From Aldrovandia affinis (taxonomy: Eukaryota; Chordata; Actinopteri; Notacanthiformes; Halosauridae), in NCBI GenBank assembly GCA_029706075.1, contig JAINUG010000226.1, positions 1,404,501 through 1,468,500 of the forward strand: a DNA stretch of 64,000 nucleotides, read 5' to 3'. Below are positions 1 through 64,000 of this stretch, piece after piece (position 1 is the first letter of the stretch; every line of letters begins with the position of its first letter). Made by a program: the position numbers and the translations under genes. The notes under the pieces were generated by a model that worked only from the letters and a program-made list of their open reading frames with translations, did no database searches and was not told the DNA's origin.

Positions 1-64
1 ATGATGGGCAGCTCACACTCTTAAATGAGTACGTTAGACCGCTACGCTGTCGGAGGCCGCCTCA
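1..64 (-). repeat. Fragment of tRNA-derived SINE (family A), head end
   Basis: The stretch ending in GACCGCTACGCTGTCGGAGG closely resembles the end of the reverse-strand SINE copy at 31440-31500 (GACCGCTACGATATTGGAGG). It is the head of the same element read on the minus strand and is cut by the window edge. Confidence 0.6.
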
Positions 65-239
65 GCTATAGTTTTGAGGGGTTTCTGCTTACTACATAAA
101 AACAGACAGATAAGAATGTAAACTTTTCCAGAATGAGCTATCACTCAAACAGTATGTAAAATATATCATCAATAAATATGCATATAATAGTGTATGTCAT
201 GTATAAATTAAATCAGTTGTTGAAATAGACACTGTAAAT

Positions 240-758
240 CAGGGGTCCCCAACCACCGGGCCGCGGACCGGTACCGGTCCGTGGATCATTTGGTACCAGG
301 CCGCACAGAAAGAATATAAACGTTTTAATTTTTATTTTATTTCCATTTTATTGACTATCGCAGTCTGCAGGGTGTTTTATTTTGAAAAATGACCACTTCC
401 ATCTGTGCCTCTTTTCCGCACTTTTCTCAGTCGCAGTTTTTTTCCATGCACCAATAAATTAAGCCCACAAGCTAACCCTAGCAAAAATGAGTAAAAAACT
501 AACATTGCAGCAACTAACAGAGCTTCTTTGAAAAGGGGGAAAGACCCAATGATGAGACAGCAGAAGACTCCAAGACTGCTGCATTTAAAAGAAGTTGAGT
601 TGAGTTGAGTCACATTTACATTATAAATGTAATAATTAAATGATATAATATGCACTTTATTGTGTTTTGTTATGCTCGTGATCTCCCCTCCCCCAGTCCG
701 TGGAAAAATTGTCTTGCATGAAACTGGTCCGTGGTGCAAAAAAGGTTGGGGACCGCTG
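240..758. mobile_element. Non-autonomous hAT element with exact 8-bp TSD
   Basis: The termini are inverted repeats: CAGGGGTCCCCAACC at the left, and the right end reverse-complements to CAGCGGTCCCCAACC. The element is flanked by an exact 8-bp duplication, CTGTAAAT, at 232-239 and 759-766, the signature of hAT transposition. At 519 bp it has no transposase ORF, so it is a MITE-type derivative. The ORF-like stretch inside on the minus strand has no recognisable domain. Confidence 0.9.
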
Positions 759-902
759 CTGTAAATGACATATTAACAATGTATTAACAATTGTAGACTC
801 TGTGCCATGGTGCAATGAAACTGTTCTGGCGGCTTGTGGTGGTTCAATGCCTAATTAAGATACTGTTGGTGTTTCCTTTATTTTGTCAGTTCAGTAAAAA
901 AT

Positions 903-2118
903 ATACAGCTCTGGAAAAAATTAAGAGACCACTCCAAATTTTTCTTAAATCAGCATCTCTACATTTATGGCAGCCATTTAATTCCAGTGTCTGTTGAATT
1001 CCAACACAAGCACACCTCATTCTACATAATGAAGTACTGATTAGGTGATCACCTGAACCAAATCTTATTTAACGAGGAAAAGTTTAAAAAAACACTGCTG
1101 TGGTCATCACTATCCTCTTGCAATAGGTCCAGCTGGATGGCAAAAAACAGTGCTAGTAGTACCTCAAAAGCAATTGGAATTAAAAAATAACTATTGACCA
1201 TGCCAAAAGAGTTGAAAATAAACATTTTGAGTGAGGAAAAGAAGGGTTCACTTCTGGCTTTACTGGCAGAGGGATACAGTGAGTGTAAGGTTGCTTCTAT
1301 CCTTCAAATTTCAAAGACGGCGGTTCATAAGAACACGGTCAAGCAGCAGACATTGGGGACAACAAAGCTACAGACCGGCAGAGGGTGAAAACGACTCTCT
1401 ACTGACCGGGATGACTGCCAACTCATTCGAATGTCACTCAACAACCGTAGGATGACATCAAGTGACCTACAAAAAGAATGGCAAACGACAGCTGGGGTGA
1501 AGTGCACCGTGAGTATGGTTCAAAACAGGTTCCTAGGGGCAGGGCTGAAGTCGTGTGGATGGAGGACCACCAGATCAAGACCCTGTCATGGCCAGCCCAA
1601 TCTCCAGACCTGAACCCCATTGAAAACCTCTGGAATGTGATCAAGAGGAAGATGGATGGTCACAAGCCATCAAACAAAGCTGAGCTGCTTGAATTTTTGC
1701 GCCAGGAGTGGCATAAAGTCACCCAACAGCAATGTGAAAGACTGGTGGAGAGCATGCCAAGACGCATGAAAGCTGTGATTGCAAATCAGGGTTATTCCAC
1801 CAAGTATAGATTTCTGAACTCTTCTTAAGTTAAAACATTAGTATTGTGTTGCTTAAAAATTAATATGAACTTGTTTTCTTTGCATTATTAAAGGTCTGAA
1901 AACACTGCATCTTTTTTGTTATTTTGACCAGTTGTCATTTTCTGCAAGTAAATGCTCTAAATGACAATATTTTTATTTGGAATTTGGGAGAAATGTTGTC
2001 AGTAGTTTATAGAATAAAACAAAAATGTTCATTTTTACTCAAACACATACCTATAAATAGTAAAACCAGAGAAACTGATCATTTTGCAGTGGTCTCTTAA
2101 TTTTTTCCAGCGCTGTAT
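903..2118 (+). mobile_element. Tc1/mariner transposon, decayed and internally deleted
   Basis: Terminal inverted repeats are seen: TACAGCTCTGGAAAAAATTA at the left end and its near-perfect reverse complement at about 2088-2118, one mismatch in the part compared, bordered by TA. The interior carries broken pieces of a transposase. The right end lies only about 125 bp upstream of the gucy2g TATA box. Confidence 0.9.
1194..1828 (+). pseudogene. Tc1-family transposase relic
   Basis: Two in-frame pieces in different frames match Tc1 transposase. The N-terminal part, from about 1200, is a helix-turn-helix of the paired-like type that starts near MPKELK. The C-terminal part, 1555-1825, contains SPDLNPIENLWNVIK, which carries the conserved glutamate of the DDE/DD34E triad. 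The middle, with the two catalytic aspartates, is missing or scrambled, and frames change between pieces. It cannot make active transposase. Confidence 0.88.
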
Positions 2119-2243
2119 ATATACAGTAAATATATATCCCAGCTGTATATTTGGTCTTCCTAAGGCAGTGATAGTGCTAATTAATTTCCCTCAGGAGGAC
2201 CATTTCCAGACCCCTGGAGGACTGTGTGCCACACCCCTCCCTC

Positions 2244-2249
2244 TATAAA
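2244..2249 (+). promoter_or_regulatory. gucy2g: Putative TATA box of gucy2g
   Basis: TATAAA sits 43-48 bases upstream of the chosen ATG at 2292, which would give a very short 5' UTR of roughly 15-20 bases if initiation is about 30 bases downstream. A homeodomain-type core, CTAATTAATT, lies at about 2176-2186. The promoter function is inferred from position only. Confidence 0.45.
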
Positions 2250-2291
2250 GGGCTAGTCAGTCAGCACACTGCCTCTTGTCTAGGGAGGGTG

Positions 2292-2669
2292 ATGGAGAAG
2301 TGGAGTGCTCCCTCCGTCTTCCCCAGCGGTTGGCAGTCAGCCGGTGGTAAATCGTGGTCGCGCTTGGTTCTCCTTGTGTCCTTGTTGGCGGGCACGGCCC
2401 AGACCAAGCCTGGTCCGAGGCTGCTCCTGGGGTTCCAGGCCCCCCGAAACGCCACGTACCCCTTCAGCGTGCAGAAGCTGGGCGCCGCTATTCAGATGGC
2501 ACTGGACAAGGTGAACTCCAACCCGTCCTTCCTCGGCAACCACACCTTGGACTACGTGTACGCCGACTCCGACTGCGATGCCAAGACCTCCCTGGCCTAC
2601 TTTATCGACCAGGTGTGGAAGGAGAACATCTCGGCCATCTTCGGCCCTGTGTGCCCTGAGGCAGCTGAG
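2292..2669 (+). CDS. gucy2g: gucy2g exon 1
   Basis: This exon encodes the signal peptide and the first part of the ligand-binding-type ectodomain (residues 1-126), ending in CPEAAE. It has an N-glycosylation site at NAT. The donor is GTACCG at 2670 and the exon ends in phase 0. Confidence 0.9.
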
Positions 2670-3577
2670 GTACCGAGGGGGGAGAATGATTGAAATGTAC
2701 AGTCACAGATGGTGGGGGCGCTCACTCCTTTGATTTAACAGCAACATCTGGTGGTAAAACTTGGGAAGTGCACTCATTTGATGCAGGCAGCCAGCCAGCC
2801 AGCCATACAGACAAATGCAAAGACAGACATGAACACATACAGACAGATACACAGACACTCAGACACTCAGTAAAATAGGCAATGAAAAAATGAATGGAGC
2901 ATTGGGATGTTTTTAAGGTAGCACATATGATTCACAGAGAAGGAAGGAAAAATGTAAATAATCTTAAGATTTAGATTTCTTAGTTCAATATTGGCCTTCA
3001 GGAGACAGGACTCTAAGGCTGATAACCAACACAGAAGTCTTCACAGAAACACGTGTCTCAGTCACTTTTTAAGATCTCCTGGTATGTGTGTGTGTGTGTG
3101 TGTGTGTGTGAGTGTGCACGTGTTTATTAATTTAATGATATGTATTTGAGACCAATTTTTCCAGGTCACTGGTCTCATGGCGTCCAAGTGGAACATTCCG
3201 ATGTTTGGCTTTGTGGGCACAACGCCAAAACTAGAGAATGCCGCTGTTTATGACACCTATATCAAACTAGTCCCTCCCACCAAGAGAATAGGAGAAGTGG
3301 TGATTAAAACACTGGAGTTCTTTGGGTGGAAGTACGTTGCCCTGATTGGAGGGGGGGCCGAATCGAACACGTGGGACAAAACTGATGAGCTCTGGAAGGT
3401 TCTGGAGAGCCAACTCACGGCCAGTTTCAGCCTGACCGCCAGCGTCAAGTTTGACACCAGCAAGCCTGACCTTGTCTCTAAGAACATGGCCTATGTCTCA
3501 ACATCTGCAAGAAGTAAGCTGCCTGCTCTTTACTTGTTAACTTAACTTTTTGCCATTTTCGTGTAAACATTTGCCTG

Positions 3578-3620
<43 letters not shown>

Positions 3621-6600
3621 TGTGCTACATGGAACACACTAACTGACTGAAATGCCATTATTTTGCGGTTTTAAATACTTTACTGTACAACATCTATGTC
3701 AATATATGCCCTGTACACATGCTTACAGTAATGGTCTGGTTACTGCAGGAACACATCTACCGACACCTAATCGTGAGCAGGAACATTCCCTGATAAAAGA
3801 AAGGAATGCGGTAGATATACTGTAAATATAGTATATGTAAAGCACATATATGTCTATATAGAATATAATATATTCTAAAGTATAAAATGCAGGATGTAAT
3901 TAATTCAGTTTTGATCTACGTTAAAATGTAAGACTTTTTTTTCAAAATACCAGAATTATTCCCTTTTCACATAGATTCGATTTGTACTTTTATAATGCAT
4001 TTTACAGTGTCTCTATATAAGGAGCGGCAATACATTTTATTACTGATATATTACAATACTTTCTGTTACTGATGTATTTTGATACATTTTCGAATTGATG
4101 CGTCAGTATTGATAACGTGACGCTCCTCTAAATCCACAGCGGACTCATCAGATTCTAAAGCAAATGGGCCTAGACCTCTGTCATGAAACCAGCTTGTCTC
4201 ATGAGGGGTTTTTGGATTGCATATAGCCTGGGGTGGGCTGCACTGTCTCCTCTGGCCTCAGGTCTCGATGGGTAGACTTATATTTTCCTTTATTTTGTAC
4301 CTTTCATCTGACCTGATTTTAAATCGAATTCCTCCTCCGAATTTGCAATGCCCAGTCGTATCTGCAGGCTTGTCGCATTGCTGTAGCACCCCTCGTCGAT
4401 TCTAAAGAGCGCCGCCGGAACATGTCCGCTTGTCCATTTGTCACAAGGAACATTGCAGGAATGTTTTTCAGCTTTTGTTATTCCCGATTTCAAATAATAT
4501 CAATTGTGGATTTGTCATTTGTAATTTCATGGGGGGAGTTTTCAATGCCCAATAAATCTGTCATTTCGATACCTACATTTACAAAAGTCATACCAACAGA
4601 TACTCTTTAGATTAGGACATGACGAGCCTAGATGGGCTGAACAGCCCATTCTTGTCATTATGTATTCTTTTAAAATGTCATTGACAGGTATCTCCCTTTT
4701 ATTTATTTGACCAGTGTGTTTGTATGTGGCATGCTGGGAATATTTTTTTTTCCTGCCAGAAATAGTTTAGAACAATATATAAGCTCTAAAACTGTTTGGG
4801 GAACGTTCTCGTCACCGTAACGTTATCTCACGACCGATTGGGATATCTGACGAGAGCGTTCCCCGGCGTTGTGGCAATGTTAGACGGGCATTCACAGCTG
4901 GTCTCTCGTCCGCAGTTATCATCGTGCTCAGCAATGTGGTGGACACAACCTCGCTGATGCTGGAGGCTGAGAAACAGCATCTGCTGGATGGAGAGTATGT
5001 GTTTTTCATTGTTCAACAATTTGAGGTCAGTGGCACAGTGGTGAGTAAACTGTATCAGTGAGTCACAGGCAAATAGGGGTTTAACATCTTATACAGCTGC
5101 TTAGCACACATTAACTGAAATACATTACCCGAGTGCTGAAACACATACCGCTTCTCCCTGTTGAAGCTGGTCATTTTCTCTCTACATACATTAACTGAAA
5201 TACATGACCCGAGTGCTGAAACACATACCGCTTCTCCCTGTTGAAGCTGGTCATTTTCTCTCTACATACATTAACTGAAATACATTACCTGAGTGCTGAA
5301 ACACATGCCGCTTCTCCCTGTTGAAGCTGGTCATTTTATCTCTACATACATTAACTGAAGTACATTACCGTCCTTGACGTTTCAGTGGAACATTGTGTTA
5401 ATGCTGTGTGTGTCTGTTGTCTTCATGAGGTCTGATGTTCTGTTGCATCCTCAATATATAAGTCACTCCAAATCAGTACCAAAACCAAAAATCCTAAAAG
5501 ATTTTTATAAACATTTTGTTTATAAACAAACATGTTTTTTGGTCAAGTATTTCACTGCCCCTGCCAGAACTAAACTGCCTGTTCATAAAATCATGCAAAA
5601 TTCACAGCTTTAATTGAGTAAATTACAGAAAACCAGATGCTATCATGTGTGTCTGTGTTGCTCGTGCAAACTGTGATATGAGATTTTTAAAGCTTCTGGT
5701 TGTTGTTTTTTTGCACAATTTGTTGTTGTTGTTGTGGGACCAGTATGCACAATTTTATTTGCCAACTGAGTCACGGCTGTGCCAGCCTCACCTGCACACC
5801 AGGTACTCTGCAGCTGAACCATGTACACTCTTCTGACGAGCTATATATAATAATAATATACGCCATTTAGCAGACGCTTTTATCCAAAGCGACTTACAGT
5901 AGTGAATGCATCCATTTTTGTGGCCCCAGTGGGGATTTGAATCCTGTATTTTGCACCTTACAGGATTCAATTCAATTCAATTTGTATCTGTATAGCGCTA
6001 TTTACAGAGAACTGTCACAAAGACGCTTCACAGAGAACAGAGGTTGGTGGTACGGTGTGGCTCAGCAGGTAGAGCATGGTGCTGACAACGCTTAGGTCGT
6101 GGGTTTGATTCCCATTGGGGCCACATAATACTGAAATATGTATGCATTCATTATTGTATGTCGCTTTGGATAAAAGCATCTGCTAAATGGCATATATTAT
6201 ATATTAGAGGCTATAAAAACAAGAAATTACCAGGCTTGAACCCCCCCAAAAAGCAGGGGGAAAAATTCCCACTGGGAAGAATGCACAGGTGAGCTAGTAC
6301 CTCTCGAAGGAGTGGCATGTGTCTCACCAGCAACTAGTAGCTGACTTAAAAACCACCCCTGGTGAGATGAAGCCAGCTGTCTACACAGACTAGTCCATCA
6401 GTGACGTAGGCTGCGCTCAAACATGTGACAACATCTGTTTTAGAGCCAAGCTCTCGGTGAGCGCCTTTACTGTCCTCACAAAGGAAATGATTCCCCTGTT
6501 TCCGAATGACTCCTGTGGTCGTGAAACGACATCGGGAGAAAGGTTTTCCTCTTGTGATTGCATTTGCTCCTGTGGCTGGCAGCTATGTTTGCTTGTTTTT

Positions 6601-9600
6601 TTAAAAGACCTTGTTTGTGTACAGAATGTTTTCAAGTGCACACGTCTTGAAACTGCTGGTGCTGAATATTCATATTCACGTTCATATTTTAATATACATG
6701 TCTTTTTCTTTTTCTCATTTTCCCTGTTGACCAGGATAACTTATGGAAGTACACAGTCAACGATAAGACAAATCTAAGCACACTCAAGGCCTTTGACATG
6801 GCGTTTGTGATTGCTCAGAAATCCTACGATGGGTACGAATACTACGACTTCTTTGAGAAGGTCTATGAGAGACTGAACAGAGCCCCGTACCACAGCAACC
6901 TGTCATCAGACACAGAGGTATACTACAAAATAACTTCACGTCTCATATATTGTCAAGAAGCCCATATACCTATGCAATTACAGTATAATTGAAGCAAACA
7001 CTGTGCAGTTACACAACAATTACTTTTCACAATATGTGCCTTGTTACACAGTGGCTGGTTGGGACGACAAGATCGAAGCTAATGCTGCTGTTGTATGTTG
7101 ATGGTGCCTTAGCTGTATGTGATTGAGCCTGACCCATGCCCTAAACCCTAACCAAACTCTACCACTAAACCAAGCGTACTTAACCCTAACTTACCTCCAG
7201 ACACTTATCACACTCTACACCCCAGCCAGACCCCTCCGCTCCGCCTCCTCTGGCAAACTGACTGTCCCATCCCTCCGGGTGCCCGGCAGCCGCTCCTCGC
7301 GGTCTCACCTCTTCTCTGTCTTGACCCCTCAGTGGTGGAATGACCTTCCGCAATCGGTCACGACCGCAGAATCACTTGTGATCTTCCGCAAGAGTCTCAA
7401 AACCCACCTTTTCAGACTCCACTATCACTGAATTCTGTACACCTAGCCAATTGTCATCACCACTGGCTACTTGTTCAATACTTTTTGTATATGTGTCCTT
7501 GCCTACTCCTCGAAAAAATAAAATAATAAAATAATAATAATTTTGCTAACCTTTTCCTTCCCAGTGTTACAGGTATGGTATGCAGCTACCTACAATGATG
7601 TCTATTGCTGTGTTACTGCACTGATCTATTGCGCGAACTATGATTGTTCTTACCATATATTAATGCTAATCTTTAATGCTCCGGATAAGAGCGTCTGCTA
7701 AATGCTTAAAATGTAAATGTAATGTAAATGTATGTAAATCACTAACATGAAGTATACAAGCACACAGAGGGTTCGGGCAGCATGTCCCTCTCCAGCCCTG
7801 GGGACTACATTCCTGAATTAAACTGCAAAGTCTAATGAGAAACCTTTAGAGATGGAAATAACTCTGTCTCATGCCACGCCCACTTTCTGTGTTTTTAAGG
7901 TGAGCGCCTATGCAGCCTATCTGCACGACGCCGTACTCCTCTATGCCATGGGCCTTCAGGAAATGGTGAAATTGGGCCAGGACCTCCATAATGGACAACA
8001 GCTGCTCCAGAAGCTAAGAGACAAGCACAAGATCAGGTTCTATGGTAATCCATTTCACAGGCCACTCTGCTGTCGTGTGTGACGTCTATGGCATCTTGCT
8101 CATCACATTCACATCTTAGGCCCAAGCACGTACGCACAGATGATGAACTGAAAACCCAGATTAACTGGTGAGTAACCAAGCCAATGAATCAGACACTGAG
8201 AGACGCGGTGTGGATGTGGGTGGTGGGGTTTTTTCCCCCCACAGGAGCGACGGGGCTGGTGCACTTTGATGCCGATGGAGACAGGAACATGGATTACTCT
8301 GTGTATGACCTCCAGACCTCTGACAGCCTTGCAAAGTTTGTCCCTGTGCTGCACTTTGATAGCCACTCAAAAACAGTGAGGTAAGAAGTTGTACAGTTCC
8401 CCCATATCAAATATGCAAGATAAACCTCTTTTCAACTCTTCCTCCTTCCTTATGGTGTTGTGCGGCTCAGTTGGTAGAGCATGTAGTTGGCACTGCATAG
8501 GTTGTGAGTTCAATTCCCAATGGGACTACATGTACTGAAAAATGGATGCATTCACTTCTGTAAGTTGCTTTGGATAAAAGTGTCCACTAAATGGCATATA
8601 TTATATTATATGGTATCCGCCTCGGCATTGCTTTCTTACAGCACGTGATTGATGATGATTGATCAAAAGTAGCAAGAGGGAGTCCCCCGGGTGGCGCAAC
8701 CAGTAAAGGCACTCGCCCGGAGTGCAGGTTGTCAACCACGGCTGGGGTTCGATCCTCAGCTGCGCCAGCCCGGCTCTGGCCGGGAGTCCCGTTCGGTGGT
8801 GGCAATTGGCTGTCCTGTCCAGAGGGAGGGGAAAGTCGGCACGGGGCAAGCACAGAAAGCTTCCATGGCGATTTCCAGGCGATTTCCATCTAGGAGGAAA
8901 CGGTTCATTGCCAGCCCCACGGTAGTGGCTGGTCATTGCGGGCAGTGGGCTCATGGGGGAGGGTGAATTGAAGAAATAGACGGTACAATTGGGAGAAAAA
9001 AGGGGTAAAATCTTTTTGTCATCTTAATCTTCAAAAGCATTTTTTTTTCATGTTGTGATGTGGTGTGGTATTATTTTTGCCTCATTTTGTACAAATATGT
9101 ATGATTTTTTTTTTACAGGTATATATACACATAATAACAATAATAATAATAATTATTATCTCTGTTGCAGGCCCACCCAAAAGTTTCACTTTGTGGTCTG
9201 GCCCAAAGGGGTGCCCCCAACAGACAAACCGCGCTGTGGGTTTAAAAATGAGCTGTGTGGTTCTATGTTAGACGGTAAATATCAGTTCATACGGCTTGCT
9301 TTAAATACGAGCTCAGGAGAATGAGCAGTGACTCTTACACGCAACACATGCTGTGTCTCCTCTCCAGACCTGTCTTTCATCATCCTGTTGGTGGCGCTAC
9401 CCCTGCTGGCACTCTGTGCACTCATCTTTATCAGCCTCCTCACCTTTCAGAAGCTCCGACTGCAGAACCGACTCAACGACAACAATTGGTGGCGAATAAG
9501 CTATGGTGACATCACCATCATTAAAGAGCCAAAGGTCTGTCCCTTTCACGTTGTCCGATCCCTGACAAAAAGTCAGGTATGGGTCTCCTGTATCCTGTGA

Positions 9601-9629
9601 CCTTTATATGGCAAAATCTCAGCAGGCCT

Positions 9630-9667
<38 letters not shown>

Positions 9668-12600
9668 CACATGCATACGCACACGCACACATACACACAA
9701 ACACACACACTCACACATTCAAGACTGTCCTCGTAAATGAATGTGAAGCGTGATCCCATTGCTGTCATTCAAATAATCTAATATGAAGTACGCAAAGTTA
9801 ATGTTGCTAAAATTTTAGGCCAATACTTTCTGAAACTGCCAAGCTTGTTAATCGCCAAAAACAGGTTCAGGACCCTTACCATGGCTTAAAGGTCAGTTCT
9901 CTGCACCCCCTTCTGTGACACACCCACAGAACTGACAGAAGATTCATTAGGATTGCTCAGCATGTAACAAGAATCAAAGGACTTTTATTATTGAAAATAA
10001 ATAAATAGATGTATTATTATTATTATATATTTTTTAATTATTGTCCCCTTGCCCATTTGTCCAAATGTCCAGGGAATGCAGGCGGCGTCCCTCAGCACAG
10101 GTGCGAGCACCTACAGGAGCCGGAGCAGTGGCTCCCAGACCATTGCCTCCACCAACAGCTACGGCCTGAGGGACAACCTGGGGCGCGAACACATCTACTC
10201 CACCATTGGCCTTTATCAGGTGCGTGAGCCCCTGTCCCGCCCAAGCCTCCACATCCAGAGGCCAACATGGCTCAGGGCACGGCTTTCGATGTTTGGCCCT
10301 GCCTTTTTATCTTTTTCGGAGGGATTAATGCGTTTTCATTTCTTTACAGGGGAATCACGTTTCCATCAAATACATCGAGAGGCAGGTTATCAGCGATATC
10401 AGGAAACCTTCCATTATAGAAGAATTTCAAGTGGTAAAAACAAAAACAGCACAACTCACCAGTGCTCTTCCCATAGTCTGCTTCAGCTGTGCCAGTGGTT
10501 GTGGTAATGGTACAGTGTGATGAAAGGCTTTACTCCCTCAGTAGCTCTTACTGTGCAGTTGTAAGCTTTGAACAAATTATTTAACTGCAATATACATTGA
10601 AAATGCACTGTTGGTGGTTAGTTGACATTAGTGAGTGTTTGTAATATTATTAAAGCAGGCCAAGGTTAGAATATGCAGTGTTGAGATAAGAATTCTCTAT
10701 ATTACTTAGCACCAGTGCAAAAATATAATTTTGTGTGCAGGTAGCCAACCTGGAAACCCTGGCCTTATTCTTTATATCATCTTTACTAATATAATACAAT
10801 AAAACATATTACTTTATTCCCATTGGGACCACATATACTGAAAAATGTATGCATTTCACTACTGTAAGTCACTTCTGATAATGATAATTAAATGATAATA
10901 ATTATGTATTCTGTTCCACTGGGGAATATCTGCACTGAAACTTGCGTCTATTAAATTGAGGAATGTTGGTTTTCACTAATCAGATTGCTTCAGGAATGCA
11001 TGAAAGTTTCCTTCTGTTTTAACTGCATCTAAGGCATGCTACGCCAATGTCGTTGCCACTGTTTCATGGTATGTGTTTTGTTGAGTTACAGTTTTAGTAT
11101 AAGAAAAATGTCATTCTGTCAAGTTCATTATTCATCAGAATCAATTGGTGTATTTGTGTGTTCATTTGTTCATCCATCCACCCATTCTTTTTTCTTTTAA
11201 ACAGATGAGAGAGCTGAAGCATGAGAATTTAGTGCAGTTTTTTGGGGCTTGCATTGAGCCGCCAAACATCTGTGTCGTTACACAGTATTGCAAGAAAGGA
11301 AGTTTAAAGGTATGCAGCTACAACTGTTATTGAGTGACAGGATGTTATCGTGGAATAGTGTTACTGAGTGACAGGACATTATTGTGGAATAGTGTTACTG
11401 AGTGACAGGACGTTATTGTGGAATAGTGTTACTGAGTGACAGGACGTTATTGTGGAATAGTGTTACTGAGTGACAGGACGTTATTGTGGAATAGTGTTAC
11501 TGAGTGACAGGACATTATTGTGGAATAGTGTTACTGAGTGACAGGACGTTATTGTGGAATAGTGTTACTGAGTGACAGGACGTTATTGTGGAATAGTGTT
11601 ACTGAGTGACAGGACATTATTGTGGAATAGTGTTACAGAGTGACAGGATGTTATTGTGGAATAGTGTTACTGAGTCACAGGACGTTATTGTGAAATAGCA
11701 TTACTGGGTGTTCTATCTGCACCTTTCCAGGACGTAATGCGAAACTCTGACATTGATCTGGACTGGATGTTCAAGCTGTCCTTCGCTTATGACATTGTCA
11801 ATGTGAGTGAGCCTAATTTTTTTTGAAAATGTAATTCTGTTCAATGTTCATTGTTCAGGTTTCAAGGTTCATCTGGTAACAAATGCTACGGTCCAAATCA
11901 CATATACCAGGGGTGTCCAAACTACGGCCCGCGGGCCAACTGCGGCCCGCGGTCCATTTTTAATTGGCCCGCGGCCGCATTCCAATATAAGGAATATGGC
12001 CCGCGCATGAAACTTGCACTTGACTGAGTTGTAATTCTTAGTTTCACCACTAGTGGAGCCACCCGTATTCATTGAAAACTCCGCGAAATAAACGAACTGC
12101 TCTCAGGTTTTTTCGTAGCGTAGCACCCCCCAATAGTGGCCCAGCCTTTCGTATATTTTTCTGTATTTGGCCCTCAGTGGAAAAAGTTTGGACACCCCTG
12201 ACATATACGGTTACATCGTCTCTCAATCCATACTGTCCAGTCACAAAACTAACTGAAACACCAAGCATTCCACTCAGCTTGGATAGTATTTTTGTATTTG
12301 TATTTTGTATTTTTGTATAAATATTTGTAAGCCCCCCTTCACTGCACTAAACCCTGTATAGGTTCAGGAGAGCGCAGACTGTAGCCATCTGCTGCCTTTT
12401 TTCACCCTGCATTGCCCCTGAGCTGCACAGTCATAAGATTCACCAGAAGACGAGGGCCCCCGAGTAGCTTAACGATAAAGACACTCACCCGGAGTGCAAG
12501 TTGTGAACACGGCTGCACCAACCCAGCTCTGGCTGGGAGCCCCATTTGGGGGAAGGAAGCCGTGAGGAGCTCGCTGCACTCAAAGTGGCTCTGTGTGTAT

Positions 12601-15387
12601 CGGACTTATGGACAGCTTGGCGAGTTTCATCTCCAAGGAGGCGGTTCGGCGAGGCTTGTAGCGGCGAGCTCGTAGTACAAGGGAAGGGGTAGTTGAATTA
12701 GAAATAGGGTACAATTGGCCACCAAATTGGGAGAAAAATCAAAAAAATCCGAAACAAAAGGGGAAAAAAAGAAGAAGACTGCAGCACTCACACGGCTGGC
12801 GCAGGGATAAGGCAGGTCCCTGGTCGCCGTGAGGATTCATGCATGATGAGGCGGGGAGTACCATGCAGACCGAAACCCTCCCTCCCAGGGGCAACGCTGT
12901 GGCTAACTATGCACTGGCCCTTTGGGCTGCTGGCCACAAGCATGGTGAGGATTTGATCCTGGACCATAGGGCTACACTGCACTGAGAACGAGTACTTAAG
13001 AAAGCCCCGAACACATTGCTTTATGTTTGATCTTCATGAGTCATGTTCAAAATTACTCGATTACAGACTTTTTTCATGACAGCAATAAATGGAAATAACA
13101 TAACAATCAATGTTTTACAAACACAAACAATTTACATTCTGTAAGTCCATTGGACAGGGGCCTTTTCATGAACTTGTAACCAGCTGAATCAATGGGTGGT
13201 TTGCAGGGCATGGAGTTCATTCATAAGAGTAGCCTGAAGTCCCATGGCAATCTGAAGCCAACCACGTGCCTGGTGGACAGTCGCTTGCAGGTCAAGCTCT
13301 CTGGTTTTGGCCTGTGGGAATTCCGTCACGGAAGCAAGCACAAAGTAATTCTTCTTGAAAATCCAAAATACGAAGGTCAGTTCCTCCCTTGCACGACACT
13401 ACAGTATTCCTAGAGGGTTTTTTCCTTTGTTTTGGTCACTTAATTTCATGGGCCTTTTCATACTGTCTGAAAACATTATTAATAAATCACTGCATGTCTG
13501 TTAATTAATTACTACATGTTAATTATTTCGGAGACAGTTAATAAACAGATCTGGGTAGATATACTTAAAACTGTGGCACTGGGCGGCAGATAGCGTAGCG
13601 GTCTAATGCGCCATATTTTGGCTGGTCCGATATGGTGTGCGCTGCCTGTCAGGGATGCAGTTTGAAACCCCTCTCTACCAGACCGGTTCTGGTCGTCAGC
13701 CCCGATTGGGGGCGGCATTTGGCTGTCCGCCCCAGGGGGAGGGAGGAGGGTGAGCCGGCTCAGGTCCGCCGTGAAGCACGTAAGGGGCCTCCAGAACGTG
13801 GGTGGGCAAATTCCGTCTCGAAAGAAGCGGAGTTCGCTGCCCTCTGAGAATTATCTTGCCTTGTAGAGATGAGTGGCGGACCTGTGTGGGGAGGATAAAT
13901 TGAAATAAATAGAGGGTCTAACTGGCTACTAAATTGGGAGAAAAACGGGGGAAAAATCCAAAACAAATTAAAAAATGGTTAATGTTTTAACCAATTATTT
14001 ATAAATATGAATTTGACTGTGCAAAATAATGCAGATGCTAGCTATTTCTTTAAAGTTTGAGCAAGAAAATCAGACCGGTCATTCATTGAAATCTGCCCAT
14101 TTTTTTTACTTACCTCCAAAGTTTCAAAGTTTCAGGCAGGAATTCTTACCAGTTATCCATCAAAACCCCCTAAGCAACCGTATAGATTATTATACATTAG
14201 ATTAAGGTTGTTCATAACATTCTGGCACCCTGCTATAGCATTTGCATATTTGCAGGGTTGTGGAGTGGCGCATTCTGGTAAAGCACTGGTTCTCTATGTA
14301 GTAAGGCACTGTATGTAAGGCCGCCACCCTCACGTTGAGACACAGCATGGGGCCTCTATCAGTGGCCATAACCCCTCTAACCCACCCCTCCTGGCATCAC
14401 AGGGTCACAAATCATTTCACTTTCTCCAAATATTGAAAGTGTATCACCTATTTACTACCGGCTCAAGATATTTTTGCAACCACAAAAAAGTCATGCTTAA
14501 TCGGTAGCGATGTCTATCTGTTGATTTCTAACACTGTGAATTGGCTCTATTGACAATATCAGTGCAATTTCATAGCACTGCATATTGAATTTATGATATG
14601 GCCATTGACTGCACCAGTCTCCTTGGTTTCAGAGATGTTCTGGACTGCCCCAGAGTTGTTAAGGCAATGTGCGCTCCCGTTCAACGGCTCACAAAAGGGT
14701 GATATCTTCAGCTTCGCCATCGTAATGCGGGAGCTCATCTACAACTGCGAAGACGGCCCATACCATGATATACAGCTAGAGCCAAGAGGTGATTCACTGT
14801 CCAGTAGTAGTAGCAGTAGTAGCAGTAGTAGCAGTAGCAGCAGTAGTAGCAGTATTAGTAGTTGTTGTTGTAGCAGAAGCAGTAGTAGCAGTATTAGTAG
14901 TAGTTGTTGTAGCAGCAGCCATAGTAATAGTAGTAGTATTAGTAGTCATATTTATTTTGCAGGTACTCTCATTCAGGGTCCATTTCACCAATAAGTCATT
15001 ACATATTAACTTTTAATAATGGCTTGCTAATTGTTATTTTAATAATTGTTAACCTGCGCTTAAGCTATATAAGGTTAAGGGTACAGTGGCAGTGCCACAC
15101 CTGGGAATCGTACCTGCAGCCTTTCTGGTTGCTGAATCAGGCTGAATCTGTTCTGAGCGGCAGAGCCGGGTCGTGTGTGTGTGTCTCCCCAGAGATCATC
15201 GAGCAGATCAGGGTCCCCGCCCTGGGCGAGCCGATTCGCCCGTGCCTCTCCACCCAGGTGTGCAACGAGGGGCTCATCGGCCTGCTGAAGGACTGCTGGA
15301 GCGAGAACCCGGACGACAGGCCCCCCTTCACCTCCATCAGGCGCCGCCTTCGCGAGACCAGCCCAGAGAGGTCTGGAGGAGGAGAGG

Positions 15388-15432
<45 letters not shown>

Positions 15433-16436
15433 CAGGCTGTGGGGAAGAGAGGAGAGAGAGAGAGAGGGAGAGATTACAGGCTGTGGGGAGGAGAGGAGAG
15501 GAGAGAGAGATTTCAGGCTGTGGGGAGGAGAGGAGAGAGCACTTGCATAACTGGCAGGGTCCAGGGAGGGAGGATTTCAGTCAGAGTATGTGCCACCTGA
15601 TTGTGTTGTGTTTGTTATTTTTATTATTGTTGGTGGTGGTGGAGGTTGTAATTTGTTATAGTAATAATAACAATGTACATTACTAATATACTGCACATTA
15701 TTCATTCAACTTTTCAGTCATGTTAATATACTTGACAACATGGTGAACAAGCTGGAAAAATATGCAAATCACTTGGAAGAAGTGGTGGAGGAGAGAACCA
15801 CTCAGCTGTCAATAGAAAAAAACAGAGCAGACAAGCTTCTCTCCAGCATGTTACCAAGGTAACTGTAAACTCTTGGTTCTGATCTACCTGTCATCCTGAA
15901 TGGTGTTATTCGGGATATAAAGATCTAAAGTCAGTAAACGATACAAATCTTATAGAAATTATAGTGATAAATATACATTACAGTGCTCTCTAGTGGGATA
16001 AAAGCACATTACAGCATTCCCCCGGATGATTTATTTAAGGTACATCGCCGAGCAGCTGATGGCTGGGAAGTCTGTGGAGCCCAGGAGTTATGAGATGGTG
16101 ACCATCTTCTTCTCCGACATCGTGGGCTTCACCACCATGTGCACCATTAGCTCTGCCCTGGAGGTGGTCACACTCCTCAACGACCTCTACAGCCTGTTCG
16201 ACGAGATCATCAAGATGTACGACGTGTATAAGGTGCATGCGGGCCCTCCCCTCTTGACCTCGGCACACTTACGTCCCGGCACTCTCTCACATATCTCGAA
16301 CACAAAAGCATTCCTACTCCTTGGGGCGCGGAATCATCTCACATGTGGACACATTCTTACAGTACATTCTCTCACAGTGAGTAGGCTGCAGATACATTAT
16401 TACACTTTATTATCAATTACAATACACACACACACA

Positions 16437-16469
<33 letters not shown>

Positions 16470-19400
16470 TCGTAAGTACAGAAATGTTAAAATACTTACA
16501 ATAAGCACAGACACATTCAAACACTTCCAATAATTGCATTGACTTTTAGGGAGAATTCCAGTGAGAATAATGACTCATTCTCACTCTTAAGTACAGAAAT
16601 ATTCTCACTCTTACAGGAAGAACAGACACATTCATTCTTACATTTTCACACACACTCCCTGTTACAGGAACAGGAACTCCACAGCAATCATTTCTCATTT
16701 TATTAGAAGAAAATGCTTCTTTCTGATAAGCTGTACATCTTTGCTGTACTATCTTAAAATGTACATTATCTGAGTCAGAATATTACTCCCTCTCTACTGA
16801 AATACAATATATTTCTATGGTTCCGTTTTCTTGTAATGCATAAAACATCAAATATATCCTTTTACATTATTATAATATTTATATATTTTTTTGTTATGTT
16901 CCCCGTGGTGAAAGTCTCATGCATCTCATTTGTCTTTATTTTTGCAAAAGTGCAAAATGATTTGCATTTTATGCAAATAATGCTGTTTGTGTGTCTAGAC
17001 ACGCAGATGGATTTCTCTGGCCACAGTGGGCACAGGATATAGCCAGTTTTTCATACTTAAATAAAATGTGACTCATTAGCGTGCGGAACTCTCTGTCTAT
17101 TTTGATTTTGTTTTCGGACAAATGTTCACACGCCCGTATGCCTCAATGACACATGCTAACTGTGATCAGTCTCTGCATTCTTGACTATCTGAGTGAATCT
17201 GAACGTTCATGGATGTTATTTCTGAACCCCCAAAACAAGGTGGAGACCATTGGAGATGCCTACATGGTCGCCAGCGGGCTGCCTCTAAGCAACGGCAACA
17301 AGCATGCAGAGGACATCTCTACCATGGCGCTTCACTTCCTCTCTGCCATCTCCATGTTTAGAATCAGGCACCTACCTAACGAGAGGCTGGCACTCCGCAT
17401 CGGGATAAACTCAGGTGCATCCTGCCTGCCGCTCTCTTCTTGGCTTTGGGCTCTGATTCAGTGGAACTGAAACCGCAGGGGCTCCTCAGTAAACGTGTTC
17501 CAGTTGGCCCGATTGTTATGTGAAGCCTGCTCAGCAGCAGCCCAAAGGACCAAAAAAGAATGTTCAAATGTTGGCCAGCAGCAGTAATGCAAGAAAACCC
17601 ATCCAAGGCTGGCTGTTAGTGGGATTTGCGACTTGGCAAACAGCATGTGACTAATTGCTGGGTTATTCTAATGTTCCGATGTCTGGCCAATGCAGGCTGC
17701 TGACTGGTTGTCATGTGTTTAGCCAATGCTAGATAGTTGAAATAGGGCCAATTTGACCCTGCCGCGGGTTATTCACAAAAAAAGCATCTGTTGGGAGAAA
17801 TCGACTGGGATCTTCACAATGACAACGTTGGCTGCTGACTGATGAGACACTGTTGGGGGAAATGTAGTGTAGCATTACTGGTCCAAGACTGGCTGCTGGT
17901 AAATGTAGACAGCCGGTTGCTTACGGCACTAATTATGTGTGAGAGCTGACCTCTGGTTGGTGACCACCAGCCTACCAACTCCACCGTTGGACCAACCAGG
18001 TCAGGGTTATGGGGACATCGTCTAGACTTAAGAGTTGGACTCAAGGATGGCGCTTAGGTCGAGGAGAGCTTGGATGTATATGGTCACCAGTGGCAGCTGG
18101 TGAACTGGAAGTTGTGGGGGTTGGGGAGGGGGGCAGAAACTGCACCTGTAGACCAACCATTGCTATTAAGCTGTTTCCGTTTATTTCCCCTGATTAATAA
18201 CAAAGCAATGAATTAACCAAATATCACCAGGAATATCTCATTCTCCCGAATTAGGCTACTAGGCTAGTGGTAGTAAAGATCTGTTTATCTGAACCGCACA
18301 GATTCTGCAGCTTGAATTATGATGAAGAAGCGAGGATTTTTTTTCAATTTATTTGCTGGCCTTTCTTGCGAGTTGCGCTGAAAACTGACGCGGTAATTAA
18401 CGTGAGTGATTTATCTTCTTAAGTCAAGTGTGTCCTCTGTAATAGTAAAATCAACTGTTGCCTGACTTTATCTGATCACTTGCATTCTCTCATGTGACAT
18501 GAAGAAAGAGAAGTGCTATGTGAGACGTGATTTAGAGAAAGGGATTACTCTGATGAATGGCACGCTTGTTAAACACACAAAATAAACAGGTTTAGACCAG
18601 CCTATATCCAGTAGTCCTCACGAGGCTTTCAGTCGAATTGCTAGAGTGCTTTGTCCTCCACTTAATGATTGTAAAATGTGTTAATTAGTTCATTGGTTTT
18701 GCCCTTTTTCCTACAGTCTGGCAGCTGCTTGGACTAAGAAATGATTGAATCTGAAAATGAAAGTAACTGTAAATTAATTACTCAAAGTGTTCCTGGGTGG
18801 TGCAGATTTATGCAATGTGCTCTCTTGGGGAAGGAGTGGGAACTTTGGAACCCTTCTACCTGGATGGTGGTTGTGGGCTTCCTGGATCAGGGCTGAGTGT
18901 AAAGTATTGTTCTGCACACTATTTAACCCATTTCTCCATCCTTTCCTCCCCCCTCTCCCCGGCAGGCCCAGTGGTCGCTGGAGTGGTGGGCACCACCATG
19001 CCCCGGTACTGCCTGTTCGGCGACACGGTGAACACCGCATCCAGGATGGAGAGCAACAGCTTGCGTTAGTGTTCCGCAATGTGACATGGTGGCTAGGGCA
19101 CCATGGAAACTTTGACCGAATTCTGTGTCCATCTAATGCGCTGAAGAGATGAACTCTCTGTAAGCCACAGCTCTGCGTGAGCTGCATGTTTCATATTACA
19201 TTACAGGCATTTAGCAGACGCTCTTATCCAGAGTGACTTACAGTTTACATTTCTATACAATCAATTTATACAGCTGGATATTAACTGAAGCAATTCAGGT
19301 TAAGTACCTTGCTCAAGGGTACAACGGCAGTGTCCCACCTGGGGATTGAACCTGCAACCTTAACGTTACAAGCCCAGTTTCCTAACCATTATACCACACT

Positions 19401-22400
19401 GCCTGCCATATCTGATCACAGTCACGGGGGGTCTTTTGCGATCTGGCTTTGCGGCCTGCACAGGGTTGCTGTTCTTCCACCCTTCCTTTACCTGGAAGTC
19501 ACTCTGGGCAATCAGTTGCCCTGCCAGGCGGTGCATAGTTGGCTCAGCTGCAGCAAGGTGTTTCTGCTTCCATCTCGGTCCGGCGCCTGTGGTCTGCCTG
19601 GACCAGCGGTGCATGAAGTGTACTCCTCCGACACACTGACTGCGCAGCTCAGCAGTGGAGTGGAGAAAAGAAGCTGCAGCTGGGAGCATGCGTTTCAGAT
19701 GAAAGCATGTGCTAGTCTGCGCTCTCCCAAAATGACACAGGATGTAAGTATCTTTTTAATTTTTTATTGAACCAGGAAAATCACCCCGTTGAGATTAACA
19801 ATCTCTGTTTCGAGGAGGTTCTGGCCAAGATAGGCAGCAGCATTAAGTTACAGACACAGTATACAACAATCGGAAAAAATATTGATAAATTACAACATTA
19901 CAAATAAGAAATATGTTTACATTACAACATTGGCAGATGGGTAACTGCTGTTAATCACCGATACAGGCTGTTGGAAGTACATGATGCAGGCAAGGTGTTT
20001 CTATGCATTATTGTATTCATTTCAGTATTCATTTCAGCATTTAGACAAATTAGTAACAAAGACAGCTATTCAACATTATTAATTATGAGTAATTATTCAG
20101 TGGCTCAATGGGACCCATAGCCAATAATCAAATAACTAATCAAGGTTGACTGTGACAGTTGCACCAAATTTGTTCTATGAGCAGATAAAATAAAAATGTT
20201 GAATAAACAACTTAATTTTGATATTAGCACAATCAGCTAAAATCAGCTCATAACTGAAGTTGGATAGGTAGTTAATGAAATCCAAGCTAACGTTAGCTTA
20301 GCTCTGTCTTTCTAAATCTGATCCATTGTGTTTCTGTTCAGCCTTGAAGATACACATTTCCCAGAGCACAGCAGACATATTGATACAGATTGGCAATTTT
20401 GAACTGGAAGAGAGAGGAGAGATCGAAATAAAGGTAATCTTTCATACTCATATTCATATACTGTACATATTCATATTCGTATTCCAATGAATTTATTCAA
20501 TATAATTTTCAGCAATGACAGAAACCAGTACATAATTGAAAACAAATTACTATTTAAATATCCATCTGTTATGTAGGTTGGCCATTAATTACCTTTTTAT
20601 TGCTTGTTTATTTCATGTGGTTTATTATTATATCATATGATATGTGATTATTAGGTACAAACCTAGTACAAAAGTACAAACTTTTTATAAAATGCAGATA
20701 TTGTGTCCCAAAAATGTGTCCTGCATTTAGATGTTTGAATCTGGCCACCCTACAGATAAATCCCTCATTACACAAGACAATTACAATCTGGCCACCTTAC
20801 AGATAAATCCCTCATCCTTGGGTGGATGTTCTGTATTTCTTCTTGCTCTGAGGGAAATTGTTCAATAAACAACAAGTCACCTCGACAGAGGTAACTAAAG
20901 AATTTGAGCTTTGCACTTGTAAAGAGTTGTTCAATGCACTTGAATAAGAGAGAGACTGTCTCTACACCCGTCAAATTGTATAAGATATTTGTTTTTAAAA
21001 ATAAATATATGTATGTATTTATGCACACCGGTTTTTGTTATGTTAAATATTAAACATTCACTACAATAAAATTGGAGCGCATAATTGTATGGCATATCAC
21101 GCAGCAATGCCATGAGCAATTCCAGAGGTTGGAGAGACGTGGAAGGGACAGGACCTGTTGAGTTGAGTAGTTAAGAACATAATTCATAGAGTTAATAAAC
21201 AGGTTTTAATATAGGAGGCTTAGATTTAAATATACAAACTAAAATAAACATCCTCATCCTGGACAACTGCAGTAGAATATATCAGTGTCCTCCTTGATTT
21301 TCTCAGTAGGAAACTGATACAAACAGTCACACATTAGTTTTAGGGTGGCCATATTCAAATAGTCAAAATGTGGGATATTGAGGGATGGGAAAGGTGTAAA
21401 GCAGTCAGGAAAGTAAGGAAGCAATTTTTTTTACTGATAATATTGTTGAACAGTGTGGTGGAGAGGGGGGGGTCATATTCATATTTTATATCTGTAAAAG
21501 TACGTACTAAAATATAATCTGAAAAAACTGAAGGTACTATGAACTAGCCTAAGTTGTGTGACAAATCTGTCTCTCTCTCTGATATCAATGGCATGTTTGT
21601 GTGTGTGTGTGTGTGTTATAAGGGGAAAGGGGTCCAAAAGACCTACTGGCTGAAGAGTAAAGAGGGATTTAAGATTCCTCCACTGGAACACAGCTCCCCT
21701 GCTGGTCATTTACCCAAACAGAAAGTAGAGGTATGCATTATGTAATACTGTAATACTTTTCCTACCATTTATTACAATGCCATTCATATTTTTATGTCAT
21801 TTTTGCTTCTTTTTAAAAAAAAGAAATGTATATATGTTGAAGTGTGAAATGGATATATGTATATGGAATTGATGAATTGTCACACTCCTAAGAGCACCTG
21901 TGTCAAGGATGAGCAAATAATATCTAATGAAATAATGAAATAATTACATTGCAGAAACACTACCCTCAAAAATTATTCACACCCTTTATAAAGATGAGCA
22001 AGGACTCCTGTATGAAATAAACAATGCAGGTAATGAGCTATATTCTAGGGCAGGGTTCCTCGAATCACGGTCCTCGTGGGCCGAGCGCTGCTGTTTTTAC
22101 ACCCTCCCTTTACCTTGGAGTCAGGTGTGAGAGACACTCTAACTGTTCAATTAACTACCTGAGAGAAAGGAAAAGCAGGAGCGTGGGCCAGATTTGATTA
22201 ACCCTGTTCTAGGGTGTAACATATGGGGGAATGGGGGGGGTGGGGGTGAGTCCAAATAATTTGATACATACACATACGATGTGGTCTGATTGAATTTGAA
22301 CGATTTGTGGCAACCGCTAGCAGTTGTTTAGCGCGTTGCATGTAGGGTTCTTATGTCTCATGAAGTGTGCACTTGTTCCTCTTTCAGGGGAGGAAAAAGC

Positions 22401-22519
22401 CGGCGGCTGACACTGCAGCCAAACCAGCTGACAGAGAGAGGGGTAAGGGAGGGAAGGTGGTGATGGCAGCAGCCAATGAGACGGCAGCGCTGAGAGTCCC
22501 TTCTCCGGAGATACTATAG
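2292..22519 (+). CDS. gucy2g: Receptor guanylyl cyclase, GC-G type (22 exons, complete)
   Basis: This is a single-pass membrane receptor that converts GTP to cGMP. I joined 22 exons whose phases all agree, giving 3423 nt and 1140 aa; mouse GC-G is close to 1100 aa. Order: signal peptide (hydrophobic core about residues 25-36), ANF-receptor-like ectodomain (about 40-468), one membrane span (470-495), kinase homology domain (about 515-810), coiled dimerisation linker (828-875), cyclase domain (875-1075) and a lysine-rich tail. The pseudokinase has HGN in place of HRD (673-675) and GFG in place of DFG (693-695). The cyclase keeps both metal aspartates (D901, D945), guanine-specifying E941 and C1013, and N1020/R1024, so it should be active. 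The name rests on linkage to tectb and gpam as in mammals. An ordinary retinal or natriuretic GC is less likely. The ATG at 2292 is preferred to 2226 because it directly precedes the signal peptide and lies below the TATA box. Confidence 0.9.
3084..3111. repeat. (TG)n microsatellite
   Basis: About 14 TG units in gucy2g intron 1. A second run is at 3590-3620 in intron 2. Confidence 0.95.
3165..3513 (+). CDS. gucy2g: gucy2g exon 2
   Basis: The acceptor is TTTTTTCCAG. The translation starts [20 protein letters not shown], a receptor-cyclase ectodomain block in which the ANF-receptor fold is easy to recognise. The donor GTAAGC at 3514 leaves phase 1. Encodes residues 127-242. Confidence 0.92.
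4916..5025 (+). CDS. gucy2g: gucy2g exon 3
   Basis: The acceptor is CTCGTCCGCAG. The split isoleucine codon rejoins in frame and the exon reads through [14 protein letters not shown] to [11 protein letters not shown], the conserved strand of the periplasmic-binding-like ectodomain. The donor is GTCAGT and the exon ends in phase 0. A second GT 18 bases on is not needed for the frame. Confidence 0.88.
5107..5370 (+). repeat. 80-bp tandem repeat, about 3.3 copies
   Basis: TTAACTGAAATACAT recurs at 5111, 5191, 5271 and, with one change, 5351, giving an exact 80-bp period with few mismatches. It lies in gucy2g intron 3, about 80 bases past the exon 3 donor. Confidence 0.95.
5846..5963 (-). repeat. 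tRNA-derived SINE (family B), reverse, partial
   Basis: The reversed 3' tail, GCAGACGCTTTTATCCAAAG, is followed by the reversed body (GAATGCATCC, GTGGCCCCAGTGGGGATTTG). It has the same arrangement as the forward copy at 6047-6206. Confidence 0.85.
5963..6040. repeat. Dispersed fish repeat fragment (TTCAATTCAATT / TATAGCGC type)
   Basis: GGATTCAATTCAATTCAATT then TATAGCGCTATTTACA is a motif I associate with a common interspersed repeat of fish genomes; its class is uncertain. A related TATATAGCGCCTTTCA block is at about 60869. Confidence 0.45.
6047..6206 (+). repeat. tRNA-derived SINE (family B)
   Basis: A tRNA-like head has an A-box-like TGGCTCAGCAGGTAGAGCA and a B-box-like GGTTTGATTCC. It is followed by a short body and the LINE-like tail TCGCTTTGGATAAAAGCATC. 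It is not a tRNA gene, because the head lacks a proper acceptor-stem pair and is fused to the tail. Confidence 0.88.
6735..6917 (+). CDS. gucy2g: gucy2g exon 4
   Basis: The exon begins [10 protein letters not shown] after a TTGACCAG acceptor and includes [20 protein letters not shown]. The donor is GTATAC after TCAGACACAGAG. It is 61 codons, phase 0 at both ends. Confidence 0.9.
7123..7740 (+). mobile_element. 3' end of an L2-clade LINE (UnaL2-like)
   Basis: The translation of about 7210-7431 ([20 protein letters not shown], then WWNDLPQSV and [12 protein letters not shown]) is the typical C-terminus of L2/CR1-type LINE reverse transcriptase polyproteins. It is followed by a 3' UTR ending GGATAAGAGCGTCTGCTAAA and ATGTAAATGTAATGTAA repeats. 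This end is the same tail carried by SINE families B and C here. Confidence 0.8.
7900..8044 (+). CDS. gucy2g: gucy2g exon 5
   Basis: It encodes [19 protein letters not shown], the conserved helix of receptor-cyclase ectodomains. The acceptor ends in AAG rather than CAG. The donor GTAATC leaves phase 1. Confidence 0.92.
8245..8380 (+). CDS. gucy2g: gucy2g exon 6
   Basis: The T/C-rich acceptor TTTTTTCCCCCCACAG precedes an exon reading [20 protein letters not shown], the typical ectodomain motif (G.TG.V.FD..GDR..DY). The donor GTAAGA leaves phase 2. Confidence 0.94.
8455..8611 (+). repeat. tRNA-derived SINE (family B)
   Basis: GTGCGGCTCAGTTGGTAGAG is the A-box region, AGTTCAATTCC the B-box, and TTGCTTTGGATAAAAGTGTC the tail. 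It lies in gucy2g intron 6. Confidence 0.88.
8684..9008 (+). repeat. tRNA-derived SINE (family A)
   Basis: The head GGTGGCGCAACCAGTAAAGG with B-box GGTTCGATCCT is followed by a long body and an A-rich end, CAATTGGGAGAAAAAAGGGG. Other family A copies are near 12450, 13570, 26930, 31010 and 57090. Confidence 0.85.
9118..9160. repeat. (TAA)n/AT-rich simple repeat
   Basis: TAATAACAATAATAATAATAA directly upstream of the gucy2g exon 7 acceptor. Confidence 0.85.
9171..9274 (+). CDS. gucy2g: gucy2g exon 7 (juxtamembrane ectodomain)
   Basis: It reads [20 protein letters not shown] and then a cysteine pair, PRCGF...ELCGS, which matches the juxtamembrane cysteines of receptor cyclases. Donor GTAAAT, phase 1. 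Confidence 0.9.
9368..9534 (+). CDS. gucy2g: gucy2g exon 8 (transmembrane helix)
   Basis: It holds the only membrane span, [20 protein letters not shown] and a few more residues, followed by a basic stop-transfer region and [11 protein letters not shown], the conserved start of the cyclase kinase homology domain. Donor GTCTGT, phase 0. Confidence 0.95.
9631..9710. repeat. (CA)n microsatellite
   Basis: Pure (CA) about 17 units, then interrupted CACGCACA-type units, in gucy2g intron 8. Confidence 0.95.
10073..10219 (+). CDS. gucy2g: gucy2g exon 9
   Basis: This is a serine/threonine-rich juxtamembrane segment of the kinase homology domain, reading [20 protein letters not shown]. Such serines are regulatory phosphorylation sites in related natriuretic receptors; any role here is inference. 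49 codons, phase 0. Confidence 0.9.
10350..10433 (+). CDS. gucy2g: gucy2g exon 10
   Basis: It reads [20 protein letters not shown]. The lysine (about residue 580) sits where the kinase beta-3 lysine would be. 28 codons, phase 0, donor GTAAAA. Confidence 0.88.
10815..10880 (+). repeat. SINE family B fragment
   Basis: TTCCCATTGGGACCACATAT and the following GAAAAATGTATGCATTTCAC match the SINE body; the head and tail are missing. Confidence 0.7.
11205..11309 (+). CDS. gucy2g: gucy2g exon 11
   Basis: It encodes [20 protein letters not shown] and ends CKKGSLK, the classical kinase-homology N-lobe and hinge of receptor cyclases. 35 codons, phase 0. The donor GTATGC lies immediately upstream of a 34-bp minisatellite. 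Confidence 0.95.
11327..11705 (+). repeat. 34-bp minisatellite, about 11 copies
   Basis: The unit GAGTGACAGGACGTTATTGT plus GGAATAGTGTTACT repeats with a 34-base period in gucy2g intron 11. It nearly fills the intron between the exon 11 donor and the exon 12 acceptor. Confidence 0.95.
11731..11802 (+). CDS. gucy2g: gucy2g exon 12
   Basis: A 24-codon exon: [20 protein letters not shown] plus DIVN. It matches the family block DWMF..S...DIV. Acceptor CACCTTTCCAG, donor GTGAGT. Confidence 0.94.
11908..12200. mobile_element. hAT MITE with exact 8-bp TSD
   Basis: Ends CAGGGGTGTCCAAACT and the reverse complement CAGGGGTGTCCAAACTTT. An exact 8-bp duplication, ACATATAC, lies at 11900-11907 and 12201-12208. 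Internally it is rich in GGCCCGCGG and has no transposase. Confidence 0.93.
12450..12772 (+). repeat. tRNA-derived SINE (family A), diverged
   Basis: It shares CACCCGGAGTGCAAGTTGTG and CCAGCTCTGGCTGGGAGCCC with the 8684 copy and ends GGGAGAAAAATC. The B-box is damaged. Confidence 0.75.
13207..13375 (+). CDS. gucy2g: gucy2g exon 13 (pseudokinase catalytic loop)
   Basis: It contains SHGNLKP where a kinase has HRD, and LSGFGL where a kinase has DFG, so the domain is catalytically dead as in all receptor cyclases. Donor GTCAGT, phase 1. Confidence 0.95.
13580..13975 (+). repeat. tRNA-derived SINE (family A variant)
   Basis: GGCGGCAGATAGCGTAGCGG is the head. The body has ACCGGTTCTGGTCGTCAGCC and the end is ACTAAATTGGGAGAAAAACG. 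It is the forward counterpart of the reverse element at 31008-31505. Confidence 0.75.
14633..14788 (+). CDS. gucy2g: gucy2g exon 14
   Basis: It reads [12 protein letters not shown], the APE motif of the kinase homology domain, and [20 protein letters not shown]. The donor GTGATT at 14789 is followed within about 15 bases by a serine-coding triplet repeat. Confidence 0.94.
14803..14947. repeat. AGT/AGC trinucleotide repeat
   Basis: Imperfect TAG/CAG triplets beginning 15 bases after the gucy2g exon 14 donor. If the intron were retained, it would encode a serine run. Confidence 0.95.
15193..15370 (+). CDS. gucy2g: gucy2g exon 15
   Basis: It encodes the C-lobe end: [20 protein letters not shown], a hallmark block of protein-kinase-like domains. 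The donor GTCTGG leaves an AG that completes a serine codon with the next exon. A GA-rich repeat starts inside the donor. Confidence 0.93.
15371..15545. repeat. (GA)n and AG-rich minisatellite
   Basis: A GAGAGA run overlapping the exon 15 donor, then three copies of TTACAGGCTGTGGGGA(A/G)GAG-like units separated by GA runs, in gucy2g intron 15. Confidence 0.92.
15718..15858 (+). CDS. gucy2g: gucy2g exon 16 (dimerisation linker)
   Basis: It encodes [20 protein letters not shown] and EERTTQL, the signalling-helix coiled coil that joins the pseudokinase to the cyclase, then KLLSSMLPR. Phase 2 exit, donor GTAACT. Confidence 0.95.
16040..16232 (+). CDS. gucy2g: gucy2g exon 17 (catalytic core)
   Basis: It opens the cyclase domain: [18 protein letters not shown] with the first metal-binding aspartate (D901), then [20 protein letters not shown]. 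The acceptor is TTTATTTAAG. Phase 0 exit. Confidence 0.96.
16419..16470. repeat. (CA)n microsatellite
   Basis: About 25 CA units with one TA interruption, in gucy2g intron 17. Confidence 0.95.
17240..17414 (+). CDS. gucy2g: gucy2g exon 18 (catalytic core)
   Basis: It starts [15 protein letters not shown], carrying the guanine-recognising glutamate and the second metal aspartate. The acceptor ACAAG has almost no pyrimidine tract and is weak by eye. Donor GTGCAT, phase 1. Confidence 0.95.
17415..18965 (+). other. gucy2g intron 18: no recognisable element
   Basis: I see no repeat family, ORF of note or RNA gene in this stretch. It is annotated only as the intron between catalytic exons 18 and 19. 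Confidence 0.5.
18966..19064 (+). CDS. gucy2g: gucy2g exon 19 (catalytic core)
   Basis: It reads [20 protein letters not shown] and then [10 protein letters not shown]. The cysteine in RYCLFGD is the guanine-specificity residue; N and R of NTASR contact the ribose and transition state. Donor GTTAGT, phase 1. Confidence 0.96.
19192..19406 (-). repeat. tRNA-derived SINE (family C), reverse
   Basis: The reverse tail GCAGACGCTCTTATCCAGAG comes first, then ACCTTGCTCAAGGGTACAAC and a reversed B-box (GGATTGAACC) near the head. The arrangement resembles HAmo-type fish SINEs with an L2 tail. Further copies are at 37027, 47411 and 54615. Confidence 0.85.
20342..20433 (+). CDS. gucy2g: gucy2g exon 20
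   Basis: It rejoins as [16 protein letters not shown] and ends [12 protein letters not shown], the last part of the cyclase fold. Acceptor TTTCTGTTCAG, donor GTAATC, phase 0. Confidence 0.93.
21623..21730 (+). CDS. gucy2g: gucy2g exon 21
   Basis: It reads [17 protein letters not shown], the universal GKG..TYWL end of the class III cyclase domain. The acceptor is GTGTTATAAG directly after a (GT)n run. Phase 0. Confidence 0.92.
22051..22206. mobile_element. 156-bp hAT MITE with exact 8-bp TSD
   Basis: The left end is CAGGGTTCCTCGAATC and the right end reverse-complements to CAGGGTTAATCAAATC. The flanks are an exact duplication, TTCTAGGG, at 22043-22050 and 22207-22214. A second member is at 49638-49809. 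It sits about 180 bases upstream of gucy2g exon 22. Confidence 0.92.
22388..22519 (+). CDS. gucy2g: gucy2g exon 22 (C-terminal tail and stop)
   Basis: A 43-residue basic tail starting [12 protein letters not shown], followed by the TAG stop at 22517-22519. Acceptor TCCTCTTTCAG. The tail is less conserved in the family, so the stop is supported mainly by the open frame. Confidence 0.8.
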   Translation, partial: GRKKPAADTAAKPADRERGKGGKVVMAAANETAALRVPSPEIL

Positions 22520-23085
22520 GCACCTTCAGTGGCCTCAGTCCACACCCTCGAAACCATCAGCCCAGGCAGCTCCCTGAACCACACCATTTAAATACTCCAA
22601 ATACAGTGCACCAGAACCCTTTTATGGGTGTTCAGGAATAAGCTGTGGATGTTTAATGGAACATTCGCAGTGGATAGTTGTAGAATATTTATATAATAAT
22701 TATTTATCTTTGGTGGTGGTCCACACAAAGGATGTGTGAGTGTGTGCATGTCTGTCTGTGTGCGAGCATGTGTGTGTGTGTGTGTGTGTGTGTTCATGCA
22801 ATCCCTTCTAAATGTTCTATTCTAAATGTTTAGTATATTTCTAAGCTAGTTGAGGTGTATATTAAACCTGTATAAACATTTTGTATCGTGGACCATGGAA
22901 GCACCACAGAATGGTCTTATTTCCAACTGCCACACAGGAAGCAAAAATCTGAATGTTATTGATTTCAGCTTTCCATAAATATCTTTCACGTCTCAAATTA
23001 TTAGATTAGAAATGCTCAAAAATGGCTCCTGTGTATTTCTCCTGTCCTTAGTCTGAACAATAAATCAGTATATTTTGTAGGAGTT
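22520..23085 (+). other. gucy2g: Probable gucy2g 3' UTR
   Basis: Non-coding sequence after the stop, with a (GT)n run at about 22767-22793. The end is set by the AATAAA at 23059-23064 and is approximate. Confidence 0.5.
23059..23064 (+). promoter_or_regulatory. gucy2g: Candidate polyadenylation signal of gucy2g
   Basis: AATAAA, about 540 bases beyond the stop codon, the clearest canonical signal I see downstream of the stop. Confidence 0.5.
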
Positions 23086-23530
23086 GTTTGCATTAGAAAC
23101 AAAAGATAGAAACCCTATTTTCAATGATTGATCAGATAACAGCCAGAAAGATGTGATGGGGACTTTCCTCAAATGTTTGTTGTTCTTCTTTATTTTTACT
23201 ATGAAATACACAATTGAAATGCAAAGCAATATGAAACAAATCCTGTGAACTTTAAACGGATGCAAATGACACAAGAATGCCATGCTACTTTGAAACAGAA
23301 ATGAAGGACAAGCGCTCAATGTGTTCAATATGTTTTGTAACTGAATGTTTGTACATAATATGTTACATAATGATGTTCTCTGTAATATTACAAATGTGCA
23401 ATTACTATAAAATATACAGAGAAATACTTAAGCTGAAGTCTCAGGTCTGTCATTTGTAGTTACGTAAAGGGATCAAAATGTGCAGGGGAACTCCCTGAGA
23501 CCTTACTGTCAGGTAAAATCCTTACACTCG

Positions 23531-23532
23531 TA

Positions 23533-23570
<38 letters not shown>

Positions 23571-23614
23571 CATGCGTGTGTGTGTGTGGGTGTGTGTGTG
23601 AGAGAGAAAGAGCA

Positions 23615-23648
<34 letters not shown>

Positions 23649-23654
23649 CGAGCA

Positions 23655-23704
<50 letters not shown>

Positions 23705-23870
23705 TGTGTGTGTGTGAGAGAGAGAGAGATGTGTGTGTGTGTGTGTGTGTATGTGTGTGAGAGAGAGCATGTGTATGCATGTGTGGGTGTGTGAGAGAGA
23801 GCATGTGTATGTGTGTGTGTGTGTGTGTATGTGTGTGCATATGTGCATACGTGTATGTGAGTGTGTGTCA
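23531..23870. repeat. Compound (GT)n/(GA)n microsatellite
   Basis: Alternating TGTG and GAGA blocks for about 340 bases in the convergent gap between gucy2g and tectb. Long ORFs on both strands here are artefacts of the dinucleotide repeats. Confidence 0.97.
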
Positions 23871-24589
23871 GACCACGGTCAAGTACATACATATTTTATG
23901 TATTTGAACTATTTCCAGATCCATTAACGCCCCCAAAATAATTGTATTTTAAGTATTTCAAATACTATCTTGATAAACCAAATACTTTTATTGGAAGAAT
24001 TTTCAAATACTTCCTTAAAATGCTACCTGTATTTTAAAACAATTTTTCAAATGCTATTCCCAAAACCTTTCAAAACCTGATAAATACTATGACCAAGAAT
24101 TTAAGTCAAAAACTATATTTTTTTAATCATTTAGCCTGCTGACTAATTTTAAAGTTAGGAATGGGATGAATGTTAGCTTTGACAATTTGGAATAAACTCT
24201 GTATTGGATTGTGAAGGATCCTGTCATGGTTTTATTGCAGTTCCACCTGAAATAAGACCAATCAATATTGTGTTGGTGGTTATTCTACATAAGAGTATTT
24301 CCAAATATTTCATTTATTAGTGTGTTTCAGATATTTACTAAATCAAATGCATTCCATTTCAATTGTTTTCAGATACATTCAAATAATTTTGAATGTGTTC
24401 TCAAATACATTACAATATTAAAACACCTTTTATTTGTAAATAATGTAATGAAAATTACTTTGAAAGTAATTTAGATACTTTAAATATGTATTTGGCCCAG
24501 GTCTTGTGTGTGAGTGTACTGTATGTGCGCATATGTGTGTGTATGTGTGTGTGTGTGTGTGTGTACGTATGTATGTGCCACAGCTATCT

Positions 24590-25153
24590 AACAGGTAATT
24601 GCCAAAATAAAGAATATAAAGAATAGGGCATTGGGCCACCACGAGCCACCAGAACAGCTTCAGTGCACCATGGCACCGTTTCTACAAGTGTCTGGAACTC
24701 TGTTCTACAAGTGTCTCTATTGGATGCAACACCATTCTTCCATGAGAAATTCCATCATTTGGTGTTTTGTTGATGGTGGTGGAAAATGTTGTCTCAGACA
24801 CCGCTACAAAATCTCCCATAAGCGTGCATTTGAGTTGAGATCTGGTAACTGAGATGGCCATGGCACATGGTTTGCATTTTCATGCTCATCAAAAAATCCG
24901 TGACCACTTATGCCCTGTGGATGGGGGCATTGTCATTCTGCGAGAGACCACTCCCATAAGGATAGAAATGCTTCACCATATGATGAAGGTGATCACTCGG
25001 AATGGCTTTGTATTTATTGCTGTTTACCTTGCCCTCTAAGGGGTTGAGCGGACGTAAAGCATGCCAGAAAAATGCACCCCACACCATAACAGAGCTGCCA
25101 GAACCCTTCATTTACTCAAGTGTTTCCTTTATTTTGGCGGTTGCCTGTACACG
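24590..25153 (-). mobile_element. Tc1/mariner relic (second family, copy 1)
   Basis: The left end GGTAATTGCCAAAATAAAG and the right end TTTATTTTGGCGGTTGCCTG are inverted repeats. On the minus strand the interior encodes scraps of transposase such as [10 protein letters not shown] and a [10 protein letters not shown] block with the second catalytic aspartate. It is heavily deleted and shifted. Related copies are at 55250 and 61693. Confidence 0.85.
25128..25133 (-). promoter_or_regulatory. tectb: Candidate tectb polyadenylation signal, inside a Tc1 end
   Basis: On the minus strand this is AATAAA, the first such hexamer about 207 bases past the tectb stop; none lies between. It belongs to the Tc1 terminal repeat. 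Use as a polyA signal is inference. Confidence 0.35.
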
Positions 25154-25339
25154 GACAAGTGCTGCACCTTTACACCTGCACATGCATGAAACGGTGAGAA
25201 TGAGACGAGCAGGTGTGCCGTCCAGGTGTGATGGGCAGTTTGTTGACCAGGCATGACGAGCAAGTGAAATGCCCCGGTGTGTTGAGCAGGTGCGCTGTCC
25301 GTGTGCATCAAGGCAGGTCTTCCTTATACTTTTGCCAAG

Positions 25340-29436
<4,097 letters not shown>

Positions 29437-31000
29437 TTTATATCCTGTAGAGGAACACGTTTCCTGAATTACATTGCTTTACTCAGCAAACTCGGGGATG
29501 CCTGCGGCACTCACAGTGCTTACATTTGGAAACCTGCGCAAACAACAGGATTTACAGTTGCAACTCCGGAGGTAACGTACCTTATTCAAGGCTCTGACTG
29601 CAGTGTTCTACCCAGATTCGAACCAATGACCAGCCCTCGGCTCCAGAGTTCAGCACGCCAACTGCTACTCGACACTGCTGCCTTATAAGAAGAGAGAGAT
29701 TCATTAGCATGATGTCTAGTGCACCCTCCCCCCCCCCATAGTTACTGAAAAAGAATTACCTGGTGAGGCTGCTTGAAGGATATTCAGATACATTCAATAT
29801 ATAACATATAACAGACATTTATAACTGCATTATTACTGTGTTACTACCCTGTTTTAAATCTCGCAATCTCACAAATATCACTAATGGTGAAAGTCTTGTC
29901 AGTTTATAGACAAAATAAATGGTCCCTTTTACCAGCCGCTGTCTCGGTGTCACTGTGCATGTCACCCCCTGAAGAGGGATCGAAACATAAGAGCAGTCTG
30001 TCAATGCTTCAAAATAAAAGCCTTTATACATTACCGACTACTTCACATGAAGAGAAGCCTTGGCGATTGGGGTTTTTCTATTGGAGGAGACTCATAACTC
30101 AGGGGACTCCGTGACAACGACCACATCCACAGCTGGCCCACCTTAGCACCGAGGTCTGCGCACACCACGGTTTTTATAGCCTGTTGGGTAAATCTACCCT
30201 TTCTGTGCTTACTCTTAGAGAGTGCCATTGTTAGGCCCTTGCACAAAAGGTTTCTGTGCTTGTCAGACATTGACATTCAAATTACAGAGCTCTCCAGGGA
30301 AGATGGCACCACTCAGACCTTACATTTACACACATACTGTATTTTTCTCTCTCTCTATTCCCATTGGTCCTTAAGTTTTGTTAGGGTGTATCATTCATAT
30401 TACCGACGAAACATTAATTTGCGATATCCGTTAAACAGGTGAAAACGACGACACGTGCAATGTTGGGGGGGCGGGGGAGGGGTACATAATTGAATTGATA
30501 GTGGGTCAGAGACGGTCTGCCTTTAATCAGAGAGCTTCCCTTTCACGCTGCAGGTTATATAACTCCTCCCCAGGTGAGTCACACAGATGCACATGGTCCA
30601 CAGAGGGGTGTTTAGACCACTGCGGCTGATGTATCCGTTCACCCAGGCCTTTGGAACCAATGGGATGGTTAAGTAAGCTCGGTGCATGTCATTGAGCTTG
30701 CCTTTGTCTGCCTTTCAAAAGCCACGGCCAATTTAGTGCAGTCCCTGGATCAGGTATTCATCCCGTCACAAGTAAAGGTGAGGACAAAGAGACTGCTTCA
30801 ACCATTGAGCAGGGCCACATGAGAAAAGGGGTTAGGAATCTGGTCTTAAGTTACGTTCACTGTCCTCAGCACACCTGAAGGCCACGACAGAAAGGTATGG
30901 ATTTATAGGCCAGCAGACGGTCTGTCCAGAAGAATCCGCCTGGTCTGCTAAATGGGTTCATAGAGAACAGGCGTAGTCTACAGCAATTATCCAAAATTAC
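29437..31000. other. Upstream of tectb: no gene recognised
   Basis: This stretch holds no convincing coding exon or RNA gene. It should include the tectb promoter and any 5' non-coding exon, but I cannot place them. A C-run is at 29729-29738 and a G-run at 30462-30480. Confidence 0.4.
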
Positions 31001-31007
31001 ACACTTT

Positions 31008-31505
31008 TTTCTATTTTTGTTTTGGATTTTTTCCCTGTTTTTCTCTCAATTTGATAGCCAAATTTACCCTCTATTTCTTTTTCAATTTACCCTCCCTCAT
31101 GAACTCGCCGCCCGTCTCCATGTGATGAGCTAATACCTTGAGGCATGGAACTCGCCCAACGTGCGGTTCTGTGTGGCTCAGTTGGTAGAGCACGGCGTTG
31201 GCAACACTTAGGTTGTGGGTTCAATTCCCACTGGGACCACATACACTGAAAAATGTATGCATTCACTACTGTAAGTCACTTTGGATAAAAGCGTCTCCTA
31301 CCGCTCCTCACCAAGCTCATGCCAGCTTTCCCTCCCCTTTCCCCCTGGGGTGAACAGCCAAACGCCACCCCTGATCGGGGCTCCCCACCAGGGCTGGTCT
31401 GGTACAGTCGGGTTTCGAACCACGACCGTGATAGCCAGCTCACACTCGTAAAGGACCAGCCAATATGGGTGCATTAGACCGCTACGATATTGGAGGCCAC
31501 CACAC
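31008..31505 (-). repeat. SINE family A, reverse, split by a nested SINE
   Basis: The left part reads TTTCTCTCAATTTGATAGCC and the right part CCAGGGCTGGTCTGGTACAG through GACCGCTACGATATTGGAGG. Both are reverse of the 13580 element. A family B SINE interrupts it at 31166-31297. Confidence 0.8.
31166..31297 (+). repeat. SINE family B nested in a family A SINE
   Basis: Head TGTGTGGCTCAGTTGGTAGA, B-box GGTTCAATTCC, tail CACTTTGGATAAAAGCGTCT. It is younger than its host by insertion order. Confidence 0.88.
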
Positions 31506-31734
31506 ATGCAGATTCTTAGTTGGCTGTCAGCAAATATCCTTTAACAGCTGAGCCAATCAGTGAGCAGGAGGGTGTGATTTGTGGACTATTTGAGCTTCCA
31601 TGTGATGTCCAACATTCCTCACAGGCATGGAACTTCAATTCTCCAGTTAAATGACTTAATTTATCCATTCATTCATTTAGGTCCCATGTCTTATTGCAAT
31701 ATTGAAAGGTACAAGAGCATTGTGTCAAGAGCAT

Positions 31735-32092
31735 TAGCATGTGAGCATCCACTACAGAATGTGACGTCAATAAGAGTGTGATTAGTTCCCCTGGCTGGGG
31801 ACTCAGTTCTTTAGCTTGGTGAGCTAATCATGTCTCTTGTTGCATTGGGATCCTCGGTTCGAAACTCAGTGGCAGACCAACTATGTTACATTGGTGCTGT
31901 GACTTGGATGCTACAACTGATATCTATCGGTCAGGCCATGGTTGCTGCAGGAGTTTTGAGATGGACAATGTAGTGGTGGAGCTCCGATACGTGTGTTAAC
32001 ACGTGAGCGTCCGCTACAGAATGTGATGTCAATAAGAGTATGATTCCTTCCCTTGGCTTGGCTCGGCGAGCTAATCGTGTCTCTTGTTCTAT
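31735..32092 (+). repeat. Pair of about 95-bp direct repeats around a 160-bp core
   Basis: GAATGTGACGTCAATAAGAG in copy 1 (about 31738-31841) and GAATGTGATGTCAATAAGAG in copy 2 (about 31999-32089). Both share flanking GTGAGC..CC and GAGCTAATC.TGTCTCTTGTT. The unit is unclassified. Confidence 0.7.
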
Positions 32093-33565
32093 CAGGAACC
32101 TGTTACATTTTCAAACTTAATATCTCACTTTGTTGTAAATATCTCACTTTATTCTCTTGTGTAATGGTTGAGTACAATCAACCTTGAGCTAAATTTCCAT
32201 AGTGTTGCTGTTTACTCCGCTCTGCTGCTTGTAGGTACGCTTGTGATTTGACTTGGCCGTTTGTTTGTGGTGTTTTACCTGACTTTTCAAATGCATAATT
32301 GTGCATACTCTGTTCTCCCTGTGTGGAATTATAGATATAGAAGGGTAATTAGTGCCCAGAAACAGCAAGTCTAAGCCAGGACGCTGGCATGTGGAGGTCT
32401 GAACTTCAGGTAAATCGCATTGTCTCTGTCCTCTCAAATTGTTTCTGTATGGCACATTGGCAGTCTCTGTCCTCACAGATTTGGTTTTGCTGCTGGAATG
32501 AACCGTTTTATAGTCATGCTGAACTACCAATTTTTATGTGTTTTATGTAGTTTAAGATCAATAGTTGAGGGGGGATGAACTGAGGTGGTAATCCTAGCCA
32601 ATACCCTGGTTTCATTCTACACATGGATGACTTACATACATATGAATATTATTAATGACAAATCGCACACTGCCGGTTCATTCAGAGTAGTCTTTCAGCA
32701 CCAGCTGAGACGGTAGAGAGAAACAGATGGATATCTGTCTCCCCGTTATCAGAAAGTGAGATGAGGACAGAGGGGGTGAGGGGGCGAGTGGAAGGGACTG
32801 AACAGGAAAGCCCACGTGACCAGAGATGCCCCCTCTTGTGCGTGGGAGTGACAGGGGCCTCACACTGTTTTATAGGACAGGAAACAGCAGCCATGGCTGC
32901 CCATGAACCTAGATTGACACGCTGATAAAGAAGGGATAGCAAACAGTGGTCTTTTAGAATGCCCTCACATCCCCCCACCCCGCCCCCACCCTTGCCCCTG
33001 CCCCAGTCTGTGTGATTGGCTGAGATTCTTCATCTCACAACATTCACAGAGATTCAGTTACACCCCTGTCCCTGCGGTGTGACAATGAGTGAGAAGCGCG
33101 CGTTGTTTGTGGAGGGGGTGCATGCCTTTAGAGCGACACCCCCTTCTCCATTTGGTGCCCGAGCACGGTCATTTCGGTCACCCATATAATCTTACCATGC
33201 CGGAGTCGATGAACGCTGTGGGGTGACGGGGTTCACCAGAGAATACGATGGTTGATTATAGCGATAATCATATTTTATAATATTTTAATATACTTTTTGT
33301 TTTTAACATTAACCACTCAAAGCCACACAATCACTTAGCTATGATGAGCAATTGCTCCTACTGGGAAAAAAACACCAAAAAACAGGCAAAGCAACAACAA
33401 AAAAACCACCTCAAACTCCTCGACCAAACACACACTGACACCGTTGATGCAAATACTTTATTCGAGCAGAAGTCCTCACCTGTTTAAACAAACATGGAGT
33501 TCTCACAGGGACATCGCTGTCCAGAAACACAGCTGATGGAATCTGCATTATATCTGCAAAAAGTG

Positions 33566-33679
33566 TCTCAGAGCAGGAGTGCTGATCTAGGATCAGTTTT
33601 GCTTTTAAGCTCACAATAGATAAGGTTAGGATATGGACAGGCAAACCCTGATTCTAGATCATCACTCCTATTCTGAGAT
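33566..33679. mobile_element. Palindromic MITE, about 113 bp
   Basis: The left end TCTCAGAGCAGGAGTGCTGA reverse-complements to the right end (ATCACTCCTATTCTGAGA). The two arms fold over almost the whole element, with a 40-base centre. It sits between tectb and the gpam 5' region. Confidence 0.75.
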
Positions 33680-33999
33680 GTTTTTTGAATACGTGATACT
33701 AATCAGCCTTCACTCGGTGCCAAGGGCTCGATAGAGGTCTCGCTAACTGCTACCCCACAATGGAGTGTATTCTGTGTCTGGGCAGCCACCAGATTCCACC
33801 GTTACTTTGGCACAAAACGTAAAACATGTCACCTTCACCTTCAGTGACACAGTTTCCCCAGTGAGACAGCGACAATCAATATGCAAAATATGCTAATATT
33901 AGAAATATGACATTCATTCATTTTAAATGGCCTTCATTTGAGGTGAACAAGCAATAAAACTGCTTTTTGGTGGTCCTCCCCACCACTAGGTGGCACCCA

Positions 34000-36900
34000 T
34001 CATGGATGTTTGATGAGATGTGTGGAATCTATGGATATATAACAGATGTAGCAAAGATAGCAAGGTCGGTCCTAGAGATTATCTGTTTTAAAGAGGATCC
34101 TCTTTGAAGCAATGTAGTCAGTAATGGTCATTGCTGTATCTATTTTATGCAAGACTGCCATTTTAAGGTCAAGAACCAACATTCCCTGGTCAGTATATAG
34201 AATATCTCTGTTTTAAAAAATATATATGTTTTGTCTCCCAAAAACACCAATTGTCTTCAGTCACTGCTGTCCCACCCAGACCCACACAACTTACCTGTGA
34301 GCTATTCTACAGTGACTATTCTACACCCTAAAGGCCACACAGTACTACAGGAAAGGCACATCTCTCACTAATGTCAACTGGTAGCCTGTGTGTGTCTGGC
34401 ATGGTGTTGGGACTAATATCTATAGGTGACCTGAGGAACCCTGGCTGAATTAGACCCACCCTACCCTACCATAGCCAAATGCTATTTTAGCCTGACGTAT
34501 TGACATATTTAGCCATGAATATATTTGTCTAAAATACTTGTTTAACTGCATGGAATAAAAAAGGCACATTCGTGACATAGACAAGATTTTTGACTGAGTG
34601 TGCCCCTACTTCCCCAAAATTATTCTTAATATAGACAGGCCACTACCTATTATTTTAGATCTTGTTGCTCATGTGATAAATGTAATGTATACTACCATAT
34701 TCATCAACTCACGGTGGATAAGAGCGCATACCAAATAAATAACAGGTGCATGCAGGTGCTTGTGACGAATTGTTTTAAATGCGTGACAACTGCTAGTTCG
34801 CAGGAGCAATCGAACGGAGAATGGTCAAACTGACATTATTTGGGGTGCTGTGTGGGCGATACGCCTGTACCAGGGCAACTTGAGCACCCCCTAGTGTCTA
34901 CGCACGGTAGTGTCTGAGCATCAGATTGAGTTAGGTGCCGTGCTTGACCTGCGTTGTGTGGAAGGAGCCCTGAGATTTGTCCACTCCGTTTTATATTTCT
35001 TCAATGATCATATTTTTTTTTTACATTTTATATTGCCAAATCATAACTTGAACACTAAATGTCAAATGTACATCTATGACTTTTAAACTGTTCCAAGACT
35101 CTGGAGAAGAATATGTGAAGATTGTCTGCAACTTTGAACAATTAAATTAAGGGAGTGTTAAATGCGGTTGCCATTTAGACGAATTTGTCCGTCGATATAA
35201 GCCACGTACTGACTCAATGTGTGAGTAATGAAAAATTAAGCCAATTTCATTGTCGGTTCTTTTAAAAACTCGTCTCCAGTAATAGAGTCCTTGACGGAAT
35301 TTGTATAATTATGTAGTGCTGAACACAAAAGATTGGTCTGACTCTGAGCACTATCATTATCATCGCTCGAAAACACTAAAACGCTTGACCAACGTGGAAT
35401 CAAATGCAAATGCTGCTTTCTCCAGCAGAGGGCGATATTGTTAAAGACTTTCAGCCAGAAAGACCAAAAGAGCGGTATATCTCCATGGGGTGGAAGTGAA
35501 TGTGTCACCAGTGTCTATGATTATTTTAATGATTATGTTATGCGAAATATTACTATTATACTATTTCACTCACTACTGATGCTGATATTTTTTGGTCGTT
35601 TGTCTTGTCATGTGCTGTAAATTGTCTTGAATGAGGATGTCATGATAGTAATAATCTCACCAGCCTGCTATTTTTCCCTCAGCCAAATGGACCTAACAGA
35701 ACAGATAGAATCATTAAACATGAGTTATACATAAATATGCAGGGGGAGTTTTCCCAATTAAAATGTAGGCTAAGCAAACACCTAAGGCAATTCTCTGAAA
35801 AATGTGAAATTATCTGTAAGTTTCTGGTTTAAAAAAACAAAAAAACATGTCAATATACATTTCAACATGAACCCAGGAAGTGTGTTTAGCTTTAGCTGAA
35901 CCATGCACACACTGATAAACGTGGCCGGGATCAATTAGATCCAGTTTTCTGTCAGGAAAGGTTCACTGGGAAAGAACATCAATAACATAGCACACTGATA
36001 AAACCATGTACTGACCCCTCCCTCATAAGGCAGATTTATGAATGATAAATTTTTGGTATAACCAATCTAAACCATCATTATTCTTATTTGACAAGAATAA
36101 TAACTTGAGGCCCCCTCTGTGGCCTTTCGGATCCAGTAAGTATTGGTTAGTAATTCAGGCTGGACCATCTCTGGCACTGACCAACATCCAGGGTTGCCAA
36201 GTTTGACTTTTTCTTCTTGTTTTGAAGCCACATTGACTGAATTGTCACATATTGCCTTGTGGAATTGAATGTCCAATTCTATTTTCTTTTTACAAACGTA
36301 GTGAACTTGTCCCTGAGCAGAAATGGCCATGTTTTCTTCCCTAGTTGTTTTATTGTAAGAAGCCACTTGATTGTTTGGCTCTCTTTTTTCTAGAATGAAT
36401 GTGGGAATTGGCTTTTGTATTAACTGTGCAATGACAGGGCCTTTGGCCTGGTTGGGAGGCAGATTATGTGCCTTGGATAGGGATTTTTGGAAATCAGTCT
36501 GGAATCCTGGCCAAACACTGTACTCTGAGGCGAGTCCGTTTGTCCCCAGTGTTGGGAGTTTAAACCTGTTTTGAGGACAGCACAGTCTCTGAGAGTCTCT
36601 GTGCCCGTCTGCCCTACACTTTAGTTTGGCTCAGCATTCCGGCGCGCATGATGGGAATTATCAATTAAGTTCTGTGGGTCCTCCAATGACACTTCTTAGG
36701 ACATTGTATGTGGTGGAGGTGGTTGGGGGTGCATTGTAGGGGCTATTGTATTGTAGCCTTTTCCTGAGAGTTCGCTCTCTAGTAAACGGAGAAAAGTGCT
36801 CATCCCCAATGTTCTGAATTGAATTGACATTATGGTTTTATTCTGCTGCATTTATCACGTGCTAATCTGGCTTGTGGCAGACTGATAAATACAGTCACAC

Positions 36901-37020
36901 AGTTTTCGAGACTTTCTAAGTCTTAGAAGAGCAGGAGAGATGCAGCTTTCATGCAACTGATGGTTTGAAGTGTAACATATGGTGTGCCAGTTCTGCTCAG
37001 TTCTAATACCACTCTCAAAC
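34000..37020. other. Intergenic stretch without recognised genes
   Basis: I find no exon with family homology here. A minus-strand ORF at 36067-36366 (99 codons) is unsupported by any domain I recognise. The CA/TG runs seen elsewhere are absent. Confidence 0.4.
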
Positions 37021-37026
37021 TCTACC

Positions 37027-37266
37027 TACATTTACATTTTAGCCATTTAGCCATGTAATGTAAATTAGACACTCATATCGAGAGCAATTTACACAATTTA
37101 TATTTCTTTACCTACAATCGATTTACAAAGCTGGATATGTTGTACTGAAGCAATTCAAGGTTAAGTACCTTGCTCAAAGGTACAGACACACTGCTCTACC
37201 TGGGAATCGAACTTGCAACCTGAGTTACAAGCCCAGCTCCCTGACCTTTGTACTACACTGCCACCC
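37027..37266 (-). repeat. tRNA-derived SINE (family C), reverse
   Basis: ACCTTGCTCAAAGGTACAGA and GGGAATCGAACTTGCAACCT, then TACTACACTGCC, match the 19192 copy. The tail end is diverged. Confidence 0.8.
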
Positions 37267-37392
37267 AGGTTCTGCATTCTATATCCTGTATTGTGTAAAA
37301 CAAAATAAATTCTGAAAATGTAGTATCTAACGTAATATATAGTGGAGAAGAGCGGGACACCAGGGCAGGAATAGGCATTCAATAGTCTGTGC

Positions 37393-37727
37393 ATTCATTC
37401 ATTATGTAACCCGCTTATTCCTGGCCAGGGTTGCGGGGGGGCTGGAGCCTATCCCAGCATGCATTGGGTGAGAGGCAGGAATACATCCTGGACAGGTCGC
37501 CGATCCATCGCAGGGCACATACACCATTTACTCACACACATACCTACAGGCAATTTAGACTCTCCAATTAGCCTAACGTGCATGTCTTTGGACTGTGGGA
37601 GGAAACCCACGCGAACACGGGGAGGACATACGTAAATCCCCACAGAAAGGCTCTGGCCGTGATTAGAATCCAGGACCTTCGTGCCGTGCAGTGACAGTGC
37701 TATCCACTGCACCACCGTGCCACCCTC
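37393..37727. repeat. Common dispersed fish repeat (possible LINE-derived, class uncertain)
   Basis: CTGGAGCCTATCCCAGCATG, CAATTTAGACTCTCCAATTA and TGCATGTCTTTGGACTGTGG are hallmark stretches of a repeat found across fish genomes. It ends in a short tRNA-like stretch, GTGCCGTGCAGTGACAGTGC. I recognise it from pattern only. Confidence 0.6.
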
Positions 37728-38444
37728 TTTGCATATTCAAATAGTATATTGTCAAATAGATTATTGATACATGGGTTATTTTCTGGATTTTGTTCACTGT
37801 TTGTCAGGGGTGTGCTAGAGGTGGAACCAAATGCAGCGGCGAAAGAGACCCAGAATACGGAAATACGTTTAAGGTAGCCTATTTATTATCCTTAACTTAG
37901 ACAGGAACCGAAAGCAAAAGTGTCTGTGACGACACGTAAATAACTAACAAACCAAACCAAACCAAAATAATAAACGAACTGGAGCAAACAATCCAAAACG
38001 TATTCCAAAACACGGAATTAACTAAACAGAGGAACTCTAATAACAAACAAAAACAAGAATCAACTTTACGCGCTCATGGAAACCGAAAGCGAGTTTGTCT
38101 AGACGAAACTAAACAATGTCCAAGCAATGAACGGAGAATGCCAGCTAATTAAATATCCTCCCGGTAAGTGATAACAGCTGTCCGTAATGACTTGGATTAT
38201 GGATTCTGGTGCATTCTTGGCGTGTCTTTTGCTTTTCCTGATTGGTGTTTTGGGGAAATTTCTGACTGCTGGTCGAATCGTTACACTGTTGTTTTGAATT
38301 CACCACATGCGTTTTGTCTCCCTGCAGATGACACACTGCAAATAGCAAGAACAACAATAATGATAATCATACATACACACACAAGTATGATCCCACACAA
38401 TACACATACACGTGCACACACTCCGTGCAGGGATGTACTGTGTA

Positions 38445-38445
<1 letters not shown>

Positions 38446-38483
<38 letters not shown>

Positions 38484-38492
38484 TGTGTGTGT
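38446..38492. repeat. (GT)n microsatellite
   Basis: About 23 GT units with one AT interruption. Confidence 0.95.
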
Positions 38493-39159
38493 ATGGAAAC
38501 ATCAATTATGCTATTATCACAATTATCTTGGGACAACGGATGAAATGTAGCAATTGTGCTAATTCCGGCACATTTACATTGATGTGTAAAGATGATATGT
38601 TGATTCATGTGTATTGTCCCAATTCAATAAAATAAAAATCTTATATATTTGGACTTTAAAAAAGCATTTAACAAGTCCTCTGTGTGTGTGTGTGTAAAAG
38701 TGTGTTACTTCAGATTAGGTACTGAAAATGTATTGAATACTGATTACGTGTTTTTTTGGAATAACATCCACGTATGGAAGCTTTTCTTGTACATGGCCGG
38801 TCTGGCAAGCAGCGTTGTTTCCTGTAGGACTTCACGTGGTTCCACTCTTGTCTGAACAAAGAAACTGTGGGGACAATAGGATCCGGTAACTGGTCACAAA
38901 AGCATCGTTAGTCCAGGCTGTGCATGGTTTGTCAAACTGGAGGGTGACTGGACGGAGAGGACTGGACTGGACTTCTATGTTACAAGGGTTGAAATATTCT
39001 CATGCCTGCACATCTTTGTTGTGGAAAGAGGGTACGAGTACTCTCTACGGACACAGGAAAATCTTAAAATAGATGTGCGCGTTGCTAAAATAAAATCGAA
39101 TTAATCTGATAATCTGATTTAGGGTATCTGGTGAAAACGAACATTTTTTACATTTAATT

Positions 39160-39382
39160 TAGTCAGTGTACAGTGAAACAGCGCCATCTAGTGGCTGGCC
39201 ATCGCCACAACGCGGACGTCGGTGAAAGCATGCGGTCTTTCCCTGCTGCGGCACTGCTGATGCTGTTGAGCTGTTAGCTCGGTGAGCTAGCGAGCTGCTA
39301 CTCTCTGTGTCTTCAAGGACGAGAACTAGTGACATCCCCTGCAAATTCACCAGACATGGTGCAACCAGAGGTTGTCTCAAAG
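39160..39382 (+). other. gpam: Possible gpam 5' non-coding exon
   Basis: The stretch ends in TCTCAAAG followed by a good donor, GTAAGG, at 39383. A short ATG frame (39356) runs to the donor. If spliced to the acceptor at 48925 it would form a 16-codon upstream ORF ending at 48948, ten bases before the gpam ATG. The 5' border is a guess and there is no transcript evidence. Confidence 0.3.
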
Positions 39383-40840
39383 GTAAGGGCCCTAACGCGT
39401 TTACGCGAAAACATTGTTCGTGGCTATTTATTTATCTAGCTGGCTACCTAATTGGTAATACGCTGGGATCATAAAAACGGCTCCGTCAGCTCATAGCTGT
39501 GTCTCGCTAGCTATACGGCAACGCTACTGGAAGACAGGGCCTCTCTCCGCGTGCTAAACACGCAGGCGCTGCCGGTATTTTAAATGATCATGCCAAGAGA
39601 GAAACTTAAGATAGACTTAGGGATAGCTCGATAGCTACACTTGGCAGTCTTGACATGACATTTGTCGACCAGAAGTTTAACTACACATGTATTTTAGATT
39701 GCTAATCATTCCGAGGTACACAGTTAATTGAAAGAATGTATCCAACGTAACGTTGAACGCTACCAGCATGATAGACCAGTCTGCCCAACTCGATAGCTAG
39801 CTTGTCGACTATCTAATATTACAGTGGAGCAAACGAAACCCGGGCAAGGTTGCTACACCAGCAAACTCGTAGCTGTTTAGACCGCAAAGGACACAACTTG
39901 GCGTTTGTACCGGGCATTCACTTGTCAATGTATCCTTTTTATTCCGGTTGTGTGTTAGCTAGTATTCTATCATTTTCCACCTTTTAAAAACAAATGCAAC
40001 TGCAGCCAGCTAGCTGCTAACTTACTTGTCAGTTGTCTAACGTTAAGTAACAACTGATCGCTCGTTGACTAAACGGTAGATGACTTGGAGAAAGGTTATA
40101 GCTATGTTAGCTACTTCAGCTGGCAAAAGCTTATTCTGCGAGCGAACTCTTGAATACAAATTCAATACCCCGTCCACTCGCTTCCATGGCCAGCCAGTTA
40201 GCTGATGGCTGCAACTAGTACCTGCCTACTGACTAATCACTGCCAATGTGGGTCCAGTTACGTACGGGTGGAAAACGCCAGTCTGCGGTTTGTTTTGCGA
40301 ACGTTAGTAGTAGCTAGTGTCAAGATGCGGTTGCTCTATTTAGCCAGACGGCTAGCCGGGTAGCTAGTCTAAAAAGCTCCATCTGTCAAGTCCAGCTTTA
40401 CATTGTCAGCTAAATTGGGACAGCTTGTGAGACAGCTTAACCTAGCTAACGTTGCGGGGAAAGCATCAGTGTTCTATCAACCAGACTGTGTCTGGCAGCA
40501 ATCCGGACGTGATTTCTTTCGCGGAAAATCCGAGAGGATAAACAGTAAGCAAACATTGGTATTGTAGCGTGTTGGTTAGCTATAATGCAGTAACTGAGCA
40601 TTTTAAAATCGTGCGATCGGAGTGGCTTTTCCGAGTCTGGGGTTTCTTTTCGTGATTTCGGAGTATTTGAATTTCAAAAGTAAAAACGAAGTATAGGCTG
40701 TTATGGCCATTGTTGTAGTTTAACCTTATGGTGTAACACCACTCAGCACTGCATCGGTATTGAAGTTTAGCTATCTATGTGACTGTAGGGCTGGGCTGGC
40801 TAGCTAAGATACAAAATCAACCCACATATTATTAGAGGTG
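39383..40840. other. GCTAGCTA-rich putative promoter-proximal intron
   Basis: AGCTAGC-type motifs recur and CpG is frequent compared with the neighbouring repeats. There is no ORF with a domain. It could be the first part of gpam intron 1 or an unmarked promoter. Confidence 0.3.
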
Positions 40841-40864
40841 TAGACAGGGCATGTTGCCTGCCTG

Positions 40865-41061
40865 GTGCCCAGGCTGGAGAACTGGAACATGCGGATATGC
40901 TCCTGGTCAGAGTGGGGGTGGATCCAGTGGTCATGGTCCATGTTGGATCCAACGACATAGGTATGGGTATATTTGAGGTTCTGCAGGACACATTTGTAGA
41001 ATTAGCAGCAAAGACCAGGACCTCCACAGTGGTCTTCTCAGGAATTCTGCAGGTACCACGT
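40865..41061 (+). mobile_element. Fragment of CR1-like LINE ORF1 (SGNH esterase domain)
   Basis: The frame reads VVMVHVGSNDIGMG and later ELAAKTRTSTVVFSGILQVP. GxND in a VVHVGTND context is the block III motif of SGNH hydrolases in CR1/L2-type LINE ORF1 proteins. No intact ORF surrounds it. Confidence 0.6.
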
Positions 41062-41331
41062 GTGTGTGTAAAGGGAAGCAAAATTTTATATGGAGATTTA
41101 CACCTAGGTGGCTTAACACATTTTTGATGACCTCGCCATTTTTGCCTTGCGATATTTAATGTAGACATGCAGCTACATAATTAAACCATATCGAGCTGTA
41201 TGCTCTTGTTTGTTGCACCCCCACCATCTCATTCCCCACCCCCCTCTTTAACTGGTGTAATAACCTGGCAGTATGTATTTACACCTGTGCGCTTATTCAA
41301 ATACACATCTATAGCATTTAATCACTCATAC

Positions 41332-42467
41332 TAGAGGGTGACATTAGGACAGGAGTCCCACAGGACCCACAGTACAGGAGTGAAGCCTTACAGGAGCGGG
41401 CAGGACAGGAATAATTTTTCATCAGGCGGCAGGAATGGGCAATAATTAAATTATATACAAGCAAGACAGGATAGAATTTTCATAACATTTAATTGTGTAA
41501 TTATTAGCCTATATTTTTAGACTTTGCTGAACTAGCTAGATAACGAACAGCGATGGCACTCTCAGCAGCTCTGAACCACTCCCATCTAAACGAATTGTGC
41601 ACGTGCACGAACCGCGAACGCGACACGATGAGCTACTTAAACAGCTAGCTACTTATTCGCACCATTCAGGGGCTTGCGCAGTGCACAGCACACTCAGTGG
41701 TTCAAGCTCATTCTAAGATGGATGTCCAAGAAGACGTCCTCTTGGTACTGGTTGCCGCGAAAAACCAACGAGTGACATACGAAATGTTGAAAGGGAAGAT
41801 TGGAATCCTCAAAAAATATGAATGTGTCTTTTTGGATGGAAAGCCTACCGACCGCTTTGTGTAAGTCCGGGTCAGAAGCCGGTACAAGTGGCCTAAACAG
41901 ACACAGCTGCTGCTCGTCATCATCGAGTTCATCAGCTAGCTCGCCTACTCAAACACAAGTAACAGATTGCGCAAAGAAAATTGTGCCTTTCTGAATCAAG
42001 TCAGAAATGGCAGATTGCGTAGTGCAGATGCGCTCAGTAGACCTGCGTCCGGTATTGTCGAGGGGGAAGGAGTCAAGTTGGTTGCCCAACATCTCATCAA
42101 GATCGGGGCGAGCTATGGAAAAATTGAAGCAACGGACCTTTTACCCACTTGCCAAACTGTCTCAAGGCACATCGTGGACATGACACAAAAACGAAGCTTT
42201 CCCATGAACTAAAAGAGGTATCTAACTTAACAAGTTAGGCTACATATTTGCTAACTAGGACTTTTTAAAAAATAAGTGTGGGTCCCATCTTATTCCAGTG
42301 CTTATTCTATTAGGTGCTGCCTGAAGGACTGAATCTTCACACTGGGGGGGAAATCACAGAACAGGACAAAGAAAAAAGGATTGGAATACAGGACAGGACA
42401 GAACGGGATTGGATTTTTTTTCACAGGACAGGACAAGAGTACGTTTTCAGTCCCGTATCACCCTCTA
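41332..42467 (+). mobile_element. hAT transposon remnant with degenerate TSD
   Basis: Termini TAGAGGGTGA and the reverse complement at 42458-42467. The flanking 8-mers ACTCATAC (41324-41331) and GTTCATAC (42468-42475) match at six of eight bases. Inside are two coding stretches of a hAT transposase. Repeated ACAGGACAGGA motifs lie near both ends. Confidence 0.75.
41718..42212 (+). pseudogene. Truncated hAT transposase N-terminal region
   Basis: From MDVQEDVLLVLVAAKNQRV at 41718, then a frame change into CAKKIVPFLNQVRNGRLRSA and EGVKLVAQHLIKIGASYGKI. The last block resembles the conserved Q.LI..GA.YG motif of Hermes-like hAT transposases. The catalytic domain is absent and the gene is broken. 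Confidence 0.65.
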
Positions 42468-44109
42468 GTTCATACCTATGCATCAAAAATAGTAAACCAT
42501 CACTTTCAATAATAAAAACATGTTGCACCTGACTGGGTGGGTCAAATCTATAATAAGAGCAGAAACTGATGGAACTCATTCCAGCAAGCGTCTCAGCCAT
42601 AGCTGACAGACCCAGTCCTCTAATGAATGCAGGCCCACTGTGAGGCGTGTTTAAATATTGATGCTACCTATCTGTGTGCATTCACCTGTGGGAATTTTTA
42701 AAAAATAAGATCTGCTAATTTGTTTCTTTTCATCGATAAACCCAGAACAAAGGGTAATTCTAAAACGTAAATGCGAACATCATTTTTGTTGACACACATT
42801 TGCGCATGAGTGAAGTATCAAACATGCAGTTTGTTTGCAGTGCCCTAGGGCGACCCAGTTTGTGGGCCTCTGCTATTGAACAGAACTGAAAATGTGAGAT
42901 TGCGTACCCTTCATTGGATTGAGTTGCCGTTTCACACACCTTTCAGGTCTTTAGAGAGCTACCCTAAGGTGGTAGGTTTTTTTTTGTCTCAATGTGAATT
43001 ACCTGCAGTGATTTCTGCATTTAGTCTAGTTTCTCAAAAGTTTTGCTGAATGGTAGTGCTGTGTGAAATTGTGCACATGATGGACTGTTGGGTCAGCACT
43101 GAGATGCACAGATTCTCGTGTCCGGGAGCAAAGTGATTGAAACACTCCATTCTCTTACACGTCATTACTGTATCGCAGTCCTTACGGAGGAGATTCATGT
43201 CTCACAGCCAGTAGTCATCTGTGAACTAATAGATACAACAGGACATATACATTTTCAGCATCACGGTGCTTGGCAAGTCATGATGTATCATTTTCAGACC
43301 TGAAAAAGCTGCTGATTTTCTGTCAAACTGGACCTCTAGTGGTCAATTAATGGAATACAACAATACATGAATTGCATTTGCTATTGTCTTTACGGGGGGG
43401 CAACATTTAGAACTCGCATTAGCCTAAGCCATCCCTGTGTTGGCTTTAGACTGTATTCGACTAGTCATTTCTCAACTCCCACAGATAGACCTGAAGAGGG
43501 TAATGTTTAGGTAACAAGCTTTATGATGTCAAAGTTCCAATCTGCCAAAGAGTTTGGCACCTTGACAAAGGCGGGGAAAAAAGTGAAACTTCTACCCATT
43601 ACAACATGTAAACTTTCATTGAAGCCCGCATTGGTAGGTGTTCTAAGTACGTATTAGCCTGTGCGATAATGAGTTGCAGTGAGTTTGTATTCTGGAAGCA
43701 GCCCACTGAATGAAAAGTAAAGGAAAAAAAAGCTTGGGAGTTTGCCAATTTCTCTTCATAACAAGATGCAAGCAAGATGCTGGGATTCTGTGCTTGGAAT
43801 AATTAAAACAGTTGGAGGCCTGCTTTCAACATTCAAACAGGATTATTACTCCTGAGCCATATTCATTTATCTTTCCATGCAGTTTTTCTCTCTTCTCTCT
43901 GGATACACAGGACTTCTGAAGAGCTTCTTCCCCCCCTCTTGCTCTCTCTATTTTTTTTTTTCCTCTCTTTCTCTCCATCTCTCACCCTCTGAAGTCACTT
44001 AGTAACCTTGGTTGTTGCTGAGTGTGGATAAAGCCAGCAAGCCATGCTGTGCATACCCATTTTTAGATCTCCAACTTTCAAACAAGATCATGACCCCCCA
44101 CATGCTGAA

Positions 44110-44200
44110 TAATGATGATGATGATATTATGATGACGATGATGATGTTGACAAAGAATATGATGATGATGATGATTATTATATTATTATTATTGTTGGCG
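44110..44200. repeat. (GAT)n trinucleotide stretch
   Basis: AATGATGATGATGATATTATG and ATGATGATGATGATTATTAT runs. Confidence 0.9.
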
Positions 44201-45858
44201 TTGTTGGTTTCCTAGTAATAGGCCTACATCATTTTGCAGATGTGCAGTTTCCAAAGTGAATGCATATGTGGCCCGCAAGCTTTTTGTGATGTGATCTGCT
44301 GATAAAAGAATCAAAAACCAAGATCTCTGTCAGAAGCTATTTGTGGCTATGACTAGCGAGAGATGATGTACACAAATGTATATACAAATCTATAAAGTTT
44401 TCCAAGTGCTTAACGTTCTTTACAACGTATATACATTTATATTGTTAGGGTTTTGCTTTTGTATAGGATTTCTGTAATGTCCTATTTGCATATGGGTTTC
44501 CAGGATGTCCCAGAATTCACAAGTCTGCGCCAGTTATGTGTCACTATCAACTATGAACTTATCTGGTCTAAAGCCTGTATTGTCACTTGTCTATGAGCTC
44601 CAAAGATGAAGACAGTAAATTCATAGGCAGATTGATAATGAATGCCATATTTTGGCCTTTCATATGTGTAATCAGCTAGCACACTAGCACACGCTGTAGT
44701 CTGGTGCTGATCTCACCCGTATTTGAAGGGCAGTGTAAATCTTGATATTTCAGATTTCAGCAGTGTTTGTAACCTGGGTTTTTTAGAAGTGAAACGTTTT
44801 TCTGCCTTTTTTGTTTGTGAATTTGTTTGGCTTTCATCTGTCATGAAAAGTGGCCAAATATGTAGTGGATGTTACTGTATGTCTGAAGGTCAGTCGAAGA
44901 TCATTGAAAATACTGGTGCATATTTTGTAAAATAAATGGTTTGTATGTCACTGTACAGAGCTACAAGGGTAAGCCAGTAGTAGGCTGTAGAAATGTCTTA
45001 TTCAGTGGAAAATCAGTTCAGAAACCAGTTCTTCAGTGGATTGAAGTGCTTTCTCAGATTGTTATTCACGAGACGCGTAGTCGCTCTCCCAGCCTGGTAC
45101 ATTCATTCATAAAGAGATTCCCATAGCACCTGACCTAGTTTTAAACTGATGCGACAGAAAGGGCTTTTTCTTTCTTCTACTCGATTAGATTAAAGATGAC
45201 CCGGAGCAAATGTAGCCATTGTTTAAGTCGTGTAAAAAATAGGCCACATTCACATTACAGTTAACTGCGAAAGAGTAACAGAAAATAAGGTTCATTCTGC
45301 AGTCTCAAGAAGCAACTCAACTAAAGTGATTGTTTAAAGGAAGTGAACCAGGAGGAGGGCCCTTGAAAGTCAACAAAGGTTTTGTGGTGAAAACGTGGGT
45401 AGAATGAACCTGGGGAAGAGTCCTGTTTGTGGCGCAGTTGTTTTAAGCACTGGCTCCACCCCCAACCCCGGGGTGTGAAGGTAATTATTTCTGGTGCGGG
45501 GCTAACCGGTGTGTTGTCCTGCATGTTTAACATAGTTGGCCACAGTGGAGCATGTGACCTCTCACCTTTCAGGAGAAGCTCAATAGCTGGAACATTAGGA
45601 CGTCAGAGCGAGGGATGAATCCTACACTGTCAGCAGCAGACTTTATATGTTTTTCCCCCTCGGATTCGTATTACTTCTACATCAAGGTCAGTGTTCGGGG
45701 CAGTTGCTCCTGTAGCAAGGCGAAGACCACAAGCCCGTTTACATTGTGTACACAAGGAAGGAGAGATGTATAGCGTCTCCTTCAGCAAGACACTTTTCTG
45801 GGTACAGGGCATTAGGAGGTGAATATATCCCTGCATCGTCAGGCCCCTCCTCCAGTTT

Positions 45859-45920
45859 TTGAAAGAGAGAGAGAGAGAGAGGAGGAAGAGAGGGAGGAAG
45901 AGAGAGAGAGAGAGAGAGAT
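45859..45920. repeat. (GA)n and GGAAGA repeat
   Basis: GAGAGAGAGA, GGAGGAAGAGAGGGAGGAAG and a second GAGAGA run. Confidence 0.9.
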
Positions 45921-46889
45921 GCACTTATGAAGGACGTCTGACTTCACGGTGTCACTTTCTTGTCTTCTCATTGGGTGGCGTGGGCCTTGACGGGGTGGGG
46001 GGGGGCGCATTTTACGTTGAAAGACCGAGCTGCAACATCTTAATTTCCCCGTGCGCCATGTTCCCGGCCGGTACGGCCCCCTGAATTTAGTTCACACCGC
46101 GATTGGGGGTCAGCCGGGCGTGACGGAGGGCAGCCAGGCGCTATAAATATTCCCCTGCTGACAGCAGACCCGTTAAGCGAACTGTTCACGGATTACGCCT
46201 CCGTCTTCTCGCTGACTGGTCTGTCGCTCCCCACCCCTCCCCTCCCCCCGTCTCTCCTCACACACCCCACTAAACCGCCGAGTCTGCTCCAAACAGCTGC
46301 TCCGGCATGGGGCGGGGGGACTGGGGGTGTGTTTGGAGGAGGGATCTGAAAGTGGTCCGATGCCACGCTCTGTTGGGTCGGGACTGTCGTAAGCGGCTGT
46401 GAGCAGGCGCGGGCCACAACCCGATACAGGAGGAGACGCACCACAGGCGGGGGCAGAAAGGTCAGGGAATTAACCGGCGGGGTAAGAGCGTAAGGAGGTA
46501 AAACGAGGTCACTTCCTTCAGTGCGCGAGTTACTGAGCAGACCTGAGCACAAATAGAGATCTAAACCCGTGTCATGTGACCCACCTCGTCTGATGTACTG
46601 TAGCCTATGAGGAGCCGGATTTATGTCATGTAGAAATTGCACCGTAATAATATGAATACTACTACTACTACTACTAATTATAAAAATGATGATCCACAAG
46701 AGTGGACTGTGTGTTTTGGACAGGGACGGTTGCTTTCTGTTCATCTAGATAATTACAATGATCTCTTTTCCCCTGTCTGGGGCGGACTGCGTTCACACAG
46801 CCTCACAGCCGAGCCTCCGTACGGAGCCCGAGGATGAACACAGAGGAACTGTTTCAACTTTATTAGAACCTGCTACTCTCCGGTTACAG

Positions 46890-46945
46890 GTCTTCAATTC
46901 AATTCAATTGAAAAAACTTGATTTATTCCCGAGGGGAAATTCCTG
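46890..46945. repeat. LINE 3'-end-like motif fragment
   Basis: TTGATTTATTCCCGAGGGGA and AATTC resemble the TTTATTGATCCCGAGGGGAAATTC-type ends of some fish LINEs; class not resolved. Confidence 0.35.
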
Positions 46946-47410
46946 AGGCAGGCATAGTACAAAGGGACGGTACAGACAGGACATATGAAGACAGTACATG
47001 ACAAACAGAAAGTGACTTAGTCTGTCAATAATAAATTAGGAGCTCTTTAAAGTGCTTCGTGCAAGGGAGTGGGCGGGCGGGTGGCAGGCAGGCAGGCCGA
47101 TGGGAAAGGGGCAAGGGGCTGAAGGTGTGGCGTTTTCGCGCCGATGTACACTCATATAGAGCCATATTATTATTTGAAATGTATATTTTTACTAACAGTG
47201 GGTCTTCTCCCCCGCACTACAATACAAGTACTACAGCACACTGCAGTTTTAAACACATTCATTCAACAGCACAATACCCCCCTTCAACCCCCTCCCCATT
47301 TACAATACAATGCTACAGCAACACGCTGCAATTCCGACACATTCAGCATTAAAATACCCCCCACCCCCACGACCCCTTAATACTAAGATCAGCGGGGCTG
47401 AAGCCGTGTA

Positions 47411-47547
47411 GGGCTTACTTAACCTGAATTGCTTCAGTAAAATATCCAGCTGTATAAATGGATTGTATGTAAAGAAATGTAAACTGTGTAAGTCGCTCTG
47501 GATAAAAGCGTCTGCTAAATGCCTAAAAATGTTGTGTAATGTAAAGT
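47411..47547 (+). repeat. SINE family C 3' half
   Basis: CTTACTTAACCTGAATTGCT then AAGTCGCTCTGGATAAAAGC and ATGTAATGTAA-type tail. The head is missing. Confidence 0.85.
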
Positions 47548-48924
47548 CTTGCTGCACTCCTGCGCCAGGAAGGAGCCATTTGCACAGGCTTGCATCTTAA
47601 AAGGGATCTCAACACATCACCCGCCCCCACACCACAAGATGCATCCTAACGGTTACCAGCAAAGCTGCACTAGAGTAATCATGTACACAAAATCTTTTAT
47701 ATCCTGACGTCCTGTTAAGATACTGAGTGTGGATGCGCCCCACGGTTCTGCCTTAATTGGCTGCAGCACCGCCCAGGGAGGGAGGGTTTTAGTCCTTGGG
47801 ATTGCGTGACTCTTAGCGCGCACCAGGGTCTCCCTCAGGACGATCGGTCTGCCCGTGCCCTCCGCGCATCTTCCCACATGATGGCTGCGCAGCTCGGCCG
47901 GCAGGCCACAGCGTGAGAAGAAGCGGTGGCCGGCAGGACGGAGGAGAGCGCTTGCCGGTCTGCCCCCTCCCGGATTGACGGAGCGGCGTCTTTGCAACGA
48001 GCCAGGCCTATGGATGCGATTGGGCCATTCCAAATCATGAGCAAAAACAAATCTGACAAAAATTGGTGTAAAACAAAAAATTAAAAAAAGTCCTTCTAGC
48101 TGGATTGTGTTGTTTTTTTCCCTTTGTAAAGTTTTGGAGGGTTGGGGGGGGTATCGCGTCTCTCTGGGATTATTCCGCCCCCTTGCACAAAGCCTTCTGC
48201 TCAGTCCAGCGACGTGCTCAGCGTACCACGGCCTTTCCGCGTCTCTGCTGGGCGTGGAAACGGGAGCGGAAATAAACCCGGTGTAGCTGTTCTAACTGAT
48301 CACTTTACGGTGGGATAAACGTTCGGGCCTAGCCCTTCTGCTTCATCTCCGTTTCATTTCCATTTCCCCCGACTGTGCCCCCAGACCAATGAGAATTTAA
48401 CTTAATTGGCTCTTTAACTGGAGATCAAATAAATAATTAATTCCTCGGAACAAAGTCTTCGGAGGGAACGGGAGCGGGGACGAGCCGAGTGTGTCATCTT
48501 GCCTCCAGAAAGCCGGTATTGTGAGTCTAAGTGGAATAAACGGCTGTTGCGCGTAGCGGCTAATGCGACGTGAGCGCGGTGTGAGTCATTTGCACTGAAT
48601 AGCTAGCAGCCCTCTTGAGAAAGCCTAGGCCGTCCCTCCCATTGTCAACCACGCCAATGCGAGTGTAGATGACTGATGCAGTCTCCCCTGGGGCTCCCTG
48701 CCTTGGGGCATCGCCCTGGAAACTGGGTGTGATCAGACTGCAGGAATAGTCCTTCCTTCGCGGATATGTTTTTTTACATTTATTCGCACGCTGTTCTCAG
48801 GTGCCAGTTTGACAGGTTCTCTTATGACAGGTACAGTTGTGCTGAAATACTAGTTTAGGGTTTTTCAGGCCCATTGTTGGTGTGTATATGAAACGGGTGA
48901 AATGTGAGTGTTGTGTTCCCGCAG
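47548..48924. other. gpam 5' region, GC-rich stretch
   Basis: It contains a GC-rich, CpG-bearing block at about 47820-48020. No recognised exon lies here, and it is a possible alternative gpam promoter or 5' UTR exon, which I cannot confirm. Confidence 0.3.
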
Positions 48925-49057
48925 GTCCGTTGTTGGTGCGCCATATAAAAACGCAGGGATGGAGGTTGTGATGTCCTTTGGAGCGCAGGACAACGTGCTG
49001 CTGGCCAACAGCTCCGAGCAGGCCGCCAATCGATGGAAACATCCCAGCGAGGATTCC
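48925..49057 (+). CDS. gpam: gpam first coding exon (CDS from 48959)
   Basis: Acceptor GTTCCCGCAG ends at 48924, so the exon carries 34 bases of 5' UTR before the ATG at 48959. It reads [10 protein letters not shown] and WKHPSEDS. An upstream frame entering from a 5' exon would stop at 48946-48948. Donor GTAAGA, phase 0. Confidence 0.85.
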
Positions 49058-50674
49058 GTAAGAATCGTTGTTCTTATTATAATAAGCATAATTTGAATGA
49101 TAATAATAATATTTATATGAATATATATATTAATTATATATTAAAGTGGTTCTGTGTGGCTCAGTAGGTAGAGCATGGCGTTGAAGACGCTTAGGTTGTG
49201 GGTTCGATTACCACTGGGACCACATGTACTGTAAAATCTACGCCATCACTACTGGAAGTCGCTTTGGATAAAAGCGTCTGCTAAATGGCATATATATATA
49301 TGTGTGTATATATATATAATCCAGAGTGATTTACAGCACATTGATTTACAGCACATTACAGCACACAAAAGAAGTGCATAAAATAAGATTAGATGCAAAA
49401 ACCCCGCCGAAACGAAGCATCATTATAAAATACAGTGCCCTTTGTTTTGATTGTGCACAAGGTCCAAGCTCTGGTAAGCTGAACTGGCTTGCGGACAATG
49501 GAGCCTGATGTCTCAGAAAGTCTCATTTACATCCATGCAGGGCATTCAGGTCAGTGTAGGAAGAAGTTGCTGATCTGAGGTCAGTTTTTTATGCGCCTAT
49601 GTTAATGGTTAAGGTTAGGATTTGGGTAGGGCTAGCTCCACATTACTCAAATCTAAATTCGGTTCTGGTTTTCTTTTCTCTCAGGTAGGTAACTGAACAA
49701 GTAGTGCCAACGATTGGCCACAGTGTCTCTCGCACCTGCCTCCCAGGTAAAGGGAGGGTGGAAAACCAGTAGTACTCGGCCCACGAGGACCGTGATTTGA
49801 GTAACCCTGGGCTAGCTGGTCCTGTATCAGGGCACCTTCTGCCTGGAGCATTCAGATCACAGGTTCATACTTAGCAGGGACCACTGTTCAATTGGCCAGA
49901 GAGTGGTTGGGTCGAGGGTTGCCAGATGGGGGAAATTTCCTCCCAAATGTAGGGATTTGAAAAACGAATGGGGGACGTTTCACTCAATCAAATGCAAATC
50001 AATTTATATCTTTTATATATAATGTGATTTTCTGGAATTTTTTTTGATATTCTGTCTCTCACTGTTAAAATAAACCCACCATTAAAATTATAGACCGTTC
50101 ATTTCTTTGTCAGTGGGCAAACTTACAAAATCGGCAAGGCATCAAATAATTATTTCCTTCACTGTATATGGGGGATGTTAAAAAGAAATATGGGGGAAAG
50201 GTCTTCACACTTGAATGGGAGTCATTTACAAACAGGGTGTTTTAGATCAATTTTCGTGGAGTAAAATATCCTAAACATCTGGCAAGACTTGCTGGTCCAC
50301 TCAGTGTCTCTGTGCTTGAAGTGTAGGAGGAGCACTGTGGACGGTCCTGTGCACTATGCAGACACACACTTGCTGGACTCGCTGTACTAGCACATTGTAG
50401 TTATCATTTACTCCCTCAATAAATCACACCCTGTCTGAACTCTTACGTCACAAGTTTATGTAATATGACGTATTGTTACAGCTGACAGTTTCAGGCTGAT
50501 CTGTTCTTGGGGAACATGCCCAATGTTTACTTTGTTAAATTAAAGAAATATATTTAAAAAGCTGGGTTTAAACCCCCCTGAAATGTTTTATGACACTTCT
50601 GAACTGTTTGTGTGCGCGTGTGTGCGTTTGCGTGCGTGCGTGCGTGCGTGTGTGTGTGTGTGTGTGTGTGTGTA

Positions 50675-50733
<59 letters not shown>

Positions 50734-50844
50734 GCATATGTGTGTGTGCGCGTGTATGTGTGTGTGTGCGCGCGCATGCGCCTGTGTGTGTGTGCGTGCG
50801 TGTGTGTGTGCGTGTGCATATGCGTGTGTGTATGTGTGCGCGCC

Positions 50845-50881
<37 letters not shown>

Positions 50882-50882
50882 A

Positions 50883-50947
<65 letters not shown>

Positions 50948-53900
50948 ACGTGTGTGTCCTGCAGGACCGCAGCTCCAGTCCTTATGCACTGCGCTCAGCT
51001 GTTACCACCTGGAAGGAGGGCCTTCTGAACAGGAAGAGGCCGTTCGTGGGCAGGTGCTGTCACTCATGCACGCCTCAGAGTCAGGTAATGCCCACACCTA
51101 CTTCCACCACTGCATCAAGGGGGGGTTGGGGGCATCCAATATAATATCAATGTAAAAATTCTGCAAACATTTTTTTCTCATGTCAGCTTGAAAAAAAAAA
51201 TCATTTTGAGAAAAATACAATTTTTATGGGAAATAGCTTTTCGCTTTATGCTCATGTAGATGTTCAGCCTCTCATCTCAAACTCTTCCTGAGAAGGTTAA
51301 TTGATTTCATTAGTACTGATGCACATTTACTTCAGTGCAGTGCAGGCCTACTACTTCAGAAGTGTTTTGTATCACCACATTCTCCTTCATGGTGCAGGTG
51401 CTGGTTTATCAAGACAAACACTCTCCTCCATAGTGAACACACACTCTCCTCCATAGTGAACACACACACTCTCCTCCATAGTGAACACACACACTCTCCT
51501 CCATAGTGAACAGTGAACACACACACTCTCCTCCATAGTGAACACACACACTCTCTCCTCCATAGTGAACACACACACTCTCTCCTCCATAGTGAACACA
51601 CACACTCTCCTCCATAGTGAACACACACACTCTCCTCCATAGTGAACACACACTCTCCTCCATAGTGAACACACACACTCTCCTCCATAGTGAACACACA
51701 CACTCTCCTCCATAGTGAACACACACACTCTCCTCCATAGTGAACACACACACTGAACACACACACTCTCCTCCATAGTGAACACACACACTCTCCTCCA
51801 TAGTGAACACACACACTCTCCTCCATAGTGAACACACACACTCTCCTCCATAGTGAAACACACACTCTCCTCCTCTCTCCTCCATAGTGAACACACACAC
51901 TCTCCTCCATAGTGAACACACACACTCTCCTCCATAGTGAACACACACACTCTCCTCCATAGTGAACACACACACTCTCCTCCATAGTGAACACACACAC
52001 TCTCCTCCATAGTGAACACACACACACTCTCCTCCATAGTGAACACACACACTCTCCTCCATAGTGAACACACACACACTCTCCTCCTCTCTCCTCCATA
52101 GTGAACACACACACACTCTCCTCCATAGTGAACACACACACTCGCACTCTCCTCCATAGTGAACACACACACTCTCCTCCATAGTGAACACACACACTCT
52201 CCTCCATAGTGAACACACACACTCTCTCCTCCATAGTGAACACACACACTCTCCTCCATAGTGAACACACACACTCTCCTCCATAGTGAACACACACGCA
52301 CTCTCCTCCATAGTGAACACACACACTCTCTCCCCATAGTGAACACACACACTCTCCATATTAAATGTGCCCTTCTCACTGATTGTTTGCTTCCAGGAGA
52401 GGCTGTTCAACTCCAGTATCCCCTCCCTTGGTCTGCGCAATGTGATTTACATCAACGACACGCACACCAGGTAGGCAGGACCCCACTGAGGAGCTGTGTG
52501 TGCATGTCTGTGTGTGTGTGCGTACGTGCGTGCATTTCTGTCTGGATGTGTGTTTGTGTGCGTGCGCATTTCTGTTTTGATGCATGCGTGTGCATGTTGG
52601 TTTGCGTGAGCGAACGAGACTGGAGGAAACGCATACCTGTTTGTGTGAAGCTCTGGTGACCCAAAGCAGCTGAATAATTGAGCGTGTTTGTCAGGGGACA
52701 CCCACCCACCCACCTGTATCCTGTGACTGACCTCTGCAAGGGGTCAGGGGTGGCTAAGTCTGCCACAGCACAATGAAAAACCTGTTTTTAAAGCAAATCC
52801 TCTTGTTGTTGAGTTAAATATACACTGAGTGATAATGCACAATCATGCTGAAATTGTAGGTTTGTTAGAGCTTACAACTGACATATTCAGGTTTTCCCAC
52901 ATGTCATCCCCTCTCCTGTTATAATAATAATAAAAAGAATAACAATAAACTAGAGAGTTTAAGCTAAGAGGAAGGACTTGCACATGTACACTACATCCAG
53001 CCCAACATGGTTTCAATAAGGCAGAACTTATTTTGGAGCAGTATATTAAGTGCGCAGGTTCTATGTGGTGAGCTCCAGCTGTTGAGCTCAGACACCTTAC
53101 AAAAAGTAATAACCTACTAAATCCACAACTCATCCATTAGGTCAGATGAACCAGGACAGGGCATTGACAGGTCACAGAGTGTGTGTGTGTGTGCCTGTGC
53201 ATTTCTGTTTGGATATGTATGTTTGTTTATGTGTGTGCATTTCTGTGTGTGCGCTAAATGCTTAAATGTAATGCGTGTGTGTGCATTTCTGTTTGAACGT
53301 GTGTGTTTGTATACGCCTCTGTGCTGCAGGCATCGGGGATGGCTGGCCAGGCGACTGAGCTATGTGCTGTTTGTCCTGGAGCGCGACATCCACAAGGACA
53401 TGTTTGCCAGGAACGTAGTGGAGAACGTGCTCAACAACAGCAGGTAGACAAGAGCGTACTTCCCTATAACACTCTTACTGATCACACATTACACCAGTCC
53501 CCAGTAACACTGATCAACACAAGTACACCAGCCCCCAGTAACACTGATCACACAATTACACCAGTCCCCAATAACACTGATCACACAATTACACCAGTCC
53601 CCAATAACACTGATCACACAATTACACCAGTCCCCAATAACATTGATCACACAATTACACCAGTCCCCAGTAACACTGATCACACAATTACACCAGTCCC
53701 CAATCACACTGATCACACAATTACACCAGTCCCCAATAACATTGATCACACAATTACACCAGTCCCCAATAACACTGATCACACAATTACACCAGTCCCC
53801 AATCACACTGATCACACAATTACACCAGTCCCCAATAACATTGATCACACAATTACACCAGTCCCCAATAACACTGATCACACAATTACACCAGTCCCCA

Positions 53901-55204
53901 ATAACACTGATCACACAATTACACCAGTCCCCAATAACACTGATCACACAGTTACACCAGTCCCCAATAACACTGATCACACAATTACACCAGTCCCCAA
54001 TAACACTGATCACACAATTACACCAGTCCCCAATCACACTGATCACACAAGTACACCAGTCCCCAATGACACAGATCACACAAGTACACCAGTCCCCAAT
54101 AACACTGATCACACAATTACACCAGTCCCCAATAACACTAACACTGATCACACATTACCCATTGTAACCCATGAACACTGCACACAATAACGCTGGTCCC
54201 CATCAACACTGTTCACATTAACACCAGTCTGACACTGAGTAAGGCATTGGTGAAGCAAAATGTTTAAAAGCAAAGACGTTTAAACTCTTCAAACTTTTAA
54301 ACTCTTCAAACTTTAAACTTTGAGATAAAACCAGGGGTAATATTTTGGCCATACGCTGACGTGTCCCACCACACACTTTCCCAGGCGTTAAGTTTTCTTG
54401 TAATCATTGAGAAATTTAGAGCATATACAACTCCAAAAGTGAATGTGATTAAATGCTTAGACCAGCTGTTGCACATACCCACATAAAGAGGATTCGTTCA
54501 TTTTCAATAAATGTGAGACAATGAGTAAAAGACGTATGGTGCCTGGCTTGGGGCTGGCGGGGGGTGAGTTGTCGACCCCTTGCACCGTTGGTTGAAGTGA
54601 AACCGAAGTGAATTATTACATTACATTACAGCCATTCAGCAGACTTACACAGTTTCATATTTCTTTACATACGTCCATACAGCTGGATATTTACTGAAGC
54701 AATCCAGGTTAAGTACCTTGCTCAAGGGTACAACGGCAGTGCCCCACCTGGGAATCGAGCCTGTAACCTTTACGTTACAAGCCCAGTTCCCTAACCATTA
54801 CGCTAACACCGCTGCCGAATTACCTGGGATAGGAGTCCCTGGGTCCAACCCTGCCCCTTGTGTGTGTGCGCTGTGTGCAGGGTGGAGACCGCCACTGTAG
54901 AGGTAGCTGCAGAGGAAAGCCCCGTCGCCATGGAGTCGGGGGTGGAGCAAAAGGCTGTCAGCAAAGTGCGACGAAAAGCCAGAGGGATCCTGCAGGAAAT
55001 GGTGGCCAACATATCCCCAGCGTTCATTAGGTACGTCGTGTGGCGACACATGGAACTGCAGCTGCGTCGGGGGGGCCTGATGCCTGTTTCTGGAGCCGTG
55101 CTGTGGAACGTAGAATATTAGGCTTCAATCTGCTACTGGTTTTATCTTTTTCAAAGCTTTTTTTTTTTTTAAATGGCCAATCAAGTGTAAAACAAAGAAG
55201 TTTA

Positions 55205-55257
<53 letters not shown>

Positions 55258-58200
55258 CAGCTTCAGTGTGTCTTGGTATGGATTCTAGAAGTGTTTGGAA
55301 CTCTATTGGATGGATGCAACAGCATTCTTCCACTAGAAATTCCATCATTTGTTGTTTTGTTGATGGTGGTTGGAAACACTGTCTCATGCTCCAGAAACTC
55401 CCGTAACTGTTCAATTTGGCTGAGATCTGGTGACAGACGGCCATGGCAAGTGGTTTACGTCCTTTTCGTGCTCGTCAAAGCATTCAGTGACCACCACTGT
55501 GCCCTGTGGATGGGGGCATTGTCATCCTGAAGAGACCACTCCCTTCAGGATAGAAATGCTTCACCATAGGATGAAGGTGATCACTCAGAATGGCTTTGTA
55601 TTTACTGCCATTTGCCCTCTAAGGGGTTGAGTGAACCTAAACAATGGCAGGAAAATGCACCCCACACCATAGCAGAGCCGGCAGAACCCTTAATTTAGTC
55701 AAGCGTTTCCTTTTTTTGGCAGTTATCCGTGTATAACCAAGCAAGGTGAGCCTTTTCAAAGGGTGGCGTGTTGGAATTATTTTTCCCATTGAAATGAAAC
55801 AGAGATAGTTTATTTTATACATGAAGAGGGGACAGTATTTGTAGCCATGTAAAAAGGAAAGTTTAAACAAAAAAAAGACCCCCCGCTTTCCCAGTTTACC
55901 TTTTGACACTATGTTTGATGTGCGTCTCTCTCCCTTCTTCTCTCAGGTTGACGGGTTGGGCGCTGCTGAAACTGTTTAACGGTTTCTTCTGTAGCATCCA
56001 GATCCACAAAGGCCAGCTGGAGATGGTGAAGAAGGCCGCCACAGAGGTGAGTGTCCCACTCGCTCTGACGCCACACATCAGCAGGGCCTCTTTCCTGCGC
56101 ACACACATCAGCAGGGCCTCTTTCCTGCGCACACACAGGGATCCCAGCGGCCCTGACAACTAGCAAAGCGCTTCATTTTGAAGGAGGAAAATTCAAGATT
56201 GTGAAAGTACTTGAAAGGTCAAAAGTGCTTTTTATTGATTTATTATTATATCTTTTTTTGGTGCTTGTAACAGGGTGAAGTGCTGATGTTTTCTAAAATA
56301 CTGGTAGTGGGCCAAAGAGTAGAAACACTAACATGATGTGACGGTGGTATCCTGCTCTGTAGAGTTGTCAACGGACTGTTGTTGATGAAACTGCCTGCTC
56401 GCGTCCTAGATTCAAATTTGCAGTAAATTCATTTAGAGTTGCTCGTTTAGCCTTGCAACTCAAACTAATGCGTGCCCCAACTATCACCCCTCTTTTGAAG
56501 TCACTGAGGTCTCATCTCCTAGCCGTGCTAACCAGAATTATGGGCAACCAGGCCGGCCCAGCATTTTTGTACATGACCCCTCGTAACAGAGTGAAGTGTT
56601 GATGGTTTGTAAGATAGGTTATGGACTGACAGGGTGAAGTGTTGATGGTTTGTAAGATAGGTTATGGGCTCGTGACAGGGTGATGTGTTGATGGTTTGTA
56701 AGATAGGTTGGAGATGCTCAGGTTGAATAGTGCTGGTGTTCCGGGCCTCTCCAGTTCCCTTGCAGCTGTGTTTGTTGTGTGTAACTGGGAGGGCCAAGCT
56801 GGTTGGAGGCCAGTGAACTGCAGTGAACATCATTTCCCTTGAACCTCTGAACCGGAGCCCCTCTGTGATTGACCGCGACCCCCGCTGTTCTCCGCAGGGG
56901 GTCTGCTCAGGGGAGCGGATACAGAGAGGGTAACTCGTGACAACAGCTACCATCAGGGTGTCATCAGCTGACTGTTGAAGTAGCCAAAACAGACCTCTGA
57001 CTCACCACCTTTTTCTGACACCGTGGCTTTTAAAATGTACTTGTATTTATTCACTTTTAAACCTTAAAATCTGAAACTTTTTTATTTAAAAAAAAAAAAA
57101 TTCCTAATTTGGAAGCCAATTATACCCTCTATTTATTTTGATTAACCTTCTCCCACAAACTCACCGTCCGTCTCTACGGGGCAAGCTACTCTCCGAGACC
57201 GGCGACGATCCGCCTCCTTCGAGACGGAACTCACCGACTGAAGACACCCTTATGTGCTTCACAGCGAGTTCATTTTTCTCCAAGAATGCCCCAATTGTAT
57301 TTGTAAGCCCGTCTCATCGCTGCTAGGCAAGCACATGCTCTTCTCCAAATAATACTTTGGGTTGGAGCTGGGCAGAAGTGGGGTTTAATTTTTTTCAATC
57401 TGTTTGTTTCTGGGGCTTCGTCATGTCATAAACCAGAGACCTATGCTATGAGTCAACAGAAGTGTATTTGTTCGATCTTTTCCTTGAAATAGCAGCTTGC
57501 CGGGCCCATTCCGCGGGCTCCATTACATCTGTGGAAACATTGCTTTGAATAGTCTGATCTGAACCTGACACTAATCCTGCATCAGCCTCATGATTTCCCC
57601 TCTGGTAGCTTCGTGTGCCTCATTAAGCTGTTTACAGCGGCAGAGGGGTGCTAATCTCGCAAACTGGGGAATTACTCGGAGGGCAGGATGAATCCGGAAT
57701 TATCCAACGAAAGGGGACAAATAAAACGGTGTGTTTTGTGCCTCCTCGTGGACAGGTGAAGACAATCCTGCTCCTGTAGAAAGGGATTGATCAGGCTGAG
57801 CGCACATTCAGGTGAAAATGGAGGAATTCTGTCATTCTGCCATTATTGAAGCTGATTGTCATCTGATTTGCCGTCTTGCTCTGAATATTCATGAGGAGGC
57901 GTGACCTCGACACGGTTCAGTCTCGGTGGGTCGGTACAGCACGGCCCCCCAGTGCTCTGATGCGTTGGGGTCTGACTCTGTGGCGGTACAGCTCAGTGCA
58001 GGCTCTTGCGGACCGGTGCCATCTCTAGCGGTATGGGGCGGGTGCAGTCTCTGGTCGTACTGTACAGTGCAGTGCAGGATGTGTGAGGAATGTCTCTTCT
58101 GTTTCAGCACAATGCCCCTCTGGTCTTCCTGCCCGTGCACAAGTCCCACATAGACTACCTGCTCATCACCTTCATCCTCTTCTGCCACAACATCAAGGCA

Positions 58201-60150
58201 CCGCACATCGCCGCCGGCAACAACCTCAACATTCCCATCTTCAGGTCAGAGCGCCCGCACCCGCGAGACAACGGCACGGAATCGGTTAATAAACGCATCG
58301 GTCGACAAGTTCAGTTGAATCCGCCGTCACCGATTGATGTCTTGTGTCTCAGTAAAGACGCTAAAGAGCCAAACTTTAAATACAATACAATACAACACAA
58401 TAATTTAGCAGACGCTTTTATCCGAAGCAAGTTGCAGAAAGCAAGGATGAAAAGGTAATTTACTTGGTGTGTGGCTGGTGCTTCAACCTTTTTTGTACTT
58501 TTGTACAGAATTTTAAATTGTACTTGATGGTTGCTTTTTAATATGTTACTGTTGTCAAAAGATACTTGTGTGGTATTGCACTCACGGACCTACCAAAAGT
58601 GCGCCACTGGGAAGGCATTAACTGCAAACTTTTGAATGTTTCAATAGTTTTTAAGCTCCGGGTCACGTTTTTAAGCCCTTTTTGGTTAATTCCCTCATGG
58701 CACATTATTGCGTATTGCCATTATTTGCGTGTGGGTGCCTTTCTCCTTCCCCGCTCTGCCAGGCACAGAGCTCACAAGTGAATTCTGTTGGGCTTGCGAT
58801 GGTTTCCACCTTGTCCTCGTCAGATTTATGAGACCGCATTGTTGGATACTTCAGCAGGGATAACGTCGGCCAGAGAATCCCCGAGTTGCGTAACCACATT
58901 GTTTTAGGCGTGTGCTCACCTGTCCGGCACAGTTTCTTGTTACATCACACTTGTTACATCACGCCACAGCGCCTTATTTAATTGCTTGGCGGAGCCCCTT
59001 TGTCTGGCATTTCTTGCATGGCTCACATGGTTAGCATATTTACAGCTGGAAATGTAAAGGTGTATCAAGCGATCTGACGTCACTGCAGGAGAGGTAGGGT
59101 TAGTGGAACACGTAATATACGCCTTTTAGCAGACGCTTTTATCCAAAGCGACGTACAGTAGTGAATGCATACATTTTATTTTATTTTCCAGTATATGTGG
59201 TCCCAATGGGAATTGAGCCTACAACCTAAGCGTTGTCAGCACCAGCTACACAGAACCACATGACAATGTAATGCCAGTTGACCCTTCATAACTGGTAGCG
59301 AGAAATAACAAGTGATTTTCTTATAGAAAGGCAATTAATCAGTAAATGTATTTGATTCTAGATTTCCTATACTGGTCTTTAAGCATTCTGTTTTGCGGAC
59401 TCATACGATCTGCTATAGCTAGACCTGCTCAGCCGTGGCACGTGTGTCCATCAGCCACTGCTCGGTCGCGGCCGTTGAAACCGCAGAAGCGTGTCAAGGT
59501 CGGCTCGTTACCTGCGATGGCTATCCTAGCAAACGCTAACCAGCCATGTTCACCTGCCAACGAGGAAAGATGCCATCTCGGCATCGGTTTTTCTGTACAT
59601 TTTGTGTTGTGTTTTTTGGGGGTTTTTAGGTTCCATAGCTAGCTAGTGTTATTCTTTTCTTTTTCTTCTTCTAACATAACCTAGGTGGTGGACAGGGACA
59701 ACTAGCGCCAGTGTGGCTAATGGTTGTATTTCAGTTTGTATACGTTCCGGCGCGTGTCTTTGCGATGTTGCCCCGCCACTGAGCGATGGCGTCCAGTCGC
59801 TTAGTATACCTTCGGTGAGGTGACCCAAGGTTACAGGCTCACTTTGCGGCTGTCTAACTGCCGAGAGTTCTTTTGGCCTTTCAGCACGTTGATACGGAAA
59901 CTCGGGGGGTTCTTCATACGCCGCAAGCTGGACCACCCTGCTGATGGAAAGAAGGATGTTCTGTACAGATCTCTGCTGCATGCTGTAAGTACTTCATACA
60001 CACACAAACATGTTTTATATTGATCTCTGCTGCATGCTGTAAGTACTTCATACACACACAAACATGTTTTATATTGATCTCTGCTGCATGCTGTAAGTAC
60101 TTCATACACACAGGCTGTATATTTAATTCATAAACACATCTCTCTCTCTG

Positions 60151-60191
<41 letters not shown>

Positions 60192-60248
60192 ATGTCTCTC
60201 TCTATGTCTCTCTCTCTCTCTCTATGTCTCTCTCTATGTCTCTCTCTC

Positions 60249-60331
<83 letters not shown>

Positions 60332-60368
60332 GTCTCTCTATGTCTCTCTCTCTCTCTCTATGTCTCTC

Positions 60369-60413
<45 letters not shown>

Positions 60414-63400
60414 GTCTCTCTATGTCTCTCTCTCTCAGTACACAGACGAGCTGCTCCGGCAGCAGCAGTTCCTGGAGATCTACCTGGAGGGGACGCGGTC
60501 TCGCAGCGGGAAGCCGTCCCCGGCGCGGGCCGGCATGCTGTCCATCGTTGTGGACTCCCTGTGCTCCAGCAACATCCCCGACGTCCTCATCGTGCCCGTC
60601 GGCATCTCGTACGACCGCATCATCGAGGGGAACTACAACAGCGAGCAGCTGGTACGGAGCACGTGCCGTTAGTCACACTGCCCCTGTTTGTCTCCCTGGT
60701 CTTGTTCTCTCTTCCACACACACACACACACATACATACACACACACATACACACACACACACACACACACATACACACATACACACACACACACAAAAA
60801 AGTTCATTTCAATTCAAAAAAGGTTTAACAAGCCAATTACCGCCACAGTATGAGGGATTGCGTTTATATAGCGCCTTTCATGATCTCAAAGCACTTTGTA
60901 GTAAAGTGGAGGAGCTTGCTTCAACCGCCACCGATATGTAGCACCCACTCTGGATGATGCACGGCAGCCATTTTGGGCCAGAACGCTCATCACGAGCCAG
61001 CTGAGGTAGAGGGGGTGAGAATGACTAAGTCAATTAAAACGTGTGAATTTTGCCAGGACACCAAGAAACCCTCTAACCTTTGCGACAATTGCCGTGGGAT
61101 CTTTAATAACGCATGGTGAGTCAGGACCTCGGGCTCATCCAAAAGATGCCGTCTCCTGCGGTAGGGTTACTGCACAGCGCCACTGGTTAGTTTTCCCACT
61201 GACCGAGCTCAACCCTGCTTAGCCTCAGCCATTTGGGCAGGGGAAGGCTATAGCGTGGTGTGACTGAAGATATAGAGCAGGCTACCTTACTGCCCTTCCA
61301 TAAGGATAGTTTTCTCCTCCCTCCCGCAGTGAGACAGTGATAATGAAACGTCAATGATTATGCCACCGAAGGCTTGTCTGGACACGATATTGGGGTCAAT
61401 AGGACAACGGTAAGCCAAACAACCACAACCTACATTCAGGAACGAAGCCTATTAATTATTAATTCAGATTGTTTTTATGGCGACCGCTGATTAGTGGAAG
61501 GACGCCGGCAGGGATTGGCAGCCAAACGTTTAGCACTTCCCTCAAGAAAGATCTGCTCCCAATCTTGGTAGCTGTCAGCACCAGCCTTTAAGCATGCAGA
61601 TGCACACCTGCTGTACATACATAAATACATGTTTACGTACATACACACGTACATACATACTGTACACACGTTTGCGCACACACACACATACAGGCAACTG
61701 CCAAAATAAAGGACACATTTGAGTAAATTAAGGGTTCTGGTGGGTCTGTTATGGTGTGGGGTGCATTTTCCTGGTATGGTTTAGGTCCACTCAACTCCTT
61801 AGACAACAAGGTAAGTACAAAGCCATTCTGTGTGATCACCTTCATCCTATGGTGAAGCATTTCTATCCTGATGGGAGTGGTCTCTTACAGGAAGACAATG
61901 CCCCATACACAGGGCACGGGTGGTCATTGAATGGTTTGATGAGCATGAAAATGATGTAAAGCATATGCCATGACTGTCTCAGTCACCAGATCTCAGACAG
62001 TGTTTTCCCACCACCATCAACAAAACACCAAATCATGAAATTTCTTGTGGAAGAATGCTGTTATATCCATCCAATAGAGTTCCAGACCCTTGTAGAATCT
62101 ATGCCAAGGAGCATTGAAGCTTTTCTGGTAGCTCATGGTGGCCCAACACCCTATTAAGACACTTTATGTTGGTGTTTTGGCAGTCATCTGTATATAGAAA
62201 TGGTGATGGTTACAGGCTGTAGCTGCTGAGCAGTTTAAACTGGTTCTTTTTTAGCAGGGTGTGCAAGAGCACAGATTGATTCCCTCGCCCACCCAGGGAG
62301 GGTCAAGGCCAAAATGAAGGAGAGCGTGTGCAGCATTTCAACCTCCTCCCCCCCCCCCCAGGGCAAGCCCAAAAAGAACGAGAGCCTGTGGGGCGTGGCC
62401 TGCGGAGTGTTCCGGATGCTGCGCAAGAACTACGGGTGCGTGCGGGTTGACTTCACCCAGCCCTTCTCCCTCAAGGTGAGAGGAGCAGCCACGTCACAGC
62501 ACCCAGTCCTGTCCCACTCACCTTCTACTCTCCCTTTCACACGGCCACTCCACTGGGCCAGTCACACACACCTCCATCTTTATCTGCCTTTACCCAGCTC
62601 ACCTTTCACAGCTTGGGTGCATTGATTAATTGGTTAATTGGTTGACTGACTGACTGACTGACTGACTGACTGACTGACTGACTGATTGATTGATTGATTG
62701 CAGGAGTACCTGGACACACAGCGGAGTCGGCAGCTACCAGCCCCTCTCTCCCTGGAGCAGATCCTGGTCCCCACCATCATTGCCGCACAGTACGTCCTCT
62801 TGCTCGAATATATACACAGTGGGTATAAGAGTATGTACACAGTGGGTATAAGAGTATGTACACAGTGGGTATAAGAATATGTACACAGTGGGTATAAGAG
62901 TATGTACACAGTGGGTATAAGAATATATACACAGTGGGTATGAGAATATATACACAGTGGGTATAAGAAGTATTCATCCCCTTTGGCATTTTTCACGTTT
63001 TATTTTCTTACTTCACGAAATCAAAATGGATTTAAGTGGGATTTCTTGCCACTGATCAACACCAAATACTCTACAGTGTCAAAAAAAAAAAAAAAAACTT
63101 AAGATTTTTCTTAATTAATTACAAATAAAAAACATACAATAATTGATTCCATAAGTGGCCAAAAAGGTGGAAACACTATTTGTGAATGAAGCACACAAAG
63201 TATATTTAAAGCAGGGGCTTAACATCCCAGCATGCTCAAAAATGAATATGAATGAATAAAAAAATTCTGGGCAGGCCTGGTTTCGTCTTAAAATACAGAG
63301 CAGAATACCATAGTCGTATCATATTGGTGTTTCCACCTTTGTGGCCTCTACCTGTACGTCGCTGACATAATTAATTTGTCCCAGGTTTGGAAGCCCTGTC

Positions 63401-63610
63401 AGAAGAGGCAGTCTAGTTTTTCATTGTTTGATTGACCATGAGACTGGTTTGACGCTGGCTACTTTGATATGAGGTTGACTATAATGTCGTTGTCCAGGCC
63501 AGACCAGGCCCTCTTCAACGGTGAGGAAGAGGAGCACAGCTCCAGAGATCTGTCAGACGAGCCCTGGAGAAGGCAGGTCATCAACAACCTGGCCAAGCAC
63601 GTGCTCTTCA
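48959..63610 (+). CDS. gpam: Glycerol-3-phosphate acyltransferase 1, mitochondrial (5' part, 12 coding exons)
   Basis: GPAM adds an acyl-CoA to sn-glycerol-3-phosphate on the outer mitochondrial membrane, the first step of glycerolipid synthesis. Twelve in-phase exons give 473 codons plus one base; the human protein is 828 aa, so the C-terminal half lies beyond the window. The 33-residue first exon aligns with the mammalian start without a gap of more than one residue. Motif I is HKSHID (H230, D235, the same numbers as mammals). The second conserved region is GNNLNIPIF and GGFFIRR. Motif III is [15 protein letters not shown] (E315, G316) and motif IV is IVPVGISYD. The N-terminal block [10 protein letters not shown]...CTPQ is also diagnostic. 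The two membrane segments seen in mammalian GPAM fall after the last exon here. I see no frameshift, so the gene looks functional. Introns carry many microsatellites and two minisatellites. Confidence 0.95.
49146..49292 (+). repeat. tRNA-derived SINE (family B)
   Basis: Head TGTGTGGCTCAGTAGGTAGA, B-box GGTTCGATTACC, tail GTCGCTTTGGATAAAAGCGT. A short (TA)n run follows. Confidence 0.88.
49638..49809. mobile_element. 172-bp hAT MITE with exact 8-bp TSD
   Basis: The right end reverse-complements to CAGGGTTACTCAAATC and the left end is CCACATTACTCAAATC. GGCTAGCT is duplicated exactly at 49630-49637 and 49810-49817. Its body matches the 22051 element in reverse orientation. Confidence 0.9.
50608..50950. 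repeat. (GT)n microsatellite block, about 340 bases
   Basis: Nearly pure TG with scattered CG and CA steps, ending against the gpam exon 2 acceptor. ORFs over it are artefacts. Confidence 0.97.
50965..51084 (+). CDS. gpam: gpam coding exon 2
   Basis: It encodes [20 protein letters not shown] and SCTPQSQ, closely matching mammals. The acceptor TGTGTGTCCTGCAG directly follows a (GT)n block of about 340 bases. Confidence 0.95.
51418..52363 (+). repeat. 25-bp minisatellite, about 37 copies
   Basis: The modal unit GAACACACACACTCTCCTCC plus ATAGT repeats with indels of 2-5 bases in gpam intron 2. Because 25 is not a multiple of three and the minus strand lacks stops, three overlapping minus-strand ORFs arise. 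Confidence 0.97.
52397..52470 (+). CDS. gpam: gpam coding exon 3
   Basis: It reads [20 protein letters not shown] and DTHTR. The acceptor TTTGCTTCCAG lies right after a 25-bp minisatellite. Donor GTAGGC, phase 2. Confidence 0.94.
53330..53443 (+). CDS. gpam: gpam coding exon 4
   Basis: It encodes [20 protein letters not shown] and [10 protein letters not shown]. Donor GTAGAC, then a 33-bp minisatellite begins. Phase 2 at exit. Confidence 0.96.
53465..54170 (+). repeat. 33-bp minisatellite, about 21 copies
   Basis: The unit TAACACTGATCACACAATTA plus CACCAGTCCCCAA repeats in gpam intron 4. The period is divisible by three, so both strands stay open; the ORFs are artefacts. Confidence 0.97.
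54615..54816 (-). repeat. tRNA-derived SINE (family C), reverse
   Basis: ACCTTGCTCAAGGGTACAAC, GGGAATCGAGCCTGTAACCT and CTAACCATTACGCTAACACC match the 19192 copy. It ends about 65 bases upstream of gpam exon 5. Confidence 0.87.
54881..55030 (+). CDS. gpam: gpam coding exon 5
   Basis: It encodes [15 protein letters not shown] and later [20 protein letters not shown]. Acceptor GTGTGTGCAG-like, donor GTACGT. Confidence 0.93.
   Translation, partial: GGDRHCRGSCRGKPRRHGVGGGAKGCQQSATKSQRDPAGNGGQHIPSVH
55207..55255. repeat. (TA)n run abutting a Tc1 relic
   Basis: About 24 TA units ending exactly where Tc1 sequence starts. Confidence 0.95.
55250..55734 (-). mobile_element. Tc1/mariner relic (second family, copy 2)
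   Basis: It shares GAACAGCTTCAGTG, ATTCCATCATTTG and the TTTTTGGCAGTTATCCGTG end with the copy at 24590, in the same orientation. The left terminal repeat is lost into the (TA)n run. Confidence 0.82.
55947..56046 (+). CDS. gpam: gpam coding exon 6
   Basis: It reads [20 protein letters not shown] and [13 protein letters not shown]. Donor GTGAGT, phase 0. Confidence 0.95.
57088..57240 (-). repeat. SINE family A fragment, reverse
   Basis: AATTCCTAATTTGGAAGCCA, TATACCCTCTATTTATTTTG and CACAAACTCACCGTCCGTCT match the reverse copy near 31008. Confidence 0.7.
58108..58244 (+). CDS. gpam: gpam coding exon 7 (acyltransferase motif I)
   Basis: It encodes [20 protein letters not shown] with the catalytic H-X4-D pair at residues 230 and 235, and GNNLNIPIF. 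Donor GTCAGA, phase 2. Confidence 0.97.
58385..58455 (-). repeat. L2-type tail fragment
   Basis: TTTAGCAGACGCTTTTATCC followed by GAAGCAAGTT matches the reversed SINE/LINE tail. No head is present. Confidence 0.65.
59112..59260 (-). repeat. tRNA-derived SINE (family B), reverse
   Basis: TTTAGCAGACGCTTTTATCC, GGTCCCAATGGGAATTGAGC and the reversed A-box region, GCGTTGTCAGCACCAGCTAC, mark the whole element. Confidence 0.85.
59885..59984 (+). CDS. gpam: gpam coding exon 8 (substrate-binding motif)
   Basis: It encodes [20 protein letters not shown] and [10 protein letters not shown]. The donor GTAAGT at 59985 is the first of three identical donors because the exon end is triplicated. Confidence 0.95.
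59968..60113 (+). repeat. gpam: 54-bp tandem triplication of a gpam exon end and donor
   Basis: GATCTCTGCTGCATGCTGTA starts at 59968, 60022 and 60076, a 54-bp period. Each copy includes the last 17 bases of exon 8 and its GTAAGT donor; the third copy is partial. Confidence 0.96.
60139..60438. repeat. gpam: (CT)n microsatellite forming the exon 9 acceptor tract
   Basis: About 300 bases of TCTCTC with scattered TGTC and TATG units, ending directly in the CAG of the gpam exon 9 acceptor. Confidence 0.96.
60439..60651 (+). CDS. gpam: gpam coding exon 9 (motifs III and IV)
   Basis: It encodes [20 protein letters not shown], with the acyltransferase E-G pair, and [20 protein letters not shown]. 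The acceptor is the end of a 300-base CT-rich repeat. 71 codons, phase 0. Confidence 0.97.
60716..60800. repeat. (CA)n microsatellite
   Basis: CA repeat with TA interruptions just after gpam exon 9. Confidence 0.95.
60869..61355. repeat. Dispersed fish repeat, class uncertain
   Basis: TATATAGCGCCTTTCATGAT, CACTCTGGATGATGCACGGC and GTGGGATCTTTAATAACGCA are blocks of a repeat I recognise from fish genomes. I do not know its class. Confidence 0.55.
61693..62192 (+). mobile_element. Tc1/mariner relic (second family, copy 3)
   Basis: The left end CAGGCAACTGCCAAAATAAA and right end TGTTTTGGCAGTCATCTGTA are inverted repeats. Inside, on the + strand, SVMVWGAF and GLLQEDNAP frames match transposase. 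It is deleted and frame-shifted. Confidence 0.85.
62362..62475 (+). CDS. gpam: gpam coding exon 10
   Basis: It encodes [20 protein letters not shown] and [18 protein letters not shown]. The acceptor follows a run of C bases. Donor GTGAGA. Confidence 0.97.
62641..62700. repeat. gpam: (GACT/GATT)n repeat next to the exon 11 acceptor
   Basis: Ten or more ACTG units then ATTG units, running up to the CAG at 62701-62703. Confidence 0.95.
62704..62789 (+). CDS. gpam: gpam coding exon 11
   Basis: It encodes [20 protein letters not shown] and LVPTIIAA. The acceptor ATTGATTGCAG ends a (GACT/GATT)n repeat and has no pyrimidine tract. Donor GTACGT, phase 2. Confidence 0.9.
62812..62970 (+). repeat. 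23-bp tandem repeat
   Basis: CACAGTGGGTATAAGAGTAT plus GTA repeats from 62815 with a 23-base period in gpam intron 11. Its last copy runs into GTGGGTATAAGAAGTATTCA, a transposon-end-like sequence. Confidence 0.9.
63151..63358. mobile_element. Tc1/mariner-type MITE, about 200 bp
   Basis: AAGTGGCCAAAAAGGTGGAA at the left and the reverse complement of TGGTGTTTCCACCTTTGTGG at the right form inverted ends. No ORF inside. The target duplication was not resolved. Confidence 0.65.
63498..63610 (+). CDS. gpam: gpam coding exon 12 (last in window)
   Basis: It reads [20 protein letters not shown] and [14 protein letters not shown]. Donor GTAAGA, phase 1. No further gpam exon is seen before the window ends at 64000. 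Confidence 0.92.
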
Positions 63611-63640
63611 GTAAGACATCCTGCTGTCCTGAGCCAATCG

Positions 63641-63652
63641 CGCGCGCGCGCG
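63641..63652. repeat. (CG)n stretch
   Basis: CGCGCGCGCGCG, a run prone to Z-DNA in principle, 30 bases into gpam intron 12. Confidence 0.9.
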
Positions 63653-64000
63653 CTTCACTGAGACACGTGATTCCCATTCGGCCAGTCGTGCATTCAGTGA
63701 GCCCCGTTGACTGAAAGGTGTTTACAGCCAATCAGGCTCTCGTCTGAGGTGGCCTGTTAGTTGCAGACCAATCGCAGGCTGTCCCAAGAGACGGCCTCTT
63801 TTCTTGTGTGGGAGGAGCCTCGGTGAGACGCGCGGAGTGAAAATCGGGTCACGTCTGAGCTGGAGCAGGAGCCCGGAGGACAGGTGGAATTGCAGTATCG
63901 GTGGCGGAAGTCATAAATGATGAATACTACAGGCAGGACTGATTGGAGATTAGCTTGGTCTGTTAGGACACTCGGCTGGAACAGAATCCCTGAGGGTGGC

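Follow-up and report, generated by a model that had tools for sequence, protein, structure and literature searches.

What becomes of a gene when a complete splice donor stands three times, unchanged, within one intron? The question is raised by gpam in the halosaur Aldrovandia affinis, on a stretch of 64,000 nucleotides from contig JAINUG010000226.1 (hereafter the window). The product of gpam, GPAT1, is the first enzyme in building fat molecules. A single intron with three donors that agree over 37 bases offers, as a natural experiment, a view of the spliceosome's choice among equal 5′ splice sites, which is otherwise studied largely in built constructs. Should copy number vary among individuals, glycerolipid synthesis would also have a simple dial acting in cis.

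A donor-bearing array at a gpam exon border

The original prediction described a tandem triplication with a 54-bp period, its copies starting at 59968, 60022, and 60076, and both TRF and a core search agree with it. TRF reports 59968-60112 as a tandem repeat of period 54 with 2.7 copies, 100% matches, and 0 indels. The 37-nt core at each of the three starts shows 0 mismatches between copies, and 100 shuffles of the window produced no match to it at three or fewer mismatches. Every core comprises 17 exonic bases, the donor GTAAGT, and 14 more intronic bases. The exon end at 59984 and the donors at 59985, 60039, and 60093 lie where they had been placed, and an identity first claimed for at least six intron bases in fact runs from -17 to +20, taking in 17 bases of exon and 20 of intron. 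The intronic identity of copies 1 and 2 extends to 74 bases; upstream, copies 2 and 3 have 71 bases in common. With head-to-tail units of 54 bp the array falls within the 10-100 bp range of minisatellites, and a complete 5′ splice site lies inside the tandem duplication, giving three GTAAGT donors. The triplicated array is real in the A. affinis assembly, the one assembly considered. Its parts are as follows.

59968 to 60004, plus strand: core of repeat copy 1, 17 nt of exon and 20 nt of intron (TRF, core search)
59985 to 59990, plus strand: donor 1, GTAAGT, alone among the three in yielding full-length GPAT1 (translation)
60005 to 60021, plus strand: spacer 1, a possible decayed exon copy (comparison with the exon)
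60021 to 60023, plus strand: in-frame TGA for donor 2 and donor 3 transcripts, recurring at 60075-60077 (translation)
60022 to 60058, plus strand: core of repeat copy 2 (0 mismatches against copy 1)
60039 to 60044, plus strand: donor 2, GTAAGT (sequence)
60059 to 60075, plus strand: spacer 2, the same as spacer 1 (comparison)
60076 to 60112, plus strand: core of repeat copy 3 (0 mismatches against copy 1)
60093 to 60098, plus strand: donor 3, GTAAGT (sequence)

The surrounding exons encode GPAT1

Eight AG/GT-bounded exons within 54881-63610 join to an open frame of 337 codons with no stop. Its ATG-led part, a protein of 322 residues, aligns to residues 98-414 of PDB chain 8e4y_A, named glycerol-3-phosphate acyltransferase 1, mitochondrial (E 1.7e-149, 500 bits); the alignment shows one inserted residue in an earlier exon and, further along, a gap of one residue, and neither falls at the 59984 junction. 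The joined protein matches the Pfam families Acyltransferase PF01553 (8e-25) and GPAT_C PF19277 (4.3e-17), and the 33-residue piece from exon 59885-59984, searched against Pfam, matched no family. Three more exon pieces downstream, trimmed by eye, align to GPAT1 residues 417-570 (E 1.7e-58). Together the 8e4y_A and Pfam matches bear out the earlier assignment of the gene as gpam, with its junctions and frame, and the exons examined are intact. Two of them flank the intron that holds the array.

59885 to 59984, plus strand: gpam exon of 100 nt, counted as exon 8 in the original prediction, containing GGFFIRR (acceptor TTTCAG, donor GTAAGT, gapless alignment to 8e4y_A)
60439 to 60651, plus strand: next gpam exon, 213 nt, containing GTRSRSGK and VPVGISYDR (PF01553, E 1.4e-8)

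The gene is apparently single-copy. A 254-base query over exon and array and a 105-residue query each matched this locus only, and no second gpam copy or alternative-allele contig was found in the 1.22-Gb assembly at E <= 0.001. Among viral contigs, 96 pattern matches included no relative. A run of exactly 5,000 N, possibly a gap, lies downstream of the gpam exon pieces (L009:4001-9000).

What each donor would make

Donor 1 splices ...YRSLLHA onto YTDELL... in the GPAT1 register, leaving no gap against 8e4y_A. Donors 2 and 3 would each append the same 12 residues and then meet the TGA at 60021-60023; the second TGA, at 60075-60077, is never reached in the donor 3 product. Use of an extra donor would thus bring a premature stop 12 codons beyond the exon end and upstream of GTRSRSGK, as originally proposed, and this holds for both extra donors. 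The predicted product retains GGFFIRR and is without VPVGISYDR and GTRSRSGK, the latter of which we take to be acyltransferase motif III by motif numbering.

A new intron or an extra exon within the array was considered and rejected for want of an acceptor: between 59985 and 60140, AG dinucleotides occur only inside the three GTAAGT donors and once at 60112, with none preceded by a pyrimidine tract, and the duplication therefore brings no usable acceptor of the kind that intron gain involves. Related events have been described elsewhere. In potato RdRp a tandem duplication across an intron-exon border is reported to copy splice signals (PMC4974935), and near intron pairs in Drosophila are presented as intron gain or shift by tandem duplication of exonic sequence (PMC2891723). 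Whereas introns were created or moved in those cases, in gpam the 5′ border of the intron alone has been copied, with no new acceptor. Minisatellites in human segmental duplications, with units averaging 30 bp in four copies at exon-intron boundaries, are described as altering exon/intron structure (PMC2812944); the gpam units differ in that each carries a complete GTAAGT, and no second gpam copy was found. Searches of the open literature with limited wording, judged by title and the start of the abstract, showed no published tandem array of at least three splice donors among the papers listed; a similarly limited search returned no papers on GPAM splicing or decay in fish or liver.

Competition between equal donors

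How would the spliceosome treat such an array? The account we favor, at somewhat better than an even chance, is an accidental triplication of minisatellite type across the gpam exon-intron border, with no evolved role, whose extra donors divert part of the pre-mRNA to a premature stop and decay and so lower gpam mRNA. Three donors of equal sequence would compete passively for U1, with donor 1 alone yielding GPAT1, while donors 2 and 3 would extend the exon into the in-frame TGA. Because at least four exons lie downstream of that TGA, the general rule leads one to expect that donor 2 and donor 3 transcripts would be degraded by nonsense-mediated decay, and gpam mRNA would be reduced to an extent set by copy number. 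We infer the use of the extra donors, the decay, the lower output, and the lack of a selected function from the sequence; the array is probably accidental, no sign of an evolved function having been found, and its identical cores, at least, are probably of recent origin.

A close parallel is human SLC22A1/OCT1, a liver-expressed gene whose variant rs35854239 is described as duplicating 8 bp of the exon 7-intron 7 donor (PMC8137991). In OCT1 minigenes, by the same report, both donors work, correct splicing amounts to 49-62%, and about half of the transcripts are mis-spliced; mis-spliced RNA in liver reaches at most 2.1% by pyrosequencing, the product being subject to decay, and homozygotes have 35% less protein at the median (PMC8137991). 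The effect on drug handling is given as not significant, and native liver as preferring correct splicing somewhat (PMC8137991). In OCT1 as in gpam, a tandem duplication copies a donor, and the original donor gives functional protein where the added one gives a premature stop. The OCT1 unit, however, is 8 bp long with two donors and a frameshift, whereas the gpam unit is 54 bp long with three donors, in frame, and a stop inside each unit. Splicing and product loss were measured for OCT1; for gpam they are predicted from the DNA. By this analogy the gpam array should send a share of transcripts to decay while leaving little trace in ordinary RNA data, and since OCT1 mis-splicing is hidden by decay in liver, scarce truncated RNA would not prove normal splicing. 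The low level of truncated or decayed transcripts that had been suggested is a fair idea on the same analogy, but may be too mild.

Read length matters here as well. RNA reads anchored in the exon by fewer than 18 nt do not distinguish donor 1 from donors 2 and 3, and those anchored by fewer than 72 nt do not distinguish donor 2 from donor 3; short-read mapping may by default credit such ambiguous junction reads to donor 1. Reverse transcription can, moreover, jump between direct repeats.

Equal donors need not be equally used. Donor 1 might be chosen almost exclusively, since the true exon body and its enhancers adjoin it alone, leaving donors 2 and 3 as silent passengers. This is the main rival account, possible though on the whole unlikely. 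The full exon stands directly upstream of donor 1 alone, AT-rich spacers rather than true exon body precede donors 2 and 3, and more pairing is predicted for donor 3; together, the spacers and the pairing of donor 3 could favor donor 1. The mean predicted unpaired probability is 0.16 for donor 3, as against 0.32-0.35 for the first two donors (four folding windows of naked RNA, weak evidence). Canonical splicing also appears to be preferred in OCT1 livers beyond the minigene estimate (PMC8137991). Set against exclusive use of donor 1 are the identity of the donors from -17 to +20, the measurable use of the duplicated donor in OCT1 minigenes (PMC8137991), and the behavior reported for mouse Hps1, which favors the downstream, stop-giving donor when Ptbp1 is reduced (PMC4222953). 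The U1 pairing energy is -6.8 kcal/mol for each of the three donors; seven other sites that were scored, one of them misplaced, span -1.7 to -12.7 kcal/mol. A hairpin concealing donors 2 and 3 was rejected, as donor 3 alone differs and naked-RNA folding is weak evidence.

Donor strength is not the only determinant of choice. Studies of DOK7 (PMC5585400) and of Hps1 (PMC4222953) both describe bound proteins as acting alongside it. In exon 18 of mouse Hps1, alternative 5′ splice sites are reported to be coupled to decay, with Ptbp1 activating the upstream donor (PMC4222953), and the gpam array has a conspicuous pyrimidine tract at its side.

60139 to 60436, plus strand: TC-rich microsatellite making up the polypyrimidine tract in the array's intron, up to the next gpam acceptor (TRF period 2, 149 copies, 85% matches)

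The array and this adjoining 300-nt CU tract might together act as a regulated poison-donor switch: PTB or another CU-binding protein would control how often donor 1 is used and so tune the level of GPAT1. The output logic would match that of Hps1 exon 18 (PMC4222953), since in both genes the upstream donor is functional and the downstream donor leads to a premature stop, and 87 overlapping CTCTCT words occur in 60113-60438. The arrangement, however, differs: in Hps1 Ptbp1 binds between two donors of which the upstream is weaker (PMC4222953), whereas the gpam donors have one and the same sequence and all three precede the CU tract. Judged by reading, the sequence between the gpam donors is repeat plus spacer, CAAACATGTTTTATATT, rather than pyrimidine-rich sites, and neither 17-nt spacer is a pyrimidine tract. 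Similar TC-rich sequence is moreover common in the genome; when a query included part of the tract, 72 of 73 genome matches fell on the TC-rich part only (a lower bound, with 40 of 613 candidates scored). We consider a regulated switch very unlikely.

The length of the repeat unit

The AT-rich spacers bear on the extent of the repeat. In the 54-bp register, spacer 60005-60021 lines up with an exonic stretch immediately upstream of the first core.

59951 to 59967, plus strand: exon stretch resembling the spacers, possibly the first 17 nt of a full copy 1 (10 of 17 identical, shuffle p 0.0035)

Composition shuffles attain this 10/17 match between spacer and exon in 0.35% of trials. Within the window, the exon stretch is matched equally well by 476 of 127,968 17-mers (83 of 15,498 among AT-rich ones), and the spacer by 1,032 of 127,968. 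At the codon level, KHVLY and a stop in the spacer correspond to KDVLYR in the exon; shuffles attain four of five residues in 0.0135% of trials, as do six of 127,972 15-mers in the window, the array itself counted. Of 83 registers in the exon, the 54-bp one fits the spacer best, and in a genome search a local alignment extends 12 bases into the exon stretch (66 columns, 94%). These tests are mutually dependent, the idea having arisen from inspection of the sequence, and are suggestive only of a unit that may comprise 34 nt of exon and 20 nt of intron, present in three full copies over 59951-60112. Three copies of such a unit would fill 59951-60112 exactly, and the extra copies would once have been open in frame, with TGA now replacing an AGA codon; the original prediction may then have missed the full length of the unit. 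A CA run passes unbroken through 60004/60005, which ordinary old intron would be expected to show; copy 3 would then have been clipped by deletion. We hold the two origins of the spacer, decayed exon and old intron, to be about equally probable. A spacer that simply continues as intron after copy 3 was rejected: 60113-60129 matches it at 5 of 17 positions (shuffle p 0.72), so that copy 3 ends sharply at 60112. A source for the spacer elsewhere in the genome was not found with a 73-nt query, whose three matches all lie in the array, and 17 nt are too short to trace a source.

Mismatches fall at seven of 17 spacer sites and none of 37 core sites (Fisher 1.1e-4), a difference that makes uniform decay unlikely and calls for recent exchange or conversion of the core. 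One might then envisage an old, evolving array built of the 34 + 20 nt unit, originally an open in-frame insert of 18 codons. In the extra copies the exonic portion would have degenerated and acquired the TGA, and repeated exchange from copy to copy would have kept the donors from diverging. Decay of the extra donors could not then settle the competition; gain or loss of copies alone could, and gpam output would be a trait tunable by copy number through a minisatellite of splice donors. We regard this history as rather improbable.

Quite improbable, too, is an assembly error or a rare allele, with a true or usual copy number of one or two. Tandem repeats are a reported source of assembly errors (PMC6868369), the long TC-rich tract begins 26 bp from the array, and no second allele contig was found for comparison. 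The array nonetheless spans at most 162 bp, which one ordinary read could bridge, the window contains no N letters, and sharp ends with an exon-like spacer are not what an assembler would create.

Tandem repeats in and around gpam

An accidental origin for the array can be set against the repeat content of its surroundings. TRF arrays cover 8.5% of the window, or 6.0% for periods of at least 10; in a genome sample of 20 pieces of 10 kb, picked at round coordinates, they cover 5.4% of 197,285 bases, or 3.5% for periods of at least 10. Of the 16 gpam exon ends, some 0.6-1 would be expected by chance inside an array of period >=10, ignoring selection. Arrays of period 30-100 with 100% matches were absent from the 20 sampled pieces, and the window holds four such rows: 59968-60112, 56072-56137, and two within the large array 51414-52357. 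The position of the array is unremarkable; a perfect array of such size is less common. In Atlantic cod, a repeat-rich fish, 12% of coding-sequence repeats are reported as heterozygous in the sequenced individual (PMC5241972).

Other gpam introns carry repeats near their borders. A perfect 30-bp tandem duplication of 2.2 copies (56072-56137) begins 25 bases into the intron after the exon ending at 56046, and a 23-bp array of seven units (62809-62973) starts 19 bases inside the intron that follows the exon ending at 62789. Ahead of the exon at 62704, (TGAC)n followed by TGAT units occupies 62643-62703 and ends six bases before the exon; TRF counts 13.8 copies of the tetranucleotide in 62643-62697. 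The word CTGAC resembles the branch-point consensus, so that a microsatellite may make up the branch-point region before this exon. A minisatellite of 20 units of 33 bp (53477-54139), a period that leaves reading frames open, lies upstream of the gpam exons; the long open frames at 53297-54187 and 53514-54164 are probably spurious products of it.
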